DNA of 64,000 nucleotides from Methanothermobacter sp. MT-2. Its GTDB lineage: Archaea > Methanobacteriota > Methanobacteria > Methanobacteriales > DSM-23052. Positions 1-64,000 of this stretch are shown here, piece by piece. Positions within the stretch are counted from its first letter, which is position 1. The number at the start of each line of letters is the position of its first letter. Position numbers and translations under genes: made by a program. The stretch is from positions 187,501 to 251,500 of the forward strand of contig AP017647.1 in NCBI GenBank assembly GCA_003584625.1, read 5' to 3'. Below the pieces are notes generated by a model, which saw nothing but the letters and a program-made list of their open reading frames with translations, had not been told where the DNA came from and did no database searches.

Positions 1-67
1 ATATATAAATTTTACTCTACACATCGGTGGGGTCTTTCAAAAAAAGGGCATGATCATCAACCCAACC

Positions 68-92
68 TTAAAATGCTTCCAACCCATTTTAA
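68..92. promoter_or_regulatory. 8-bp inverted repeat upstream of nadA
   Basis: TTAAAATG (68-75) and CATTTTAA (85-92) are perfect inverted arms around a 9-base loop, about 45 bases upstream of the nadA TATA box. It could be an operator for an NAD-responsive regulator or the end of a transcript entering from outside the window. Nothing else decides between these. Confidence 0.3.
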
Positions 93-136
93 AGTTATCC
101 AATATTTTCTCTGCCTTTTTTTTGGAAATGAAAAAT

Positions 137-148
137 AATATATAAAAA
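137..148 (+). promoter_or_regulatory. TATA box for nadA
   Basis: An AATATATAAAAA stretch lies about 75-85 bases before the nadA start codon. That places transcription start near 170 and leaves a leader of roughly 50 bases. Assigned by consensus and position only. Confidence 0.5.
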
Positions 149-220
149 TAGTATAATTTATAGAATATGTAAAAATTGGGTTCAAAAAAAAGGGGAAAAT
201 CGGGACAATGGGGATTATCC

Positions 221-1138
221 ATGTTAAAACAGTTACAAAAAGAGATCCTAGAATTAAAAGAGGAGAAAAATGCTATAATATTAGCCCATAATTACCAGAA
301 AAAAGAGGTACATGAAATAGCAGATTTTTCAGGCGACTCACTAGAATTATGCATGAAAGCTTCAAAAATCAAAGACAAACACATAATAGTATTCTGTGGT
401 GTTGACTTCATGGCAGAAACAGCCTACATCCTAAACCCTGACAAGAAAATACTGATCCCAGACATAGAAGCTGAATGTCCAATGGCACACATGCTCACCC
501 TAAAAGAACTTAAAAAAGCCAAAAAGAAACACCCAGACGCCGCAGTAGTACTATACGTTAATACCCTAGCCGAAGCAAAAGCCGAAGCAGATATAATATG
601 CACCTCAGCAAACGCAGTCCAAGTAATTGAAAGCCTAAAAGAAGATAAAATACTATTCGGACCAGACGAAAACCTAGCATGGCACGTTTCACAACACACC
701 AACAAAGAAATCATCCCAATCCCAAAAGAAGGGCACTGCTACGTCCACAAAATGTTCACAACAGAGCATATCAAATCACTAAAAAAAGAATATCCAAACG
801 CAGAAGTGCTCATACACCCAGAATGCGACCCAGAACTTCAAAAGTTAGCCGATAAAATACTAAGCACAGGTGGGATGCTGAAAAGGGTTGGTGAATCCCC
901 AAAAAAAGATTTCATCATAGGAACAGAATGCGACATGACAACCAGAATCAAAATGGAATTCCCAGACAAAAACCCCATACCACTCTTTAAAGATGCCATC
1001 TGCGAACCCATGAAACTACACACACTACCAAAAGTGAAAAAATCACTCCTAAAAGAAGAATACACAGTCAAAGTCCCGGATAAGATAGCGAGAAAAGCTA
1101 AAAGGGCCGTCGAGAGAATGCTAGAAGTCTCAAAATAA
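221..1138 (+). CDS. nadA: Quinolinate synthase NadA
   Basis: The product (305 residues) condenses iminoaspartate with dihydroxyacetone phosphate to quinolinate in de novo NAD synthesis, using a [4Fe-4S] cluster. The family HNYQ motif sits near residue 23, and the three expected cluster cysteines are visible in FCGVDFMAETA (C59), GHCYVH (C173) and GTECDM (C237). Length is normal for the family. The ATG at 221 was chosen over an in-frame TTG at 176 because GGGGAT lies at the right distance upstream and the extra 15 residues are not family-like. The gene is alone on its strand, convergent with the DUF362 gene, and overlaps its end by 9 bases. Confidence 0.95.
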   Translation: MLKQLQKEILELKEEKNAIILAHNYQKKEVHEIADFSGDSLELCMKASKIKDKHIIVFCGVDFMAETAYILNPDKKILIPDIEAECPMAHMLTLKELKKAKKKHPDAAVVLYVNTLAEAKAEADIICTSANAVQVIESLKEDKILFGPDENLAWHVSQHTNKEIIPIPKEGHCYVHKMFTTEHIKSLKKEYPNAEVLIHPECDPELQKLADKILSTGGMLKRVGESPKKDFIIGTECDMTTRIKMEFPDKNPIPLFKDAICEPMKLHTLPKVKKSLLKEEYTVKVPDKIARKAKRAVERMLEVSK

Positions 1139-2239
1139 AACCTTCACAAGCCTATAATCACGGGATCCAAGGCCGATCTCCTCAGCATATACAAGCTGAT
1201 AACTAGAATCCACCATCTCCCAGACACCCCTAAACTTATCAGCCCCAAACTCAAAATTCTTCTCAAGTATAGAATCCATAAGGCCAATCTGCCTATTTAC
1301 AAGATCATAACTTGCAGAATCTATAGCAACAGGATCCTCAGACGCCAAAATCCCTATATCAGGTACGATAGGATAATCACTCCATGGCACACAATCACAA
1401 TCCGGTGTTACATTTGTAAGGAAATTAAAGTATAAAAGTTTACCCTCCTTGCCCTTAACAGCGCCAAGAGAATACTCCATCATCCTTTCAATGAATATTG
1501 GCACGTCTTCTTCCCAATTAAGATCATAAACCTCATTTGGGCAAGAATCCATACAATTCATACAAGCTATACAAAGATCATAATCTATCTCCACACCTTC
1601 TTCACCGAGTCTAAGAGCCCCTACAGGACATCCATCCACACAAACGCCACAAATGTTACAATCTCCTTCTATTATGGGCTTCGCACATTCGTGCTGTTCT
1701 AGTTTTCCATCTATTGTCGCGCAACCCATCGCAAGGTTTTTAAGAGCCCCTCCAAAACCGCTCATCCCATGACCTTTAAAATGGGATACAACAACCATCC
1801 CAGAAGCATCATAAATATCCCCAGCTATCTTCACAACATCAAAATGCTTCTGATCCACCTCCACAAGCCTTTCGTTCCCACCATGGAGTCCATCCGCAAT
1901 TATAACTGGGGCTCCGACAACAGCATAATCAAAACCATTCAATATTGCAGTTACAATATGATCCACAGAATCATGCCTCGAACCATAATATAAAGTGTTC
2001 GTATCTGTCAAAAAAACCTTCCGGGTCCTCTCCTTAACCTTATCAACAATATATCTTAAAAGCACAGGGCTTACAAAAGAATCATTACCCCTCTCGCCAA
2101 AATGGACCTTCACAGCCACCACATCATCCTCTGAAAACATCCCATCAGCTGCCTCGTCAAAAAGTTTCATTATCTTATTCCCCTTATTCTCATCAGCTGA
2201 TCTAGCTCTTAAATCCGCGAAATAAACCTTCGAAACCAT
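1130..2239 (-). CDS. DUF362 domain protein with two [4Fe-4S] ferredoxin motifs
   Basis: A 369-residue cytoplasmic protein. The first half is the DUF362 domain (KVHFGERGN, DTNTLYYGSRH, HFKGHGMSGFGGALKNLAMG). The middle carries two ferredoxin-type motifs, CNICGVCVDGCP and CIACMNCMDSCP, so it should bind two [4Fe-4S] clusters. DUF362 proteins are common in methanogens and taken to be electron-transfer proteins, but no reaction is established. The start at 2239 is preceded by GGTGGTGATT with ideal spacing; an ATG 12 bases upstream lacks this. Transcribed alone, divergent from the ferritin-like gene. Confidence 0.85.
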   Translation of the reverse strand: MVSKVYFADLRARSADENKGNKIMKLFDEAADGMFSEDDVVAVKVHFGERGNDSFVSPVLLRYIVDKVKERTRKVFLTDTNTLYYGSRHDSVDHIVTAILNGFDYAVVGAPVIIADGLHGGNERLVEVDQKHFDVVKIAGDIYDASGMVVVSHFKGHGMSGFGGALKNLAMGCATIDGKLEQHECAKPIIEGDCNICGVCVDGCPVGALRLGEEGVEIDYDLCIACMNCMDSCPNEVYDLNWEEDVPIFIERMMEYSLGAVKGKEGKLLYFNFLTNVTPDCDCVPWSDYPIVPDIGILASEDPVAIDSASYDLVNRQIGLMDSILEKNFEFGADKFRGVWEMVDSSYQLVYAEEIGLGSRDYRLVKVLF

Positions 2240-2321
2240 AATCACCACCATATCATCTTTTCACAATCCCCCAAAATATAATATGAAAAAGTGGAATATA
2301 AGCTACTGGGGTGAATGTCAA

Positions 2322-2726
2322 ATGGATAACCATGAGATAATAAAACTTTTAAACTTGGATTTTAAAGGCGAACTTGAAGCCACAATGCTATACACCTACA
2401 ACGCCTTTGTAATAGACGACTGTGAGATAAGTAGGTTGATAGAAGGCGCTGCAGCCGACGAAATGAGGCACATGTGGTGGCTCGCAGACCTAATAACAAA
2501 AAGAGGCGGTAAACCCCTAATGGAAACCGGAAAAATAAAATACATGGAAGAAGACGTGAGAGAAGCCCTTAAAATACAAATACAAAAAGAAACAAATGGA
2601 ATAGAAAAATACGAGGAACATATAAAGTTAATAGATGACGAAGAGGTTGTCGGCGTCCTGAAACACATAGTCGAAGAAGAAAAAAGACACAGGAAAGAAT
2701 TCAGAGAAAAACTAGAAAAATTATAA
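2322..2726 (+). CDS. Ferritin-like diiron domain protein
   Basis: A 134-residue all-helical protein of the ferritin/rubrerythrin superfamily. Metal-ligand candidates are the Glu in FKGELEATMLY, the AADEMRHMWW motif (ExxRH), the later KETNGIEKYEEH segment and EEEKRHRKEF (a second ExxxH-type site), spaced as in a four-helix bundle. No rubredoxin domain follows, so it is a rubrerythrin-like core only. The likely role is oxygen or peroxide defence or iron handling, which is inference. The ATG at 2322 is preferred over 2283 because GGGGTGA at 2308-2314 is well placed for it. It converges with the HIT gene, overlapping by 6 bases. Confidence 0.75.
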   Translation: MDNHEIIKLLNLDFKGELEATMLYTYNAFVIDDCEISRLIEGAAADEMRHMWWLADLITKRGGKPLMETGKIKYMEEDVREALKIQIQKETNGIEKYEEHIKLIDDEEVVGVLKHIVEEEKRHRKEFREKLEKL

Positions 2727-3200
2727 TAATTTAATATTCTCAAGTATTTTCTCCTTTATAATCTCACGAGTCCTCTCTGATATCTTAAATGGCCCCCTCG
2801 GCCTCATGTAACCGAAATAGGGATCCTCAAATATCTCACCATTAAGTTCAACTTTATGATCATATCTTGGGATGAAATGGCAATGAAGCCATGGTGGAAG
2901 AATATTATCCCGGTAAAATTGGTTCATCAAAAAACCCCAATTGAACAATGTAGCGCCAAAAGCCTTTTTAACAGCATTCTCCAACTCCACGACGATAAGA
3001 CGGAATTCACTCCACTCCTCCTCCTTCACATTTCTTAGAAATTCCTCCCTCCTCTTCAAGGCAACTACACAAGTTCCAAGATTTCCCTGATTCGGAGCCA
3101 AAAACACAACCCAATAATCCTTCTCATAAAGATAATCACCAAAATTATACCTTTTATCCACTGATAAAACCCCCCATAATATATTTTTTCTAGTTTTCAT
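2721..3200 (-). CDS. HIT-family nucleotide-binding protein
   Basis: About 159 residues. The signature is PPWLHCHFIPRY near residues 108-119, matching the HIT pattern (His-x-His plus downstream Pro), preceded by the family-like WVVFLAPNQGNLG and FNWGFLMNQFY. HIT proteins hydrolyse or transfer nucleotides via a covalent nucleotidyl-histidine; the substrate here is unknown. The last His of the usual HxHxH triad is replaced by Ile-Pro-Arg, so activity is uncertain. Start is ambiguous: ATG 3200 overlaps the preceding gene, while GTG 3161 has GGGGGGTT 8 bases upstream and removes a non-family N-terminus. Last gene of a four-gene overlapping operon. Confidence 0.7.
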   Translation of the reverse strand: MKTRKNILWGVLSVDKRYNFGDYLYEKDYWVVFLAPNQGNLGTCVVALKRREEFLRNVKEEEWSEFRLIVVELENAVKKAFGATLFNWGFLMNQFYRDNILPPWLHCHFIPRYDHKVELNGEIFEDPYFGYMRPRGPFKISERTREIIKEKILENIKLL

Positions 3201-3471
3201 CAATTAAGCTTGAAAGATAAACCGCCATTTCTATCTCTTCCCTTGCTATGAAATCTTCAAGGCGAATCTTCGCCTCATCCGATCCAAGAGGATAATATTC
3301 ACTCTCATAATAAACCGTTACTAGTAACTTGCCATTTTGGATCTCTGTCTCCTCCTCAAGTTTCTCGGCTAGTTTTTCCATTAAATCTTCTTCAAGTCCC
3401 CAGACAAGATATCTTATATAATTCAGGGACTTTTCATCATCAAATCCAAAATCAACAATTTTAACCTTCAA
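3190..3471 (-). CDS. Small acidic protein of unknown function
   Basis: 93 residues, rich in Glu (LEEDLMEKLAEKLEEETE), with predicted alternating helix and strand and no cysteine or recognisable motif. It starts at TTG with GAGGGGTGG upstream. It overlaps the hydrolase gene before it by 4 bases and the HIT gene after it by about 11, so it is very probably translated from the same message. I do not recognise the family; the operon position is the only hint of role. Confidence 0.65.
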   Translation of the reverse strand: MKVKIVDFGFDDEKSLNYIRYLVWGLEEDLMEKLAEKLEEETEIQNGKLLVTVYYESEYYPLGSDEAKIRLEDFIAREEIEMAVYLSSLIDEN

Positions 3472-4433
3472 AGGCCACCCCTCAACATGTAAGGTTCTAG
3501 AAACTCTTTAAATTCATCCTCGATCTTTTCAAGCTCATTAACACCAAGATGTCCACAGATAGAATCATAGATTATAATCTTCGAATTTTTAATCCTCCTT
3601 GAAAGTGGTATGATATCAGAATCTGGTGGAAAATACTGATCCTGGTTTATACCAACAATTAGAGTATCTGCCTTGACATCTTCTAGTTGATCTTCTAGAT
3701 TGAATTTCATAGCAGCATTGTTTCTCCATATAATATCATTTGCATCAACTTCCATACCCTCTTCCCCAGCCTTTATCATAGCATCCCTAAGCTTACTATT
3801 ATCTAATCTATTATAATATTCTCTTGAATACCCATAAAAATACATGAACATTAAAGCAAGACACCTAAATCTAGGATCATATAAACCCTTTTCATATCCA
3901 AGGTCTGTTTTAATAATCTGGTTCATATATTCAAAAATGGCATAATTGAGACCCCTAACCTTAAAGGTTGTAACAAGCAACACAAGAAAATCCATGAAAT
4001 CTGGATAAGACACAGCCCATTGTAGCGCCTGGAAACCACCCATGGACGCGCCGATAACACCCCTAAGTTTCCGTATCCTGAATCTTTCCCTGATAAAATT
4101 ATAATGGAAATTAACCATGTCACTAATCGTATATTCTGGGAATCTGACACCAAGGCCGGTTGTCGATGGTGAAGCAGACCCTGGAGATCCTAGAGAAGTT
4201 GGGGCTATTATAAAGAATTCATCTAATGGTTTGCCCTCTCCTATTAAAGGTGTTAATCGTTTTACTGATGAGTAGTCTCCACTCCATCCATGAATATGTA
4301 GAATCGCATTGGTGATGAAACCATCCGGGTCAAATCTTGGAACCCCTATACACGTATACTCTACCCTAAGATTTTCTAGGGTTTCGCCAGATTCAAATGT
4401 GAACTCTGAAAGGGTGAAATATGAAGATTTCAT
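3468..4433 (-). CDS. Alpha/beta-hydrolase of the MetX (homoserine O-acetyltransferase) type
   Basis: 321 residues with an alpha/beta-hydrolase fold. The nucleophile elbow GASMGGFQALQW (Ser about residue 129) and the oxyanion region HGWSGD near residue 48 are typical of MetX-like acyltransferases, as is SLGSPGSASPSTTG. A C-terminal GICGHLG-like His and the Asp in GINQDQYFPPDSD complete a plausible triad. True MetX proteins are longer, so it may be an acyltransferase or esterase with another substrate. It overlaps the ferredoxin gene upstream and the small gene downstream by 4 bases each, indicating coupled translation. Confidence 0.7.
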   Translation of the reverse strand: MKSSYFTLSEFTFESGETLENLRVEYTCIGVPRFDPDGFITNAILHIHGWSGDYSSVKRLTPLIGEGKPLDEFFIIAPTSLGSPGSASPSTTGLGVRFPEYTISDMVNFHYNFIRERFRIRKLRGVIGASMGGFQALQWAVSYPDFMDFLVLLVTTFKVRGLNYAIFEYMNQIIKTDLGYEKGLYDPRFRCLALMFMYFYGYSREYYNRLDNSKLRDAMIKAGEEGMEVDANDIIWRNNAAMKFNLEDQLEDVKADTLIVGINQDQYFPPDSDIIPLSRRIKNSKIIIYDSICGHLGVNELEKIEDEFKEFLEPYMLRGGL

Positions 4434-4660
4434 TTTATCTCCTCATCATCCTCATAAACATGTATGGTTTTAACTGGACAATTTTCCATGGCATCTATGC
4501 TACATAGGGGGTCTTCCATCTCCAATCTTTGCAGTTCTGAAAGTTCAACCTCCTTTATTGATGAGAGCCCATTCTCGGCAAATTCAAAAAGATCTGGGCA
4601 AAGATCAATACAAGTACCACAAGAAATACACATTGTACGATCAAGTTCTAAACGATACAT
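4430..4660 (-). CDS. Small [4Fe-4S] ferredoxin
   Basis: 76 residues. CISCGTCIDLCPDLF near the N-terminus and NCPVKTIHV near the C-terminus give the CxxCxxC...CP pattern of a monocluster ferredoxin, with two extra cysteines (C in DLCPD and in PLCSID). Probably a soluble electron carrier. The ATG at 4660 follows AGGAGG at ideal spacing. It is the first gene of the operon with the MetX-like hydrolase, a small protein and the HIT protein; the partner redox enzyme is not encoded here. Confidence 0.8.
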   Translation of the reverse strand: MYRLELDRTMCISCGTCIDLCPDLFEFAENGLSSIKEVELSELQRLEMEDPLCSIDAMENCPVKTIHVYEDDEEIK

Positions 4661-4740
4661 CAAAGCCCTCCTAGATTGAGCCTTAATGATTATTATCCAA
4701 ATGATAATAAAAAAACATACATACTAGGATGGTGTCATTA

Positions 4741-5082
4741 ATGTTAAGTAGAGAAGAAGCTAAGGAGTTGCAAGACAAGTTAATAATCATATACAAGTTT
4801 ATTTCTCACCAAAAACATCTAAAAGGCCTATTTGGTTACAGGCCGCCGATGGTGTCAAATCTTGTGGAAAAACTCCTTAAAACCTCAGGATCCGAGAAGA
4901 TCCTAAAGGAGGCTATAATGGAATTAGAGACTATTATAAAACCAGACACCCAGAAATCAGAGGAACTTTTCTATCATATCATAAACAGGGAAGATGTTGA
5001 GTTCATAGCCAAAAGGTATGGGATGAAGGATTCCTGGGACCTTAAAAGGCTTAAAATTGAAAAAATCCTCAGAAAAATCTGA
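4741..5082 (+). CDS. Conserved helical protein of unknown function
   Basis: 113 residues, almost entirely helical and charged (SREEAKELQDKLIIIYKFISHQ; NREDVEFIAKRYGMKDSWDLKRLKIEKILRKI). There is no signal peptide, membrane segment or metal site. ATG 4741 was preferred over ATG 4729 since GGATGGTG lies just upstream with normal spacing. It is monocistronic, divergent from the ferredoxin operon and converging by 14 bases with the M48 protease gene. I do not recognise the family. Confidence 0.6.
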   Translation: MLSREEAKELQDKLIIIYKFISHQKHLKGLFGYRPPMVSNLVEKLLKTSGSEKILKEAIMELETIIKPDTQKSEELFYHIINREDVEFIAKRYGMKDSWDLKRLKIEKILRKI

Positions 5083-6445
5083 TAGAGTCAATGAAACCAC
5101 CTATAACATCCCTTGCAGATTCCAAAAGCGGACTTTTAACCCTTTTAACCTTAAGGTTCTTCAATCTCCTTATCCTGAAATATAATGGTGGGTGGGGATC
5201 CCAGAAAAGCCATGAAAATATCCTATCCAAACCACTTTCAAAACGCAGCCTCCCATACCCTATCTTCTGCAATGCCATCGCAAGCTTATCAGGTTTACCT
5301 ATGACAATAGCAGATAAAAGATCGGCCCGAGCCTCGAAAAACTTCGCGACAAAAAATATCAACCAAAAGATGAAGATGATATAAACTAGAGGTGCCATGA
5401 CAACAATTGGCAAAAGCACAGTCAACCTTAACATGAACTCTCCAAAGATTATGCTGAAAAGTATAATAGGATCCCGGCCGATAAGATGGGCTAATTCATG
5501 GCCTATAACACTAAGCAACTCCTCATCATCCAAACGGGTTAAAAGACCAGTTGTTAAGAGTATAAGACCCCTATTAGGGCTGGGTCCTGTGGCAGCGGCG
5601 TTAGGGAGCATTGTATTGGAAACAACGACCTTTGGTGTGGGTATCCCGAACTTGGAAGCGGCAGATTTAACAAGACCATGAACATTGATGACTTTAGACT
5701 TTTCATTTAATGGGGTGCACTTAAACCCATACCTTGCAAGAATCTCCCTGCCAAGCTCGCAACTAGGTGACTGGCCCAATGCAAGCGACTTTTCATAAAT
5801 CTCCTTTTTTATATCAACTATAAAATCTCCTATAACTTCCCTGAAAAACTTAAAGTCCCTACCTGGTAACTGGTACATTAGTATATGTACAAGTGGGTTG
5901 CGGGAGGCTATCTGCCATTCACCCATAACAGCATAGATTTTATCTGCTAACAAGATGATGGCAAATTGCATAAGGAAGATCACAACAACGGCATATAATC
6001 CTATTAAAATAAACAATATAATATTAATAGTGAGAAAAATGATGAAAAGAAGCAGCAGATTACTGCCAAAAAGCACCTTGGATATTCTTTTAGATAAAGA
6101 TGAGGGTTTCTCAGGGATTATATCCTGTCCTTCAACCCATGCAAAATATAAAGTACTTTTCCTTAACTCATCCTCAAATAATTGTATAACAAAAAATATA
6201 TCATCATACAATCTCTCAACCTTCTCTTCCAAATTAAGAGGATAACTCAAAATTATCTCGATAGTCTCCCCAACCTTCACCTCACCAGAAATAACACCAC
6301 CAGGATCCTCTAAACTGAAAATCAGCCTATCATACACTATCCTAGCATCCTGAAAATCGGCAGAGAAATACTTAAGGATAAAATCTAAAAGATCCACATA
6401 ATATGCAGGCGCCACCTCAGTCTTAATAATAAATCTCCTCAACAT
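5069..6445 (-). CDS. Membrane M48-family zinc metalloprotease
   Basis: 458 residues. The zinc motif HELAHLIGRD (HExxH, about residue 314) and the downstream Glu in FFEARADLLSA mark an HtpX/Ste24-type gluzincin. A soluble domain of about 130 residues precedes paired hydrophobic segments (LLLLFIIFLTINIILFILIG and the following VVVIFLMQFAIILL), and more hydrophobic segments follow the active site, so it should be an integral membrane protease. Two further segments flank the catalytic helix. A TATA-like ATTATTATAAG lies about 25 bases before ATG 6445, suggesting a nearly leaderless message. Divergent from nucS; quality control of membrane proteins is the likely role. Confidence 0.85.
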   Translation of the reverse strand: MLRRFIIKTEVAPAYYVDLLDFILKYFSADFQDARIVYDRLIFSLEDPGGVISGEVKVGETIEIILSYPLNLEEKVERLYDDIFFVIQLFEDELRKSTLYFAWVEGQDIIPEKPSSLSKRISKVLFGSNLLLLFIIFLTINIILFILIGLYAVVVIFLMQFAIILLADKIYAVMGEWQIASRNPLVHILMYQLPGRDFKFFREVIGDFIVDIKKEIYEKSLALGQSPSCELGREILARYGFKCTPLNEKSKVINVHGLVKSAASKFGIPTPKVVVSNTMLPNAAATGPSPNRGLILLTTGLLTRLDDEELLSVIGHELAHLIGRDPIILFSIIFGEFMLRLTVLLPIVVMAPLVYIIFIFWLIFFVAKFFEARADLLSAIVIGKPDKLAMALQKIGYGRLRFESGLDRIFSWLFWDPHPPLYFRIRRLKNLKVKRVKSPLLESARDVIGGFIDSIRFF

Positions 6446-6507
6446 TCTAATACCCAAAAAAACTTATAATAATAATATTATTTTACACCTATAAAGGGAT
6501 AGAGAAA

Positions 6508-7275
6508 ATGAACACAAGATTCAAAACTATAGAGAACCCCTCACCCAAGGAAAGCCATGAACTAATAAGCGAAGGCCTACGTAAAAAAGCCATGATCATA
6601 CTATTCGCATGCTGCAAAGTCCAATACCACGGCCGAGCCAAAAGCAGACTAGGCACGGGGGAAAGACTCATAATAATAAAACCAGACGGCTCATTTCTAA
6701 TACACCAGGACAGGAAAGTTGACCCAGTCAACTGGCAACCCCCAGGATCTAAAACAAAAATAAAAATAGAAAATGGGAAAATCCTACTCGAAAGTAGAAG
6801 AAGAAAACCCCCAGAAAAACTCACAGCAGAAATAAAAAGAATACACAGCCTATCATACCATCTCGCCCGTGACGCCCATGAACTACAAGTGACAGGCCAT
6901 GAAGAAGATATGCGCCAGCTCATACTAGAATCACCAGATATCATAGAAAAAGGATTCAGACCCACAACAAGTGAATATCCAACATCAAATGGATTCATAG
7001 ACATCCTAGGCAAAGACAAGAACGGATCATTAATGATACTCGAATTAAAAAGTAGAAGAGCGGGTTTAAATGCGGTGAGACAACTTAAAAGATACCTAAA
7101 AGATTTCAAGGACGATAAACATGGTGTGAGAGGAGTTCTAGTCGCCCCATCAATAACACACGACGCAAAAGAACTACTAGAAAAAGAAGGACTAGAATTT
7201 AAAAGCCTAAAACCACCACAAGAACTGAAAAAAGACCATAAAATAACACTTGACAAATTCATATCTTCTCAATAG
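6508..7275 (+). CDS. nucS: Endonuclease NucS (EndoMS)
   Basis: 255 residues, the usual length. The N-terminal half is the NucS DNA-binding domain ([20 protein letters not shown]), and the C-terminal half is the RecB-like nuclease core with GFIDILG (catalytic Asp), [11 protein letters not shown] (ExK) and the following QLKRYL. In Thermococcales and actinobacteria this enzyme cuts mismatched or branched DNA together with the sliding clamp; no clear PCNA-binding motif is visible at the very C-terminus (KFISSQ). GGGATAGAG precedes the ATG. Convergent with the VWA gene, overlapping 17 bases. Confidence 0.9.
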
Positions 7276-8353
7276 TCTCTGCAAGTTGCCTGAGACTCCT
7301 AACCTCCTTTACAATAGCACCAGCATCCATATAATATGAAACACAACTGTCAACAACATCCCACTTCTTCTTATCCTCAGGATTCAAAATCAAAACCTTA
7401 CGACAACGCTGACAAATCTCCTCAAGAACCATAGCACTCATCGGAACACCACCATCACGTGGCCCGGCCCAGTCACGACAATCACTCAATATTATAATAT
7501 AAGAACGAGGAGGGAAAACAACACTATCCCTAAAATCCCTAAAGGCATTATACATGTTGGATATCCCATGAAGCATCATATTCTGCTGCCTGGAAACCCG
7601 CAGATTCCTGAAAGCAGCCATAAGATCATCCTCTTGCAAGATCTTGGTCGTTTCAACAATCTTATTATCAAAATCGAAAAAACGCGAATTATAAAATGTG
7701 TGCTGGGCCGCATAGACTATGCAAAAAAACCAGTTACTTATCCAGTCACAAGATCCGCTAACATCACAAAGGAAAATATGCTGACTCTTTTTAACTGAAG
7801 GCCTTTTATTAACAAGTTCAATGAGCGCGCCACCATATTTAAGATTCTTCCGGATACTCCTACGTATGTCGGGCCGACCCCTCCTCGAACCTTTAAACCT
7901 TCTAGATCGTCTATTAGCGATTTTAAGGCCAAGTTTCTTGCATAATTCAAATAGTCTAGTATCGAAGAAATCTAGGCTGCTAACATCCCTTTCAAGCAGC
8001 GACCTTTCATCATGATCAAGATCGAGAAAATCCTCAATTGGGGGCTGAAAATCCATCTCCTCCTCAACCAAGACCATCTCATTCGGGTTTTCAATTTTTA
8101 TCCCAGAATCCTTCCTAGTTTTTAACTTTGTCTCTTCTACTTCATCCCTTTCTATTCCATGGAAAACTTCATCAAAGGCTTCTTCAAAGACCTCTAATTG
8201 TCTTTTATCCTTCACATAAACAGATGCAAGAGCCTCCTTAAGATAAGATCCCCCCTTGAAAATATCATATACCGAATAGGCTAACTTTGTGCTCCTTATA
8301 CTAACCGGGATTCCCTTTTTCCTGAGCGCTTGGGAAAGCTCCAATATTTTCAT
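7259..8353 (-). CDS. CoxE-like VWA-domain protein
   Basis: 364 residues. The C-terminal half is a von Willebrand factor A domain: [11 protein letters not shown] provides the MIDAS DxSGS motif (about residue 196), and [10 protein letters not shown] supplies the later Asp. The N-terminal part is charged and helical ([19 protein letters not shown]). CoxE-type proteins work with MoxR AAA ATPases to mature or remodel metalloenzymes or complexes. A MoxR gene is nearby on the same strand but separated by about 1 kb including an opposite-strand gene. AAGGGTGAA precedes the ATG. Confidence 0.85.
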
Positions 8354-8824
8354 GAAAAATTCACCCTTTAAAATACTCTCCCTTCAAAACAATAACTGAA
8401 ACACCCTATTATAATGTCTATCCTAAACAATATAAAAGATTGATTCTTCTTATGAGCTGGGAAAAATCCGAAAAATCATGCTAGATGTGTATATATTGCA
8501 TTTAAGGACAAAATTTTCCAGAATATACAATTTATACCGCGAATCAGTGCTAAACCATGAATTATTCGGCTTTTGGATGACCTTCCCCCAACCTTGCAAA
8601 ATTGGGTGTTTAACCCATGGCTTCACCACCCCCCCACTCTTTGGGGGACTGTCACGGGCCCCAAACCTTTTATTAAGGAATAAACTACAATCCATGAAAA
8701 AAAGGTAGTATCTAAATTTAACTTATCCCCCCAATCCCTTTTCAAGGCCAACAGAAAGGTAAAAAAATAAATATACCTCGGTATAAAAAAATATAAAGGT
8801 AGTTTTTGTAGTGTGGAGGATAAA
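8354..8824. other. 470-base intergenic region with inverted repeats
   Basis: No credible gene. It contains a TATA-like sequence on each strand, one for the VWA gene (about 8420-8436, minus) and one for the small gene at 8825 (GGTATAAAAAAATATAAAG near 8780, plus). CCGAA-AAA-TCATG (8469-8481) faces CATGA-ATTA-TTCGG (8559-8572), and CCCCCA/TGGGGG form a short hairpin at 8631-8647. Confidence 0.5.
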
Positions 8825-9106
8825 ATGATAGAAGTAGAGGGAATGATGAGTAAAGAGAGTCCAATACTAATAGTGTTTGATGGTAAATTTCTTGAATTTT
8901 TTTTCAGATCCGGAATGAAATTCAAACACACAAAATATCCTATAAAATGGATTAAAAAGTTAGAAATAACAGAAGATGGGGGGATGCGAACTTTAAGGTA
9001 TACCATGAATTTTTTAGCTCCGGTTGGGTTTTTCCCATTTGAAAGTGGCGGTGAAAATCTTGATGAACTAGTAGACGCAGTTAATACAGCGACTGATACA
9101 TTCTAG
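8825..9106 (+). CDS. Small protein of unknown function
   Basis: 93 residues (MIEVEGMMSKESPILIVFDG...), predicted as a beta-rich domain (ILIVFDGKFLEFFF; IKWIKKLEITED) ending in a helix (LDELVDAVNTATDTF). It resembles small PH-like or bacterial-PH style folds in outline, but this is a guess. ATG 8825 is preceded by GGAGGA at 8815-8820. It sits on the plus strand between the MoxR and VWA genes, which are both on the minus strand, so it interrupts what is often a contiguous pair. Confidence 0.6.
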   Translation: MIEVEGMMSKESPILIVFDGKFLEFFFRSGMKFKHTKYPIKWIKKLEITEDGGMRTLRYTMNFLAPVGFFPFESGGENLDELVDAVNTATDTF

Positions 9107-9327
9107 AACCAAATCGTACATAAGATTTCAATGGGAAGACCAATTCCTCTATTCAACAAAAATCCACCCACCAATCAGACCATTTCTCTAAAAAAAACTT
9201 TAGCCGCATAATCACTATATGGAATACCATATGATTAAATATCTGCGCTTTTATAAGATAGTTCCACCATCTGTTACGAGAAAATTAGTGGGGTGCGCTG
9301 TTAAAATAGAGTCTATGACGGTTTAAC

Positions 9328-10191
9328 CTATGCAATTTTATCTGATTCGCGGAGGTTTAAATCCATAGCCTTCTTTTTATCATGTTGATTTTTGAACACC
9401 ACCCCAATGGTGTCTTCGAATGTTTTGCGGTTGATCCTTTCAATTCCAAGGACCATTAATGTTTTAACCCAATCTACCGTGGCTCTTATGGATGGTTTCT
9501 TCATCACATCCAACTTTCTTATCTCATGGATAACCTCAACAACCTCTTTTATAAGTTTTGGGGGTGCCGAGGGCACCTGACTTTTAACTATCTCCATCTC
9601 CTTCTCTGGACTCGGATAATCTATGTAAAGGTAAAGGCAACGGTCTCTTGTCTCATCAAGGAGATTCCTCTGAGAATTAGAGGTTAAGAATACCATGAGA
9701 TCATTCTCCAATTCAAAAGTTCCAAGATCATTAACAGTGATCTGTTTCTCGCCAAGCGCCTGGAGAAGAAAACTTTCAACCTCCTCATCAGCCTTATCAA
9801 TCTCATCTATAAGTATAAGGGACGGCCTATCATTTATAAAAGCTGAAAGTAGAGGTCTCTTAATGAAGAACTCTTCCCTGAAAACATCCTCATCAACACC
9901 ACTTATCCTAGCTTTCTCAAGGGTTAAAAGCTGCTTCTGATAATTCCATTCACCAACAATCTGTTCAAAGGTTATACCCTCATAACATTGGATCCGGAAA
10001 AAATCCAAACCAAATGCACTTGCAACTTTCTTTGCGAGTTCTGTCTTACCAGTCCCAGGAGGCCCCTCCACTAGGACTGGCTTTTTCAAATTAAAGGCTA
10101 AAAAGACAACTGTAAGTATATCATCATCAGCTATGTAACCTTCCCTTCTCAAAGACTCTTTTATTTTCTCCATTTCATTATAAGGATTCAT
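9328..10191 (-). CDS. MoxR-family AAA+ ATPase
   Basis: 287 residues. Walker [14 protein letters not shown] (about residue 40), Walker [12 protein letters not shown] (about residue 125), sensor-1 LTSNSQRN and the C-terminal lid with PSIRATVDW are all present. MoxR ATPases act as chaperones for metal-centre or complex assembly, typically with VWA partners; the CoxE-like protein 1 kb downstream on the same strand is the natural candidate. Normal length, intact. No strong ribosome binding site is seen before ATG 10191. Confidence 0.9.
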
Positions 10192-10363
10192 GATAAAAAC
10201 CTATACCTTTTCTCTCAAAAATCACTTTATCTTATTAACCCTTTATATAATTTCATAGATACTAACATTTCAATATAAAAGGTTAGGAAAGCTTTTCTAA
10301 GAGCCGCGAAAATACAAAAAAAGTGGGTTCAATACTGAAATCACAACTCCTAGAGTGTTTAAA

Positions 10364-11176
10364 ATGAAAATTGGAATATGTCAAATGAAAGTTGCAAATG
10401 ACAAAAACAAGAACCTTAAAAAAGCCGCTTGGATGATCAGAGAACTTTCAAGTCAAGGATCAGAGATTATAATACTCCCAGAAATGTTTAACTGTCCCTA
10501 CGAGGATACCAGATTCATAGAATACGCCGAGACAGCGGAGGGCCCCACAATAACTAGTTTAAGGGATATAGCATCAGAACTTAAAGTCCATATCATAGCA
10601 GGGTCAATACCAGAAAAAACAGAAAAAGGAATATACAACACATCCTTCACAATAAACCCAAAGGGAAAAATAATAGGAAGACACCGCAAAATCCATCTAT
10701 TCGATATTAACATCCCAGGCAAGATAACATTCAAAGAATCAGACACCTTGCTCCCAGGTGAAAAGCCCACAATAGTCAAGATAAACAAGATAAAAATAGG
10801 AGTAGGCATATGCTATGATATAAGATTCCCAGAACTTTCAAGGATAATGACACTCCAAGGAGCCCAAATACTCGCATTCCCAGGAGCCTTCAACATGGTA
10901 ACAGGCCCAGCCCATTGGAAAACACTAATAAGAGCAAGGGCGATAGACAACCAAGTGTTTGTGGTGGCAGTGTCACCAGCACGCAACATGCAAACAGAAT
11001 ATATAGCATATGGCCATTCAATGATAGCAGATCCCTGGGGGTCTATAATATATGAGGCTGGCTCTGATGAAACCATAAAAACTGTGGAAATAGACCTCTC
11101 ACAGATAAAAAAGATAAGAGAAAGATTACCAGTGCTAGAAAACAGACGCCCCAAACTCTACAAAAAATATCTCTAG
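10364..11176 (+). CDS. Carbon-nitrogen hydrolase (nitrilase family)
   Basis: 270 residues. The catalytic triad is visible: Glu in IILPEMFNCPY (about residue 41), Lys in GRHRKIHLFDI (about residue 109) and Cys in GVGICYDIRFPEL (about residue 149). The pattern is closest to the Nit2/omega-amidase branch, which hydrolyses alpha-ketoglutaramate-type amides or related deaminated metabolites; the substrate is inferred. ATG 10364 begins the family-typical MKIGICQM, so the ATG nine bases upstream was not used. Stands alone between MoxR and the HEAT-repeat gene. Confidence 0.85.
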   Translation: MKIGICQMKVANDKNKNLKKAAWMIRELSSQGSEIIILPEMFNCPYEDTRFIEYAETAEGPTITSLRDIASELKVHIIAGSIPEKTEKGIYNTSFTINPKGKIIGRHRKIHLFDINIPGKITFKESDTLLPGEKPTIVKINKIKIGVGICYDIRFPELSRIMTLQGAQILAFPGAFNMVTGPAHWKTLIRARAIDNQVFVVAVSPARNMQTEYIAYGHSMIADPWGSIIYEAGSDETIKTVEIDLSQIKKIRERLPVLENRRPKLYKKYL

Positions 11177-11202
11177 GAGCCGCAGATTATTGAAAAAAGA
11201 TT

Positions 11203-11724
11203 CTATGATTGTATTCTTCTTAATGCTTGATTGGCGGCCTTTTTGAATTCTTTATCGCCTTTTCTTCTTGCTTTTTTTATTGGTTCAACCGCCCTCTCAT
11301 CTTTCAAGTCGCCGAGTGATCTTACAGCCGCAAGCCTCACACCCCAATCCTCGTCTTCAAGGGCCCTGATAAGGGGTTCAACAGCCCTATTATCTCCCAG
11401 TTCACCCAAGGCCCGTGCAGCGAATTTCCTAACACCCCAATCCTCGTCTTCAAGGGCCTTGATAAAATGGTCAGTGACTGTGGGGTCTCCAATCTTTCTA
11501 AGCGCGAAAGTCGCATATCTCCTTATAGGCCCCTTCTCCTCCTCTAATATCCTAATAAGCCTTTTAAGGGATATTTCGCCAAATTCGGCCAATTTTTCAG
11601 CTGCAGCAAACCTTACACTATGACTTTCATCTTCAAGGAGATCTACAAGAGCATCCACGGATTTGACTGTCCTTGGAAGTTTATTAATCATGATAATCTT
11701 TTCTCTATGTTTTTCATTAACCAT
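11203..11724 (-). CDS. HEAT-repeat (PBS lyase-like) protein
   Basis: 173 residues built from tandem helical HEAT repeats of about 31 residues: repeated units such as VDHFIKALEDEDWGVRKFAARALGEL-type segments are nearly copied twice (ALEDEDWGVR occurs at two positions). This gives an alpha-solenoid scaffold for protein binding; in cyanobacteria relatives act on phycobilin attachment, but here no such role applies. The DNA also shows the internal repeat. GGTGGTGA precedes ATG 11724 and a TATA (CTTATAAAT on the minus strand) lies near 11790. Confidence 0.85.
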   Translation of the reverse strand: MVNEKHREKIIMINKLPRTVKSVDALVDLLEDESHSVRFAAAEKLAEFGEISLKRLIRILEEEKGPIRRYATFALRKIGDPTVTDHFIKALEDEDWGVRKFAARALGELGDNRAVEPLIRALEDEDWGVRLAAVRSLGDLKDERAVEPIKKARRKGDKEFKKAANQALRRIQS

Positions 11725-12071
11725 AAGGTTTCACCACCTTCAAAAAAAAATATTGGGGAAGTGCATTTCACTACAAATAGAGGATCAACATTATTTATAA
11801 GTTTGCATAAAAACTACTATTGGTCGAGCAAACCCCCCTATAATCCAACTTATAATGACCCCCCCAATCCTAATTTCCCCGTATCATAGAACAAAATTTA
11901 AAGACAAGATTATACACATATAAAATAATAGGATCCAAAAAAAAACCTGGGAGTCACTTTGTGTGGGGGTAAAATTTTCCCTATGCACAAAAAAAATGTT
12001 CTCAGATCTTTCCTATTTCTGATTTATTATGAGGGAGGGTTGATAAGATCAGCGCCTTCAAGATATCAAAC
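11725..12071. other. Intergenic region, promoters only
   Basis: About 350 bases without a credible gene. The minus-strand TATA for the HEAT-repeat gene is near 11786-11796, and a plus-strand TATA-like ACATATAAAATAATA near 11917-11931 could serve the phosphoesterase-lhr operon. A C7 run (11861) and a GTGTGGGGG stretch (11960) are unexplained. GGGAGGG at about 12031 is too far from ATG 12072 to be an ordinary ribosome binding site. Confidence 0.4.
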
Positions 12072-12788
12072 ATGGAAGTCTGCGACTTGGCACTTTTAAT
12101 GGAAGACATGATGATAATCGCGGACTTACACCTAGGATATGAACAATACCTCAACCAGAAGGGTTTCATGCTCCCAAGTTTCCAATTTAAAAAGATAATA
12201 GACAGGATCGATAACATCAAGGAACTTTCAGGAGCGGATAATATTATAATAAACGGCGACCTGAAACATGAGTTTGGCAGAGTCAGCCGCCAAGAAGACA
12301 GAGAACTTAAAAGGCTCATAGATTATCTCAAGGAAAACTTCAAGAAAATCACCCTCATAAAAGGAAACCACGACCCCATCATACCATACATATCACACTT
12401 GAAAAACTTCAAAATCCTCGAAACCATGAAAATCCAAGATTCACTAATAACCCACGGCCACTTCATACCAGAAAAAATAGAAACCAAAAGGATAATAATC
12501 GGCCATGAACATCCATGCATAGGCCTTAGAAGCGGAGAGAGGATCGAGAAGATCAAATGCTACCTTGAAGGGCCATTCGAGGATAAAAAATTGATTGTGA
12601 TGCCATCATTCAATTTTGTGAGCGAAGGCTCTGACATACTACATGAAGCCGTTATTTCACCCTTCCTAAAAAAGGTTAAATTGTCACAATTTAGGGTATA
12701 TGCAGTGGAAAATTTCAAAATATTCGAATTCGGACGGTTAGGTGACATTAGCAAAATAATGGAACTCCCCAAGGAAAAGGGATGGTAA
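12072..12788 (+). CDS. SbcD-related metallophosphoesterase (TIGR00024-type)
   Basis: 238 residues. The calcineurin-like metal-binding motifs appear in order: IADLHLGYE (DxH), INGDLKHEF (GD), IKGNHDP (GNHD), THGHF and IGHEHP (GHxH). It matches the archaeal SbcD-related family seen next to Lhr-type helicases; nuclease or phosphodiesterase activity is expected, the target unknown. It overlaps the helicase gene by 1 or 7 bases depending on which ATG the latter uses, so the two are an operon. The upstream Shine-Dalgarno-like GGGAGGGTTGAT is unusually distant (about 30 bases). Confidence 0.85.
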
Positions 12789-15373
12789 TGATAAAGAAAC
12801 AGGAAAAAAAATACAAATCAAAGGAAATATATAGGATACTCCATCCCTGGGTAAGGGAATGGTTTAAAAAGAAGTTCAAAGATTTCACAGAAGCCCAAAA
12901 ATATGCTATAAAAGAAATACACCAGGGAAAAAACGTGCTGGTATCATCCCCAACCGGCTCTGGCAAAACACTAACAGCCTTCCTATCAATAATAAGCGAA
13001 CTTACCAGACTAGCAGAAAATGGAAAATTGGAAGATAAAATCTACTGCATCTATGTATCACCCTTAAAGGCCCTTGATAATGACATAGAAAAAAACTTGG
13101 ACGAACCCCTAAAAGAAATACAAAAAATAGCCGAGGAACATGGTAAAAAACTTGAAATAAGAAAAGCCGTCCGTACAGGTGACACAACACAAAGCGAACG
13201 TTCAAGGATGCTTAGAAAACCACCTCATATACTGATCACAACACCAGAAACCCTCTCAATCATACTAGTAGCTCCAAGATTCCGGGAAAAACTCTCCCAT
13301 GTAAAATATGTTATAGTAGATGAAATACATGCACTAGCAGACAACAAAAGGGGAGCGCACCTCTCATTAAGCCTAGAAAGACTACAACACCTCATAGGAT
13401 ACTTCACAAGGATAGGACTATCAGCCACAGTACACCCACTCGAAAGAATAGCCCGCTTCCTTGTAGGCTACCAGAATAGCAAACCCCGCGAATGTCTAAT
13501 AGTTGACGTAGACTATAGGAAAAAACTAGACCTAAAACTCATATGCCCAGTAGATGACATAGTAGCCGCAGACCCAGAAGAAGTTAACAACGCCATCTAT
13601 GACATACTCGACGAACTCATAAGCAAACACAAAACCACCCTAATATTCACTAACACCCGCAGCGGAACCGAAAGCGTAGTCTACAACCTCAAAAGCCGCT
13701 TCCCAGGAAAATACTCCGATGATAATATAATGGCCCACCACTCATCCCTCTCAAGAGAACTAAGACTAGAAGCCGAGGACAAACTAAAAAAAGGCAAACT
13801 AAAAGCAGTAGTATCCTCAACATCACTAGAACTCGGCATAGACATTGGCTACATTGACCTCGTCATACTCCTAAGCTCCCCAAAATCGGTTTCAAGGGCG
13901 CTGCAACGCATAGGAAGAAGCGGCCACCGATTACACGAAAAATCAAAGGGTCGGATCATAGTAACAGACAGAGACGATCTAGTTGAATGCGCCATGATAC
14001 TTAAAGATTGTCTTGAAGGCAAAATCGACGAAATAAACATACCAGAAAATTGCCTGGACGTCCTAGCCCAACACATATATGGAATGGCCATAGAACACAG
14101 ATGGGATATTGAATATGCATTCGAAGTCATAAAGAGAAGCTACTGCTACCGGAACCTATCAAAGGAAGACTATATGAAGGTTCTAAGTTACCTTGCAGGT
14201 GAATACGTAGACCTTGAAGAACGTTATGTTTATGCGAAAATCTGGTTAGACCATGAAAAAGGAGAATTCGGACGCCGCGGAAAACTTGCAAGGATGCTAT
14301 ATTCAACAAATATAGGCACAATACCAGATAGGAGCTCTGCTGTCGTTAAATGTAAAGGGAAAGTTGTGGGTAGAATAGACGAAGAATTCTTGGAGAAACT
14401 GCAAAAAGGCGACACATTCGTACTAGGAGGCAAAATTTACAGGTTCAATTATGCTAGGGGCTTATCTGTTAATGTAACCCCCGCCTCAGGACCCCCAACA
14501 ATACCATCATGGTTCTCAGAACAGTTACCGCTCTCATTTGACTTGGCAGTGGATATACAACGCTTCAGAGATATTATAGATGCCAAATTCCATTATGGTA
14601 AGAGTAAAAAAGAGATAATAGACTTTATAATGGAGTATCTCCATGTGGATTATAATGCAGCCCATTCAATCTATCAATATTTCAGGGAACAGTACTTATA
14701 TGCAAAAATACCCAGTAAACGCCGCTTACTAGTAGAATTTTATAAAGGATTTGGAGGTAGAAAATTCATAATATTCCACAGTCTCTTCGGTAGACGCGTT
14801 AACGACGCACTATCCCGTGCAATCGCATATATCATCGCTAGAAAATATAAAAGGGACGTTATGATATCAGTAACAGATAACGGCTTCTACCTAAGTTCTT
14901 ATGGTAAAATAGGCGGACTAGAATCATTACAAGAAATCGACCATGAAAACTTGCATGAAATCCTCACAAGAGCCGTTGACAAAACCGAAACTCTAATAGG
15001 CAGGTTCAGGCACTGCGCTGCACGTTCACTCATGATACTCCGCCGCTACAAGGGCAAAGAAAAATCCGTGGGAAGACAACAAGTAAAAAGCAGAATACTG
15101 TTAAATTTTGTCAAAGAACTAGATGAAAACTTCCCAATCCTAAAAGAAGCGAGAAGAGAAGTCCTAGAAGACTACATGGACATTAAAAACGCCAAAAAAG
15201 TCCTAAAGTGGATAAAAGATGGTGCCATGGAGATAGAGAAGATAGACACCAAAATACCCTCACCATTCGCATTCAACCTAGTAGCCCAAGGATACCTCGA
15301 CGTTCTAAAATACGAAGAAAGAATAGAATTCATAAAAAGGATGCACAAAGCCATAATAGAACAGATAAAATAA
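12782..15373 (+). CDS. lhr: Lhr-family ATP-dependent helicase
   Basis: 863 residues of superfamily 2. Motif [14 protein letters not shown] (about residue 60), motif II VDEIHAL (DEIH), SATVHP (motif III), motif [11 protein letters not shown], followed by the winged-helix and Lhr-specific C-terminal domains. Relatives unwind DNA 3'-5' and take part in repair. The core Lhr of about 860 residues lacks the very long extension of the E. coli protein. Two possible starts (12782, 12788); the second forms a TAATG overlap with the phosphoesterase stop. Operon with the phosphoesterase suggests they act together on damaged or stalled DNA. Confidence 0.92.
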
Positions 15374-15374
15374 A

Positions 15375-16043
15375 CTACTTAAAAATACAGAGCATCTCAT
15401 TAGCAGAGGGCCTGAAAATATAATCTACCTTTTCTATCCTAGCATTAACACCCTCAGGCAAGCTATCAAATGTCCTCTCTAGGTAGATGGATTTTTCACC
15501 ATTCTCTTTTACAAGGGGATATATTCGCACCTCACCCCTACAAACCCTTAACATTTCCTTAATACTCTCCTGGTGAAATTTCCAATCAAGCCGATGATCA
15601 TAGATATAAAGTAGGTGAGAACAGAGCACAAGATCAAAACTACCACTTGGAAATGGCAGCTTCCTAAGATCAGCCCGGATATACCTTCTCCCCATACCAA
15701 TCCTATAATCAGACATGAAAATCTTACACGCCTCTAAACGCTCCCTAAACATCTCATCAGGATCCTTATAAAATTTCCAGATATAAGAAGTTTTTTTCTC
15801 CAAGGCCTCTTTTAGGATTTTCAGATGCTCTTCACACATCTGATAAAGTTTACCTGGACTTTCACCATATAGTATGTCAACTGCCTTCACATTAAATCCT
15901 AAACTATGCATGATAGGAGTGAATGAACTTGCACCAGCGGCACAATCCAGTATACTTGCACCCTCTAACTCCTCAAGATTGAGATTAAACATGTGAAGAT
16001 ATTCTCTGCATGTTCTACCAGTGAATATTGGCCCTTTAATCAT
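15375..16043 (-). CDS. Class I SAM-dependent methyltransferase
   Basis: 222 residues. ILDCAAGASSFTPIMHSLG matches motif I (E/DxGxGxG-like, here DCAAGASSF), with an acidic residue at VKAVDILYG (motif II) and FDLVLCSHLLYIYDHR as the motif IV/post region. The substrate is unknown. It overlaps the rfbB stop by 4 bases and is the last gene of the dTDP-rhamnose operon, so methylation of a surface sugar or glycan is a reasonable guess, not a demonstrated role. Confidence 0.75.
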   Translation of the reverse strand: MIKGPIFTGRTCREYLHMFNLNLEELEGASILDCAAGASSFTPIMHSLGFNVKAVDILYGESPGKLYQMCEEHLKILKEALEKKTSYIWKFYKDPDEMFRERLEACKIFMSDYRIGMGRRYIRADLRKLPFPSGSFDLVLCSHLLYIYDHRLDWKFHQESIKEMLRVCRGEVRIYPLVKENGEKSIYLERTFDSLPEGVNARIEKVDYIFRPSANEMLCIFK

Positions 16044-17059
16044 GAGAATGACTTTTTTAATCGTTTTCCATACATTTTCTCATAATATTCTTGATATTCG
16101 CCGGATTTTATCTTCTCCCACCATCTTCTATTCTCGATATACCATTCTATTGTATCTTCTAATCCTTCCCTGAAATCGTATCTAGGCCTCCATCCTAATT
16201 CCCTCTTTATTTTCGCAGAGTCCATTGCATATCTCCTATCATGGCCTGGCCTGTCATCCACAAACCTTATAAGGGATTCGTCCTTTCCTAGTATTTCTAG
16301 GATGAGTTTCACAACTTCTATGTTCTTTTTCTCATTATCCCCGCCGATATTATAAATTTCTCCAGGTTTTCCATGGTGTAGTACAAGGTCTATGGCTTTG
16401 CAATTATCATATACATGAATCCAATCCCTTATATTCAATCCATCACCATAAACTGGCAGGGGCTTGTCTTCAAGAGCATTTGTTATCATAAGGGGTATGA
16501 ATTTCTCTGGAAACTGGTAAGGACCATAATTGTTGGATGAACGTGTGATATTCACCGGTAGATCATATGTTTTATGATATGCCCTCACAAATAAGTCGGC
16601 TGAGGCCTTACTCGCCGCATATGGGCTGTTAGGCGCGAGTGGTGTTTCCTCTGTAAAATAACATTTTTCACAAGACCCGTACACCTCATCGGTTGATATT
16701 TGCACATATTTTTCTAGATCATGTTTTTTCGCAGCCTCAAGCAACACCTGGGTTCCTAGTACATTGGTTTTCAAAAATTTGCTAGGATCTTCTATGCTCC
16801 TGTCAACATGTGACTCGGCCGCGAAATTCACTATAACATCCGCTTCCCTGGTTAGGCCATCCACCAATCTATTATCCGTAATGTCACCTTTTACGAAACT
16901 GTAATTTGGATTATCTTCAACATCTTGGAGGTTCTCAAGGTTTCCGCAGTATGTGAGAGCATCCAAGTTTATTATCTGATAATCTGGATGCTCTTTCAGC
17001 ATGTATCTTATGAAGTTACTTCCTATGAATCCAGCCCCACCAGTAACTATAATCCTCAT
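16040..17059 (-). CDS. rfbB: dTDP-glucose 4,6-dehydratase
   Basis: 339 residues, extended SDR family. The NAD-binding TGGAGFIGSNF at the N-terminus, the catalytic YAASKAS (YxxxK, about residue 149), ISTDEVYG and the substrate-binding region RSSNNYGPYQFPEK are diagnostic. It converts dTDP-glucose to dTDP-4-keto-6-deoxyglucose, the second step to dTDP-L-rhamnose. It lies 12 bases after rfbC and overlaps the methyltransferase gene. All residues needed for activity are present. Confidence 0.95.
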   Translation of the reverse strand: MRIIVTGGAGFIGSNFIRYMLKEHPDYQIINLDALTYCGNLENLQDVEDNPNYSFVKGDITDNRLVDGLTREADVIVNFAAESHVDRSIEDPSKFLKTNVLGTQVLLEAAKKHDLEKYVQISTDEVYGSCEKCYFTEETPLAPNSPYAASKASADLFVRAYHKTYDLPVNITRSSNNYGPYQFPEKFIPLMITNALEDKPLPVYGDGLNIRDWIHVYDNCKAIDLVLHHGKPGEIYNIGGDNEKKNIEVVKLILEILGKDESLIRFVDDRPGHDRRYAMDSAKIKRELGWRPRYDFREGLEDTIEWYIENRRWWEKIKSGEYQEYYEKMYGKRLKKSFS

Positions 17060-17071
17060 ACTTTAACATCC

Positions 17072-17632
17072 CTATAATCTTATTGGCTTCTCCTCTAGGG
17101 TCTTCCATCTTTTATCCTTTTCAGATAGAATGACTTCTTCCACCATATCAAGGGGCCAATCTATAGCTAGGCTAGGATCATCCCAGCGTATACCACCCTC
17201 ATACTCAGGATAATAAAGGTTCGTGCATTTGTAGTTAACTATAGCATAATCTGAGAGTACTAGGAAGCCATGTGCGAATCCTTCAGGGATGTAAAATTGT
17301 CTTTTATTCTCCTCGGATAATATGATGGCCTCCCATTCCCCATAGGTGGGTGAATCTTTACGCAAGTCTACTGCAACATCAAAGATTTCCCCTTTTATGA
17401 CCCTGACAAGTTTGCCTTGAAGTTTTTCATATTGGAAGTGTAAACCCCTTAAAACTCCCTTTTTTGACTTTGATTCATTATCCTGGACAAATTTTATGGG
17501 CAAGCCGGCTTCTTTGAACTCTTTCATGTTATATGTTTCCATGAAGTATCCTCTCTCATCCTCGAAGACCCTTGGTTCGATAACAAAAGCGCCCTTAAAT
17601 TTTGTCCTTTTAAAGTTGAATTTCACCACCAT
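17072..17632 (-). CDS. rfbC: dTDP-4-dehydrorhamnose 3,5-epimerase
   Basis: 186 residues, cupin-fold RmlC family. Recognisable blocks are FMETYN, GVLRGLHFQYE with the catalytic His, KLVRVIKGEIFDVAVDLR and PEGFAHGFLVLSD. It performs the third step to dTDP-L-rhamnose. GGAGTG is 5 bases before the ATG, and the start overlaps the rfbA stop as TAATG, so translation is coupled. Normal length. Confidence 0.95.
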   Translation of the reverse strand: MVVKFNFKRTKFKGAFVIEPRVFEDERGYFMETYNMKEFKEAGLPIKFVQDNESKSKKGVLRGLHFQYEKLQGKLVRVIKGEIFDVAVDLRKDSPTYGEWEAIILSEENKRQFYIPEGFAHGFLVLSDYAIVNYKCTNLYYPEYEGGIRWDDPSLAIDWPLDMVEEVILSEKDKRWKTLEEKPIRL

Positions 17633-18504
17633 TATAACACTCCTTGCACGAGATCGGCCAGGTACCTTCCATAATCTGTATTTTTAAGTTTCTCGGCTTG
17701 TTCAAGCAACTCTTCTTCGTTTATCCACCCTTTATTGTATGCTATTTCTTCGAGGCATGCGATATAGAATCCCTGTCTCCTTTGGATTGTTTCAATGAAA
17801 CTACTTGCTTCGAGCAATCCAAGTGGGGTGCCGGTATCAAGCCATGCCATGCCCCTTCCAAGTATTTCAACCCTTAGTTTCCCCATTTCAAGATAAGCCT
17901 GGTTAATTGATGTTATCTCCAATTCTCCCCTATCTGATGGTTCTATTTGCTTCGCGATCTCCACAACCTGGTTATCATAAAAGTATAAACCTGGGACAAC
18001 ATAATTCGACTTTGGCTTTTCAGGTTTCTCTTCTAATGATATGACATTCCCGTCTTCATCGAATTCAACCACTCCAAAGGCCCTTGGATCCTTAACATAA
18101 TATCCGAAGATAACCGCGCCTTCTTTGAGTGAAGCTGCCCTTTCAAGCATCTCAGTGAAACGATGACCATAAAATATATTATCCCCAAGTACTAGGGCCA
18201 CATTATCATCATCTATGAAATCTTCACCTACTAAGAATGCGTCTGCTATCCCTCTAGGCTCCTCTTGGATCTTATATGAAAATTTAACCCCGAATCGGCT
18301 TCCATCACCTAGAAGATCCTTGTAGAGTGGCAGATCCCTGGGTGTTGATATGATAAGTATATCCCGTATATCTGCAAGCATTAGAACAGATAATGGGTAA
18401 TATACCATGGGTTTATCATATACTGGGAGTAATTGTTTTGAAACAGCCTTTGTTATGGGATAAAGGCGTGTTCCAGCTCCTCCAGCAAGTACTATACCCT
18501 TCAC
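17632..18504 (-). CDS. rfbA: Glucose-1-phosphate thymidylyltransferase
   Basis: 290 residues, RmlA short form. The nucleotide-binding signature [20 protein letters not shown] is at the N-terminus, followed by VLGDNIFYG and [20 protein letters not shown]. It makes dTDP-glucose from dTTP and glucose-1-phosphate, the committed step of the pathway. The start overlaps the rfbD stop by 4 bases. Intact and of normal length. Confidence 0.95.
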
Positions 18505-19334
18505 TTTAACTCCTCCCCTAGATAATCTAGGAGGGCCTCAGTATAGTCTCTAAGTGGTGGGAGGCCTTCCATCTTCCAATTATAATTTTTTAGGATGGAA
18601 CATTTAGGTCTCTTCGCAGGTCTGTGGAACTCTTGGCTATCTACTGCTTCTAGGTTTATGTCAATGTTAGCTGCCTTGAAAATCTTTTTTGCGAATTCGT
18701 ACCATGAGCAGTGGCCGCTGTTAGTTATATGGTAGGTTCCGTAGGCTGGTTTTTTAATGAGTTCTCCTATGGCTTCTGCAAGATCTCTAGTATAGGTTGG
18801 GGATCCTATCTGGTCTTTGACTACTTGTATATTTTCTTTTTCCTCGGCCAATTTTAGCATGGTTTTTACAAAGTTTTTTCCATGTTTTCCGAACAGCCAT
18901 GATGTTCTCACGATATAGAATCTGTTTGTAAGGTCTTTTATGTATAATTCTCCGAGGTATTTGGTCTTCCCATAGAAATTGATGGGATTTGGTTTGTCGA
19001 ATTCATGGTAGCCTCTTTTTTTTTCACCATCAAAAACATAGTCAGTTGAAATGTATAGGATTGGAGCTTCAGTTTCTGAGGAGGCGAGTGTAACATTCCT
19101 TGTTCCTAGGACATTAACCTTATAGGCCTGGTCTCTCTTGGATTCTGCGGCGTCAACATCTGTGAATGCTGCAGCGTGTATTATAAGATCTGGTTTAGTT
19201 CTTTTGATGATATCTAGGATTTTGTCTAGGATTGTGATATCCACCCTTTTTGTGATTATTTCATGTTCCCTTGAGAGCACTTTTACTAGGTCGTTGCCTA
19301 GCATGCCAGTGGCGCCGGTTATGAATATCTTCAT
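18501..19334 (-). CDS. rfbD: dTDP-4-dehydrorhamnose reductase
   Basis: 277 residues, SDR family Rml[12 protein letters not shown] is the NAD(P)-binding loop, with ISTDYVFDG and the catalytic [11 protein letters not shown] (YxxxK, about residue 131). It makes dTDP-L-rhamnose, completing the pathway whose other three enzymes follow in the same operon. It overlaps the HAD gene upstream and rfbA downstream by 4 bases each. Confidence 0.95.
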
Positions 19335-20002
19335 GGTATCGTTTCCTGGATTATTTTAACGAATTTTTCTTTTTCATCGAAGCTTTTAAGCACGTGATCC
19401 GCCCCGGCCTCTTTTAATTCTCCTATGGTGAAGTCTCCAGTGGCCACGCCGACTGTGAGGGTGCCGACTTTTTTCCCGGCTTGCATGTCTCTTGGGGTGT
19501 CCCCTACTAGTATTGTCTTTTTGGGGTTTATTTTGTTGAGGGTTTTCTCTGCTCTTTTTAGGGCTAGTTGTAGTATGGTGCTTCTTTGACATCCTTCGTT
19601 CCCGAAACCCCCGAAGTTGAAATATTTTTTGAATTTCGCCTTTTTGAGTTTGATCCATGCTATATCCTCTATGTTACCGGTGACTATACCCATTGGGGTT
19701 CCCATATCCTCTAGAGTTTCTAGTAGTTGGCTGGTTCCGTTGAGGGGTTTTATTTTTTCTCTTTTCACATTTTTCTTGTAGTGGTATACTATCCTTTCCA
19801 TGATATTATTGAATTCGCGGATTTTTATATTATTTTTCTTCGCGAGCTGATATATTATCTGTTTATCTGTCATTCCTTGGAGGTTGGGGATGTTTAATGT
19901 GATATCTGCTCCATAGAGGTCTTTGAATGCTTGTTTGAATGAATAAAAGTGACAATGTGAACCTATGAGTAATGTTTTATCAATATCAAATAGGACAACC
20001 AT
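19331..20002 (-). CDS. HAD-superfamily hydrolase (phosphoglycolate phosphatase-like)
   Basis: 223 residues. HAD motif I LFDIDKTLLIG (DxDxT) is at the N-terminus, motif II is near GIVTGN, motif III is the Lys region KKAKFKKYF and motif IV is ILVGDTPRDMQAG. The helical cap after motif I makes it a subfamily I phosphatase, like phosphoglycolate or beta-phosphoglucomutase types. As first gene of the rhamnose operon it may dephosphorylate a sugar, but this is inferred from position only. Confidence 0.8.
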   Translation of the reverse strand: MVVLFDIDKTLLIGSHCHFYSFKQAFKDLYGADITLNIPNLQGMTDKQIIYQLAKKNNIKIREFNNIMERIVYHYKKNVKREKIKPLNGTSQLLETLEDMGTPMGIVTGNIEDIAWIKLKKAKFKKYFNFGGFGNEGCQRSTILQLALKRAEKTLNKINPKKTILVGDTPRDMQAGKKVGTLTVGVATGDFTIGELKEAGADHVLKSFDEKEKFVKIIQETIP

Positions 20003-20088
20003 TCTATCTACCTTGTCTGATTTTCAAAAAAGATTATATTTATGATATTATTTTATTTTTGTTAGTGATTGATCATGAGTGATTGGAG

Positions 20089-20490
20089 ATGAATATAATC
20101 ATAAGACCGGTTGGTATTGTAAAATCCCCTTATAAGGATGTTTCAGAGGCTCCGCCACAGGGGATATATGCCAGGGAGGATAGTGTCATCCATATTTTCT
20201 CGGAGTTTAAAGAGGCCTTGGATGGTATCATGAAATATAAACACTATTTCATCCTATATTGGATGGGTAGGGCTGAGCGCAACCTTCTCAAGGTCGTGCC
20301 AAGGGGTGGTGTGAAAAAGAGGGGTGTTTTTTCGACTAGAGCCCCTTCAAGGCCTAATCCGATAGGTTTGTGTCTTGTTGAACTGAGGAAGATGGAGGAT
20401 TGTGAGCTTACTGTAAGGGGTTTGGATGCTATTGACGGCTCCTATGTAATTGACATAAAACCCTATTTTAGGGATATAGATTCGCCCTAA
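20089..20490 (+). CDS. trmO: TsaA/TrmO-family tRNA N6-methyltransferase
   Basis: 133 residues. IIRPVGIVKSPYKD at the N-terminus, FSTRAPSRPNPIGLCLVEL in the middle and GLDAIDGSYVIDIKPY at the C-terminus are the hallmark blocks of the TsaA/TrmO beta-barrel, which uses SAM to methylate t6A37 in tRNA. Only the core domain is present, as in many archaea. ATG 20089 was chosen; TTG at 20083 is an alternative. Divergent from the rhamnose operon and convergent with flavodoxin. Confidence 0.85.
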   Translation: MNIIIRPVGIVKSPYKDVSEAPPQGIYAREDSVIHIFSEFKEALDGIMKYKHYFILYWMGRAERNLLKVVPRGGVKKRGVFSTRAPSRPNPIGLCLVELRKMEDCELTVRGLDAIDGSYVIDIKPYFRDIDSP

Positions 20491-20493
20491 ACC

Positions 20494-20964
20494 CTAATCT
20501 TTGAGATTTCCTATGAATGATTCTATTTTAGGATCATAGGCTTTCTCTTTTATCTCAGAGTCGGTAACATCTAGAGTAGCTACTGGTTCCTTTCCTGTTA
20601 TCTGTTTCATGGCCTCTATTGCTTTTTCAAAACCTGAGCCACCATATGTGCAGAAGAAGGCGACTTTCTTAAATTTTTCCTTGTTTTCTTTTAGGTAAGT
20701 TCTTATGGGAACTGATGGTCTACCTGCCCATATGGGTGTTCCGATGATCACAAGGTCGTAATCTCCAGGATCTTTACTATAGGGTTTTAGTTCCGTGTCT
20801 TTCTCTCTGATGGCTTGGTATCCTGATTTTAGGAATCCTATTATCCCTGTACGGTTTTGTGTATCCTCTATCTCTTCCATATCGCATCCGAGTTTTGATG
20901 CGATTTTCTTCCCGACTTCGCGGCTGTTCCCACTCCGCGAGTAATATACTATAAGAGTTTTCAT
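20494..20964 (-). CDS. Flavodoxin
   Basis: 156 residues. The FMN phosphate loop YYSRSGNSREVGKK follows the first strand; IIGTPIWAGRPSVPIRTYL and FFCTYGGSGFEKA contribute the isoalloxazine loops. A soluble single-electron carrier, or a small FMN-dependent oxidoreductase of the menaquinone-dependent protoporphyrinogen oxidase-like type. The promoter region upstream has TTTATATAAA near 20984-20996. Beyond it lies the structured stretch described separately. Confidence 0.85.
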   Translation of the reverse strand: MKTLIVYYSRSGNSREVGKKIASKLGCDMEEIEDTQNRTGIIGFLKSGYQAIREKDTELKPYSKDPGDYDLVIIGTPIWAGRPSVPIRTYLKENKEKFKKVAFFCTYGGSGFEKAIEAMKQITGKEPVATLDVTDSEIKEKAYDPKIESFIGNLKD

Positions 20965-21019
20965 CATAAAACAAAATTTTGTTTTTATTTTATATAAAAT
21001 TGTTTTGTAAGAACCCTAA

Positions 21020-21201
21020 TTTTTTTTAGTGTGTTATGGGCTCATCCACTAAAAAATTGTAAAGTGCAACTCACCCCCATATTGATATATGTGTGTGGGG
21101 GGTGTTTTAGGGGGGCTTCCAGAAGTCTGGGGGAAAATTGTGGGGGAGGTGATATTTTCCATCCTGGAAGCCTCCCTTTGCACTAAAAGAAGTAGTTTTT
21201 T
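21020..21201 (+). ncRNA. Candidate structured RNA with three-way junction
   Basis: No reading frame fits here, but nested complementarity is strong. An outer helix AGTGCAA (21063-21069) with TTGCACT (21178-21184) encloses helix CACCCCC (21072-21078)/GGGGGTG (21098-21104) and helix GGGGGGCTTCCAG (21110-21122)/CTGGAAGCCTCCC (21164-21176), 13 pairs with one G-U. Inside the last, GGAAAAT (21132-21138) pairs with ATTTTCC (21154-21160). A separate hairpin TTTTTTAGTG/CACTAAAAAA is at 21022-21056. TATATAAA lies about 25 bases upstream and a T6 run ends at 21201. The G-U pair favours the plus strand. Function unknown. Confidence 0.45.
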
Positions 21202-21250
21202 GGGGGGGTGAAATTGCATTCATTATCTCTACAGATTCTCATATATAAAC

Positions 21251-21802
21251 TTAACGGTTATGGTGGTGCTCCCTCACATGTTTAACAAGATGTCCTAGTT
21301 CATCCAAGATAATATCCAGACCCATCTCAACAGCATTAGGAGAGCCTGGAAGAGCTATGATAACAGAATCCTCATATATGCCAGCAGTGGCCCTGCTCAG
21401 GATGGCCCCAGCACCTAATATCTTATATGATTCGTGTCTGAAGATTTCTCCAAATCCTTCCAGTTCTTTTTTGAATATTCCCCTTAAGGTTTCGATTGTA
21501 ATATCCCTTTCACTGATACCGGTACCACCTGTTGTGAATATGACCATTGCCCCGTCTTCTATCATTTCATTAATTGTTGATATGAGACTCTTTGCATCAT
21601 CACCTATAAGCTTGTATCCTATAACCTTATACCTTTTATTTAAGTTTTCATAGAGTATTCTCCCTGAAATATCGGTGGATGGTGGTCTTTTAGCTTCTAC
21701 ATGTTCCTTGGCCTGGGAATCGCTTAAAGTTATGATGGCACATTTTATCAAGGATGGTGCCATTTTCCTATGCTCTTCCATAGTCCTGCTCTTCATACTC
21801 AT
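21251..21802 (-). CDS. moaB: Molybdenum cofactor biosynthesis protein MoaB
   Basis: 183 residues. The MoaB/Mog fold is marked by CAIITLSDSQ, FTTGGTGISERDITIE (MPT-binding loop) and IIALPGSPNAVEMGLD. It adenylylates molybdopterin for the Mo/W cofactor used by formylmethanofuran dehydrogenase and formate dehydrogenase. The ATG at 21802 has GGGGTGGAT at ideal spacing; the frame stays open to 22093 but the extra 97 residues are hydrophobic then basic, unlike any MoaB. The C-terminus ends in HHHNR. Single gene. Confidence 0.9.
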   Translation of the reverse strand: MSMKSRTMEEHRKMAPSLIKCAIITLSDSQAKEHVEAKRPPSTDISGRILYENLNKRYKVIGYKLIGDDAKSLISTINEMIEDGAMVIFTTGGTGISERDITIETLRGIFKKELEGFGEIFRHESYKILGAGAILSRATAGIYEDSVIIALPGSPNAVEMGLDIILDELGHLVKHVREHHHNR

Positions 21803-21882
21803 ATAAAATCCACCCCAATAATCTTTATCAGCTTTCCTAAAAAAATAGTAGATATGTGTTCTCATTGAATGGTGGGGGTAGG

Positions 21883-22017
21883 GTCTTTTTTTGGATTGGA
21901 GGCGGCTTCGATTCCAAATTGGACGACCAAAATAAGTTTGAATGTCCTGACCCCTACCCATATGATTATATGTTTCTAAGCATTTAAAAAGCTTTCGCCC
22001 AATCCAATAAAAAAGAC
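21883..22017. repeat. Long imperfect inverted repeat upstream of moaB
   Basis: GTCTTTTTTTGGATTGG (21883-21899) faces CCAATCC...AATAAAAAAGAC (21999-22017), about 17 bases per arm with small bulges, extended inward by GGCG (21901-21904)/CGCC (21996-21999). A second, overlapping pairing joins GGGTAGGG (21876-21883) to CCCTACCC near 21952-21959. It lies 80-215 bases before the moaB start, so it may fold in the moaB leader or be a small mobile-element remnant. Confidence 0.4.
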
Positions 22018-22319
22018 ATAAGAATCCTAAACCATAATAGAAGAACCAAAAACCACCCCCACAGCCAATCACAAGACTCAGTGAAAATTTCAACTGTTAA
22101 TCACCCTTATTCTCACCTTACAGCCCATAAAAATCCTGTTTCTACCGCCCAGATCCAACAGCTACCTTTACAAATATTTTCACACACCACCATATCAAGT
22201 TGCCCTTAACAAACAAAACGCTATAGATCATAAAAAAAATACTATATTGTACAATCCCCCACACACTCCTAACATCTAAGTTGGGGGATCCTTAACAAAA
22301 CAAAAATCGTATTAAAAAA
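22018..22319. other. Intergenic region with a C5/G5 hairpin before nob1
   Basis: About 300 bases without a gene (with 21803-22017, 517 bases in all). A TATA-like ACTATATTG near 22241 precedes ATCCCCCA (22254-22261)/TGGGGGAT (22282-22289), an 8-bp perfect stem with a 20-base loop that would lie in the nob1 leader. No ribosome binding site is visible immediately before the nob1 ATG. Confidence 0.4.
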
Positions 22320-22838
22320 ATGAAACTAGAAAAATATCATAAAATATTAGATTCCTCAGCATTCATAGGCGGATACACACCATCAGATGAAAAAAATTAT
22401 ACAATAGCCGAAGTCACCGAAGAACTAAAAGATCTAAAATCTAGAATACTCCTCGAAAAATCCCTAAAAGAAGGCAAACTCAAAATAATCAAACCCAAAA
22501 AAGAATACATCGAAAAAACAGAGAAACTCGCTAAAAAATCCGGTGACATCCTAAGACTATCAAAAACAGACAAAAAAATCATAGCACTAACACTACAACT
22601 AAAAAAAGAACTAAAAAATGTTATAATAATCACAGACGACTACTCCATCCAAAACATCATCAAAATCATAAAAGTACCATTCAAAAGCATCATAACACCT
22701 GGCATAAATGAAATATACCAATGGAAAAAAATCTGTATAGGCTGCAAAAAAACATACCCACACAACTACCCCTCAAAAAAATGCGAAATCTGCGGTTCAA
22801 AAATCATAAAAAAAAGAACAAAAAAAGGGAAACCATGA
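22320..22838 (+). CDS. nob1: rRNA maturation endonuclease Nob1
   Basis: 172 residues: an N-terminal PIN domain ([10 protein letters not shown] with the first Asp, then TVxE-like [18 protein letters not shown] and [10 protein letters not shown] with the later acidic residues) followed by a C-terminal zinc ribbon CIGCKKTYP...CEICGSKI and a basic tail. Nob1 cuts the 3' end of 16S rRNA in the pre-30S subunit. The stop overlaps the start of the DUF2117 gene (ATGA), so both are translated together. Confidence 0.9.
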
Positions 22839-23956
22839 AAATCGGTGTAGTAGTACACGGCCCCCAAATCGTAGACTCAGGATACGCCCTCAAAATAATA
22901 AAATTCCTAAAAAAATATGGGAAAGTCAAAGCACTACTCGGAGGCACAATGGGAAGAACAGCAGTCTACGACGCCCACCTAGAAAACCTAATCGACATCT
23001 CCAAAAAAAGACTCCCAAGCCAATCCATAGACAAACTCGCAAAAGAAGGCCACGACATAATCTTCCTACTCAACTATGGAAAATCAAGGATCACAGGCCA
23101 CGGATTCGGCTACAAAGTATTCAAAAAATCCAAGACAAAACCAAAACTTATACAAATCGAAAGACCAGGTGAAAAAGACGGTACAGTAATCCCTTGGCAC
23201 AAATCAGTGAAAAACCTAGCAGAGGAAATAGCAGAAAAACTAAACCTCCAACTAGTCAAACCAGAAACAATAAAAAAAGAAATAATCAAAGACACCCCAG
23301 ACGCGCTAAAACAACCAGGGAAAGTATACAGGAGACTAGTAGGAGTATCCAAGGGAGAGAACATCTTTGTAAACGGTATCGTTATAGGGAAGGCCACATC
23401 AGATGAAGTCATCCTAGTAGCAGAAGATAGATGGATAAAAAAGATAATCGGAGGCCAACTAAAAAAACATGGAATAGAAAAACTAGGACCAGTAAACCTA
23501 GAAGATGCTATAATCAAAACAGGACTCCTCAGAAGATCAGATAAAGTCAAACCAAGGAAAGTGAAATCAAGAAAACCCAAAAAGAAACTTAAAGTAGCAT
23601 TCCTAGACCATGCAGCGGAAGACATCTACAAACTAAAAAACTCTGATCTTGTTGTGACAATAGGAGACGATACAAGCCTAGTAGCCGCCGACATACTCTA
23701 CAGGTTTGATGTGCCAATCATTGGAATAACAGACGGAGACATTGACAAGGTAGTGGAAAAAGGCTTCAAAACAAGAGGATCCACAATAATAGAATTCGAA
23801 AAAGGATGGGATGACATAATAGGCCGCGAAATTTTTAAGAAAATCTTCAAGAAAAAACACACCATCGAAATAGAAAATATAGAAAATTTTAAAAAGAAGA
23901 TACTAGAGATTATAGATAATATTAATGTCAATTATCTCATAAAAGAAATAAAATAA
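22835..23956 (+). CDS. DUF2117 family protein
   Basis: 373 residues. The N-terminus [19 protein letters not shown] is characteristic of the DUF2117 proteins of methanogens. There follows a mixed alpha/beta region with a linker rich in Lys/Arg ([17 protein letters not shown]) and a second Rossmann-like part ([28 protein letters not shown]). No function is known. ATG 22835 is preceded by GGGA and overlaps the nob1 stop; the longer open frame upstream is merely nob1 out of frame. The marker-gene operon begins 20 bases later. Confidence 0.8.
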
Positions 23957-23975
23957 TCCCATTTGAGGTGGGCTC

Positions 23976-24968
23976 TTGGACCTAGACTCAATTATACAAA
24001 CCATAAAAAACTATGAGGGTATAACAAGAAAAAAACCCATAAAAGAAGTTGTAAATCTACTCAATGACGTTGACAAAGTATCAGGTAAAACATATATTAG
24101 TTTTGGCGATGACGCATCCGCAATACGCCTCGGAAACGGAAAACTACTCCTAATAGCCGCGGATGGCATCTGGGGGAAACTAATGGAAGCAGACCCACAC
24201 TGGGCCGGCTACTGTTCAGTACTAGTAAACGTCAACGACATCGCAGCAATGGGAGGAAAACCCATCGGAATGGTCAATGTACTATCAGTCAAAGACAAAA
24301 AAACCTGCCAAAAAGTCATGGAAGGCATAAGAGAAGGCGTGGAAAAATTCGGAGTACCCATGGTAGGAGGCCACATACACCCAGACACACCCTACAATGC
24401 CCTAGACGTCTCAATAACAGGCATAGTCTCCGAAGATGCTATAATAACAAGCTGCAATGCAAAACCCGGAGACAAGATAATAATAGCCATAGACCTAGAC
24501 GGCAGACAACACCCAAACTTCCCACTCAACTGGGACACAACAAGCCACAAAGAACCAGAACTCGTAAAAGCCCAGATAAAAATCATGGAAGAACTCGCAT
24601 CAAAAAAACTCCTAACCGCAGGAAAAGACATAAGCAACCCAGGAACATTAGGAACCCTCGGAATGCTACTAGAAGCATCAAATGTAGGTGCAACAGTCCA
24701 ACTAGAAAAAATCCCAAGGAAAAAGAACATCAAATGGGAAGACTGGCTACGACTATACCCAGGCGCCGGCTTCGTCCTCACAACAAAACCAGAAAACACA
24801 AAAGAATGCATAGAACTACTAGAATCAGTTAACATAACCTCAACCATCGCAGGGGAAATAATAACCGAAAAAAAACTTTACATCACCCTCAATAACGAGA
24901 AAAAGACACTATTTGATTTTGAAAAAGACCTAATAATGGGAATAGAAGAAAAAACCCAAAAATATTAA
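23976..24968 (+). CDS. Methanogenesis marker protein 2 (AIR synthase-related)
   Basis: 330 residues of the PurM/SelD-like ATP-binding family: [28 protein letters not shown] and [21 protein letters not shown] correspond to the AIR-synthase ATP-binding blocks. The variant is the one restricted to methanogens (methanogenesis marker 2). The reaction is unknown; relatives use ATP to activate a carbonyl or selenide. It starts at TTG with GAGGTGG upstream, 19 bases after the DUF2117 gene, and leads the marker-gene series. Confidence 0.88.
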
Positions 24969-24984
24969 AGATGGGGGAGAAAAA

Positions 24985-26523
24985 TTGCTAATAAAAATTA
25001 ACGGCCAAGAAATCGAACTACCCGAAGGCTCCACGGTAAAGGACGCCATAAAAGCCACAAAAGCCCCCCACATAAAAGGTTCGGTCATAAGCGTCATAAA
25101 AGGAAAAGAAGAATTCGAAAAACACATAAACAAATACAAGATCAAAACAACAGCCGGCAGCATCATAATCGAAATACTAGAAGACGAAAAAATCACCCCA
25201 CTAATAAAAGCCTGGAGAAAAAACTACAAAAAATTCAACGGCCAAAGAATAAGATGGACAACACCAGACGAAGTCGCAATAGGCCCAATAAAAACAGAAC
25301 TCGAACCAACACACAAAGAATTCCAATACAACAAAAACGAGGTAATACTAAGCCTCTCAGGCTTCAGCCCAGAATCCACACATGTAATATTCAGCAAAGA
25401 CCAGCACAAAGCCATATACGGAGCCCCACCACACAATCGAGGAGTATTCGCAAAAATAATAGGTGGCATGAGAACACTACTACTACTCACAGAAGACGAC
25501 CACATCAAAGAAGTCAAACCCATAATAGAACGCAGAAGCATAGTGAAAAGCGCCGCAGTAACAGACCTCAACACCATACTAAAAGATGGAAACCAAGTAT
25601 TCACCTACGTCAAAGTAAAACCCGACAAAAAATCTCCAGAGTCAGTCGAACACTTCTTCTCACTACTAGAAGACGGTAAAGTCAAAGTAGACTACGAATC
25701 CAATTCATTCATAGGATTCTACGCACTAGAAGGGATCAAAAAGGGTGTTGAACGCATAGAACAGAGAAAAAGGGGTACCGTAACCCTCAGAAACAGGGGC
25801 CGCGGCGTCGGACGCGTATACATCTACAGAGAAGACAGAGTCTCAACACCATCACACAACTACATAGGAACAGTCCAAAAAGGAATGGAACTAGTAGACA
25901 TAGCAAGAAAAGGAGACCACATAACAATAAAATGCGAACCAGGCCGAATAATGACAGTAAACATGACACAAAAACAAGCAGAAGAATACCTCCAAGAACA
26001 CCACATAAAACAAATAAGAGACGGTCTAAAAGACGACAAAGCCATCATAGTAAAACAAGAACCAAAATACACAATGGACATCCTAAAAGAAAAAAAAGTC
26101 AAAACATTCGGCATAGAAAAAGACAAACTAATAGAAATAGAAATGGATGAAAAAGCACCACGCTCAACATGGTACTTCAAAAAAATCTCAGGACTAGTAG
26201 ACTCACCAATAGGATCCATGAAAGTACACTTCGCATTCCCAGGAATGAAAGTAGTAATGTTCGAAGGAGATAAAACCGAAGCAAAAGGCATAGTACCAGA
26301 AAACACACCCACAAAATGCGTTAAAGCAGGCGAAATAGGAGTGACAAACATGTCACGCCACCACGTAGGCCTAATAGGAGTGCGGCTCGAAGACAACGAC
26401 GAATTCGGCCCAACAGGCGAACCATTCAACGCAACAAACATAATAGGAAAAGTAACAAAAGGCCTGAAAAACATTGAAAAATTCAAAGAAGGAGACACAG
26501 TCTATGTTAGAGAAAAAAAATGA
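24985..26523 (+). CDS. Methanogenesis marker protein 3
   Basis: 512 residues. The N-terminal 65 residues resemble a ubiquitin-like ThiS/MoaD fold ([18 protein letters not shown]), and the rest contains the duplicated cyclophilin-like region of marker 3 ([34 protein letters not shown]). Marker 3 is reported in the methyl-coenzyme M reductase activation assembly. TTG start with GGGGGAGA upstream. Its end overlaps the marker 6 gene by 20 bases, so translation is coupled. Confidence 0.88.
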
Positions 26524-26938
26524 ATCCACAAGGATGATAATACTAGGGCCGCATGCAAACCTAAGCCCAGCAGAACTCGTACAAAAAATCCACATGATGG
26601 GCCTGCCACTCACGATAAAATCCACCTGCTATGGTGCGCTAATCCACGGAGAAAAAGAACTCGTGGAAAGAGCCGCCAAGGAAATAAGAGAACTCGACCC
26701 AAACAACATCTTTTTAAAAGACAGAGGATTCCCACCAGGAGACCCTAGAAGGTGCAGAGCACACAGAGGAGGTGCAAGAGAAGGCTTCCACCAACTCGAA
26801 AAAGAATTCAAACTACTAGGACATGTCAGCGAAGCCCTCTCCAAACCACAAAAAGTAAGCCTCCTCGAAAAAAAGAAAATAGACCCTGACACCTTCAAAG
26901 AAATCGCAGACAATATAATAAAGAAAAAGAGGGTTTAA
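26504..26938 (+). CDS. Methanogenesis marker protein 6
   Basis: 144 residues. Conserved blocks [30 protein letters not shown] and the strongly conserved [22 protein letters not shown] identify marker 6. A cysteine in each of the two latter blocks could bind a metal or cluster. GGAG is 9 bases before ATG 26504, which lies inside the end of marker 3; the frame is also open upstream but without a better start. Universal among methanogens and of unknown biochemical role. Confidence 0.85.
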
Positions 26939-26939
26939 A

Positions 26940-27305
26940 ATGGAAATAACCCCATCCTCAACCGGAAAAGAACTTGAAGAACTCGCAACCTCTATACACG
27001 AACTTGTAGGACGCCTCCCACTCACAATAAGAACCAGAGAAAAAAAAGGCCTCAGAATAGAAGAAGGAAAAATACTAGACTATAACTACACTGGACCAGT
27101 CCTCGAAAAAGTCCTCAAAACAGGGAAAACCGCGAGAGAAATTCCAGAAAAAGGACCATACAAGGGCACGCCAGTCATAGTAGTCCCCCTAAAAGAAAAA
27201 GGAGAAATCATAGGCGCAATAGGCATCGTAGATATAACAAAGGGCATATTCACAGACATCAGAGAAATCTCAAGAAGACCAACAAAAACAAAAAGGGAGG
27301 ATTAA
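26940..27305 (+). CDS. DUF2111 domain protein
   Basis: 121 residues. TGKELEELATSIHELVGRLP and the end GTPVIVVPLKEKGEIIGAIGIVDITKG look like a small sensor-type (GAF/PAS-like) alpha/beta domain and match the DUF2111 family found in methanogen marker-gene clusters. No catalytic residue is obvious. It starts one base after the marker 6 stop and is followed at 3 bases by marker 5. Its role in the cluster is unknown. Confidence 0.75.
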   Translation: MEITPSSTGKELEELATSIHELVGRLPLTIRTREKKGLRIEEGKILDYNYTGPVLEKVLKTGKTAREIPEKGPYKGTPVIVVPLKEKGEIIGAIGIVDITKGIFTDIREISRRPTKTKRED

Positions 27306-27308
27306 ACA

Positions 27309-27755
27309 TTGAAAGTAGCAATATTCCCCCCAAACTCCCTCATACTAGCAGATCTCGTGGAAAGAAAAGGCCACGAACCCCTAATCTTACAAAAAGAGAT
27401 AAGGAAAAAGGTAACAGACCCGGAAATCGACTCGCCACCATTCAACATAACCCAAGAAGACCCCATAAAAGGACTTAAATACGCGGCCATAGAAGTTCCA
27501 TCAGGCGTGAGAGGGCGCATGTCAATATTCGGCCCCCTAATCGAAGAAGCTGACGCGGCCATCATCATGGAAGACGCGCCATTCGGTTTCGGTTGCATGG
27601 GATGCTCAAGAACCAATGAACTCTGCGTATACTACCTAAGGCAAAAAAACATACCAATACTAGAATTAAAGTATCCCACGAGTCGAGAAGAAACAATAGA
27701 ACTTGTTAACAAGATAAACACATTTCTAGATGAATTGGAGGCTGAAAATGGTTAA
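27309..27755 (+). CDS. Methanogenesis marker protein 5
   Basis: 148 residues. [39 protein letters not shown] and the cysteine-containing [21 protein letters not shown] are characteristic of marker 5; the CxxC motif could hold a metal or cluster. Starts at TTG after a GGGAGG site. The 3' end overlaps the marker 15 gene by 8 bases and contains its GGAGG ribosome binding site. Confidence 0.87.
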
Positions 27756-28980
27756 AATAGCCCAAATATCATGCGGCACAGAATACAGCGGCGTTCAAAA
27801 AGAGATAGAAAAAGCTGCTGAAACCTTCGGAGCCGAGATAATCATCCCAGAAACAGACCTAGACTATATAGAAGAGGCATATGAAAAATTCGGCTTCGAA
27901 TGTGCAAGTTCAGGTATAAAACTGATGATAGCAAGGGCAATGTCAGTCGTTGAAGGAAGAACAGACGCCGACGCAGTCTTCATAGCAACATGTTTCAGAT
28001 GCGCCGAAGGAGCCCTCGTAAGAAACGAAATAAGAAGATTCATCCAACAAAACACAAGGCTGCCAGTAGTAACCTACTCATTCACAGAAAGAACCAAAGC
28101 AGACGAACTATTCATTAGAATGGAAGCACTCTCAACCATAGTATCAAGAAAAAGCATACTAGCAAGAGAAAAACAAGAAGGTCTCACACTAGGAATAGAC
28201 TCAGGCTCAACAACCACAAAAGTAGTTCTAATGGAAAACAACGAAATCATAGGCACAGGATGGATACCCACAACAGACGTTATAAACTCGGCGGAAGAAG
28301 GCATGAAAGAAGCCTTCAAGGAAACAGACTACAAAATTGAAGACATCGAAGGCATGGGAGTCACAGGATACGGTAGACTCACCATAGGAAGACGATTCAA
28401 CGCAGACCTAATACAAGAAGAACTAAGCGTCAACTCAAAAGGCGCAGTATTCCTAGCAAACCACCAAAAAGGCGAAGCAACAGTCATAGACATAGGAGGA
28501 ATGGACAACAAAGTCATAACAGTACACGACAGCATACCAGACAACTTCACAATGGGAGGAATCTGCGCAGGAGCCTCAGGAAGATTCCTAGAGATAACAG
28601 CACGCAGACTAGGAGTAGACATAACAGAACTAGGCTCACTCGCCATCAAAGGAGACTACCATAGAGCACCCCTAGACAGCTACTGCATAGTATTCGGAAT
28701 CCAAGACCTTGTAACAGCACTGGCAGCAGGAAGCAGCCGGGAAGACGTGGCAGCAGCAGCCTGCCACTCAGTAGCAGAACAAGTCTACGAACAACAACTC
28801 CAAGAAATCGACGTAAGAGAACCCGTAATACAAGTAGGTGGCACATCACTCATCGAAGGTCTAGTAGAAGCCATGAGCGACATACTAGGAGGCATAGACA
28901 TAATAGTACCAGAAAACTCCCAATACATAGGAGCGGTTGGAGCAGCCCTACTCGTATCAGGCATGGCAAAAATAGAATAG
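27748..28980 (+). CDS. Methanogenesis marker protein 15 (BcrAD-type ATPase)
   Basis: 410 residues. The C-terminal two thirds is an ASKHA/BadF-BcrAD ATPase: [17 protein letters not shown] (phosphate-1), [14 protein letters not shown] (phosphate-2), [18 protein letters not shown] (cysteine-containing family signature) and [10 protein letters not shown] (adenosine motif). Such ATPases drive low-potential electrons onto a metal centre, as in 2-hydroxyacyl-CoA dehydratase activators. The N-terminal 140 residues carry [11 protein letters not shown], another possible cluster site. The likely function is ATP-driven reduction in MCR activation. GGAGG precedes ATG 27748. Confidence 0.9.
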
Positions 28981-28989
28981 GGGAAAAGA

Positions 28990-29544
28990 ATGAAAATAGA
29001 ATGCTATGACCGAGAAGGCGCCGAAGCATACGAACTCGTAGTAAAACAGGTACTCCAAGACCTCCAACTTGGAAGAGCAGTAGATGACCTGAGAATATTC
29101 GCAGACCCCAGAGAACCAGTCTTCATAATAGCGGTCAAATTCGCAAAAGCAGCATCCCCAATCTACCTAGAGGACATGGCAATACCAGAATACGACAAGG
29201 AAGAAAACAAACTCCACCTACGCATAACAGATGAAACATACCTCCCAGAATTACTGGAAAAACTCTGGAAACTAGAAGGAAGAGAAAAAATACAACAACC
29301 AACAAGATTCGAAATCATAATCGAAAACCCAACCACCAAACTGGAAGGTTTAATGGTCCATGACCCCCAGGAAACCCTTAAAAAGAAAATATATGACGCA
29401 ATCTTCAGGATAATACCCGAGGGCTTCCGCGTCATAAGAGACATCTCCCAGGACAATATCATTGCAATGGTATGCACAGACGAACTACTCAACGATAAAT
29501 GGATAAAAAAAGCCCATAAAATAACAGAAGAGATAAGGAGTTGA
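28990..29544 (+). CDS. Methanogenesis marker protein 17
   Basis: 184 residues, without cysteines in the first half, with IECYDREGAEAYELVVKQVL, DPREPVFIIAVKF and DAIFRIIPEGFRVIRDISQD as conserved blocks. Marker 17 is reported as part of the MCR activation complex. It begins 9 bases after marker 15, and its stop is 5 bases before the nifB start. Predicted soluble and structural rather than catalytic. Confidence 0.87.
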   Translation: MKIECYDREGAEAYELVVKQVLQDLQLGRAVDDLRIFADPREPVFIIAVKFAKAASPIYLEDMAIPEYDKEENKLHLRITDETYLPELLEKLWKLEGREKIQQPTRFEIIIENPTTKLEGLMVHDPQETLKKKIYDAIFRIIPEGFRVIRDISQDNIIAMVCTDELLNDKWIKKAHKITEEIRS

Positions 29545-29549
29545 ATAGG

Positions 29550-30410
29550 ATGGTTATACCCCGCCAGACAAGATTCGCACATATAACAAAGGCCCACCCA
29601 TGTTTCAATGAAAAAATCCACGACAAAGTAGGGAGAATACACCTACCCATCGCACCCAGATGTAACATACATTGCAAATTTTGCACCAGAGAAATAAGCG
29701 AATGCGAAATGCGCCCAGGAGTAACAGCAAGAGTCATGAGCGTGGACGACGCCATAAAACACGTTGAAAAAGTCACAAGGGAGATGCCAATATCAGTAAT
29801 AGGAGTTGCGGGTCCAGGAGATGCCCTAGCTAATGAAGAAACCTTTGAATTCTTTAAACGAGCCAATGAAAAATTCCCAGACCTCATAAAATGTATGAGC
29901 ACCAACGGCCTACTACTACCCGAAAAGGCAGATGAACTAGCCAAACTCGGCGTGAAAACCATAACAGTCACAGTAAATGCAATAGACCCTGAAATAGGTG
30001 AAAAAATCTACTCACATGTCAACTACAAGGGTAAAATTTACAATGGAAAAGAAGCCTTCAAAATACTCTCCAAAAACCAACTAGAAGGCATAGAAAAAGC
30101 CGCCAAAAACGGGATCATAGTCAAAGTCAACACAGTGCTTATACCAGGATTAAATGACGATCACATCATTGACATAGCCCGGGAAGTGAAAAAGAGGGGA
30201 GCCTCCCTAATGAACATAATACCACTCATACCACTAGCTGAAATGAAAAACTATCCCAGACCAACCTGTGCACAAATAGAAAAGGCAAGAGCCGAAGTGG
30301 AAAAAATAATACCTGTATTCAGGGCTTGCATGCAATGTCGTGCAGACGCCTATGGGATACCAGGCGAAAAAGACAAACACTTGGATCTAACACCAGCAAG
30401 TCACTACTAG
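29550..30410 (+). CDS. nifB: Radical SAM protein NifB (short form)
   Basis: 286 residues. KAHPCFNEKIHDKVGRIHLP, then the radical SAM motif CNIHCKFC with the NifB-type REISECEMRPGV, and the C-terminal CMQCRADAYGIPGEKD are the NifB fingerprints for two further clusters. The NifX/NafY-like C-terminal domain of bacterial NifB is absent, as usual in methanogens. NifB joins two [4Fe-4S] units with carbide into the 8Fe core cluster. No nitrogenase genes are in the window; the gene is the last of the marker operon. ATG 29550 has GGAG upstream; an alternative TTG (29541) overlaps the previous stop. Confidence 0.9.
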   Translation: MVIPRQTRFAHITKAHPCFNEKIHDKVGRIHLPIAPRCNIHCKFCTREISECEMRPGVTARVMSVDDAIKHVEKVTREMPISVIGVAGPGDALANEETFEFFKRANEKFPDLIKCMSTNGLLLPEKADELAKLGVKTITVTVNAIDPEIGEKIYSHVNYKGKIYNGKEAFKILSKNQLEGIEKAAKNGIIVKVNTVLIPGLNDDHIIDIAREVKKRGASLMNIIPLIPLAEMKNYPRPTCAQIEKARAEVEKIIPVFRACMQCRADAYGIPGEKDKHLDLTPASHY

Positions 30411-30426
30411 GGGGGGGTGAATCCAA

Positions 30427-31356
30427 TTGAAGACAATCAAATGGGAAGACAACCACCTCCTATTAATAGACCAGCGCAAACTACCAGACAAACTCGAATA
30501 CTTCAAATGTGAAAACTACAAGGATGTTATATTCGCCATAAAAAACATGATAGTAAGAGGAGCCCCCGCAATAGGAGTGGCAGCAGCCTTCGCAGTTGCA
30601 CTAGCCCACACAGCCGGTGAAAACCTTCAAAAAGCCGCCGAGGAGATTAAAGGCGCCCGGCCAACAGCCATCAACCTCCAATGGGCTGTTGAAAGAACAC
30701 TATCATCTGATTCTCCACTAGAAGAAGCCCTTAGAATATACAAGGAAGACATGGAGATTACAAGGGCCATAGGGAAACATGGGGCTGCCATAGTTGATGA
30801 TGGTGATACTATTCTCACACATTGTAATGCAGGCGCCCTTGCATGTGTAGATTATGGCACAGCCCTTGGAGTTATAAGGGCTGCTTACTATGAGGGTAAA
30901 CAGATAAAGGTTGTCTGTGATGAGACAAGGCCGCTTGGCCAAGGGGCTCGTTTAAGTGTATGGGAGCTTCAAATGGAAAAGATTCCTGTAAAGCTTATTG
31001 TGGATAGTGCTGCGGGTTATCTTATGCAGCGGGGTGAAATCGATAAGGTTATAATTGGGGCTGATAGAGTTGCTGAAGGCGGTGTTGTTAATAAGATAGG
31101 TTCTTTGATGGTTGCATTAGCCGCTAGAAGGTTTAATGTGCCTTTTTATGTTGCGGCTCCTAAAAGTACATTTGATTGGGAGAATAGTATATATGATACT
31201 ATTATCGAGGAAAGAAGTTCTGATGAGGTATTATATTATGGGGGTTGTAGGATAGCTCCAAAGAATACTAAGATTATTAACCCGGCTTTTGATATTGTAC
31301 CATCAGATCTTATAACAGCTATAATAACAGAGGATGGTATAATAGATCCTATTTAG
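30427..31356 (+). CDS. mtnA: S-methyl-5-thioribose-1-phosphate isomerase
   Basis: 309 residues of the eIF2B/MtnA family. MIVRGAPAIGVAAAFAVAL, HCNAGALACVDYGTALGVI (catalytic Cys), DETRPLGQGARLSVWEL and GADRVAEGGVVNKIGSL (catalytic Asp) are all present and closer to MtnA than to ribose-1,5-bisphosphate isomerase. It recycles methylthioadenosine-derived sugar phosphate from SAM radical and polyamine chemistry. TTG start with GGGGTGA upstream. Base composition changes visibly from about 30780 on (more G and T) within an intact frame. Confidence 0.85.
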   Translation: MKTIKWEDNHLLLIDQRKLPDKLEYFKCENYKDVIFAIKNMIVRGAPAIGVAAAFAVALAHTAGENLQKAAEEIKGARPTAINLQWAVERTLSSDSPLEEALRIYKEDMEITRAIGKHGAAIVDDGDTILTHCNAGALACVDYGTALGVIRAAYYEGKQIKVVCDETRPLGQGARLSVWELQMEKIPVKLIVDSAAGYLMQRGEIDKVIIGADRVAEGGVVNKIGSLMVALAARRFNVPFYVAAPKSTFDWENSIYDTIIEERSSDEVLYYGGCRIAPKNTKIINPAFDIVPSDLITAIITEDGIIDPI

Positions 31357-32381
31357 GCTTTGCGGATTTTTGCATCGATTGCAATCTGCCAAACCCCTGG
31401 ACTCTTTGATTTAACCATCCTCTTGTGGAGTATCTTCACCTTGGATGGCTGTGCAGCTTCTATTAAATGTTTTATTGGGGTTTCAAAGTTTCTTGCGAAT
31501 TCATAGTAGTGTATTATCCCACCATCTTTTATAATGTCCATTGCAATGTCTAGAAATTCCCTGGCACTTGCCGGGAGATTCATTATGATCCGATCAACCT
31601 TTTTGGGTATTTTATCTGCCACTTTTCTTATGTCTCCTTGGCATGGTATGATTTCATGGGCCTTGTTTAACTTGATGTTCTCTTTAAGGTATTTTATGGC
31701 TAGGGGGTTAATATCAACTGCATAGATCCTAGAGGCTTTCTTGTGTCTTGCAATGGCGAGGGAGAATGGTCCGACACCAGCGAACATGTCAAGGACTACT
31801 TCTCCTTTTTGCACTTGTCTTGCTACTCTTTCTCTTTCATTGGCAAGTCTAGGGCTGAAATAGACTTTTTTTATGTCTAGTTTCATCCTTGTGGAATATT
31901 CAACATGGATTGTTTGACTGGAATCTTCACCTGCAAGATGTTCAAAATCCCTTATACGCACAACACCTTTAACTTCACTTTTTTTTCTGAATACTCCTCG
32001 TTTTTTCGTGAATTTTAAGGCAGCCTCCCCTATAAGATGTTTGTATTCTTCCAGTTCATTTGGAATTTCGAGGATGACAATGTCGCCTATGATATCAAAG
32101 GATCTTCTTATCTTATCAACTATCTTATCATCTATTTTATCCTTTAAAATCTCCTTAAAATCCCTGGGATGTTTATTCTTTTCTTTGAATGTTGTTTCGA
32201 TAATGGAAGCGCTTTCATGGATCTTACCAGGATCCACAAACTCCCTGATTGGTATGAACACGAAATTATCATCCCTCTTAATCATGAAATTAGATTCTAT
32301 AATAGAATCCTTAACCAATTTTTTTATCACTTTATCAGCATACCTTTTAGGAATCTTTAAACCCTTCAAATTATCCCTCAC
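31353..32381 (-). CDS. trm5: tRNA (guanine37-N1)-methyltransferase Trm5
   Basis: 342 residues. An N-terminal region of about 150 residues (with [17 protein letters not shown]) precedes a class I methyltransferase domain: [19 protein letters not shown] (motif I), [19 protein letters not shown] (motif II) and [13 protein letters not shown] (NPPxxx-like motif IV, here NLPASA). This is the archaeal Trm5 pattern, methylating G37 to m1G37 for reading-frame maintenance; related Taw2 enzymes of wyosine synthesis are shorter in the N-terminus. The start is probably GTG 32381. Converges with mtnA, overlapping 4 bases. Confidence 0.85.
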
Positions 32382-32446
32382 ACCCTAAAAAAATCCATTA
32401 AAATAATATTATCCATATATCAATATAAAAGGAGTGGGGAGATGAC

Positions 32447-33247
32447 ATGCTCTACATCATAGGCCTAGGACTTTATGATGAAGATGACATTTCAATCAAG
32501 GGCATGAAAGCCCTTAAAAAATGTGAAAGGATATTCGCAGAATTTTACACAGCAAAATTAAAAAACCAGAGCTTATCATCCATAAAAAAAGAACTTGGAA
32601 AAGAAATCAAAGTTCTGGGGAGAAAAGAGATAGAAGAAAAAATGATACCACTAAAAAACGCCCAAAAATGGAACGTAGCATTCCTAGTCCCAGGAGATCC
32701 GCTAGTAGCCACAACACACTCCAACCTAATATTAGAAGCCAAAAAAAATAACATTAAAACAAGGATAATACACTCATCATCCATATTCTCAGCAGCCCCA
32801 GGCCTCGCAGGCCTACAAATATACAAGTTCGGTAAAACAACCACAATACCATTCCCAGAAAAAAACTATTTTCCCCACTCACCATACCTCACAATAAAAG
32901 ACAACATGAAATATAATGCCCACAGTCTCATATTACTAGATATAAAAGCAGATGAAAACAGGTACATGAGCGCAAACGAAGGCCTAGAATACCTACTAAA
33001 AATCGAAAAAGAAAGACAGGAAAATATAATCTGCGAAGATTCATTAGCTGTTGTAGTGGCCAGAGCAGGATCCCAGGACCCGCTTGTAAGGGCTGATAGG
33101 ATAAAAACACTTATAGGTGAAGATTTCGGCAAACCACTCCATTGTATTATCATCCCTTCAAAATTACACTTCCTAGAAGCAGAATATCTCACAAAGATTG
33201 GGGGCGCCCCACCAGAAATCATGGAGGAAGAGAATGAAACACCATGA
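32447..33247 (+). CDS. dphB: Diphthine synthase
   Basis: 266 residues, tetrapyrrole-methylase fold. IIGLGLYDEDDISIKGMKAL at the N-terminus, FLVPGDPLVATTHSNLI (SAM-binding GDP), YKFGKTTTIPFPEKNYFP and VVVARAGSQDPLVRADRI are typical of DphB, which trimethylates the modified histidine of elongation factor 2 in diphthamide synthesis. GGAGTGGGG and a TATA (CCATATATCAATATAAAAG) lie upstream. The end overlaps the methyltransferase gene by 14 bases. Confidence 0.92.
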   Translation: MLYIIGLGLYDEDDISIKGMKALKKCERIFAEFYTAKLKNQSLSSIKKELGKEIKVLGRKEIEEKMIPLKNAQKWNVAFLVPGDPLVATTHSNLILEAKKNNIKTRIIHSSSIFSAAPGLAGLQIYKFGKTTTIPFPEKNYFPHSPYLTIKDNMKYNAHSLILLDIKADENRYMSANEGLEYLLKIEKERQENIICEDSLAVVVARAGSQDPLVRADRIKTLIGEDFGKPLHCIIIPSKLHFLEAEYLTKIGGAPPEIMEEENETP

Positions 33248-33794
33248 CGCCGGTAAAACAACCCGAGACATACTAGATGCAAAGAAAGTCATAAAAACCC
33301 TAAAAATCCAAGATAGGATAACATTCATCGACGCAGGCTGCGGTGACGGTTTCATATCCATCGAAGCCTCAAAAAACATGAAAAATGGCAAAATCTACTC
33401 AATTGACATCTATGAAAAATCCATTAACATACTAAAAAAGGCAATAAAAAAAGAAAATATCAAAAACATCACAGCAATCCTAGGAGACATAACAAAAAAA
33501 CTTCCAATCCCAGAATCAACAGCAGACATCTACTTCATGGCCAACGTACTACACGGCCTGGTGGCTAACAAGAGAATTGAACCAGCCATGAAAGAAATAA
33601 AACGGGTGCTGAAACCTAATGGTAGGTTAGCCATTGTAGAATTCAAGAAAGGGCCAAAGCCGGGGCCGCATCCAAGTCTAAGATTAGATCCTGATGAAAC
33701 CTCTAATATTTTAAAATCCTATGGTTTTCACACAATCAAAATAGAGGATGTTGGACCATACCATTACATTCTAGTGGCAAAGAGGTCAGTATAA
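33234..33794 (+). CDS. SAM-dependent methyltransferase (UbiE/Methyltransf_11 type)
   Basis: 186 residues. ITFIDAGCGDGFISIEASK is motif I (DxGCGxG), IDIYEKSINILKK motif II, FMANVLHGL and RVLKPNGRLAIVEFKKGPKPGPH motifs IV-VI. Substrate unknown; such proteins methylate small molecules or occasionally arsenic. ATG 33234 is preceded by GGAGGAAGA inside the end of dphB, so it is co-transcribed with it. Converges with the ArcS-like gene, 9 bases overlap. Confidence 0.8.
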   Translation: MKHHDAGKTTRDILDAKKVIKTLKIQDRITFIDAGCGDGFISIEASKNMKNGKIYSIDIYEKSINILKKAIKKENIKNITAILGDITKKLPIPESTADIYFMANVLHGLVANKRIEPAMKEIKRVLKPNGRLAIVEFKKGPKPGPHPSLRLDPDETSNILKSYGFHTIKIEDVGPYHYILVAKRSV

Positions 33795-34517
33795 CCTTGT
33801 ATATTTTTGGAGATACTCCTGAAATTCATCATCTAGTATGCGCAGGGCTGTCATGTTAACTGGTGAAGTGGCTGCCTTCTCCTCCACAAGATTCCTTAAA
33901 GTCCCAGATTTTATATGCTCTCTCACTTCCCTTATGACAAAATCTAGGGTCTTTTTATTGTAACTGCGAAGTTCGGCCTCCTCTAACTCATATATTTTAT
34001 ACTTGTCTAATTGGTATGAATGGTTAGGTGTCATTAGAATGTTAAGGTAACTGTAGAATTTACATATTGCATCTGTGAAGAGATCAACCCCAATATAGGC
34101 AAGTAAAGGTACGAATGAAGCTTCTGAAAATGGAAAACATAATAGCGTGTTGGGTTTTATACTTTCACGTATTCTAACAATTAATCTGACAAGGTCCATG
34201 GGTTTTGTGAGTAATTCATCACCATTGGCGATTATAAGCCTTCTAAAGCCTAGGCTTTCAAGTTTCATCGCACATTTAACTCTCAAATCAATGTATTTAC
34301 CCCCATGGATAACCGCATATTCACTATCTGAAGATCTTGCATTTTTTATTGTTTCTTTCACACTCCATTCAGCTATTTCCATGGGAACATTATATGGTAT
34401 GGGCTGATCACGTGCAAAATCTATGGATTCATATTCTATAAGTGCTGGAGTTTCCATCTCTCCCATTTTACCGAGACGGGCCGGTCCATCATGAATTTTG
34501 ATCTCGAAGCTATTCAT
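33786..34517 (-). CDS. TGT/ArcS-like protein (archaeosine pathway)
   Basis: 243 residues. DGPARLGKMGEMETPALIEY at the N-terminus and IPYNVPMEIAEWSVKETI resemble the TGT-like N-terminal domain of archaeosine synthase ArcS, which converts preQ0 at tRNA G15 to archaeosine. The full ArcS is more than twice this length and ends in a PUA domain, and neither the PUA nor the central part is seen here. It may be one subunit of a split enzyme or a paralogue. Divergent from hdrC, with a minus-strand TATA (GGTTATATACC) 30 bases before the start. Confidence 0.6.
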   Translation of the reverse strand: MNSFEIKIHDGPARLGKMGEMETPALIEYESIDFARDQPIPYNVPMEIAEWSVKETIKNARSSDSEYAVIHGGKYIDLRVKCAMKLESLGFRRLIIANGDELLTKPMDLVRLIVRIRESIKPNTLLCFPFSEASFVPLLAYIGVDLFTDAICKFYSYLNILMTPNHSYQLDKYKIYELEEAELRSYNKKTLDFVIREVREHIKSGTLRNLVEEKAATSPVNMTALRILDDEFQEYLQKYTRLY

Positions 34518-34547
34518 GGGCTCACAAGTATGATCTTTTATTTAATG

Positions 34548-34558
34548 GTATATAACCA
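34548..34558 (-). promoter_or_regulatory. TATA box for the ArcS-like gene
   Basis: On the minus strand GGTTATATACC lies about 31-41 bases before ATG 34517, the expected archaeal distance. It directly abuts the palindrome at 34559-34581. Confidence 0.5.
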
Positions 34559-34581
34559 AGTGTAACCTAAAAGGTTACACT
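34559..34581. promoter_or_regulatory. Perfect 9-bp palindrome, candidate operator of the hdrC region
   Basis: AGTGTAACC (34559-34567) and GGTTACACT (34573-34581) are perfect inverted arms around TAAAA, with partial symmetry continuing outward (CCA/TGG). It sits between the two divergent TATA boxes, 18 bases upstream of the hdrC TATA and next to the one for the ArcS-like gene. This is typical of a dimeric regulator site; which regulator is unknown. Confidence 0.6.
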
Positions 34582-34598
34582 ATGGTGATTTTTAGTAA

Positions 34599-34609
34599 GC
34601 TATATATAC
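34599..34609 (+). promoter_or_regulatory. TATA box for hdrC
   Basis: GCTATATATAC lies about 63-73 bases before the upstream hdrC start at 34672, giving a leader of about 40 bases. Confidence 0.5.
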
Positions 34610-34671
34610 AGAGCACATCCAGACCCCAAATAGGGAACCAGTGACATCCCCCCAAGCAGGGCGTGAAAACA

Positions 34672-35487
34672 ATGTCAATATTAGAACGCCTAAAAAGAAT
34701 ATTAACGGGTGAGGAAGAAGCCAAAGAAAAATCAGAGGAAGTTAAAGAGAAACTTGCAGAGGCTGAAGAGAAGGTCGAAGAAAAATCAGAGGAAGTTAAA
34801 GAGAAACTTGCAGAGGCTGAAGAGAAGGTCGAAGAAAAATCAGAGGAAGTTAAAGAGGCTGAAGAATCGCCCAAAGAGGAAGCTGAAGAGGAAGAAATTG
34901 AAGAAGAAAAACCCGAAAGGAGTGATATAATGACCCTTCTAAAAGGAGAAGAAGAACTTATAAGAAGAAGCGATATAGACAAGGAATTCTCCGAGAAAGT
35001 GAAAGCAGCTGGTGGAGAAAGCCTTGAATATTGCTTCCAATGCGGAACCTGCACAGGATCCTGCCCATCAGGCAGAAGAACACCCTACAAGGTACGTCAG
35101 ATAATCAGAAAAGCAAACATGGGCCTAAAAGACCAGATTCTACCAGACCCAACCTTATGGATGTGCACAACCTGTTACGCATGCCAGGAAAGATGCCCAA
35201 GAAAAGTCAAAATAGTTGATGTCATAAAACTAATAAGGAACGAAGCAGCAAAAGCAGGATACATGTCCCCAGTACACAAAGCCGTGGGATCATTTGTTAT
35301 AAAAACAGGGCACGGAGTGCCAATAGACGACGCCACAAAACAATTAAGGGACGCTGTGGGCCTAGGAGAGCTGCCACCAACAACACATTCATTCCCAGGA
35401 GCTTTAGAAGAAGTGCAGAAGATAATAAAAACAACAGGATTCGATTCACTCATAGGATACAACTGGGAGACCGGTGAAATAGAATAA
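34672..35487 (+). CDS. hdrC: Heterodisulfide reductase subunit C with N-terminal extension
   Basis: The C-terminal 185 residues are a complete HdrC with two [4Fe-4S] motifs, [12 protein letters not shown] and [12 protein letters not shown]; with HdrA and HdrB it reduces CoM-S-S-CoB. Ahead lie about 86 acidic, coiled-coil-like residues ([18 protein letters not shown] repeated twice, then Glu-rich). The canonical start is the internal ATG 34930 ([10 protein letters not shown]), preceded by AGGAGTGAT at ideal spacing; the outer ATG 34672 has GGGCGTGA. Either two proteins are made, or the extension is a real fusion. The frame is open throughout. hdrB follows 14 bases later. Confidence 0.9.
34723..34857 (+). 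repeat. 54-base tandem repeat, 2.5 copies, in the hdrC extension
   Basis: Copy A (34723-34776) and copy B (34777-34830) differ at one base; a half copy follows (34831-34857). The unit is 18 codons, so copy-number changes keep the frame. It encodes the [18 protein letters not shown] coiled-coil-like unit. Near identity suggests a recent duplication. Confidence 0.9.
34916..34932 (+). promoter_or_regulatory. Internal ribosome binding site and start of canonical HdrC
   Basis: AGGAGTGAT followed 3 bases later by ATG 34930, inside the longer frame. It is a better site than that of the outer start and gives a 185-residue protein, the usual HdrC length. Confidence 0.75.
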
Positions 35488-35501
35488 TGGAGGCTGAAAA
35501 G

Positions 35502-36419
35502 ATGGCATTCGCATACTTTTTAGGTTGTATAATGAACAACAGGTACCCAGGGATAGAAAAAGCAACAAGAGTATTATTCGATAAACTAGGAATAGAATTA
35601 AAGGACATGGAAGGAGCATCCTGCTGCCCAGCCCCAGGAGTGTTCGGGTCATTTGACAGGACAACATGGGCATCCATCGCAGCAAGGAACATAACAATCG
35701 CAGAGGAAATGGACGCTGACCTCATGACAGAATGTAACGGATGCTTCGGTTCACTATTCGAAACAAACCACCTACTAAAAGAAAATGAAGAAATGAAAAA
35801 CAAAGTCAACGAAGTGCTCAAGGAGGTTGGCAGAGAATACAAGGGAAAAATCAATGTAAGACACTTTGCAGAAGTATTATATAATGATGTTGGACTCGAC
35901 AAATTATCAGAACTCGTTAAAAGACCACTCAATTTAAATGTGGCAGTACACTATGGCTGTCACTTTCTGAAACCAAGCGAAGAGATAGGCATAGACAACC
36001 CAGAGAATCCAACAATCCTAGATGAACTTGTAGAGGTTACAGGCGCCAAATCAGTACCATACAAGGATAAGATGATGTGCTGTGGCGCAGGTGGAGGTGT
36101 GAGATCTCGAGACCTAAATGTTGCATTAGATTTCACACGAGAGAAACTAATAAACATGCAAGAGGCAGGAGCTGATGTCATAGTCAATGTATGCCCATTC
36201 TGCCACCTACAATTCGACAGAGGACAAATAGAAATCAAAGAAGAATTCGGGGAAGAATACAACATGCCAGTACTCCACCTTGCACAACTGCTAGGACTTG
36301 CAATGGATCTTGACATAAGAGACATAGTCATAGATGCACACAATATCGAAGTCGATCCAGTGATAAGAAAGATAGAGGAATCCTTAGCCGAAAAGGATAT
36401 CACAATAGGGGGAGAATAG
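35502..36419 (+). CDS. hdrB: Heterodisulfide reductase subunit B
   Basis: 305 residues. [19 protein letters not shown] at the N-terminus and the two CCG-type motifs ([11 protein letters not shown] with later [15 protein letters not shown] with [11 protein letters not shown] and [11 protein letters not shown]) bind the non-cubane clusters where CoM-S-S-CoB is split. Partner of HdrC in the soluble HdrABC-Mvh complex; hdrA and mvh are not in the window. ATG 35502 has GGAGG upstream; an ATG at 35487 within the hdrC end is less likely. Confidence 0.95.
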
Positions 36420-36439
36420 AAAAAATCCCCATTCCCTAC

Positions 36440-36453
36440 TCTTTTTTTCTTTA
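36440..36453 (+). terminator. Poly-T terminator after hdrCB
   Basis: CTCTTTTTTTCTTT follows the hdrB stop by about 22 bases, before the next promoter, matching the U-rich intrinsic signal of archaeal RNA polymerase. No hairpin is visible. Confidence 0.5.
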
Positions 36454-36460
36454 GAAAATT

Positions 36461-36472
36461 ACTTATATAATA
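36461..36472 (+). promoter_or_regulatory. TATA box for the DUF749-DUF2096 pair
   Basis: ACTTATATAATA lies about 50-60 bases before the TTG start at 36521. Confidence 0.45.
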
Positions 36473-36520
36473 AACACAACTAGTTTTTTATAAAGGTTTA
36501 AAAATTGAGGTGTATCCATA

Positions 36521-36787
36521 TTGTTCATAGCAACTTTGCAAGGAATCTACAAATACGCAGAATTGCCCGAAAAATACGCTAAATTTGCAGATTTCCACGC
36601 AGCATTAAAAAATAAGGATATAAAAGAAAATGAGGAAATAGCAGTATTGAACATAGTAGGTACTAACAGCTACCATGTACTATTCCTAGAATCCTATAAT
36701 AACTTGGATGAAATCATAAAAGAGCTTAAAGAAGCAGGTGCCAAGATAAACCACACTTCATTAAAGATCCTGGAAGGACACTTATGA
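36521..36787 (+). CDS. DUF749 family protein
   Basis: 88 residues, alpha/beta, no cysteine cluster. MFIATLQGIYKYAELPEKYA and NSYHVLFLESYNNLDEIIKEL match the DUF749 family, known from Methanobacteriales and Methanococcales near hdr genes; no function is established. TTG start with GAGGTG upstream. Its stop overlaps the DUF2096 start by 4 bases. Confidence 0.75.
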   Translation: MFIATLQGIYKYAELPEKYAKFADFHAALKNKDIKENEEIAVLNIVGTNSYHVLFLESYNNLDEIIKELKEAGAKINHTSLKILEGHL

Positions 36788-37308
36788 CCATACCAGCAGA
36801 ACAAACCTGGATGGTGCTATTAAATTTATTAACAGATCTGAAAAAACGGGGATTAGAAGTACCCAAGAGTATAAACGAGGAAATGCGACTAGTAAAAGCA
36901 TCCATAAACTTTTACAAAACAGACACAAGCAATCCCCAGATGATAAAAGAATTGAAAAGAATAAATGAGATGCTAAACGAGATCCAAGAAACCCTCTTAG
37001 ACATTGCAGAAACAATCAACAAAGACTACCAGGAACAATGGATCGAAAAACTTAAAAAAGCCTCACTAGGAGAAGAAATATATAAAGTGCCAAAGACAAA
37101 AGCACGCTTCGTGGTCGGAACACCACCAGGATTCTCAATTGCAAGAGTCCACCTACAAGAGCCACTATCAGAAGATAGAGTCCAAGAAATAGCAGAAGAA
37201 CACAACCTCATCATAGAATTCGAAGAAGACGACCTAATAGCAGTCTACGGAGAAAAAGAGAATATAAAACGGGGTCTCAAAGACATAGCCTCCTTCTTCC
37301 ACGAATAA
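36784..37308 (+). CDS. DUF2096 family protein
   Basis: 174 residues. The first half is helical (QTWMVLLNLLTDLKKRGLEVP; NEMLNEIQETLLDIAETINK), and the second half is an alpha/beta domain with GTPPGFSIARVHLQEPLSEDRVQ. It matches the methanogen-specific DUF2096 family of unknown function. Coupled to DUF749 by a 4-base overlap, so the two gene products probably act together. Confidence 0.75.
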   Translation: MTIPAEQTWMVLLNLLTDLKKRGLEVPKSINEEMRLVKASINFYKTDTSNPQMIKELKRINEMLNEIQETLLDIAETINKDYQEQWIEKLKKASLGEEIYKVPKTKARFVVGTPPGFSIARVHLQEPLSEDRVQEIAEEHNLIIEFEEDDLIAVYGEKENIKRGLKDIASFFHE

Positions 37309-37340
37309 AAAACCCCAAAAAAAAGAGTGTGTGGTGAACC

Positions 37341-37994
37341 ATGAAAATACTTGCACTTAGCGACCTCCATGGCATAAACCCAAAAACAATCCACCAATAC
37401 CTCGAAGAAAACAAAATAGACCTTATAATAATAGCCGGAGACATAACACACTTCGGACCACCAGAACTCGCAAAGGACATACTAGACGACATAGCAGCCC
37501 ATAAAATCCCAGTAATAGCAGTCCCAGGAAACTGCGACCCCCACACTATACACTCCCACATAGAAAATTCAAAAGCACTAAACCTCCACGCCAAAACCAT
37601 CAACATAAAAGGACTCTCATTCTGTGGCCTGGGAGGATCAAATCCAACACCATTCAACACCCCACTAGAATTTGAAGAAAATGAAATATACAAAATCCTC
37701 AAGGAAACCATACCTGACAATATCACAATCCTTATAACACATGCACCCCCATATGGAACACAAACAGACAAACTACCAAACGGCGAACACGTAGGAAGCA
37801 AAAGTATAAGGAAGATAATAGAAGAACACCAACCAAAAATCAACATCTGCGGACACATCCATGAAAGCAGGGGACAAGACAGGATAGGAGACACCATCAT
37901 AATAAACCCTGGAGAATCATCCAAAGGAGAAGCATGCCTAATAAAAATATCAGATGATGGAAAAATAAACACCCAACTCATAAAACTAGACTAA
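37341..37994 (+). CDS. Calcineurin-like metallophosphoesterase
   Basis: 217 residues. All metal motifs are present: LALSDLHGI (DxH), IIAGDITHFGP (GDxxH), VPGNCDPHT (GNCD), ITHAPPYG and ICGHIHESRG (GHxH). It resembles the YfcE/PP-type archaeal phosphoesterases, generally active on phosphodiesters; the physiological substrate is unknown. Starts at ATG 37341 with GTGTGGTG upstream, 32 bases after DUF2096. Confidence 0.85.
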   Translation: MKILALSDLHGINPKTIHQYLEENKIDLIIIAGDITHFGPPELAKDILDDIAAHKIPVIAVPGNCDPHTIHSHIENSKALNLHAKTINIKGLSFCGLGGSNPTPFNTPLEFEENEIYKILKETIPDNITILITHAPPYGTQTDKLPNGEHVGSKSIRKIIEEHQPKINICGHIHESRGQDRIGDTIIINPGESSKGEACLIKISDDGKINTQLIKLD

Positions 37995-38094
37995 ACTATA
38001 AAAATTAGGGTTCTAATCCCAACTCCCAATATCTCTTCTCATATCCCCCCTCCAGTATTTATCTTCCTTTCTTTTTTCTGTGAGGTGAAGAAAT

Positions 38095-39015
38095 ATGATA
38101 ATGGTCCAAGGAGAAGTGAGCGGTAAAAAATATACAGAACCATTCTCTAAGGGGGTTCTTGCAAGATCATTAACAAGGGCCGAGATGGATCCTAACAAGG
38201 CCTACACCTTCGCATCCAAGATAGAAGCCCACCTCAAAAAAAAGAACATAAACCTCATAACAATAGATGAACTTGTCGAAATAGTATTCGACAAACTCAA
38301 AAAGGAAGACAAAGAGGTGGCGGAAAAATACATGCTCTGGAGGCGTATAAGAGACCATAAGGAACCGCTCATAATACTCATAGGTGGAGCCTCTGGTGTT
38401 GGCACATCATCAATAGCATTCGAAGTCGCCAACCGCCTCGGAATAAGAAACATGATAAGCACAGACATGATAAGAGAAGTAATGCGCAAAATAATATCCA
38501 GGGACCTGCTACCATCACTCTATGAGTCAAGCTACACAGCATACCAATCACTCAGGATATCACCACCACCAGAACTCGACGAAGTACTAATAGGATTCAG
38601 AGACCACGTAGATACAGTGAGTGTGGGAGTGGAAGCCGTAATCGAAAGAGCACTCAAAGAAGGTATAAGCATAGTTATCGAAGGAGTTCACATAGTACCA
38701 GGTTTCATAAGAGAAGACCTAGTAAACAAAGAAAACGTTGCAATGTTCGTACTAACAGTTCCAGATGAAAACATACACAAAGGAAGATTCTACTCAAGAT
38801 GCAGACAATCATGGGCCAGAAGACCCCTGAAAAGGTACATAAGCTACTTCTGGGCTATAAGAAGAATACACAAATACTTCGAAGCCCAGGCCAAGAAATA
38901 TAATGTGCCTGTCATCGAAAACATCGATGTTGTGACCACAATAGATTCGATCATAAAATCACTCACAGAGACAACTGTTAAAGGAGGCAAAGAAGTTGCC
39001 GAAGAAATTGGATGA
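38095..39015 (+). CDS. pgk2: 2-phosphoglycerate kinase
   Basis: 306 residues. An ATP-cone-like N-terminal region precedes the P-loop kinase core [20 protein letters not shown] (about residue 100); the SYTAYQSLR and [14 protein letters not shown] blocks match the 2-phosphoglycerate kinases of Methanothermus and Methanothermobacter. It makes 2,3-bisphosphoglycerate, precursor of the cyclic 2,3-diphosphoglycerate thermoprotectant. GAGGTGAAG precedes the ATG. The 3' end overlaps the CBS gene by 20 bases. Confidence 0.92.
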
Positions 39016-39403
39016 AATAAAAGTTAAAGATGTTATGACAAGAAATCCAATCAAAGTCAAACCATCAGAAGATGTGGTGTTCGCATTCGAAAAACTCATG
39101 AAACATAAAATAAGCGCATTACCAGTAGAAGACAATGGAAAACTCCTGGGTATAGTCACGGCCACAGACCTCGGCCATAACCTAATACTGGACAATTACA
39201 AACTAGGTACAACAGTAGAACAGGTCATGGTAGAAGATGTTGCCACAATCAAACCAGATAACACACTAAAAGATGCCATAGAAAAAATGTACCAGTATGG
39301 TGAGGATGAAGGTATAATAAACCAACTAGTAGTAACAGAAGATGATAGGATCATTGGGATAATCTCTGATGGCGACATCATAAAAGCCCTAAAAGAATCC
39401 TAA
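38996..39403 (+). CDS. Two-CBS-domain protein
   Basis: 135 residues forming one CBS pair: [19 protein letters not shown]...[10 protein letters not shown] and [18 protein letters not shown]...[17 protein letters not shown] pairs bind adenine nucleotides and regulate partner proteins. TTG 38996 is used with GGAGG 8 bases upstream inside pgk2, so it may regulate that kinase by nucleotide sensing (inference). It converges with the phosphate permease gene, overlapping 26 bases. Confidence 0.88.
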
Positions 39404-40364
39404 GGATAGAATAGACCATCGCACTCATAACTAGACAAGCAGGTATAGTCAAAATCCACGTGTATCCTATATCTTTTATAACATCAAATTTTAGACTGGA
39501 AGTCCCATGAGCCAACCCAACACCTATAACAGAACCGACAAGGGTCTGGGTTGGTGAAATAGGCATACCATAATATACAAAAACGAAAATCACGATAGAA
39601 GCCGCTATTTGGGCCGAGAAACCCCTAGTGGGTACTAGCTCTGTTATGCGCCTACCTATAGTCTCAGTCACACGATCCCCGGCAAAAATTATGCCCAGAA
39701 CCAGCCCGAAAGCCCCCAAGATCCTTAAAATGCTTGGATCCCCCTTTGATAGGATGAAAAGAACACCCATAGCCATTCCAAAGTCAAGCGCGCCAACATT
39801 AAACGCGGAAAAAGATGAACTAAACACTTGAAGATACGAAAAAATCTTCTCCAACCTATCTCTAAGAGAAACTGATTTTATGCGCCGGATAACAAACATC
39901 CTTATAATAGAATATGTTAAAAGACCTGAAAAAAAGCCAATTATGGGAGACGAAATCCAACTCAAAATTATATAAATTACAGTATTAAAGTTCATCCCAG
40001 TCCAACCCACACTCACAAAACCAACACCAATAACAGCACTAACCATAGCATCAGAACCAGAAATAGGTATACGCCTCAACAACGTTACCGTTATCCAGAT
40101 AGCAGCAGTCAAAATAACAGCAAAAGCAGCGACCACACTAAAACTGGCTCCAGGTATTATACCATCACCAACAGTCTTTATAACATTACCACCAAACAAA
40201 ACAGCCCCAAGGAAGGCGAAAAAAGCACCTATAAAAAGTCCCCTCCTCATATTCAAAGCCCCACTACCCACAGCAGTACCAATAGAATTACCAATATCAT
40301 TAGCCGCTATATTAAAAGCGAAATACAAACCCAAACCTACACTTAGCAAGAGGAGAGAATCCAT
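39378..40364 (-). CDS. pit: PiT-family inorganic phosphate permease
   Basis: 328 residues with about ten hydrophobic segments. The duplicated PiT signature is visible: GLYFAFNIAANDIGNSIGTAVGSGAL near the N-terminus and the copy GMPISPTQTLVGSVIGVGLAHG near the C-terminus. It takes up phosphate with a cation. ATG 40364 lies about 25 bases after the minus-strand TATA (TTTTATAAAG), so the message may be leaderless; a GTG 18 bases upstream is an alternative. Confidence 0.88.
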   Translation of the reverse strand: MDSLLLLSVGLGLYFAFNIAANDIGNSIGTAVGSGALNMRRGLFIGAFFAFLGAVLFGGNVIKTVGDGIIPGASFSVVAAFAVILTAAIWITVTLLRRIPISGSDAMVSAVIGVGFVSVGWTGMNFNTVIYIILSWISSPIIGFFSGLLTYSIIRMFVIRRIKSVSLRDRLEKIFSYLQVFSSSFSAFNVGALDFGMAMGVLFILSKGDPSILRILGAFGLVLGIIFAGDRVTETIGRRITELVPTRGFSAQIAASIVIFVFVYYGMPISPTQTLVGSVIGVGLAHGTSSLKFDVIKDIGYTWILTIPACLVMSAMVYSILRILLGLL

Positions 40365-40403
40365 ATTAATATTATCCACCACAGTCTTTATAAAATGGTA
40401 AGC

Positions 40404-40412
40404 TTAAAATAT
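40404..40412 (+). promoter_or_regulatory. TATA box for the SRP RNA
   Basis: TTAAAATAT is about 25-30 bases before the inferred 5' end of the SRP RNA at about 40436. Confidence 0.5.
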
Positions 40413-40435
40413 CAGATCAAAACAATAATATACAT

Positions 40436-40750
40436 GGGCTAGACCGGAGGGTTAGGGGTCCTCTGTAAGCGCAAATCCCCTATATGGCGCGGTCGAAGTC
40501 CAAGAGGCGGCAGCCCAACCAGTTGCTAGCCCAAGTATCCAGCGTAGAAGCCTCGTCCCGCAGGATCAGCGGTGATAGGATCTTGGCTGGAGGGCCAAGA
40601 TAAACTATCTTAACCACGGGGAACCGGGTCAGGCCTGGAAAGGAGCAGCCCTACCGTGGACAGCTGATGCTTGCGGGTTCGCGGGGTGGAGCTGTATACT
40701 TGGATCACTAGTAGCTGGAAGGACTGTCCACTCTTGGACAAGCCCACCCC
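40436..40750 (+). ncRNA. ffs: Signal recognition particle 7S RNA
   Basis: About 315 bases of GC-rich sequence in AT-rich DNA. GGGCT at the 5' end pairs with AGCCC (40741-40745) to close the long rod of archaeal SRP RNA. The tip hairpin is visible at 40615-40660: GGAACCGGGTCAGGCCTGGA followed by AGGAGCAGCCCT, the universally conserved SRP54-binding loop (GGTCAGG, AGCAGCC). The 5' domain has the expected GTAAGCG-type loops. Ends are approximate. It directly precedes tRNA-Ser. Confidence 0.92.
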
Positions 40751-40755
40751 ATCTT

Positions 40756-40840
40756 GCCGGGGTCGCCTAGTCCGGTATGGCGTTGGCCTGCTAAGCCAAT
40801 GATCCTTTGGATCTCGCGGGTTCAAATCCCGTCCCCGGCG
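40756..40840 (+). tRNA. tRNA-Ser(GCU)
   Basis: 85 bases. Acceptor GCCGGGG pairs with CCCCGGC, discriminator G. The anticodon stem TTGGC/GCCAA encloses loop CTGCTAA with anticodon GCT. A long variable arm (TGATCCTTTGGATCT) is typical of serine, and the T arm GCGGGTTCAAATCCCGT is intact. The CCA end is not encoded. Lies 5-10 bases after the SRP RNA and is probably on the same transcript. Confidence 0.97.
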
Positions 40841-40878
40841 CTCAAAAAAAATCTTAAAATTGTCTGGGAGGTCTTATA

Positions 40879-41349
40879 GTGGACACAATGTATATATGGC
40901 CAATTTTAACCTTAATATTAGCTCTGATTTTAATCTATAGGAAACCAAGGACAAAAAATTATATTATAGAATCTCTACTTTTAGCATTACTCATGGTAAT
41001 GGTTGGATTATCTTCTATCTGGGCTTTCATGGGCCATGCGTTCATGGGGGGTCAGATAGCGGCCTATATAGGTTGGCCGGCTGGTAGTCCATTCCAATTA
41101 GAAGTTGCAGTAGCTAACCTGTCTTATGGGATTCTTGGACTTTTATGCTTGAAGTTTAGGGATGATTTTTGGACTGCGACCATAGTAGGCTTTTCAGTCT
41201 TTTATCTTGGCGCGGCCTATATACACATCCAGGATATGTTCAGGGGAAATTATGCTCCTGGAAATGTTGGAGCCCCTTTATACTTTGATATAATATTACC
41301 CATACTGTTATTAGGGCTTCTGGCAGCTTACAAATTGACAAAGAAATAA
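40879..41349 (+). CDS. Small membrane protein (DUF6790-like)
   Basis: 156 residues with four hydrophobic segments: MYIWPILTLILALILIYRK, LLLALLMVMVGLSSIWAFMG, LSYGILGLLCLKF and the last, ILPILLLGLLAAYKLTK. The central GHAFMGGQIAAYIGWPAGSP is a conserved loop of this family, whose function is unknown. GTG start with GGGAGGT at 7 bases; the ATG nine bases on is less well placed. Confidence 0.7.
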   Translation: MDTMYIWPILTLILALILIYRKPRTKNYIIESLLLALLMVMVGLSSIWAFMGHAFMGGQIAAYIGWPAGSPFQLEVAVANLSYGILGLLCLKFRDDFWTATIVGFSVFYLGAAYIHIQDMFRGNYAPGNVGAPLYFDIILPILLLGLLAAYKLTKK

Positions 41350-41354
41350 GCTTT

Positions 41355-42230
41355 TTAGTGGTTTTTTTCATTGAATGGGCAGGCATGGACATTCACTATT
41401 GCTATGAGGTCTATGTCTTCTATTATCTTTTTTTCGACTTTGTGAGATATGCAGTGGGCTTCTCTAAGGTTCAGGTCGCCGTCAACTTCTATATGGAGGT
41501 CTACTGCAGCATATGGCCCGAAATAGTTTATGCGGACGTTGTGTATGCCCATAACACCCTTAATGGACATTGCGGATCGTCTGATTTCTGCCATGATCCT
41601 TCTTGTGGGAACCTTGCCCATGATATTGTTTATGTTTTCTCTTCCAACATCAAAAGCTGTCTTTAAAACTATGAAAGCTATTAATATAGCTACTACTGGA
41701 TCCAGGAATTTTAGCCCGAGGTTGGCTCCTATAACACCTACAAGTATGGCTGCGCATGAAAGGATATCGACCTTCTGATGCTGTGCATCGGCTATAATAG
41801 CTGGACTGTTGATCCTTTCACCTATATTCATCATATAGGTTGTCATGAGGAAATTTGCGATTATACCCACGATAGCCATTATCGCCGCGAGATAATCAGG
41901 AACTGATACAATGAATAGTTTCCTGTAGGCTTCTGATAATATTTCATAGGCTACTATCCCAAGAAATAGTACTACAATTAGGCCTGCAAGTGCCTCGGCC
42001 CTGCCATGACCATAAGGGTGTTCGGTGTCGGCTGGTTTCAGGGCTATCCTAAAACCTATAAAGGTTATGATGGAGGTTAGTATGTCTGAGAGTGTGTGGG
42101 CGGCTTCGGCGATTAGGGCGACGCTACCAGCCATGATACCAACTATGAAATTGAATATTGTTAGGAGGATATTGCCTATTATACCAACATATGCAGCTTT
42201 TTTACCTAGTTTTGCTCTTTCATCATTCAA
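41355..42230 (-). CDS. Cation diffusion facilitator (CDF) transporter
   Basis: 291 residues with six hydrophobic segments. The metal site is seen in SVALIAEAAHTLSDIL (HxxxD in TM2) and AIIADAQHQKVDILS (DxxxHxxxD in TM5); HPYGHGRAEALAG joins TM2 and TM3. The cytoplasmic tail has GIHNVRINYFGPYAAVDLHIEVDGD, which normally holds regulatory metal. It exports Zn, Fe or Mn. Its start overlaps the aminotransferase stop by 4 bases. Confidence 0.9.
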   Translation of the reverse strand: MNDERAKLGKKAAYVGIIGNILLTIFNFIVGIMAGSVALIAEAAHTLSDILTSIITFIGFRIALKPADTEHPYGHGRAEALAGLIVVLFLGIVAYEILSEAYRKLFIVSVPDYLAAIMAIVGIIANFLMTTYMMNIGERINSPAIIADAQHQKVDILSCAAILVGVIGANLGLKFLDPVVAILIAFIVLKTAFDVGRENINNIMGKVPTRRIMAEIRRSAMSIKGVMGIHNVRINYFGPYAAVDLHIEVDGDLNLREAHCISHKVEKKIIEDIDLIAIVNVHACPFNEKNH

Positions 42231-43348
42231 GGATTTTCACCTAGTATTTTTTCTATCCGGGCCATGGCCTCTTTTATTTGGGGGTAGGGTGCTGCATATG
42301 AGAATCTAACATGGTCTTTGCCATTGGAGCCGAACGCGCTTCCTGGAACAGCCACCACACCCACCTTGAGAGTTTTTTCCATGAACTTTTTTTCGTTTTT
42401 TACGTTGGGGAACATGTAGAATGCCCCGTTTGGCTTGTTACATTCTATGCCCATATCCTTGAATTTTTCGAACATGAGGTCTCTTCTTCTTCTGAATTCG
42501 GCCACCATGTCATCAACTACCCTTTGGGGTCCTTTGAGGGCTGCTAGTGCAGCTGCTTGGGATATTGATGGGGCGCATGCGGTATTGTATTGGTGTACCT
42601 TTAAAAGTTCTTCTATGATTTCACTTTGGGCTGTGAGATAACCTATGCGCAGTCCTGTCATTGCATATGTTTTAGAGAATCCGTTTATTGTTATGGTGTT
42701 TTCTGTGAATTGACCCGGACTATAATGTTTCTTGTCATATATTATTTTTTCATAGACTTCATCAGAGATTATTATGAGATTTTTTTCTTCTGCCAATTCT
42801 GCTATGGCTTTGATGTCGTCTTTTTCCATGACTGCGCCTGTGGGGTTTGATGGTGAATTTAATATTATGGCTTTGGTATCTTTGTCTAGGAGGGATTCTA
42901 TGGTTTCTGGGTTCATCCTAAAATCTTTTTTTTCTAATGGTACTGGTATGCTTTCACCTTCTGCAAGTTTTACACAAGCATCATATGATAAGAAGCCTGG
43001 ATCTGGTATTAGTACCTTGTCACCTTTTTCTATTAGGGCTTGGGCGCACATGTAGAGGGCTTCACTGGCCCCTACTGTTACTATGATATCATCTGGGTCT
43101 GTTTTAATATTATTTTCAACTTTTAATTTTTTTGTTATAGCCTCCCTAAGCTCCAATATACCCTTATTTGGAGTGTAATGTGTGAAACCATCCCTTAGAG
43201 CATCCTCTATAGCCTCCCTGGCATGCTCTGGTATGTTGAAGTCTGGTTCCCCAATTCCAAGGTTTATTATATCCTCCCCTTGAACTTCGAACATTTTCCG
43301 GATACTTGACAATTCTATACCTTCTAGTCTTTTCGCATACATACTCAT
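42227..43348 (-). CDS. PLP-dependent aminotransferase, class I/II
   Basis: About 373 residues, fold type I. GIGEPDFNIPEH, ILNSPSNPTGAVM, ISDEVYEKIIYD (PLP-binding Asp and Tyr) and the Lys motif INGFSKTYAMTGLRIGYL are in order, and the C-terminal HVRFSYAAP supplies the carboxylate-binding Arg. It is of the aspartate/aromatic aminotransferase type; substrate not assignable. Several near-start codons (GTG 43354, ATG 43348, ATG 43342). Coupled to the CDF gene downstream. Confidence 0.88.
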   Translation of the reverse strand: MSMYAKRLEGIELSSIRKMFEVQGEDIINLGIGEPDFNIPEHAREAIEDALRDGFTHYTPNKGILELREAITKKLKVENNIKTDPDDIIVTVGASEALYMCAQALIEKGDKVLIPDPGFLSYDACVKLAEGESIPVPLEKKDFRMNPETIESLLDKDTKAIILNSPSNPTGAVMEKDDIKAIAELAEEKNLIIISDEVYEKIIYDKKHYSPGQFTENTITINGFSKTYAMTGLRIGYLTAQSEIIEELLKVHQYNTACAPSISQAAALAALKGPQRVVDDMVAEFRRRRDLMFEKFKDMGIECNKPNGAFYMFPNVKNEKKFMEKTLKVGVVAVPGSAFGSNGKDHVRFSYAAPYPQIKEAMARIEKILGENP

Positions 43349-43361
43349 TCCCACTCTATTA

Positions 43362-44903
43362 TTATTTGCATGGATTTTTAAGACACTTATAACATGAATC
43401 TAACTCACAATAGGATGTCAGATTATCCTCCTTCATCTTCATATACTCTTCCATTATAAAATCTTCTCTAAGACCGACATCTATTTTACTCCAAGGCAAT
43501 TCTTCTCCAAGCTGACGACCCTTATTCTCTAGTTTCCAATCCCTCAAAGTGGCTTTTCCCAGCCAAGCCCTTTCTATCAAATCAGAAATTTCAGGGCCGC
43601 CAGTAGATAAAACATGTTGTATAAGAGCCAACCTTGGACTTTCCACTTTAACAGGCACCCCAACAAGCTTAGATTTTAAAAATTTGATTTTGGCTTTCAT
43701 CTCATCAAAATTAAAAGCCTCCCATTGCAGGGGAGTGTGAGCTTTAGGTATTAGAGGATTTATACTGAACTTAACAGGCCCTAGCTTATACAATTCCTTT
43801 ATAAGCTTCGCAAGCTCCACAAGATCCTTTAGGGTTTCACCTGGAGTCCCGATCAAAAAATACATTTTAACGGCCAAACCTTTATCAACAGCCATCCTAG
43901 CAACCCTAAATATCTCTTCATCCCTTATTGGCTTGTTTAATCGTTTCCTGATCTTCCAAATAGACTCAGGGGCCAATGTCACAGTCTTAAGACCACTCCT
44001 GGCAAGAACATCTAGTAGATTTTCTGTTACTGATTCTATGCGCATCGAAGGCATACTAACCCCAAAACCCATCTCAACTAAGCCACTGCACAGTTCATCT
44101 ATCCTCGAATAATCAGATGCGGCAGCACCTATTAAAGACACCCTATCAAGGCCAGTAGCATTCCTGCCACGCTCAGCAACATCAAAAAGTTTACTAAGGG
44201 ATGTTTCACGTTTCGGACGATAAATGTAGCCAGACATGCAAAACCTGCAACCACGCACACAACCCCTCGAAACACCCAACAAGAAAGAACGGCCAAGAAC
44301 CGGCACGAAACTTGGATCATCAGACTCAGAAACTATCTGACGAATTGGATGACAAGCATTATCCATATCTTCAACTATAACACGCCTAACAGGATTATCA
44401 GGCACATAAACACCCTCCAAGCCCCTGAACTCGTCAATTTCCCCGCGAGGATCATCCAAACCAACAAAAACATCCAAAAGCTCATCCAAAACAGCCTCAG
44501 CCTCCCCAATAACAAAAAGATCAACAAAATCAGCCAAAGGAAGAGGATTAGCAGTTACAGTCGGACCCCCAGCAATCACCAAAGGCCCACCCCGCCTCCT
44601 AGACTTACGCACCTCCAAACCACCACGATGTAACATTTCAAGAACATTAAAATAATCCTGCTCATAATGTATAGAAAAACTTATAACATCAAAATCCCTA
44701 AGAGAACTAGAAGACTCAAAACTCCCACGATAAGGATAAATAAACCTCTCACACCAAATATCCTCGCGAGAATTCAAAAAATCATAGATAATATGATAAC
44801 CAAGAGACGACATAGCCAAACCATAAAAACTAGGATAAACACTAGCTACACGCACATCCACAAAACGCGGATCCTTAACAACAACATTATACTCACGCAA
44901 CAT
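43362..44903 (-). CDS. Radical SAM protein with B12-binding-like N-terminal domain
   Basis: 513 residues. The N-terminal 160 residues resemble a degenerate cobalamin-binding domain (VASVYPSFYGLAMSSLGYH, VIAGGPTVTANPLPLADF). The radical SAM motif is CVRGCRFCMSGYIYRP (CxxxCxxC, about residue 216), then ESVTENLLDVLARSG and MYFLIGTPGETLKDL. A cysteine-rich C-terminus (YCELDSCYKCLKNPC) may bind another cluster. It resembles the YgiQ/rSAM_fuse-type group of unknown substrate. The ATG sits about 25 bases after a TATA, possibly leaderless. Confidence 0.8.
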   Translation of the reverse strand: MLREYNVVVKDPRFVDVRVASVYPSFYGLAMSSLGYHIIYDFLNSREDIWCERFIYPYRGSFESSSSLRDFDVISFSIHYEQDYFNVLEMLHRGGLEVRKSRRRGGPLVIAGGPTVTANPLPLADFVDLFVIGEAEAVLDELLDVFVGLDDPRGEIDEFRGLEGVYVPDNPVRRVIVEDMDNACHPIRQIVSESDDPSFVPVLGRSFLLGVSRGCVRGCRFCMSGYIYRPKRETSLSKLFDVAERGRNATGLDRVSLIGAAASDYSRIDELCSGLVEMGFGVSMPSMRIESVTENLLDVLARSGLKTVTLAPESIWKIRKRLNKPIRDEEIFRVARMAVDKGLAVKMYFLIGTPGETLKDLVELAKLIKELYKLGPVKFSINPLIPKAHTPLQWEAFNFDEMKAKIKFLKSKLVGVPVKVESPRLALIQHVLSTGGPEISDLIERAWLGKATLRDWKLENKGRQLGEELPWSKIDVGLREDFIMEEYMKMKEDNLTSYCELDSCYKCLKNPCK

Positions 44904-44955
44904 AAACAATACTATATCACAATAAACTAATAAAAATCATCCTTGGAGGCGAAAA

Positions 44956-45423
44956 TTGACAAAAAAATACAAACTAGCAGCAGTAGGAGGAACATTCGAC
45001 AAATTCCACAAAGGCCACCAAACACTCCTAGAAAAAGCATTCAAAATAGCAGAAAAAGTAGCCATAGGAGTAACATCAGACAAATTCGCAGCCCAAAAAG
45101 ACCCAGTAGAACCCTGCCAAACCCGCATAAAAAACCTAAAAAAATACCTAGAAAAAAAAGGATACAAAAACTTCTACATAGAAAAACTAGAAGACCCCTA
45201 CGGCCCAACAATACAAGAAAAAAAATTCAAAGCCATAATAGTAAGCAAAGAAACCCAACCACGAGCAGAAAAAATAAACAAAATAAGAAAAAAAAGAGGC
45301 CTGCCAAAACTAGACATCATAACAATAGACATGGTAAAAGCAGAAGACGGCCAACCAATATCATCCACCAGAATCAGAAAAGGAGAAATAGACAAAAAAG
45401 GCAAAATACTAAAAAAAGACTAA
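44956..45423 (+). CDS. coaD: Phosphopantetheine adenylyltransferase (archaeal CoaD)
   Basis: 155 residues. AVGGTFDKFHKGHQTLLEKA is the nucleotidyltransferase HxGH-type motif, followed by IGVTSDKFAAQK and ISSTRIRKGEIDKKG (ISSTRI). It makes dephospho-CoA. TTG start with GGAGGCG upstream. The plus strand is A-rich, and other frames stay open artefactually. Followed 40 bases later by the DUF84 gene, probably on the same transcript. Confidence 0.92.
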   Translation: MTKKYKLAAVGGTFDKFHKGHQTLLEKAFKIAEKVAIGVTSDKFAAQKDPVEPCQTRIKNLKKYLEKKGYKNFYIEKLEDPYGPTIQEKKFKAIIVSKETQPRAEKINKIRKKRGLPKLDIITIDMVKAEDGQPISSTRIRKGEIDKKGKILKKD

Positions 45424-45463
45424 AATCAACTACCCCCCGCAGGGTCTCCAAGGGATGTTAAAG

Positions 45464-46003
45464 ATGAAAGTTAAAGTCGGATCACAAAACCCAGTCAAAA
45501 TAAAAGCAACAAAAAACATCCTAAAAAAACTCTACAAAAAAGTCCAAATCAAAGGCATCAAAGTAGACCCAGGAGTCCCCAGCCAACCAATAGGACTAGA
45601 ACAAACAATAAAAGGCGCCATAAACCGGGCCCAGAGAGCATACAAAAACTGCGACCTAAGCATAGGAATAGAATCCGGCCTACTCGAAGCACCCCACACA
45701 CTAACAGGATACATCGACCTACAATGGTGCGCAACCTACGACGGCAAAACAACAACACTAGGAGTAAGCGCAGGATTCGAATACCCACCACAAGTCATAA
45801 AAGAAGTAAAAAAGGGAAAAGAAGTAGGAGACATCATGGACAAAATCACAGGAATACAAAACCTCGGAGAAAAAACCGGCGCAATATCCATCCTAACCCA
45901 CGGCCTGCTCAACCGAACAGAAAACACAGAACAATGCATACTAATGGCCATGATACCCCGCCTAAACCCGAAACTCTACAAAATCCCCCCAAAGTTGGGG
46001 TGA
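45464..46003 (+). CDS. Inosine/xanthosine triphosphatase (DUF84 family)
   Basis: 179 residues. VGSQNPVKIKATKNIL and IGIESGLLEAPH with the later EKTGAISILTHGLLNR are hallmarks of the DUF84/YjjX NTPase family, which removes ITP and XTP from the nucleotide pool. ATG 45464 is used with AAGGGATG upstream; ATG 45455 is an in-frame alternative. A pyrimidine stretch CCCCCCGCAGGG precedes it. Ends 6 bases before the STT3 start. Confidence 0.85.
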   Translation: MKVKVGSQNPVKIKATKNILKKLYKKVQIKGIKVDPGVPSQPIGLEQTIKGAINRAQRAYKNCDLSIGIESGLLEAPHTLTGYIDLQWCATYDGKTTTLGVSAGFEYPPQVIKEVKKGKEVGDIMDKITGIQNLGEKTGAISILTHGLLNRTENTEQCILMAMIPRLNPKLYKIPPKLG

Positions 46004-46009
46004 CCCCAA

Positions 46010-48118
46010 TTGGATGAAAAACTAAAAATCTACACAATAATCCTAATAATCTTCCTAACAGGTTTCCTCACACGCTTAGAAACAGTAGAACTCAAAGGCA
46101 TGAACAGCACAGAAAAAGCACAGTTCACAGACGAAAAAGGCCTACCATACATGTACGAACCAGACTCCTATTACAACTACCGCCTCGCAGCCAACATATT
46201 AAACCACGGACACCCCGGAGACAAAATAATAAACGGCGAACCATGGGACCTCCACTCATGCTACCCTCCAGGAGGGCCAGTCGATTATCCCCCACTAATA
46301 CTATGGATCTCGATCATATTCTACAAATTACTGAACATATTCACCTCCATTGATTTTATGGAAGCTTGTTTTTGGTTACCCACGATTATAGGACCCCTAG
46401 CCGGAATCCCAACCTTCTTCCTAGTTAGAAGATATGTTGGTAACCTTCCAGGTTTGCTGGCGGCAATATTATTGGTTTTAGCACCATCCTACTTCTTCAG
46501 AACCTTACCAGGATTTTTTGACACTGACATGTTCAACATCCTATTCCCAGTTCTTGTAGTTTTCTTCTTTTGCAAAGCCACCGAAACAAACAAAAACTAT
46601 ATAGGGCCACTCATTTTATCATCTATCTCACTTGCAATATTCTCACTCGCATGGAACGGCTGGCCATACATCTTCTGCATCATAATCATATCAAGCATAT
46701 TCTACATGATATTCCTCAAAATCAAAGGAAAAGAAGTGGCAAGTTTCGCCAAAAAAGTAATAGCCTTTATTGTAATCTCTACTCTTTTCACGACATTGCT
46801 TAGACCACCAGATTATATCCCAATCTTCCAAGGTTTCCTCAATTTTATCTTTAAACCGGAATATGTTGGTAATTGGCCAAACGCATATAAATCAGTATCA
46901 GAGTTACAAACTCCAGGATTTAAAGGGTTATTGAATATTGGCCTTGGATTATTTGGGGCCATAATCCTCGGGAGCATTATGTTAAGAGAAAAAGTCAGAA
47001 AGATTCATCTTCCACATTTCAGCTGGTATTTTTTCATTTTGATCCTAACATGGATTATTTTTGGTAGCATAGCATATTTTTTAAGCGCACGTTTCGCGAT
47101 ACTGGCCATACCACCAAGCATGATACTTGTCGGATTACTCATCGGAATCATGAATTCCTACCTTAAACATTCGCCATTTAGGCGATTAAATCAGCATAGA
47201 AAGGTTCTCATGTCATTTGTGGTAATTTCATTATTTGCACTTTCCATTTTACAAGTATCAGGGCTCTACTTCGAACCTTGTTTAGATGATGATTTTCTAC
47301 TTGCATGTGCTTGGATAAAAAATGAGACATCTCCATCCACTGTTGTAATTACAGAATGGAATTACGGAAGCCCACTTGCGGCGCTTTCCCAAAGACCAGT
47401 ACTTATCGATAACAGGGGGCAAGGCAATCTTAGAACTTATTGGTTTTATCATGCATTTGCAGTAGATAATGAAAGTTTATCCATCGGCATCTTCAGCATG
47501 CTATCCACAAGTGGAAACAAAGCCATAGAATTACTCGACAAGAAAACCAAGAACACAAGCTTAACAGTAACTATCCTAGATGATATACTTGGTGTTGACA
47601 AAAAAGAAGCAGAAAAAATACTCCAAGAAAAATATAAAATGGATCCAAACTTCACCAAGGAACTTCTCTCATATACCCATCCGACTAATAAACCATTCAT
47701 CATATTAACATGTGATGATATGATATTAGCCGGGGAGTGGTGCGTCTATTATGGCTTCTGGGACTTTAACAAATCCCAAGGTTACAACTATACCTATTCT
47801 GTAGGTTTATCAAATGATACTGGCCAAATAAGATACTACACCAATGACGTAACCTTAAACTTGGAAAAAGGGGCGGTATGGCAAAACAAGAAACCATACA
47901 ATACCATAATAAAGCATGGGAACTCCAAGAGGATAATAGCTGGTGATGATAAAAGTAATTTTTCCATAATAGTACTCTTAGATAAGAATTGGGCTATAGT
48001 ATTAGATAGAAGTTTTCAAGATTCACTCTTTGTAAAACTTGTAATACTTAAAGAAGAAACAGAACACATCAAACCGATCTACAAAAACAACTCCACAATA
48101 ATCTGGGCCGTGAAATAA
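46010..48118 (+). CDS. STT3/AglB-type oligosaccharyltransferase, first copy
   Basis: 702 residues: about 13 hydrophobic segments in the first 430, then a soluble domain. EPDSYYNYRLA and GFFDTDMFN match the DxD-type metal motifs of the first and second external loops. The WWDYG acceptor-site motif is replaced by TEWNYGSPLA (about residue 446). It would transfer a lipid-linked glycan to Asn of surface proteins. TTG start with GGGGTGA upstream. Codon use changes around 46300-46800. Tandem with a second copy one base later. Confidence 0.85.
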   Translation: MDEKLKIYTIILIIFLTGFLTRLETVELKGMNSTEKAQFTDEKGLPYMYEPDSYYNYRLAANILNHGHPGDKIINGEPWDLHSCYPPGGPVDYPPLILWISIIFYKLLNIFTSIDFMEACFWLPTIIGPLAGIPTFFLVRRYVGNLPGLLAAILLVLAPSYFFRTLPGFFDTDMFNILFPVLVVFFFCKATETNKNYIGPLILSSISLAIFSLAWNGWPYIFCIIIISSIFYMIFLKIKGKEVASFAKKVIAFIVISTLFTTLLRPPDYIPIFQGFLNFIFKPEYVGNWPNAYKSVSELQTPGFKGLLNIGLGLFGAIILGSIMLREKVRKIHLPHFSWYFFILILTWIIFGSIAYFLSARFAILAIPPSMILVGLLIGIMNSYLKHSPFRRLNQHRKVLMSFVVISLFALSILQVSGLYFEPCLDDDFLLACAWIKNETSPSTVVITEWNYGSPLAALSQRPVLIDNRGQGNLRTYWFYHAFAVDNESLSIGIFSMLSTSGNKAIELLDKKTKNTSLTVTILDDILGVDKKEAEKILQEKYKMDPNFTKELLSYTHPTNKPFIILTCDDMILAGEWCVYYGFWDFNKSQGYNYTYSVGLSNDTGQIRYYTNDVTLNLEKGAVWQNKKPYNTIIKHGNSKRIIAGDDKSNFSIIVLLDKNWAIVLDRSFQDSLFVKLVILKEETEHIKPIYKNNSTIIWAVK

Positions 48119-48119
48119 A

Positions 48120-50180
48120 ATGAAACCAAAAATACTCTCTATTTTAATATTAGTCACTATCATATTTTTATCAGGTTTTTTCCTTAGAGCTGGAAATTAT
48201 AATGTATCCTCTCCAAGCAAGGACATATACTATGATGATACTGGCCTCCAATATTTCCAAGAAAGTGACTCATACTACAATTATCGCCTTACCAACAATC
48301 TATTATACCATGGCCAGTTAGGAGATACGATGATAGGTGGGAGATCTTGGGATCTTCATTCATATTATCCGCCGGGCGTCCCAGTGGACTACCCACCACT
48401 TCTTTCATATATCACAGTTGGAGTTTATTTCATCCTGAACCTTGTAACCTCTATGAGTTTGAAGGAGGTTTGCTTGTGGCTTCCTGTAATCCTCGGACCA
48501 CTAGCCGGTGTTGTGGGATTTTTATTCTCTCGCAGAATCAGCAGCGATTTCGGAGGATTTATAACTGGCATGTTAATCGTAACAGCACCATTATATGTTT
48601 TCAAGACCGAATTTGGGTTCTTTGACACTGACATGTTAAATATAACTTTTCCTCTTCTTATAATCTGGTTCTTATTTGAAGCCGAGAACGCAAAAACAAG
48701 AAAGAATAAAATGTTACTTGCGGGATGCTCTGGTTTCTTCCTTTTCCTATTTTCACTAGCATGGAATGGATGGATATACTTTTTCTACATTATCATAACA
48801 GCCTTCATTTACTTCCTAATTAAAGAAAAAGATTTTGATCTGGTTTTATCATTCCTCTTGGTTTCAGTTTGCCTTATTGGACTCTTTAATAGCTTCGGCC
48901 TTTATAATCTTATCATGACGCCTTTATACTATCTCAATTATTTCCTTTTGGGCCATAATATATGGTATCCTTGGCCAGACTCATACAAAAATGTCGCAGA
49001 ACTGCAAACACCAACTATAGAAACGTTTATAACTGTCAGTTCTCCCTTAACTCTTATCTTTGGACTTATTGGACTGGCCACAATCATATACTCTAAAGAT
49101 GCTAATATAAAACCTCTAACGAGGTTCATTATCATTATATGGGTCATTTCATCTATTTTGTTTGTCTTTGCGGGTGCCAGATTTGTTATTTTACTTATAC
49201 CCCCATTGTCTGTTCTGGCAGGGATATTTTGGCAAAAATTTGAAAATACTCTAAAAAACACGTTAAAAAGCATTCACAAATACAAGATAATTATCGCACT
49301 GCAATTGGTTGTATTCTGTGTTATATTCTTACAACTTTTTTTACTCTTTAATATAAAATCCGGGTTTGAACCAATGTATGACGACTATTTCATGGAAGCA
49401 AGTCACTGGATAGACAGTAACACATCAAACGATACTGTTATAATTACTGATTGGAGCTATGGCCACTTTTTTGCTAGTGAAGCCCATAGACCTGTAGTAT
49501 TTGATGGTAGACTAGCCTATATCGAAACCCTGCCCATAAGAGAATATTGGTATGATCATAGTTTGGATCTAGAGATACCTACGACAGCACGCGATTACTG
49601 GATAGCCCTTGCACTAACAACGGACAACTACACTCTTTCAAGAAATATCTTTAGAATGCTTGCCACAAGCGGAGACAACTCCTACTTACTACTCAACACA
49701 TATACACACAACAAAACGCAATCAGCTAAAATACTACAGAAAGTATTATCAGTAGACAGAGAATCCGCATACAGCATATTAAAAGAAAATGGTTTCTCAG
49801 ATAAAGAAGCCGAAAGGTTATTAGATTACACGCATCCTAAAACCTCAAGACCATTCGTTATTGTGATAAAGGACGATATGCACATTAGTGGAACTTCCAA
49901 TACAAATCATCCAAGAAAAGTGATCATATATAAGATAATAAATTCGACTATATTAGAATGGAATGGAAAATCACCATACTCCATAATCCAAAATGGAACC
50001 GAAAATTTTATTGATAAAAAAAGCAACTTCTCCATTATAATAACAGGAAACAAGAGCCTAGTTGTGGATAAAAATTATAGATACGCCCTCATAATAAAGT
50101 TTTTAACAAATGGAAATATTGGGGATTTCATAAAAGTCTTTGAAAACAAAAAAATAAAAATATACACAATAGTGAGCTGA
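48120..50180 (+). CDS. STT3/AglB-type oligosaccharyltransferase, second copy
   Basis: 686 residues with the same layout as the preceding gene: ESDSYYNYRLTNNLL (first motif), FGFFDTDMLN (second) and TDWSYGHFFASEAHRPVVFDG in place of WWDYG. About 13 hydrophobic segments precede a C-terminal soluble domain. It starts one base after the first copy and is clearly a duplication with moderate divergence; parts align closely (WDLHSYYPPGVPVDYPPLLS). The two may differ in acceptor or glycan preference. It converges with the pilin genes. Confidence 0.85.
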   Translation: MKPKILSILILVTIIFLSGFFLRAGNYNVSSPSKDIYYDDTGLQYFQESDSYYNYRLTNNLLYHGQLGDTMIGGRSWDLHSYYPPGVPVDYPPLLSYITVGVYFILNLVTSMSLKEVCLWLPVILGPLAGVVGFLFSRRISSDFGGFITGMLIVTAPLYVFKTEFGFFDTDMLNITFPLLIIWFLFEAENAKTRKNKMLLAGCSGFFLFLFSLAWNGWIYFFYIIITAFIYFLIKEKDFDLVLSFLLVSVCLIGLFNSFGLYNLIMTPLYYLNYFLLGHNIWYPWPDSYKNVAELQTPTIETFITVSSPLTLIFGLIGLATIIYSKDANIKPLTRFIIIIWVISSILFVFAGARFVILLIPPLSVLAGIFWQKFENTLKNTLKSIHKYKIIIALQLVVFCVIFLQLFLLFNIKSGFEPMYDDYFMEASHWIDSNTSNDTVIITDWSYGHFFASEAHRPVVFDGRLAYIETLPIREYWYDHSLDLEIPTTARDYWIALALTTDNYTLSRNIFRMLATSGDNSYLLLNTYTHNKTQSAKILQKVLSVDRESAYSILKENGFSDKEAERLLDYTHPKTSRPFVIVIKDDMHISGTSNTNHPRKVIIYKIINSTILEWNGKSPYSIIQNGTENFIDKKSNFSIIITGNKSLVVDKNYRYALIIKFLTNGNIGDFIKVFENKKIKIYTIVS

Positions 50181-50205
50181 TAAAAAAAAGAGAAAAAATT
50201 AGTTT

Positions 50206-50376
50206 TTATAATTTTTGTATGGTGGAATCACGGGCCGCATCAATTACTTCAGTGATGTTCCCAGCGATAGAACCAGCAATACCTCTGACATACACACCTA
50301 CAACTATTACAATAACTAATAGCGCGCCGATGATTAATATCATCTCAGCACTGACCTGGGCCTCCTCCTCTAACAC
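50206..50376 (-). CDS. Small archaeal pilin (class III signal peptide)
   Basis: 56 residues, not long enough to be caught by usual size cut-offs. EEEAQVSAEMILIIGALLVI gives the class III signal: short acidic leader, the QxSAE motif at the cleavage site, then a hydrophobic stretch. The rest (YVRGIAGSIAGNITEVIDAA) is the mature pilin tail. GTG 50376 is the only start in frame; its ribosome binding site is weak. It follows the disrupted pilin gene by 52 bases and is probably cotranscribed with it. Confidence 0.75.
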   Translation of the reverse strand: MLEEEAQVSAEMILIIGALLVIVIVVGVYVRGIAGSIAGNITEVIDAARDSTIQKL

Positions 50377-50428
50377 ACCGATCTACTCACTGATTTGCTT
50401 TGATTCTAATAGTATGTTTTGTGCTAAT

Positions 50429-50613
50429 CTAGCCTGCATTCACATTTTCTCTTACTGTGTTTACGTCACTCGCAGTGTTGAAGGGCTGGGTTGTGAAGTA
50501 GGTCTTGTATATTAGTAGTGCTGCTATTGCTATGACGATTACGCCACCGAATAGTAGTATGTATTCTGCTGCTCCTCTGCTCCTTGTCCTCCTTCATCTT
50601 TTAGGAATTCCAT
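50429..50613 (-). pseudogene. Archaeal pilin gene disrupted by an 8-bp duplication
   Basis: ATG 50613 has AGGAGGTGT 6 bases upstream. Frame 0 reads [15 protein letters not shown] and stops after 24 codons, but the downstream frame reads [20 protein letters not shown] and on to a stop at 50429. TCTGCTCC (50576-50583) is an imperfect tandem copy of GCTGCTCC (50568-50575). Removing 8 bases restores [12 protein letters not shown], a classical class III pilin of 58 residues. Either a recent frameshift or an assembly error; a strong promoter and ribosome binding site remain. Confidence 0.75.
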
Positions 50614-50640
50614 ATATTACACCTCCTTCCAATACTACTT

Positions 50641-51729
50641 GTTATTATCTTTGTGGTTCTCTTATAAATCTTTTTTTGTTTGGCGACCTGGGGGGTTTGT
50701 CAAGGACTTGTGGGATGTTATTCAAAAAAAACTTTCGTTGATTGGATGTCGATTTTGAAGTTTATAGGCGACTTCACACCTTTTTTGATTTTCATCATGT
50801 GTTTGATGCCTGGTGTGTGTGGGGGTCTTCTGGAAGATTTTTTCCAGATTATGATTGTTCATCAGATTTTGTCTTTTAGGGAATGCGAAGAACGTTTTAA
50901 AGTAGGGACGAAAGTCTTTGATATCCTTTTTTTGCATGATTCTGAGTGTATATATACCAGCTGAGGATTTTTTTGTATTCTATAAGGGGCTTTTTTTGTG
51001 GGGGTGGAGTAATGCATCTTCTGGTGTTTGAAGTTCATTTTCTATGTAACTGGTTATTTTTTTTCCTTTATTTAGGTGTGTTATCATGGAGTTTTTTTTT
51101 TCATGTTTGTGGTTCTCTTTGGGAGGGTTTATTGGCTGGTGATAATATCTCCCTATTGTTGAATAATGTACTTGTAATTTGGTCCTTGGTCTATTCAACA
51201 TTAGAAAGTGTAATATTTTCGAATAAACTATGTGATCCCGGTTTTTTATTGGTTTGAGTGGGGGGGTGCTGTCTTTAGTGTCCTTATGGGTGATATTCTG
51301 GATCGATGTAAGGGATAGATCAGCTAAATTCGGCGTTTCTCCTTGAACCCAAAGGGTGAAATTATTGTTATTTTCCACGATGTTAGATATGTTGCTGAAC
51401 TGTTTACAATATTTGCATTTATGGCCTTGAACTTCTGCATTCATAACCCCCCATTATTGTAATCACTTGGTCCCACTTGTGTTTAATCATACATATTCCA
51501 TTAATAGAGTGCAAATCTGATTGGAGATGTTTTCGTGGAAAAAATTAGAAGTTCCATCCACAAATGTTTTATTGATTATCATTGTTTCACTCTTGTGTAA
51601 AACTTGAGGTTTATCCATGGATTATCTATTGAAATAGATTGTTTCATCATAGAATTCACAAGTTTTTTTTGATAGCGTGTAACTTATATAGGTTTATGTA
51701 TATAATTTTTTTATGTTGGGGGTTTTTGA
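50641..51729. other. Gene-poor, T-rich region of about 1.1 kb
   Basis: Between the pilin promoter (minus-strand TATA near 50665) and the HTH gene no intact gene of known type is found. The plus strand is T-rich. A motif GTGTGTGTGGGGGTCTTCTGGAAG is split across 50813-50836; a hairpin ATCTATT/AATAGAT is at 51624-51639. Divergent TATA-like boxes (ACCTATATAAG minus; TATATAATT plus) are near 51690-51710. Fragmented minus-strand reading frames are listed separately. Confidence 0.5.
50980..51582 (-). pseudogene. Fragmented minus-strand gene of unknown origin
   Basis: Three short frames follow one another: 51582-51487 (31 residues), then ATG 51490 overlapping its stop (MIKHKWDQVITIMGGYEC, about 23 residues), then ATG 51444 to 50980 (154 residues) starting with a CxxC motif, GHKCKYCKQF. 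The second and third would join as WDQVITIMNAEVQGHKCKYC if ten bases (GGGGGGTTAT) were removed. This suggests a small zinc-finger-like protein gene in decay; the rest of the 154 residues is Asn/Lys/His-rich and I cannot assign it. It may equally be noncoding. Confidence 0.3.
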
Positions 51730-52278
51730 GTGTCTGCAAAATATAATATTGGCTAGATCATACTAGGATTACTTGAGGAGGATGATCTTTCGAGGCGTGA
51801 GATAGGGGAGAGGGTTAGGGAAGTTCTTGGGAGGCCTGTTTCTGATAAGAGTATAAATGAGGCGCTTATGAAACTTTTAGCGGATGATAAGATAAATGTG
51901 ATCGATTATGATCTTAGTGTTTATGAGGGTGTTGAGAGAATACAGTCTATAAAAGCTGATGGTATAATCTTCACTTTGCAGAGAAGAGACCCGGTTGAGA
52001 TAAGTATACTGTTTAGGGAGATGGAATCCTCTGATATAGTTAGGGTTGAAAGGGCTGTGAAAAAACTTAGAAAACTTTTCAAGAGGAAAATGGCATTAGC
52101 TGGCCTAGAAGATTATAGTCTGTTTAATAAGATGATACAGGAGGTATTCCTCATAGACCCTAAGAATAAGGATAAGATAATCAGGATGTTCTCATGGGCT
52201 CTAAGCGACGAAGAAGGTTCACTAGAAAAATTTGAGGATCTCATACTCTATTTAATGGTGAGAGAGCATATAAAATAG
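51730..52278 (+). pseudogene. HTH-like protein gene with an in-frame TAG at codon 9
   Basis: From GTG 51730 (GGGGGT upstream) the frame reads VSAKYNIG, then TAG (51754-51756), then IILGLLEEDDLSRREIGERV, VREVLGRPVSDKSINEALMK and on to 52278, 183 codons in all. The HTH-like segment just after TAG is intact, but no ATG/GTG/TTG follows the TAG until ATG 51868, which would remove it. So either a nonsense mutation, a sequencing error, or an odd start. The C-terminal part is helical (ESSDIVRVERAVKKLRKLF). Methanobacteriales are not known to use pyrrolysine. Confidence 0.6.
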
Positions 52279-52431
52279 GTTTTGTTTCTATTTAACCCCC
52301 ATAGGTATTTTTTCCCGGAGAATATGATGGTCATGACATGTTCCTAAAAAACACCAAAACCTTATATTAGATAGGCTTTAAATTATACCAATTATAATAA
52401 TCTATTACAAGATGTTCATGGGGGGCTTTAA

Positions 52432-53427
52432 GTGATCTACCTATTAATCGTATTGGGAGGTGTTGGTCTACTGATCATGGGCCTCTATCTTATGACTTTC
52501 GGATTCGGAATCCCACCAAATTTCGGATTGTTTCTTCTAGGATTGTGTCTATTTGTTATAGGAATGTTAATGGTGATTTTATTCGCTGATAAGATAAACC
52601 TCCAATCATTAAAGGTTGAAATGGCTTCCATAGCCCCTGAAGGGAAACCAACTAGAAGAAGAAGGAGACCAATACCAAAAACTGTGAAGAGACCGCGCTC
52701 AACTGTTATAGAAAAACTAAAAACCGAAATAGAAACCATTGAAGATAAAGGCGAGAAGGAAACCCCATCCAAAGAAAAGGTTAAAGAGACCCCACCAAAA
52801 AAATCTCCTGAGAAGCCTAAACGCATGTCAGATGCTTTAAAAAAGTCCAAAAAGAAGGCTGAAGGTTCAGATGTTGTTAAAGAACGTCTAAAATCCCTTA
52901 AAAAAGAGCATGTTAAGGGTGGTGAAAGTGCTGAGGATCTAATAGGAGACAGTATAGATCCATTTAAAGGCATCATTGATAACATGAAATCAGAATCCAA
53001 AGCAGGTATAATATGGTCCTTTGACGCTTCAGACGTCCATGATACCATGCGAGATATTCTAACAGGAGCAAGTGAAAGTATAATGATAATGTATCCCTGG
53101 ATCCGCAACCTAGACGTTTCAATATTAAAAAAATTCATGGACACAAAAAGCAGGATAATAATCCAAGAAGCCAGCCTAGACGATGAAGCCTCAGTAGAAC
53201 TTGTCAAGCTACTACTAGACAACAATGTAGATATAAGGACAATGCCATATATACATACAGTTGCAGCTGTTGCGGATAATAAAACAGGTCTAATAATCTC
53301 CACAGACCCCATATATGACAGCTTCGAAGTAGGCGTAATATACAATGATAAAAAATCTGTTAAAGAGATAGAAAAATTATTCGAGAAAGCTTGGAGCCTC
53401 TCTGAGGAGATATCCCTTGGAGGATGA
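52432..53427 (+). CDS. Membrane-anchored protein with a PLD-like domain
   Basis: 331 residues. Two hydrophobic segments ([20 protein letters not shown] and [19 protein letters not shown]) are followed by a basic, Pro/Lys-rich linker ([19 protein letters not shown]) and a C-terminal alpha/beta domain ([37 protein letters not shown]) resembling phospholipase-D-like folds, but without the HxKxxxxD motif. It begins at GTG 52432. Probably a binding protein with the domain facing the cytoplasm. It overlaps the hydrolase region by short spacing and follows the HTH-like gene by 150 bases. Confidence 0.6.
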
Positions 53428-53432
53428 TGAAT

Positions 53433-54131
53433 ATGAAGCTTAGATGGTTCGGACATTCAGCATTTGAAATACTCACAGATGAAAACTCAAAGATACTCAT
53501 AGATCCATTCATAAGCAACAATCCTTCCTGTAACATACCAGTGGAAGAGCTAGAAGCTGACCTGATCTTTGTAACACATGGACATGCAGACCACCTAGGA
53601 GATGCTATGGAGATAGCTAACCGGAGCGGGGCCCTGCTAGTGGGCACGCATGAAATCTCGGTTTTTTTCTCTAAACAGGGACTTGAAAGTGAGGGTATGA
53701 ACATTGGAGGGTCCCTAAGGTTCGATGATATCAAAGTGACCATGGTGGATGCTAAACACTCCTCTGACATAGACTTCACAGATGAGATGACCTGTGGAGG
53801 CACCGCCTGCGGCTTCATATTCCAACTAGAAAATGGCAGGAAAATATACCATGCAGGAGACACCGGACTATTCACTGACATGAAAACAGTTATCGGGGAA
53901 ATCTACAAGCCAGACATAGCACTCCTACCAATAGGAGACCGATACACCATGGGACCCGAGGACGCTCTGATAGCAGCCAAATGGATATCACCACAAAAAG
54001 TCATACCAATGCACTATAACACATTCCCAGTTATAGAACAAGACCCAAACATCTTCAAGGAAATCCTAGAAGAAGAAACATCCATAAAAGTCATAATACT
54101 AAATCCAGGTGAAACATACCAAGAATATTGA
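53433..54131 (+). CDS. UPF0173 metal-dependent hydrolase (beta-lactamase fold)
   Basis: 232 residues. [11 protein letters not shown] is the HxHxDH zinc motif (about residue 53), with [13 protein letters not shown] and MHYNTFPVI giving later ligands. WFGHSAFEI at the N-terminus is typical of UPF0173. Substrate unknown. ATG 53433 has GGAGG 9 bases upstream; ATGs at 53424 and 53427 are too close to it. It precedes the Era-like GTPase by 10 bases and begins 5 bases after the previous gene. Confidence 0.85.
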
Positions 54132-54141
54132 GTTGATAATA

Positions 54142-54762
54142 ATGAATAGCTTTTTCAGAAGATTACTAGACAAGTTACTGCGAAGAAGGAAAAAAGTTAA
54201 AATAGGCCTCTATGGACATCCAAATTCGGGTAAAACCACACTAGCAAATGCAATCTGTGAAGACTGGATTGGAACACCCCTCGGAGTTATATCTGACATA
54301 CCACATGAGACAAGATCCGTCTATAAACAAGAGGAGGTTGTCATAGAAAAGGATGGATACAAATTATACTTTGATATTATAGACACGCCAGGAGTGGCCA
54401 CAAAAGTCGACTACAAGAACTTCCTAAGATACGGATTATCAGAAAGAGAAGCCAAAGAAAGGGCTAAAGAAGCCACAAAGGGGATAATAGAGGCCATAAA
54501 ATGGTTAGATGATGTTACAGGGGTTCTCCTTGTTATGGATTCCACTGAGGATCCGCTGACACAAGCAAACATCACAATAATAGGGAACCTGGAGGCTCGC
54601 AAGATACCATTCCTAATAATAGCCAACAAGATAGACCTGCCAGAATCTTCAGCAGATAGGATATCAGCGGTTTTCCCACAACATACTGTTGTACCTATTT
54701 CAGCACTACACAAAGAAAATATAGAACAATTATACATGGAAATGGTGAGAAAATTTAAATAG
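54142..54762 (+). CDS. Era-like GTP-binding protein
   Basis: 206 residues. P-loop [17 protein letters not shown] (G1), the switch region with ETRSV (G2 candidate), [13 protein letters not shown] (DxPG, G3), IANKIDLP (NKxD, G4) and ISALHKEN (SAxx, G5) are all present. A basic N-terminus [15 protein letters not shown] may contact RNA. It is of the archaeal group that sits with DUF2073 and a zinc ribbon protein; a role in ribosome or RNA metabolism is likely but unproved. Confidence 0.85.
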
Positions 54763-54773
54763 AGGTTAAAAAA

Positions 54774-55142
54774 ATGGAAGGCTTAAAGATGGATTTTTTA
54801 TCGTCAAAGGCCCTTGAAGATAAAAGTAGTCTAGAAAAGATTTCAATGATTATAGAACGTGTGAAGGATGGTGACATCCTCGTATTAGAGGGTAGTCTCA
54901 CACCCTCAGAGGAAGCCGAACTCATCGAAACAACAATGCGAGAAATAGACATAGAAAACTTCGTAGGGATAGATATACACACCCTAGAAAAGGATGAAAG
55001 ATCATTCTTCGGGTTTTCAAAGAAGAGGACGGTTGGACTTACCATTATCGGCCCGGCTAATGTCATGAAAACTGTTAAAAAGAGGTCTAATTTCCTTTCC
55101 ATGATTGCGAAGATTGGTGATTCTGGTGCATCAGTGCATTAA
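54774..55142 (+). CDS. DUF2073 family protein
   Basis: 122 residues, alpha/beta. [40 protein letters not shown]-like ([13 protein letters not shown]) and [19 protein letters not shown] match DUF2073. GAGGTT precedes the ATG. It follows the GTPase by 11 bases and overlaps the zinc-ribbon gene by 17. The three-gene set is conserved in archaea, suggesting one functional unit. Confidence 0.82.
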
Positions 55143-55413
55143 CTGTGGCGCCCAGTATACTAGTGTCGCTGAACTTTCTGATGGATGCCCAAAGTGTGGT
55201 GGCAGATACTTCAGGTATATTCAGGAACGGAAGAAAAAGAAAAAGACTTCAAGTGATTCAATAGAAACCATAATGATACATGAAAATGGTATCTATGAGG
55301 TTAACCTTAGTCCAATGCTCAAGGACGATTCTATAATAGTATCAGATGAAGAAGGAAAATATGTTATTGACTTGAATTTCCTCCTTAAAAAGAACTTGAA
55401 AAAGAGATCCTAG
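55126..55413 (+). CDS. Zinc-ribbon protein associated with the Era-like GTPase
   Basis: About 95 residues. [14 protein letters not shown]...[10 protein letters not shown] gives a CxxC...CxxC zinc ribbon at the N-terminus, followed by a Lys-rich linker and a small beta-type domain ([20 protein letters not shown]). GTG 55126 is chosen, with GGTGATT just upstream inside DUF2073; TTG 55105 is an alternative. It converges with aRqcH, overlapping by 4 bases. Function unknown. Confidence 0.78.
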
Positions 55414-57362
55414 AGGATGTCACATTTTCCAGGTGGCAGGACTCTTATAACATCTTCAACTGTGAAAAACCCATTAGGATCTATCTTCTCAAGTATCCTC
55501 TTGGCTATAGTCTCTTTCTTCGTGTAACCCGGTTTTATAATAACATAATCTTTTGCGTGTTTTTTCAGGGCGCTTATAGGGCCGCTCATGATCTTTGGAC
55601 CTTCATAGTCTATTATGCCAACTGCTATCTCCAATGGAACGCCCCTTATATAGTGTCTTGGGCCTTTTATTATGAATGCACCCTTTGGCACGTATTCTCC
55701 TGGTGGTGGTGTTTTTGTAACCTGGTCTGGTCTAACCCAGTAAACGTCTAGGTGGCTGAATCCTTGCCTCCAGGCGTTGGAGAATGATGCGGCGAATATT
55801 GCGGCTTCTTCTATCGTCTTTTCTGGTATTTCCTCGCCTTTGCTTTTTATTATTGTTGAGGGTGCGCCGTGGATGTCTGAGTGTAGGTAGATGTCCTTGG
55901 ATTCCATGTGTCTTTTTACGAGTATTTCGTTGGTTGTGGCGTCTCTACCAGCTATTACTAGGTATCCTTGGGATGAGATGAACCATCTGAATTTTTCGAA
56001 CCATTTAAGTTTTCTTTTGATCCTTTTTTCTGGGAGGCTTATTTTTTCCAGCGCCGCCTCCTTTTCTTTCTTTATTTTCTCTATTTCAGCTTCTGTTTCC
56101 TTTATAGCCTCTTTAACCCCATTGATTTTCCTTTTAGCCTTTTTAGCCTTTTCATAGTATTTTTCGGCGTTTTCGGCCAGGGTTTTTGTCGTGTTGAGGG
56201 TTATGATTTTGTCTTCTATTTTTATTGTGAGTTCTCCTTTCTTGTTAAGGGATTCTATTACCTTGGCTTCTGGTATACCCTCCTTTTTACCTTTTTCCAG
56301 TCTTTTAAGCACTTCGTGGTATGGGTGTTCTTTTCTGGCCTTTGATATGGTTTCTAGTAGGTTTTCTATGAGTTTATAGTTTGAGTAGATGAGATCGCCT
56401 TTTAGGGAGGATTCTTTGGCTTTTCTTTCATAAGCTTTTAGTGTTTCCTTTTGTATCTTCAATCTTTTCTCATATTTTCCTATTTCCTCTTCCCATATCC
56501 CCCTTTTTTCCATTTTTATTTTTTCCCGGATTTTCCCAGTGAAAAATTCGTCAGCAGCTTCATTATATGTATTGTAGTATTCTCGATCATAATCATTGTA
56601 TATTTCAAGTTCTAGGGGTACGACATCCAAGTCTTGGATGATGTTTGGGGTGAAATCAAATTTTTTAAGGGGTTTGAAGGTTTCTTTTATGGCATCATAG
56701 ATTTTTTTGATATCTTCTCTGCCTAGTTTATCTGATGGCATGTTCTTGTCAACACCAGCCCTTAAGAGCACCTCCTCAGCATATAAGCCTCCTAAACCGT
56801 TCTTTGCCAATGTCCTCACAATGTCAGTTTCTGATTCTCCTATTTTTTCACTCAACTGAGACATGTTGATTTCAAGGGGGTTTATGGCCTGTCCAGGCGG
56901 ATACTTGTAAGTTTCTCCTGGTAGGATCTTTCTATCACTCCAGATTTCCCTCCTAAGCGGTAATATTATCTTGTTATCCTCATCTAGGAGTATTATATTA
57001 CCTTTCCCAAATAATTCCAAGACTAGAGTGTAGGGCCTGTCTCTTCGTATCTTTAATTTTATGATCCTGTCAAAATCATATTGTTTAACCTCTTCTAGTA
57101 TCCCACCTTTGAGGTGTTTGCGTAATAACATTGGAAATGAGGGTGGTGTCATCGGATTTTCCAGGGGATAACGTGTAATATGCACCCTAACACCAGCCTG
57201 TATAAGTAAATCCACCCTACCCTCATCCTTCACATGCAATCTTAAAATTATGGTATCTTTTAGGGGCTGGTAAGCTTTATCAACCCTCGCACCCCTTAAT
57301 AGTCTGTTTAGTTCATGAACTACAGCGAACACATCAACATTTGACATTGTCTTCATCATCAT
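55410..57362 (-). CDS. rqcH: Ribosome quality-control protein aRqcH (NEMF/Rqc2 family)
   Basis: 650 residues. NFACT-N domain (VFAVVHELNRLLRGARVDKA; YTLVLELFGKGNIILLD), a helix-hairpin-helix region, a long coiled coil (about residues 280-450) and the NFACT-R domain (KFRWFISSQGYLVIAGRDAT, DIYLHSDIHGAPSTIIKS, FSNAWRQGFSHLDVYWV) are present in order. It binds obstructed 50S subunits with tRNA-Ala and adds C-terminal alanine tails. Several ATGs near the start (57362, 57356, 57347). A TATA lies near 57390. Confidence 0.9.
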   Translation of the reverse strand: MMMKTMSNVDVFAVVHELNRLLRGARVDKAYQPLKDTIILRLHVKDEGRVDLLIQAGVRVHITRYPLENPMTPPSFPMLLRKHLKGGILEEVKQYDFDRIIKLKIRRDRPYTLVLELFGKGNIILLDEDNKIILPLRREIWSDRKILPGETYKYPPGQAINPLEINMSQLSEKIGESETDIVRTLAKNGLGGLYAEEVLLRAGVDKNMPSDKLGREDIKKIYDAIKETFKPLKKFDFTPNIIQDLDVVPLELEIYNDYDREYYNTYNEAADEFFTGKIREKIKMEKRGIWEEEIGKYEKRLKIQKETLKAYERKAKESSLKGDLIYSNYKLIENLLETISKARKEHPYHEVLKRLEKGKKEGIPEAKVIESLNKKGELTIKIEDKIITLNTTKTLAENAEKYYEKAKKAKRKINGVKEAIKETEAEIEKIKKEKEAALEKISLPEKRIKRKLKWFEKFRWFISSQGYLVIAGRDATTNEILVKRHMESKDIYLHSDIHGAPSTIIKSKGEEIPEKTIEEAAIFAASFSNAWRQGFSHLDVYWVRPDQVTKTPPPGEYVPKGAFIIKGPRHYIRGVPLEIAVGIIDYEGPKIMSGPISALKKHAKDYVIIKPGYTKKETIAKRILEKIDPNGFFTVEDVIRVLPPGKCDIL

Positions 57363-57472
57363 CCCACACCGAAAAAAAAGGAATCAAATTCTTATATAAT
57401 CATTTGTGTGACAACTTTTATATTAGTTGTTGGATGATAACATCCTATGAATTTTTTCGGGGGTAAACTTAA

Positions 57473-57760
57473 ATGGACGTTGATGCTAAAATGACAGCAA
57501 TCCATAGCATAGCAGGTTTTATATCCGCCATACTCTCATTCATAGTATCAGGCGGTTTCATAGCCGTGCTAGGTGAAAACCAGGCGCTAGGAACATTTAT
57601 AGGCCTTATAATCCTAATCCTAACCGGAAATATCACTGAAAGGATCTTTGACAAAGAAGATGTTGGCGGTTTCAAAGGATGGCTCTCAAATGGTGTTCTA
57701 CCATTCATATTCGTCTGGTTCATGGTATGGGCAATGCTACTAACCACAACCACAATTTAA
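57473..57760 (+). CDS. EMC6-like membrane protein
   Basis: 95 residues with three hydrophobic segments: SIAGFISAILSFIVSGGFIA, ALGTFIGLIILILTGNI and LPFIFVWFMVWAMLL. The size, the cytosolic loop ERIFDKEDVGGFKGWLSNG and the order match archaeal EMC6-type proteins, partners of Get3-/Oxa1-type insertases in eukaryotes. It converges with DUF2070 (4 bases overlap) and is divergent from rqcH. Confidence 0.7.
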   Translation: MDVDAKMTAIHSIAGFISAILSFIVSGGFIAVLGENQALGTFIGLIILILTGNITERIFDKEDVGGFKGWLSNGVLPFIFVWFMVWAMLLTTTTI

Positions 57761-59580
57761 ACTTTAAGATAGAATATCCACACCAAAACTAACACTAAAG
57801 CTATCAAGAAGATTATCGGGGCAAGTATCCTGCTAACAGCCACAATAGAACTTATAGTCGATACAAGCTCAGTCGAATTAGTAGGACCAAGAGTGTTAAG
57901 ATTCCTTATACGAGCACTTGCACAAGCCACCTCAACAGGCTCCAAATCATCAACAGCAGACTCTACACACTCAACTATAGCCTTTATAATCTTCTCCCTC
58001 TTCTTTCCACCCACAGGATTATGACCACCAGAAAAAGTATTCACATAATGAGTGTCAGTGGTCATAACCTCCCCCTCATCAATACCAAGAGCCTCTATAC
58101 TCTCCAGTATCTCCTCCCTGAAACCCTGAACCATATTATTCGAATCAAGCAAGATATAAGCCGTCTTCTGATCACCAACCTCAACAACTAAAACCTTAAG
58201 ACCACCCTGACCTACACCATCCTCCTTAGACAATCCATCTAGACCATTAAATGCGCAGCCAACCCTCAACCTTTCCATCTTACTGGGACACTTAAGCCCT
58301 TCAAGAGCATCCATAAGATCGAAAACCTCACTGTTACCAGGCATAACCCTGCTCGACTCTCCCTTAAATGAATTGTGACAATCAACCAGGATAACATTCC
58401 TTGAATTGCAACGAGTCTTCGCAAGATTTATAAGTGAAAGACCAACCCCAAAATCGATATCATCAAACCCACGCGGAGCCATAGTAGCAAGTAACAGCAG
58501 ATCCTCACCGAAAAATTGCACTCCAATCTTCGCATTATCATTCTCCAGCCTATAAAATCTGCTAGCATACTCCACGTATTCCATTTCTTCCAGCGCATCC
58601 CTCACAGCCTTCTCTATCTTCCCAATCTCCTTTGATGATACTGGATTGAAATCATGGGTTGATGGTCCATGGGCCACCATGGTAAATGTGTTAAATTTTT
58701 CGGCCAAGAGTGTGGGCATATTACCCCCACCAATACTACCAATCGGCCCAGGATGCACCGATGGACTTAAAAACAAGCCCTTAAGCTTCGAACCCTTCCT
58801 GAAGGCTAACACACCTACAATAGTGTCTATGGGCTCGCCTATCTCCTCGAACAAGCCCTCAAGGGCTGGTGAATCCTCGGTAATATGGGATAAGAACAAG
58901 CTCAAAAATTCCAGCGAACCCACACCAAGATTGCGTCGCATAGGAGATTCAACCACAAGCACGAAAGAATAAACAGCCAATACAAGGATGGCTGATGCTA
59001 TCACAGCCTTAACAAGAAATGCCACTATACTGAAATAGCCAATATTAGTTGTTGTCAAACTCAAAAATACTATCACAATATCCATAGATATTATAAGGGC
59101 TGGTTGAACTGCTGCAATTACCATAGAATTCAAAAAGCCAATATTTGAAGTCCCCCATATAACAAGAAGCCTGAATGCGAATATAAAAGCCGAAGCAAAG
59201 ATTATGAAATTGATTATAAGATCCTTACCAAGCAAAGTTGAGGATATGCAACCTAAAAGGTATATAATCGAGAACATGACCATGGAAAAAAATGCCAAAA
59301 ACATTGACTGCTTCATCTTCATCCGCCGGCCGCCAAGGGAATTAACCCAAGGTTGAGTTACCGCACCGGCCATTATAGACCCGAATCCAAAGATTATAAC
59401 ACCACTGGTGCCACCATCAATTATATCATCAAGGATACTAGCACCACTTGTAGGATCTACTAGGAATCCAACAGCCCCTATAACGAAACTCACGAATATC
59501 ATTGAAAGTAAGGAAACCCTACTAGGAGGCAAACTCATAATATACCTTGAAAGTCCCATGACACTCTTTGTACTCGACAA
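57757..59580 (-). CDS. DUF2070 membrane protein
   Basis: 607 residues. About seven hydrophobic segments in the first 220 residues, a large soluble domain (FLSPSVHPGPIGSIGGGNMP, MVAHGPSTHDFNPVSSKE, VILVDCHNSFKGE, VMTTDTHYVNTFSGGHNPVG; many His and Asp suggest a metal site) and one C-terminal segment (ISSIVAVSRILAPIIFLIAL). This is the DUF2070 family, unknown function, resembling neutral-ceramidase-like arrangements only loosely. TTG 59580 has GGGTGAG upstream at good spacing; the frame is open further, without family similarity. Confidence 0.8.
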   Translation of the reverse strand: MSSTKSVMGLSRYIMSLPPSRVSLLSMIFVSFVIGAVGFLVDPTSGASILDDIIDGGTSGVIIFGFGSIMAGAVTQPWVNSLGGRRMKMKQSMFLAFFSMVMFSIIYLLGCISSTLLGKDLIINFIIFASAFIFAFRLLVIWGTSNIGFLNSMVIAAVQPALIISMDIVIVFLSLTTTNIGYFSIVAFLVKAVIASAILVLAVYSFVLVVESPMRRNLGVGSLEFLSLFLSHITEDSPALEGLFEEIGEPIDTIVGVLAFRKGSKLKGLFLSPSVHPGPIGSIGGGNMPTLLAEKFNTFTMVAHGPSTHDFNPVSSKEIGKIEKAVRDALEEMEYVEYASRFYRLENDNAKIGVQFFGEDLLLLATMAPRGFDDIDFGVGLSLINLAKTRCNSRNVILVDCHNSFKGESSRVMPGNSEVFDLMDALEGLKCPSKMERLRVGCAFNGLDGLSKEDGVGQGGLKVLVVEVGDQKTAYILLDSNNMVQGFREEILESIEALGIDEGEVMTTDTHYVNTFSGGHNPVGGKKREKIIKAIVECVESAVDDLEPVEVACASARIRNLNTLGPTNSTELVSTISSIVAVSRILAPIIFLIALVLVLVWIFYLKV

Positions 59581-59636
59581 TTTTATTCTCACCCTAAAAA
59601 CCAAATAGTACCTGTGAACAACCCTTTCTAGAATAT

Positions 59637-59780
59637 GTGTGTGGGGGCTTCTTGAAGAGTCTACTCGTGGAAATCCACCAATTTCCAATTCACGCTGGCC
59701 AGTTCACCCAGCCAACACTCCTTATCCGCGTGGATTCGGGATTTACCCTCTTCAGATTGTTTATAACACTTTTATGATAC
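59637..59780 (-). other. Structured leader region of the DUF2070 gene
   Basis: A minus-strand TATA (GTTATAAAC, about 59768-59758) would start a transcript about 160 bases before the DUF2070 start. GGAAAT/ATTTCC (59672-59689) and GTGGA/TCCAC arms form hairpins in it, and the stretch is more GC-rich than its surroundings. The same box read on the plus strand (GTTTATAAC) could drive the opposite way. No gene fits. Confidence 0.35.
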
Positions 59781-59809
59781 ATATTTTTGTAAGATGTATT
59801 TATGTCTTT

Positions 59810-59834
59810 CCCCCCATAATCCCAGTATGGGGGG
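59810..59834. promoter_or_regulatory. 9-bp perfect hairpin upstream of fumarase beta gene
   Basis: CCCCCCATA (59810-59818) and TATGGGGGG (59826-59834) are perfect arms around a 7-base loop. It is followed by GAGAAG and a 12-codon frame, ATG 59840 to TAA 59878 (MKKILPFKIASI), which could be a leader peptide. The fumarase TATA-like CTATATAATC is at 59871-59880. Confidence 0.35.
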
Positions 59835-59903
59835 AGAAGATGAAAAAAATATTACCATTTAAGATCGCATCTATATAATCAAGATACAATGGAGGATTAG
59901 AAG

Positions 59904-60464
59904 TTGGAAGTGAAACTCAAAACACCATTATCTGATGAGACTAAAAAACTTAGAATAGGTGATATAGTCCATATCTCAGGGAAAATATTCACAGCACGCG
60001 ACCGGGCACACGAAAAGATGATCAGAGAAGGACCCCCATACAAACTAGAAGGGACTGTGATATTCCACGCCGGACCCATAATAAAATACAGGGAACAACC
60101 CAAAAAAGAGGAGATTATAGAAAACCCCCAAGCAGATCTCATTGTGATAGGACCCACAACAAGCACTAGAATGAACCCATACCAGCCCAGGATAATAAAC
60201 ATGGGCGTTAAAGCCATAATAGGCAAAGGAGGCATGGACAAAAACGTTCAAAACGCCCTAAAAAAGAACAGTGCAGTTTACCTAGCGGCAGTGGGTGGAT
60301 GCGCAGCACTCTACGCGACAAAAGTCAAAAGGGTGACTAGGGTTTACTGGCCAAATCTCGGCATCCCAGAGGCTATATGGGAACTTGAAGTCCAAGACTT
60401 CGGGCCTCTAATCGTTGCAATGGATGCTAAAGGCGGGAATTTATATGAAAAAATCAAAGATTAG
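59904..60464 (+). CDS. fumB: Fumarate hydratase, class I, beta subunit
   Basis: 186 residues. [45 protein letters not shown] and GKGGM(D) are the signatures of the C-terminal/beta half of class I fumarases, which adds water to fumarate in the reductive branch to 2-oxoglutarate. The alpha subunit with the iron-sulfur cysteines is not in this window. TTG start with GGAGG upstream. The 3' end overlaps the DUF6282 gene by 20 bases. Confidence 0.9.
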
Positions 60465-61209
60465 CCTAGAGGATATGATAGACACTCATATCCACCCAGC
60501 ACCTGACAATATACCCAGATTATTAGATGATATTGAAGTTGCAAAACAGGCCAGTATAGAGAATATGAGGGCCATAGTCATAAAAAATCATTTCGAATCA
60601 ACCGCCTCAAGGGCACTTATAGCATCTAAAGTTGCTGGGATGGATGTTATAGGTGGTGTTACCCTTAATGAAAGTGTTGGGGGTTTGAATCCGAGTGTGG
60701 TGGAGTTTTCGGTTAAACTTGGCGGGAGATTCGTGTGGATGCCAACAATTTCAAGGGAAAAAATCGACCTTACAAATATAAATGAGATTCTTGATATCAT
60801 AGCAGAACATGACCTGATACTTGCAACAGGACACCTAAAACCCTATGAGATCCTAGAGGTTATGGATTTGGCCAGGTCAGCTGGAATAAAAAGGATGCTT
60901 ATTAACCATCCCTTAACTAGGGTTGTGGGTGCGAGTCTAGAAGAACAAAGGGAGATGGCAAAACATGCCTTCATTGAACATTGCATTGTGGCATGTTTCC
61001 ATGAGGGATTATCCATTGAAAGGATTATAGAGGCCATAGAATATGTGGGTTATAAAAGGTGTATTATCGCCACAGACCTTGGCCAGGAAGATAACCCATC
61101 CCCGGTAGAAGGGTTTAAATGGTTTATAGGATCCTTAATCCAAAATGGGTTAAAAGAGAAGCATATTAATTGGATGTGCTCAGCAGCCCCCAATAAACTG
61201 ATCTTCTAA
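60445..61209 (+). CDS. DUF6282 family amidohydrolase-like protein
   Basis: 254 residues. [11 protein letters not shown] at the N-terminus (HxH metal motif), [37 protein letters not shown] and [18 protein letters not shown] give His and Asp at the positions expected for a TIM-barrel amidohydrolase. Substrate unknown. ATG 60445 lies inside the fumB end; the frame is open before it without a better start. Likely cotranscribed with fumB. Confidence 0.75.
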
Positions 61210-61294
61210 TATGAAAAGAAATAAAAGATGACAATAACATAATAATACCCGAGGGAATTTCTTTATAGTGCCAAATTGTCTAATAGTAAAAAAA

Positions 61295-61356
61295 GTTGAT
61301 ACCCTCACTGAAGATTGAAATCCCCCCTAGTCGAGGTGATGAAAAAGAAGGGTAAC
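61295..61356 (+). promoter_or_regulatory. Stem-loop leader of the NYN nuclease gene
   Basis: GTTGATACCCT (61295-61305) pairs with AGGGTAAC (61349-61356) leaving GAT bulged. Inside, CCT/AGG form a small hairpin near 61326-61336. A TATA-like TTCTTTATAG at 61258-61267 would start RNA near 61290, at the foot of the stem. The message then runs to GGAGG and ATG 61386. Confidence 0.4.
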
Positions 61357-61385
61357 TTGAGATAATATGATATTGGAGGAGTAAA

Positions 61386-61886
61386 ATGCGCCGTTTTGAA
61401 AAATTAACATCGATTAAAGATTATATACCTATAAGGAAGAAGGAATCTGAGGATAAGAATATAGGGTTGCTTGTTGATGGTCCTAACATGCTCAGGAAAG
61501 AATTCAGCCTAGACCTTGACATTGTAAAAGAGATACTATCAGAATATGGGAATATGAGGATTGGTAAAGTCCTCTTAAACCAATACGCTTCTGATAAGCT
61601 CATAGAAGCCATAGTAAACCAGGGTTTCACACCAATTGTAGTTGCGGGTGATACCGATGTTTACATGGCCGTGGAGGCCATGGAACTTATCTATAATCCT
61701 AATATCGATATAATAGCCCTCATGACCCGTGATGCTGATTTTCTCCCCATAATTAACAAAGCCAAAGAAAATGGTAAATACACAATTGTCATCGGGGCAG
61801 AACCCGGATTCAGCGCCGCCCTAAAAAATGCTGCAGATGATGCCATAATATTAAAACCTGAAGAAAAGGATAAAAAAGTAGGATGA
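61386..61886 (+). CDS. NYN-domain (PIN-like) protein, TIGR00288 family
   Basis: 166 residues. [15 protein letters not shown] (first Asp), [17 protein letters not shown] (second acidic pair) and [20 protein letters not shown] (third, DADF) are the NYN catalytic signatures, shared with LabA and PIN ribonucleases; an RNase role is predicted. TGGAGGAG precedes the ATG. The stop overlaps the next gene (ATGA). Confidence 0.87.
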
Positions 61887-63052
61887 ACATGCTCATCAAG
61901 GAGCCTGAAGACGAAATATTAAAAAAAGAACAAGCCTTCAAAATAATCAGATCCATCCTAGATAAAGAAGGCAGAGAAGCCATCTATGACCTCACAGGCC
62001 TTGCAGGCGGATTCCCAATAAAAAAAGAAGACAAAAAGTTGCTCGAAACATACATAGGACCAGCAATCTACGAAAAAAAATTAGAAAAACTTGCATTAGA
62101 GCACCTGGGAGGGGAAAAAGCCATAGCATTCAACCGCACAACAACAGGGATACTAGCCACCATAATAGCCCTAACAAAACCCAGAGAAAAGATCATACAC
62201 TACCTCCCGGAATCACCATCACATCCATCAATACCAGAAAGCGCCAAAATCAGAAACACAGAATACCTAGAATTCGATAACATCAAAAAATTCCACATAC
62301 CAGAAAAAACCTCCCTCATTTTCATAACCGGAGCCACCATGGACCATAAAATAATAAAAATAAAAGAATTCAAAAGGATAATCAGCCTATCAAAGGAAAA
62401 AGGAATCCCAACAATAGTTGATGATGCATCAGGAGCCCGCCTAAGAACAATAATATTCAAACAACCCACAGCAATACAACTAGGAGCCGATCTAGCCATA
62501 ACAAGCACAGATAAACTCATGAACGGACCCAGAGGCGGAATACTCGCAGGAAAAACCGAACTAATCAATAAAATAAAAAGAGTAGCATACCAATTCGGCC
62601 TCGAAGCCCAACCACCACTCATAGCAGCCATGGTAAGAGCACTAGAAGAATTCAAACCCTCAAAACTGCTCAGAACACTTAAAAAAAGAGACGAACTCCA
62701 CCTAAAACTTAAAAAATCCTTCAAAAGTTTCGAAAAGACACCCACAGGTGTTATGATACGCCCAGAAAAAATAAAAAAAGAAATCCAAAAACACCAAATC
62801 AAAACACCACTATCCCCAAAAGACACATCCTACCTCTGGTCCATGATACTACTCAAAGAACATGGAATAATAACAATACCAGCCGCAGGAATGCCAGGAG
62901 CATCACCAACACTCAGATTAGACCTCTCAGCAGCCGACGCCCAAAAACTAGAACCAGACCAAATAGTAAACATCCTAGAAAAATCATTCCAAAAACTACT
63001 AAAAACAGCAAAAGAACCCCCAAAGGCAAAAAAACTACTGCTAGGAGGATAA
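61883..63052 (+). CDS. SelA-like PLP-dependent enzyme (TIGR03576/MJ0158 family)
   Basis: 389 residues, fold type [28 protein letters not shown] (PLP-binding Asp) and [18 protein letters not shown] (Lys, about residue 213) match the family named from M. jannaschii MJ0158, which is similar to bacterial selenocysteine synthase but is not known to make Sec-tRNA. Function unknown. ATG 61883 overlaps the NYN stop (ATGA); an ATG six bases on is also possible. rtcA begins 3 bases after its stop. Confidence 0.85.
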
Positions 63053-63055
63053 CAT

Positions 63056-64000
63056 TTGCTCGAAATCGACGGATCATTCGGCGAAGGCGGAGGAGCCCTC
63101 GTAAGAATATCCACAGCACTCGCAGCCCTAAAAACAAAACCCATAAAAATCTATAACATACGCGCAAACAGACCCCGCAAAGGCCTATCATACCAACACC
63201 TAACAGCAATCAAAGCACTAGCCAAACTAACAGAAGCCAAACTAGAAGGAGCTAAAATAGGATCAAAAGAGATAAAATTCACCCCCAAAAAAATAAAAGG
63301 GGGAAACTTCTACTTCGACATTAAAACCGCGGGGAGCATAGGACTAGTCCTACAAGCACTCATGATACCAGCAGCATTCGCAGAAAACAAAATAACCTTC
63401 AAAATCAAGGGAGGAACAGACGTCAAATGGTCACCCCCAATAGACTACATAAAACAAGTAACAATACCCCTACTAGAAAAAATGGGCTACAAAGCAAAAA
63501 TAAAACTAATAAAAAGAGGATACTACCCAAAAGGCGGAGGCCTCATAGAAGCAAAAATACAACCCATAAAAAAACTGAAACCAATAAAATTGACAAAAAC
63601 CAAGATAAACACAATAAAAGGAATATCACACACAGGGAAACTCCCATCACACGTTGCAGAAAGACAAGCCCAAGCAGCGCAAAAAAAACTAGAAGAAAAC
63701 GGCCTGGAAGCAAATATAAAAATAGAACACTCCAACAACACCCTCTCACCAGGATCCGGTATAATACTCTGGGCCGAGGGCAACACAAGGATAGGGGCCA
63801 GTTCACTCGGCGAAAGAGGCAAACCAGCAGAAACCGTTGGAATAGAAGCCGCGGAAGAACTTTTAAAATTCCTGGGAAAAAAGGCTCCAGTAGACAAATA
63901 CATGGGAGACCAGATAATACCATACATGTCAATCGCAGGAGACTCCATCATAAAAACAGTTGAATTCTCAATGCACGCCCACACCAACATACACGTTACA
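63056..64000 (+). CDS. rtcA: RNA 3'-terminal phosphate cyclase (partial, runs off the end)
   Basis: 315 codons of an open frame reaching the last base, so the C-terminus (about 20-25 residues) is missing. LEIDGSFGEGGGALVRISTA, NRPRKGLSYQHLTA, GGGLIEAKIQP and the HVAERQAQAAQ segment are RtcA signatures; the catalytic His would be in or near the absent end (SMHAHTNIHV is close to it). It turns RNA 3'-phosphates into 2',3'-cyclic phosphates. TTG start with AGGAGG upstream, 3 bases after the SelA-like gene. Confidence 0.92.
   Translation, partial: MLEIDGSFGEGGGALVRISTALAALKTKPIKIYNIRANRPRKGLSYQHLTAIKALAKLTEAKLEGAKIGSKEIKFTPKKIKGGNFYFDIKTAGSIGLVLQALMIPAAFAENKITFKIKGGTDVKWSPPIDYIKQVTIPLLEKMGYKAKIKLIKRGYYPKGGGLIEAKIQPIKKLKPIKLTKTKINTIKGISHTGKLPSHVAERQAQAAQKKLEENGLEANIKIEHSNNTLSPGSGIILWAEGNTRIGASSLGERGKPAETVGIEAAEELLKFLGKKAPVDKYMGDQIIPYMSIAGDSIIKTVEFSMHAHTNIHVT

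Follow-up and report, generated by a model that had tools for sequence, protein, structure and literature searches.

The iron-sulfur subunit HdrC begins, in most genomes of the order Methanobacteriales, with a conserved module that precedes the canonical protein in the same reading frame, and the long form of the subunit carrying it (HdrC-L) is probably tethered, most likely via the membrane, with the canonical short form (HdrC-S) likely made as well in the thermophilic and in some other lineages. HdrABC couples the final and the initial steps of methanogenesis in the archaea that dominate guts and digesters, and the electron-bifurcating Hdr supercomplex is taught as a cytoplasmic assembly. 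No description of a helix-linker module on HdrC was found in the literature searched, which likewise yielded nothing relevant on an HdrC extension, on Methanothermobacter start-site maps or on HdrC locus tags.

The window, that is, the whole stretch of 64,000 nucleotides from Methanothermobacter sp. MT-2 analysed here, contains an hdrC frame that is open from the ATG at 34672 through the ATG at 34930 to the stop ending at 35487. The in-frame extension proposed in an earlier sequence-only reading of this DNA was thus confirmed, with 86 codons (34672-34929) ahead of the 185 residues of canonical HdrC, and the internal start which that reading called intact has a strong Shine-Dalgarno (SD) sequence of its own (Table 1). 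A GTG at 34663, also in frame, was dropped as a start, since it belongs to the SD of the relatives, which in most of them reads AGGTGTG. Residues 87-271 of the long form constitute an ordinary HdrC, with the same cysteine motifs and the same position beside hdrB as the known proteins (PDB 8rvu, 5odc, 7bkb). HdrC matches the HdrC equivalog model TIGR03290 with 238 bits against a cut-off of 160 and Fer4_8 above its cut-off, the 4Fe-4S dicluster cysteines are invariant, and the closest PDB chain, 8rvu, is a full-length match to residues 1-185. The adjoining hdrB downstream carries CCG domains, and the hdrC-hdrB gene order matches that of established hdrCB operons. Met87 of the long form, the canonical Met, does not vary among 38 aligned proteins.

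Table 1. Features of the hdrC region in the window (positions counted from the first letter of the window)
Feature	Position	Strand	Remarks
Palindrome TGTAACCTAAAAGGTTACA, a putative operator in the gap that separates hdrCB from the divergent ArcS/TGT-like gene	34561..34579	.	
TATA box CTATATATA of the hdrCB promoter	34600..34608	+	72 nt 5' of the long-form ATG
Shine-Dalgarno of the long form, AGGGCGTGA	34658..34666	+	duplex energy -8.4 kcal/mol
Start codon of the long form, HdrC-L (271 aa)	34672..34674	+	Met1-Ser2 invariant
Amphipathic helix module, 14 residues, conserved	34672..34713	+	moment 0.66; R6, L7, K8, G13 conserved
Linker of 72 residues, acidic (34 Glu, 13 Lys), with predicted disorder	34714..34929	+	contains the 54-bp repeat
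54-bp tandem repeat, 2.5 copies, 100% match	34724..34857	+	in-frame 18-residue units
Internal Shine-Dalgarno of the short form, AGGAGTGAT	34918..34926	+	-10.2 kcal/mol, just 5' of 34930
Canonical HdrC, short form HdrC-S, 185 aa, two [4Fe-4S] motifs, stop included	34930..35487	+	
hdrB, downstream partner overlapping hdrC	35487..36419	+	CCG domain PF02754, two stretches

A search for HdrC across 151 genomes of the order gave 121 matches with a scorable start; no close HdrC was identified in the near-complete genomes G127, G148 and G001, where it may lie in unassembled stretches. A long in-frame extension is present in 106 of the 121 scorable genomes, distributed over 19 genera. Detailed examination covered 53 of the extended genomes, about 50 of the 106 being scored by the length of the open frame alone, and the Met-Ser start, the helix motif and an SD of the AGGTGTG type were observed in all 53. 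The extension, taken earlier for an oddity of one gene, is therefore an order-wide trait, and its conserved start, SD and helix contradict the view of the upstream segment as unconserved, untranslated sequence in the relatives. A chance open frame was rejected because of this order-wide conservation.

The 15 scorable genomes in which the extension is absent comprise 13 of the 14 scorable members of the Methanosphaera-like genus g13, together with G005 (g3) and G100 (g10); the labels Methanosphaera-, Methanothermus- and Methanobrevibacter-like were deduced, among others, from gene content and relatedness. G124, a basal g13 genome in the HdrC tree, keeps a diverged extension, MKIFRYLKKLISGEDEEE. 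The extension is also absent from Methanomassiliicoccales relatives and from the outgroup G151, a Methanothermus-like genome of 1.24 Mb and a class-level relative outside the order, in which the promoter is followed directly by AGGTGATTATC and the canonical ATG. The canonical ATG is used alone in this outgroup and in the lineages of loss. Upstream of hdrC in G100 (locus L073) and G005 (L061) lies a decayed long-form start region, with the canonical ATG still in use, and in G100 the former SD and start of the long form are recognisable yet broken. These two genomes appear to represent independent losses, and the distribution is most parsimoniously read as a single gain, in the order's common ancestor, followed by at least three losses.

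The N-terminal helix conforms to the motif MS[VIL][LIF]xRLKxLFxG, broadened over the 53 genomes to MS[VILMW][LIF]x[RT][LI]KxLFxG, with Met1-Ser2 invariant in the 38 aligned proteins and in 39 of 39 distinct N-termini. The hydrophobic residues 3, 4, 7, 10 and 11 share one 120-degree face of the helix. The mean hydrophobic moment is 0.60 for the helix against 0.31 for 12-mers of the HdrC core, although a per-sequence shuffle test gave p<0.05 in only 72% of the 39 distinct helices, and some g9 species have a helix whose net charge is as low as 0. AlphaFold2 modelling of HdrC-L (overall pLDDT 66.7) predicted a helix over residues 3-12 (pLDDT ~75), disorder over residues 17-88 (mostly pLDDT <50, about 40-50) and then the folded HdrC core.

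The linker varies in length in whole codons, giving a total extension of 71 to 202 residues with the frame open throughout. Its acidity is not universal, since the linkers of g16, g17, g18 and some g14 are close to neutral or positively charged. The 54-bp repeat is private to the window genome, its two closest relatives carrying another repeat. A conserved coiled coil and a conserved repeat were both rejected, because the linkers of relatives have no repeat in common and AlphaFold2 predicts disorder. Thus, of the repeat-containing, acidic, coiled-coil-like and fast-evolving segment described earlier, the acidity holds in the window, as does the repeat, though only there, the coiled coil gives way to disorder, and rapid evolution applies to the linker and not to the helix. 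Within genera, pN/pS is 0.08-0.40 for the helix where variable (single values being rough, as the helix has only 13 codons), 0.36-1.5 for the linker and 0.05-0.17 for the core, and the order-wide column conservation is the stronger evidence that the helix evolves under purifying selection. A degenerate DNA pattern of the motif, searched in 20 genomes, found one match each in 11, of which 10 are at hdrC and one elsewhere (G045); the sole match in the window's genome is hdrC. By every sequence criterion the extension looks translated.

The N-terminus of HdrC-L can be pictured as a tether, in which a 12-residue amphipathic helix is joined by a long, usually acidic, disordered linker to the iron-sulfur subunit. 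The helix would most likely insert into the membrane's inner face, in the way that the closely similar N-terminal helix of SepF does, and a share of the 'soluble' HdrABC supercomplex would be held at the membrane by this flexible leash. The hydrophobic face, the moment, the AlphaFold2 helix and the likeness to SepF make the membrane tether the leading reading, with protein docking as its main rival. The SepF helix, taken from Methanobrevibacter-like members of the order, was compared as MSFIDTLKRSLGY against MSVLDTLKSLLGG of HdrC, and scored over every shuffled control. In M. smithii, the membrane-binding domain of SepF, assigned to the N-terminal amphipathic helix, binds vesicles with an affinity of 43 uM, and this helix is joined to the core by a flexible linker (PMC8178401). 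Archaeal SepF of the Methanobacteriales and HdrC-L have in common the design of helix, flexible linker and core, and their helices are very similar; however, the cores are unrelated, SepF anchoring FtsZ at division and HdrC being a redox subunit, and membrane binding is demonstrated for SepF, whereas for HdrC it is a prediction. The SepF core domain PF04472 has no match in HdrC, the likeness being confined to the helix and the layout. As a lead only, we take the membrane-targeting helices of MinD and FtsA to be comparable as well, being short and amphipathic with an LKRLF-like core and a similar moment; they are found at the C-termini of proteins of cell division, while the HdrC helix is N-terminal. 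Anchoring of the Hdr complex by the extension, as proposed earlier, is the reading that fits best.

Alternatively, and with a probability that is appreciable but clearly lower, the helix may be a docking motif for a protein partner such as Fwd/Fmd, the energy-converting hydrogenase Eha or Ehb, or MvhB, the linker providing reach. Docking through a helix at the end of a disordered leash is a common arrangement, and Ser2, R6, L7, K8 and G13 are tightly conserved, with K8, R6 and S2 more so than generic membrane binding needs. In g13, where the extension is mostly absent, EhaA is missing from 20 of 20 genomes and MoaC from four of the four tested. This fit is a weak lead only, since the basal G124 keeps the extension without EhaA and G100 has EhaA without the extension; moreover, FwdC is still present in g13, and EhaA went undetected in eight genomes outside g13 that carry the extension (perhaps owing to assembly gaps). 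A comparison of FwdC, EhaA, CdhC and MoaC, made to test a tie of the extension to CO2 reduction or to Eha, singled out no partner, and no single pathway cleanly follows the losses of the tether. The resemblance of the helix to the membrane helix of SepF further argues against docking and for the membrane tether.

The start used for the long form was examined through the promoter and the SD sequences. Measured from the long-form ATG, a TATA match occurs at -61 to -103 in 52 of the 53 extended genomes. The TATA box keeps nearly the same distance from the long start throughout, and its distance from the canonical start varies with the linker; the palindrome, where present, likewise keeps a near-constant distance from the long start and not from the canonical one. 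The SD of the long form has a duplex energy of -6.3 to -9.8 kcal/mol in all 53 genomes. The spacing of both elements and the SD that is strong everywhere point to 34672 as the primary start. The palindrome lies ~110 nt 5' of the long-form ATG in the window, matching palindromes occur at -100 to -125 in 28 of the 53 genomes, and the exact pattern has 1-2 sites per matching genome against 0 for a reversed control pattern; the recurring spacing and the low copy number suggest that it is probably a dedicated operator.

Two further observations concern this upstream region. The divergent gene (33786-34517, minus strand, 243 aa) resembles the N-terminal part of archaeosine synthase ArcS/TGT, scoring far under the NCBIfam cut-offs, and a similar gene is found upstream of hdrC in G005 and G100. 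Leaders of relatives, L049, L068 and L079 among them, can form, from ~50 to 12 nt before the ATG and just upstream of the long-form SD, a kink-turn-like fold in which two short stems are stacked and an internal loop is present, with some covariation in the outer stem; leader folding z-scores are weak (mean -0.55 vs -0.36 for controls), an Rfam search of the leader returned nothing over threshold, and the window's own genus has no comparable fold.

Both starts in the window have an SD above background (Table 1), and no other in-frame position tested within hdrC, in linker or core, scores as well as the internal one. Across the order, a strong internal SD occurs in f1, f3, g2, g4, g5, g14 and g15-g18, although in g5 and g14 it is no better than expected. 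In g3, g6, g7, g8, g10 and g12 it is weak, at -2.7 to -4.1 kcal/mol, and does not exceed what synonymous recoding would give. Synonymous recodings equal or beat it in 0.4% of cases in the window's genus, in 0-1.2% in g15, g17 and g18 and in 3-8% in g2, g4, g16 and g19, values that are not independent because the lineages are related. The internal SD is strong in thermophilic lineages including that of the window and decayed in many Methanobrevibacter-like ones, so that two forms of HdrC are likely in the window and not order-wide; the earlier suggestion of two forms is plausible for the window's lineage, while the weak SDs speak against a general dual start. Judged by comparison of the genomes, the ancestral start is the one at 34930, which some lineages have retained as a second start; with its own SD it would also give an untethered, 185-residue HdrC-S in thermophilic and some other lineages, the window included.

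The same features could also belong to a leader whose translation regulates hdrCB by coupling or attenuation, with a dispensable peptide and the 185-residue HdrC alone functional. The fast evolution of the linker, deposited HdrC chains of at most 185 residues and an internal SD that exceeds synonymous expectation in several lineages would suit such a role, but it is rendered improbable by the conservation of the helix residues at the protein level across the order, by a frame open between the two starts in every genome examined and by the decay of the internal SD in g3, g6-g8, g10 and g12 while that of the long form is strong.

Classical Hdr preparations reportedly yielded an HdrC of 21 kDa. 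The deposited PDB chains of known HdrC, at 183-191 residues, are without the helix-linker module, unlike HdrC-L, and M. marburgensis HdrC is deposited at no more than 185 residues, with 185 in 8rvu and others and one 183-residue chain from Thr2 in 8rvv. Given these chain lengths, HdrC-L may be a minor form, may be removed together with the membranes during preparation, may be proteolysed or may simply lack annotation. The 185-residue and 21-kDa data fit HdrC-S made from the internal start in Methanothermobacter and are compatible with HdrC-L residing in the membrane pellet; in a 2025 study, Hdr was purified from ultracentrifuge supernatants (PMC12350162). Cleavage of HdrC-L within the linker to a mature HdrC of ~21 kDa, the extension being a pro-segment for targeting or assembly, would reconcile the conserved long frame with the 185-residue chains even in lineages with a weak internal SD, but is very unlikely, as the linkers show no conserved cleavage motif and the canonical Met is invariant and has, in many lineages, an SD of its own, for which processing would have no use.

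In its fullest form, which we put forward tentatively, the membrane-tether reading holds that the Hdr supercomplex is tethered to the membrane by a SepF-like HdrC helix, that some lineages tune the tethered share by start choice, and that the tether arose a single time, after Methanothermus-like lineages had split off, and has since disappeared from most Methanosphaera-like genomes. The helix offers a 12-residue handle for testing, and the single gain with several losses would provide natural experiments. If tethering were true order-wide, models of ferredoxin flow to Eha/Ehb and Fwd would need revision, as would in-vitro work on soluble preparations from which the membranes are discarded.
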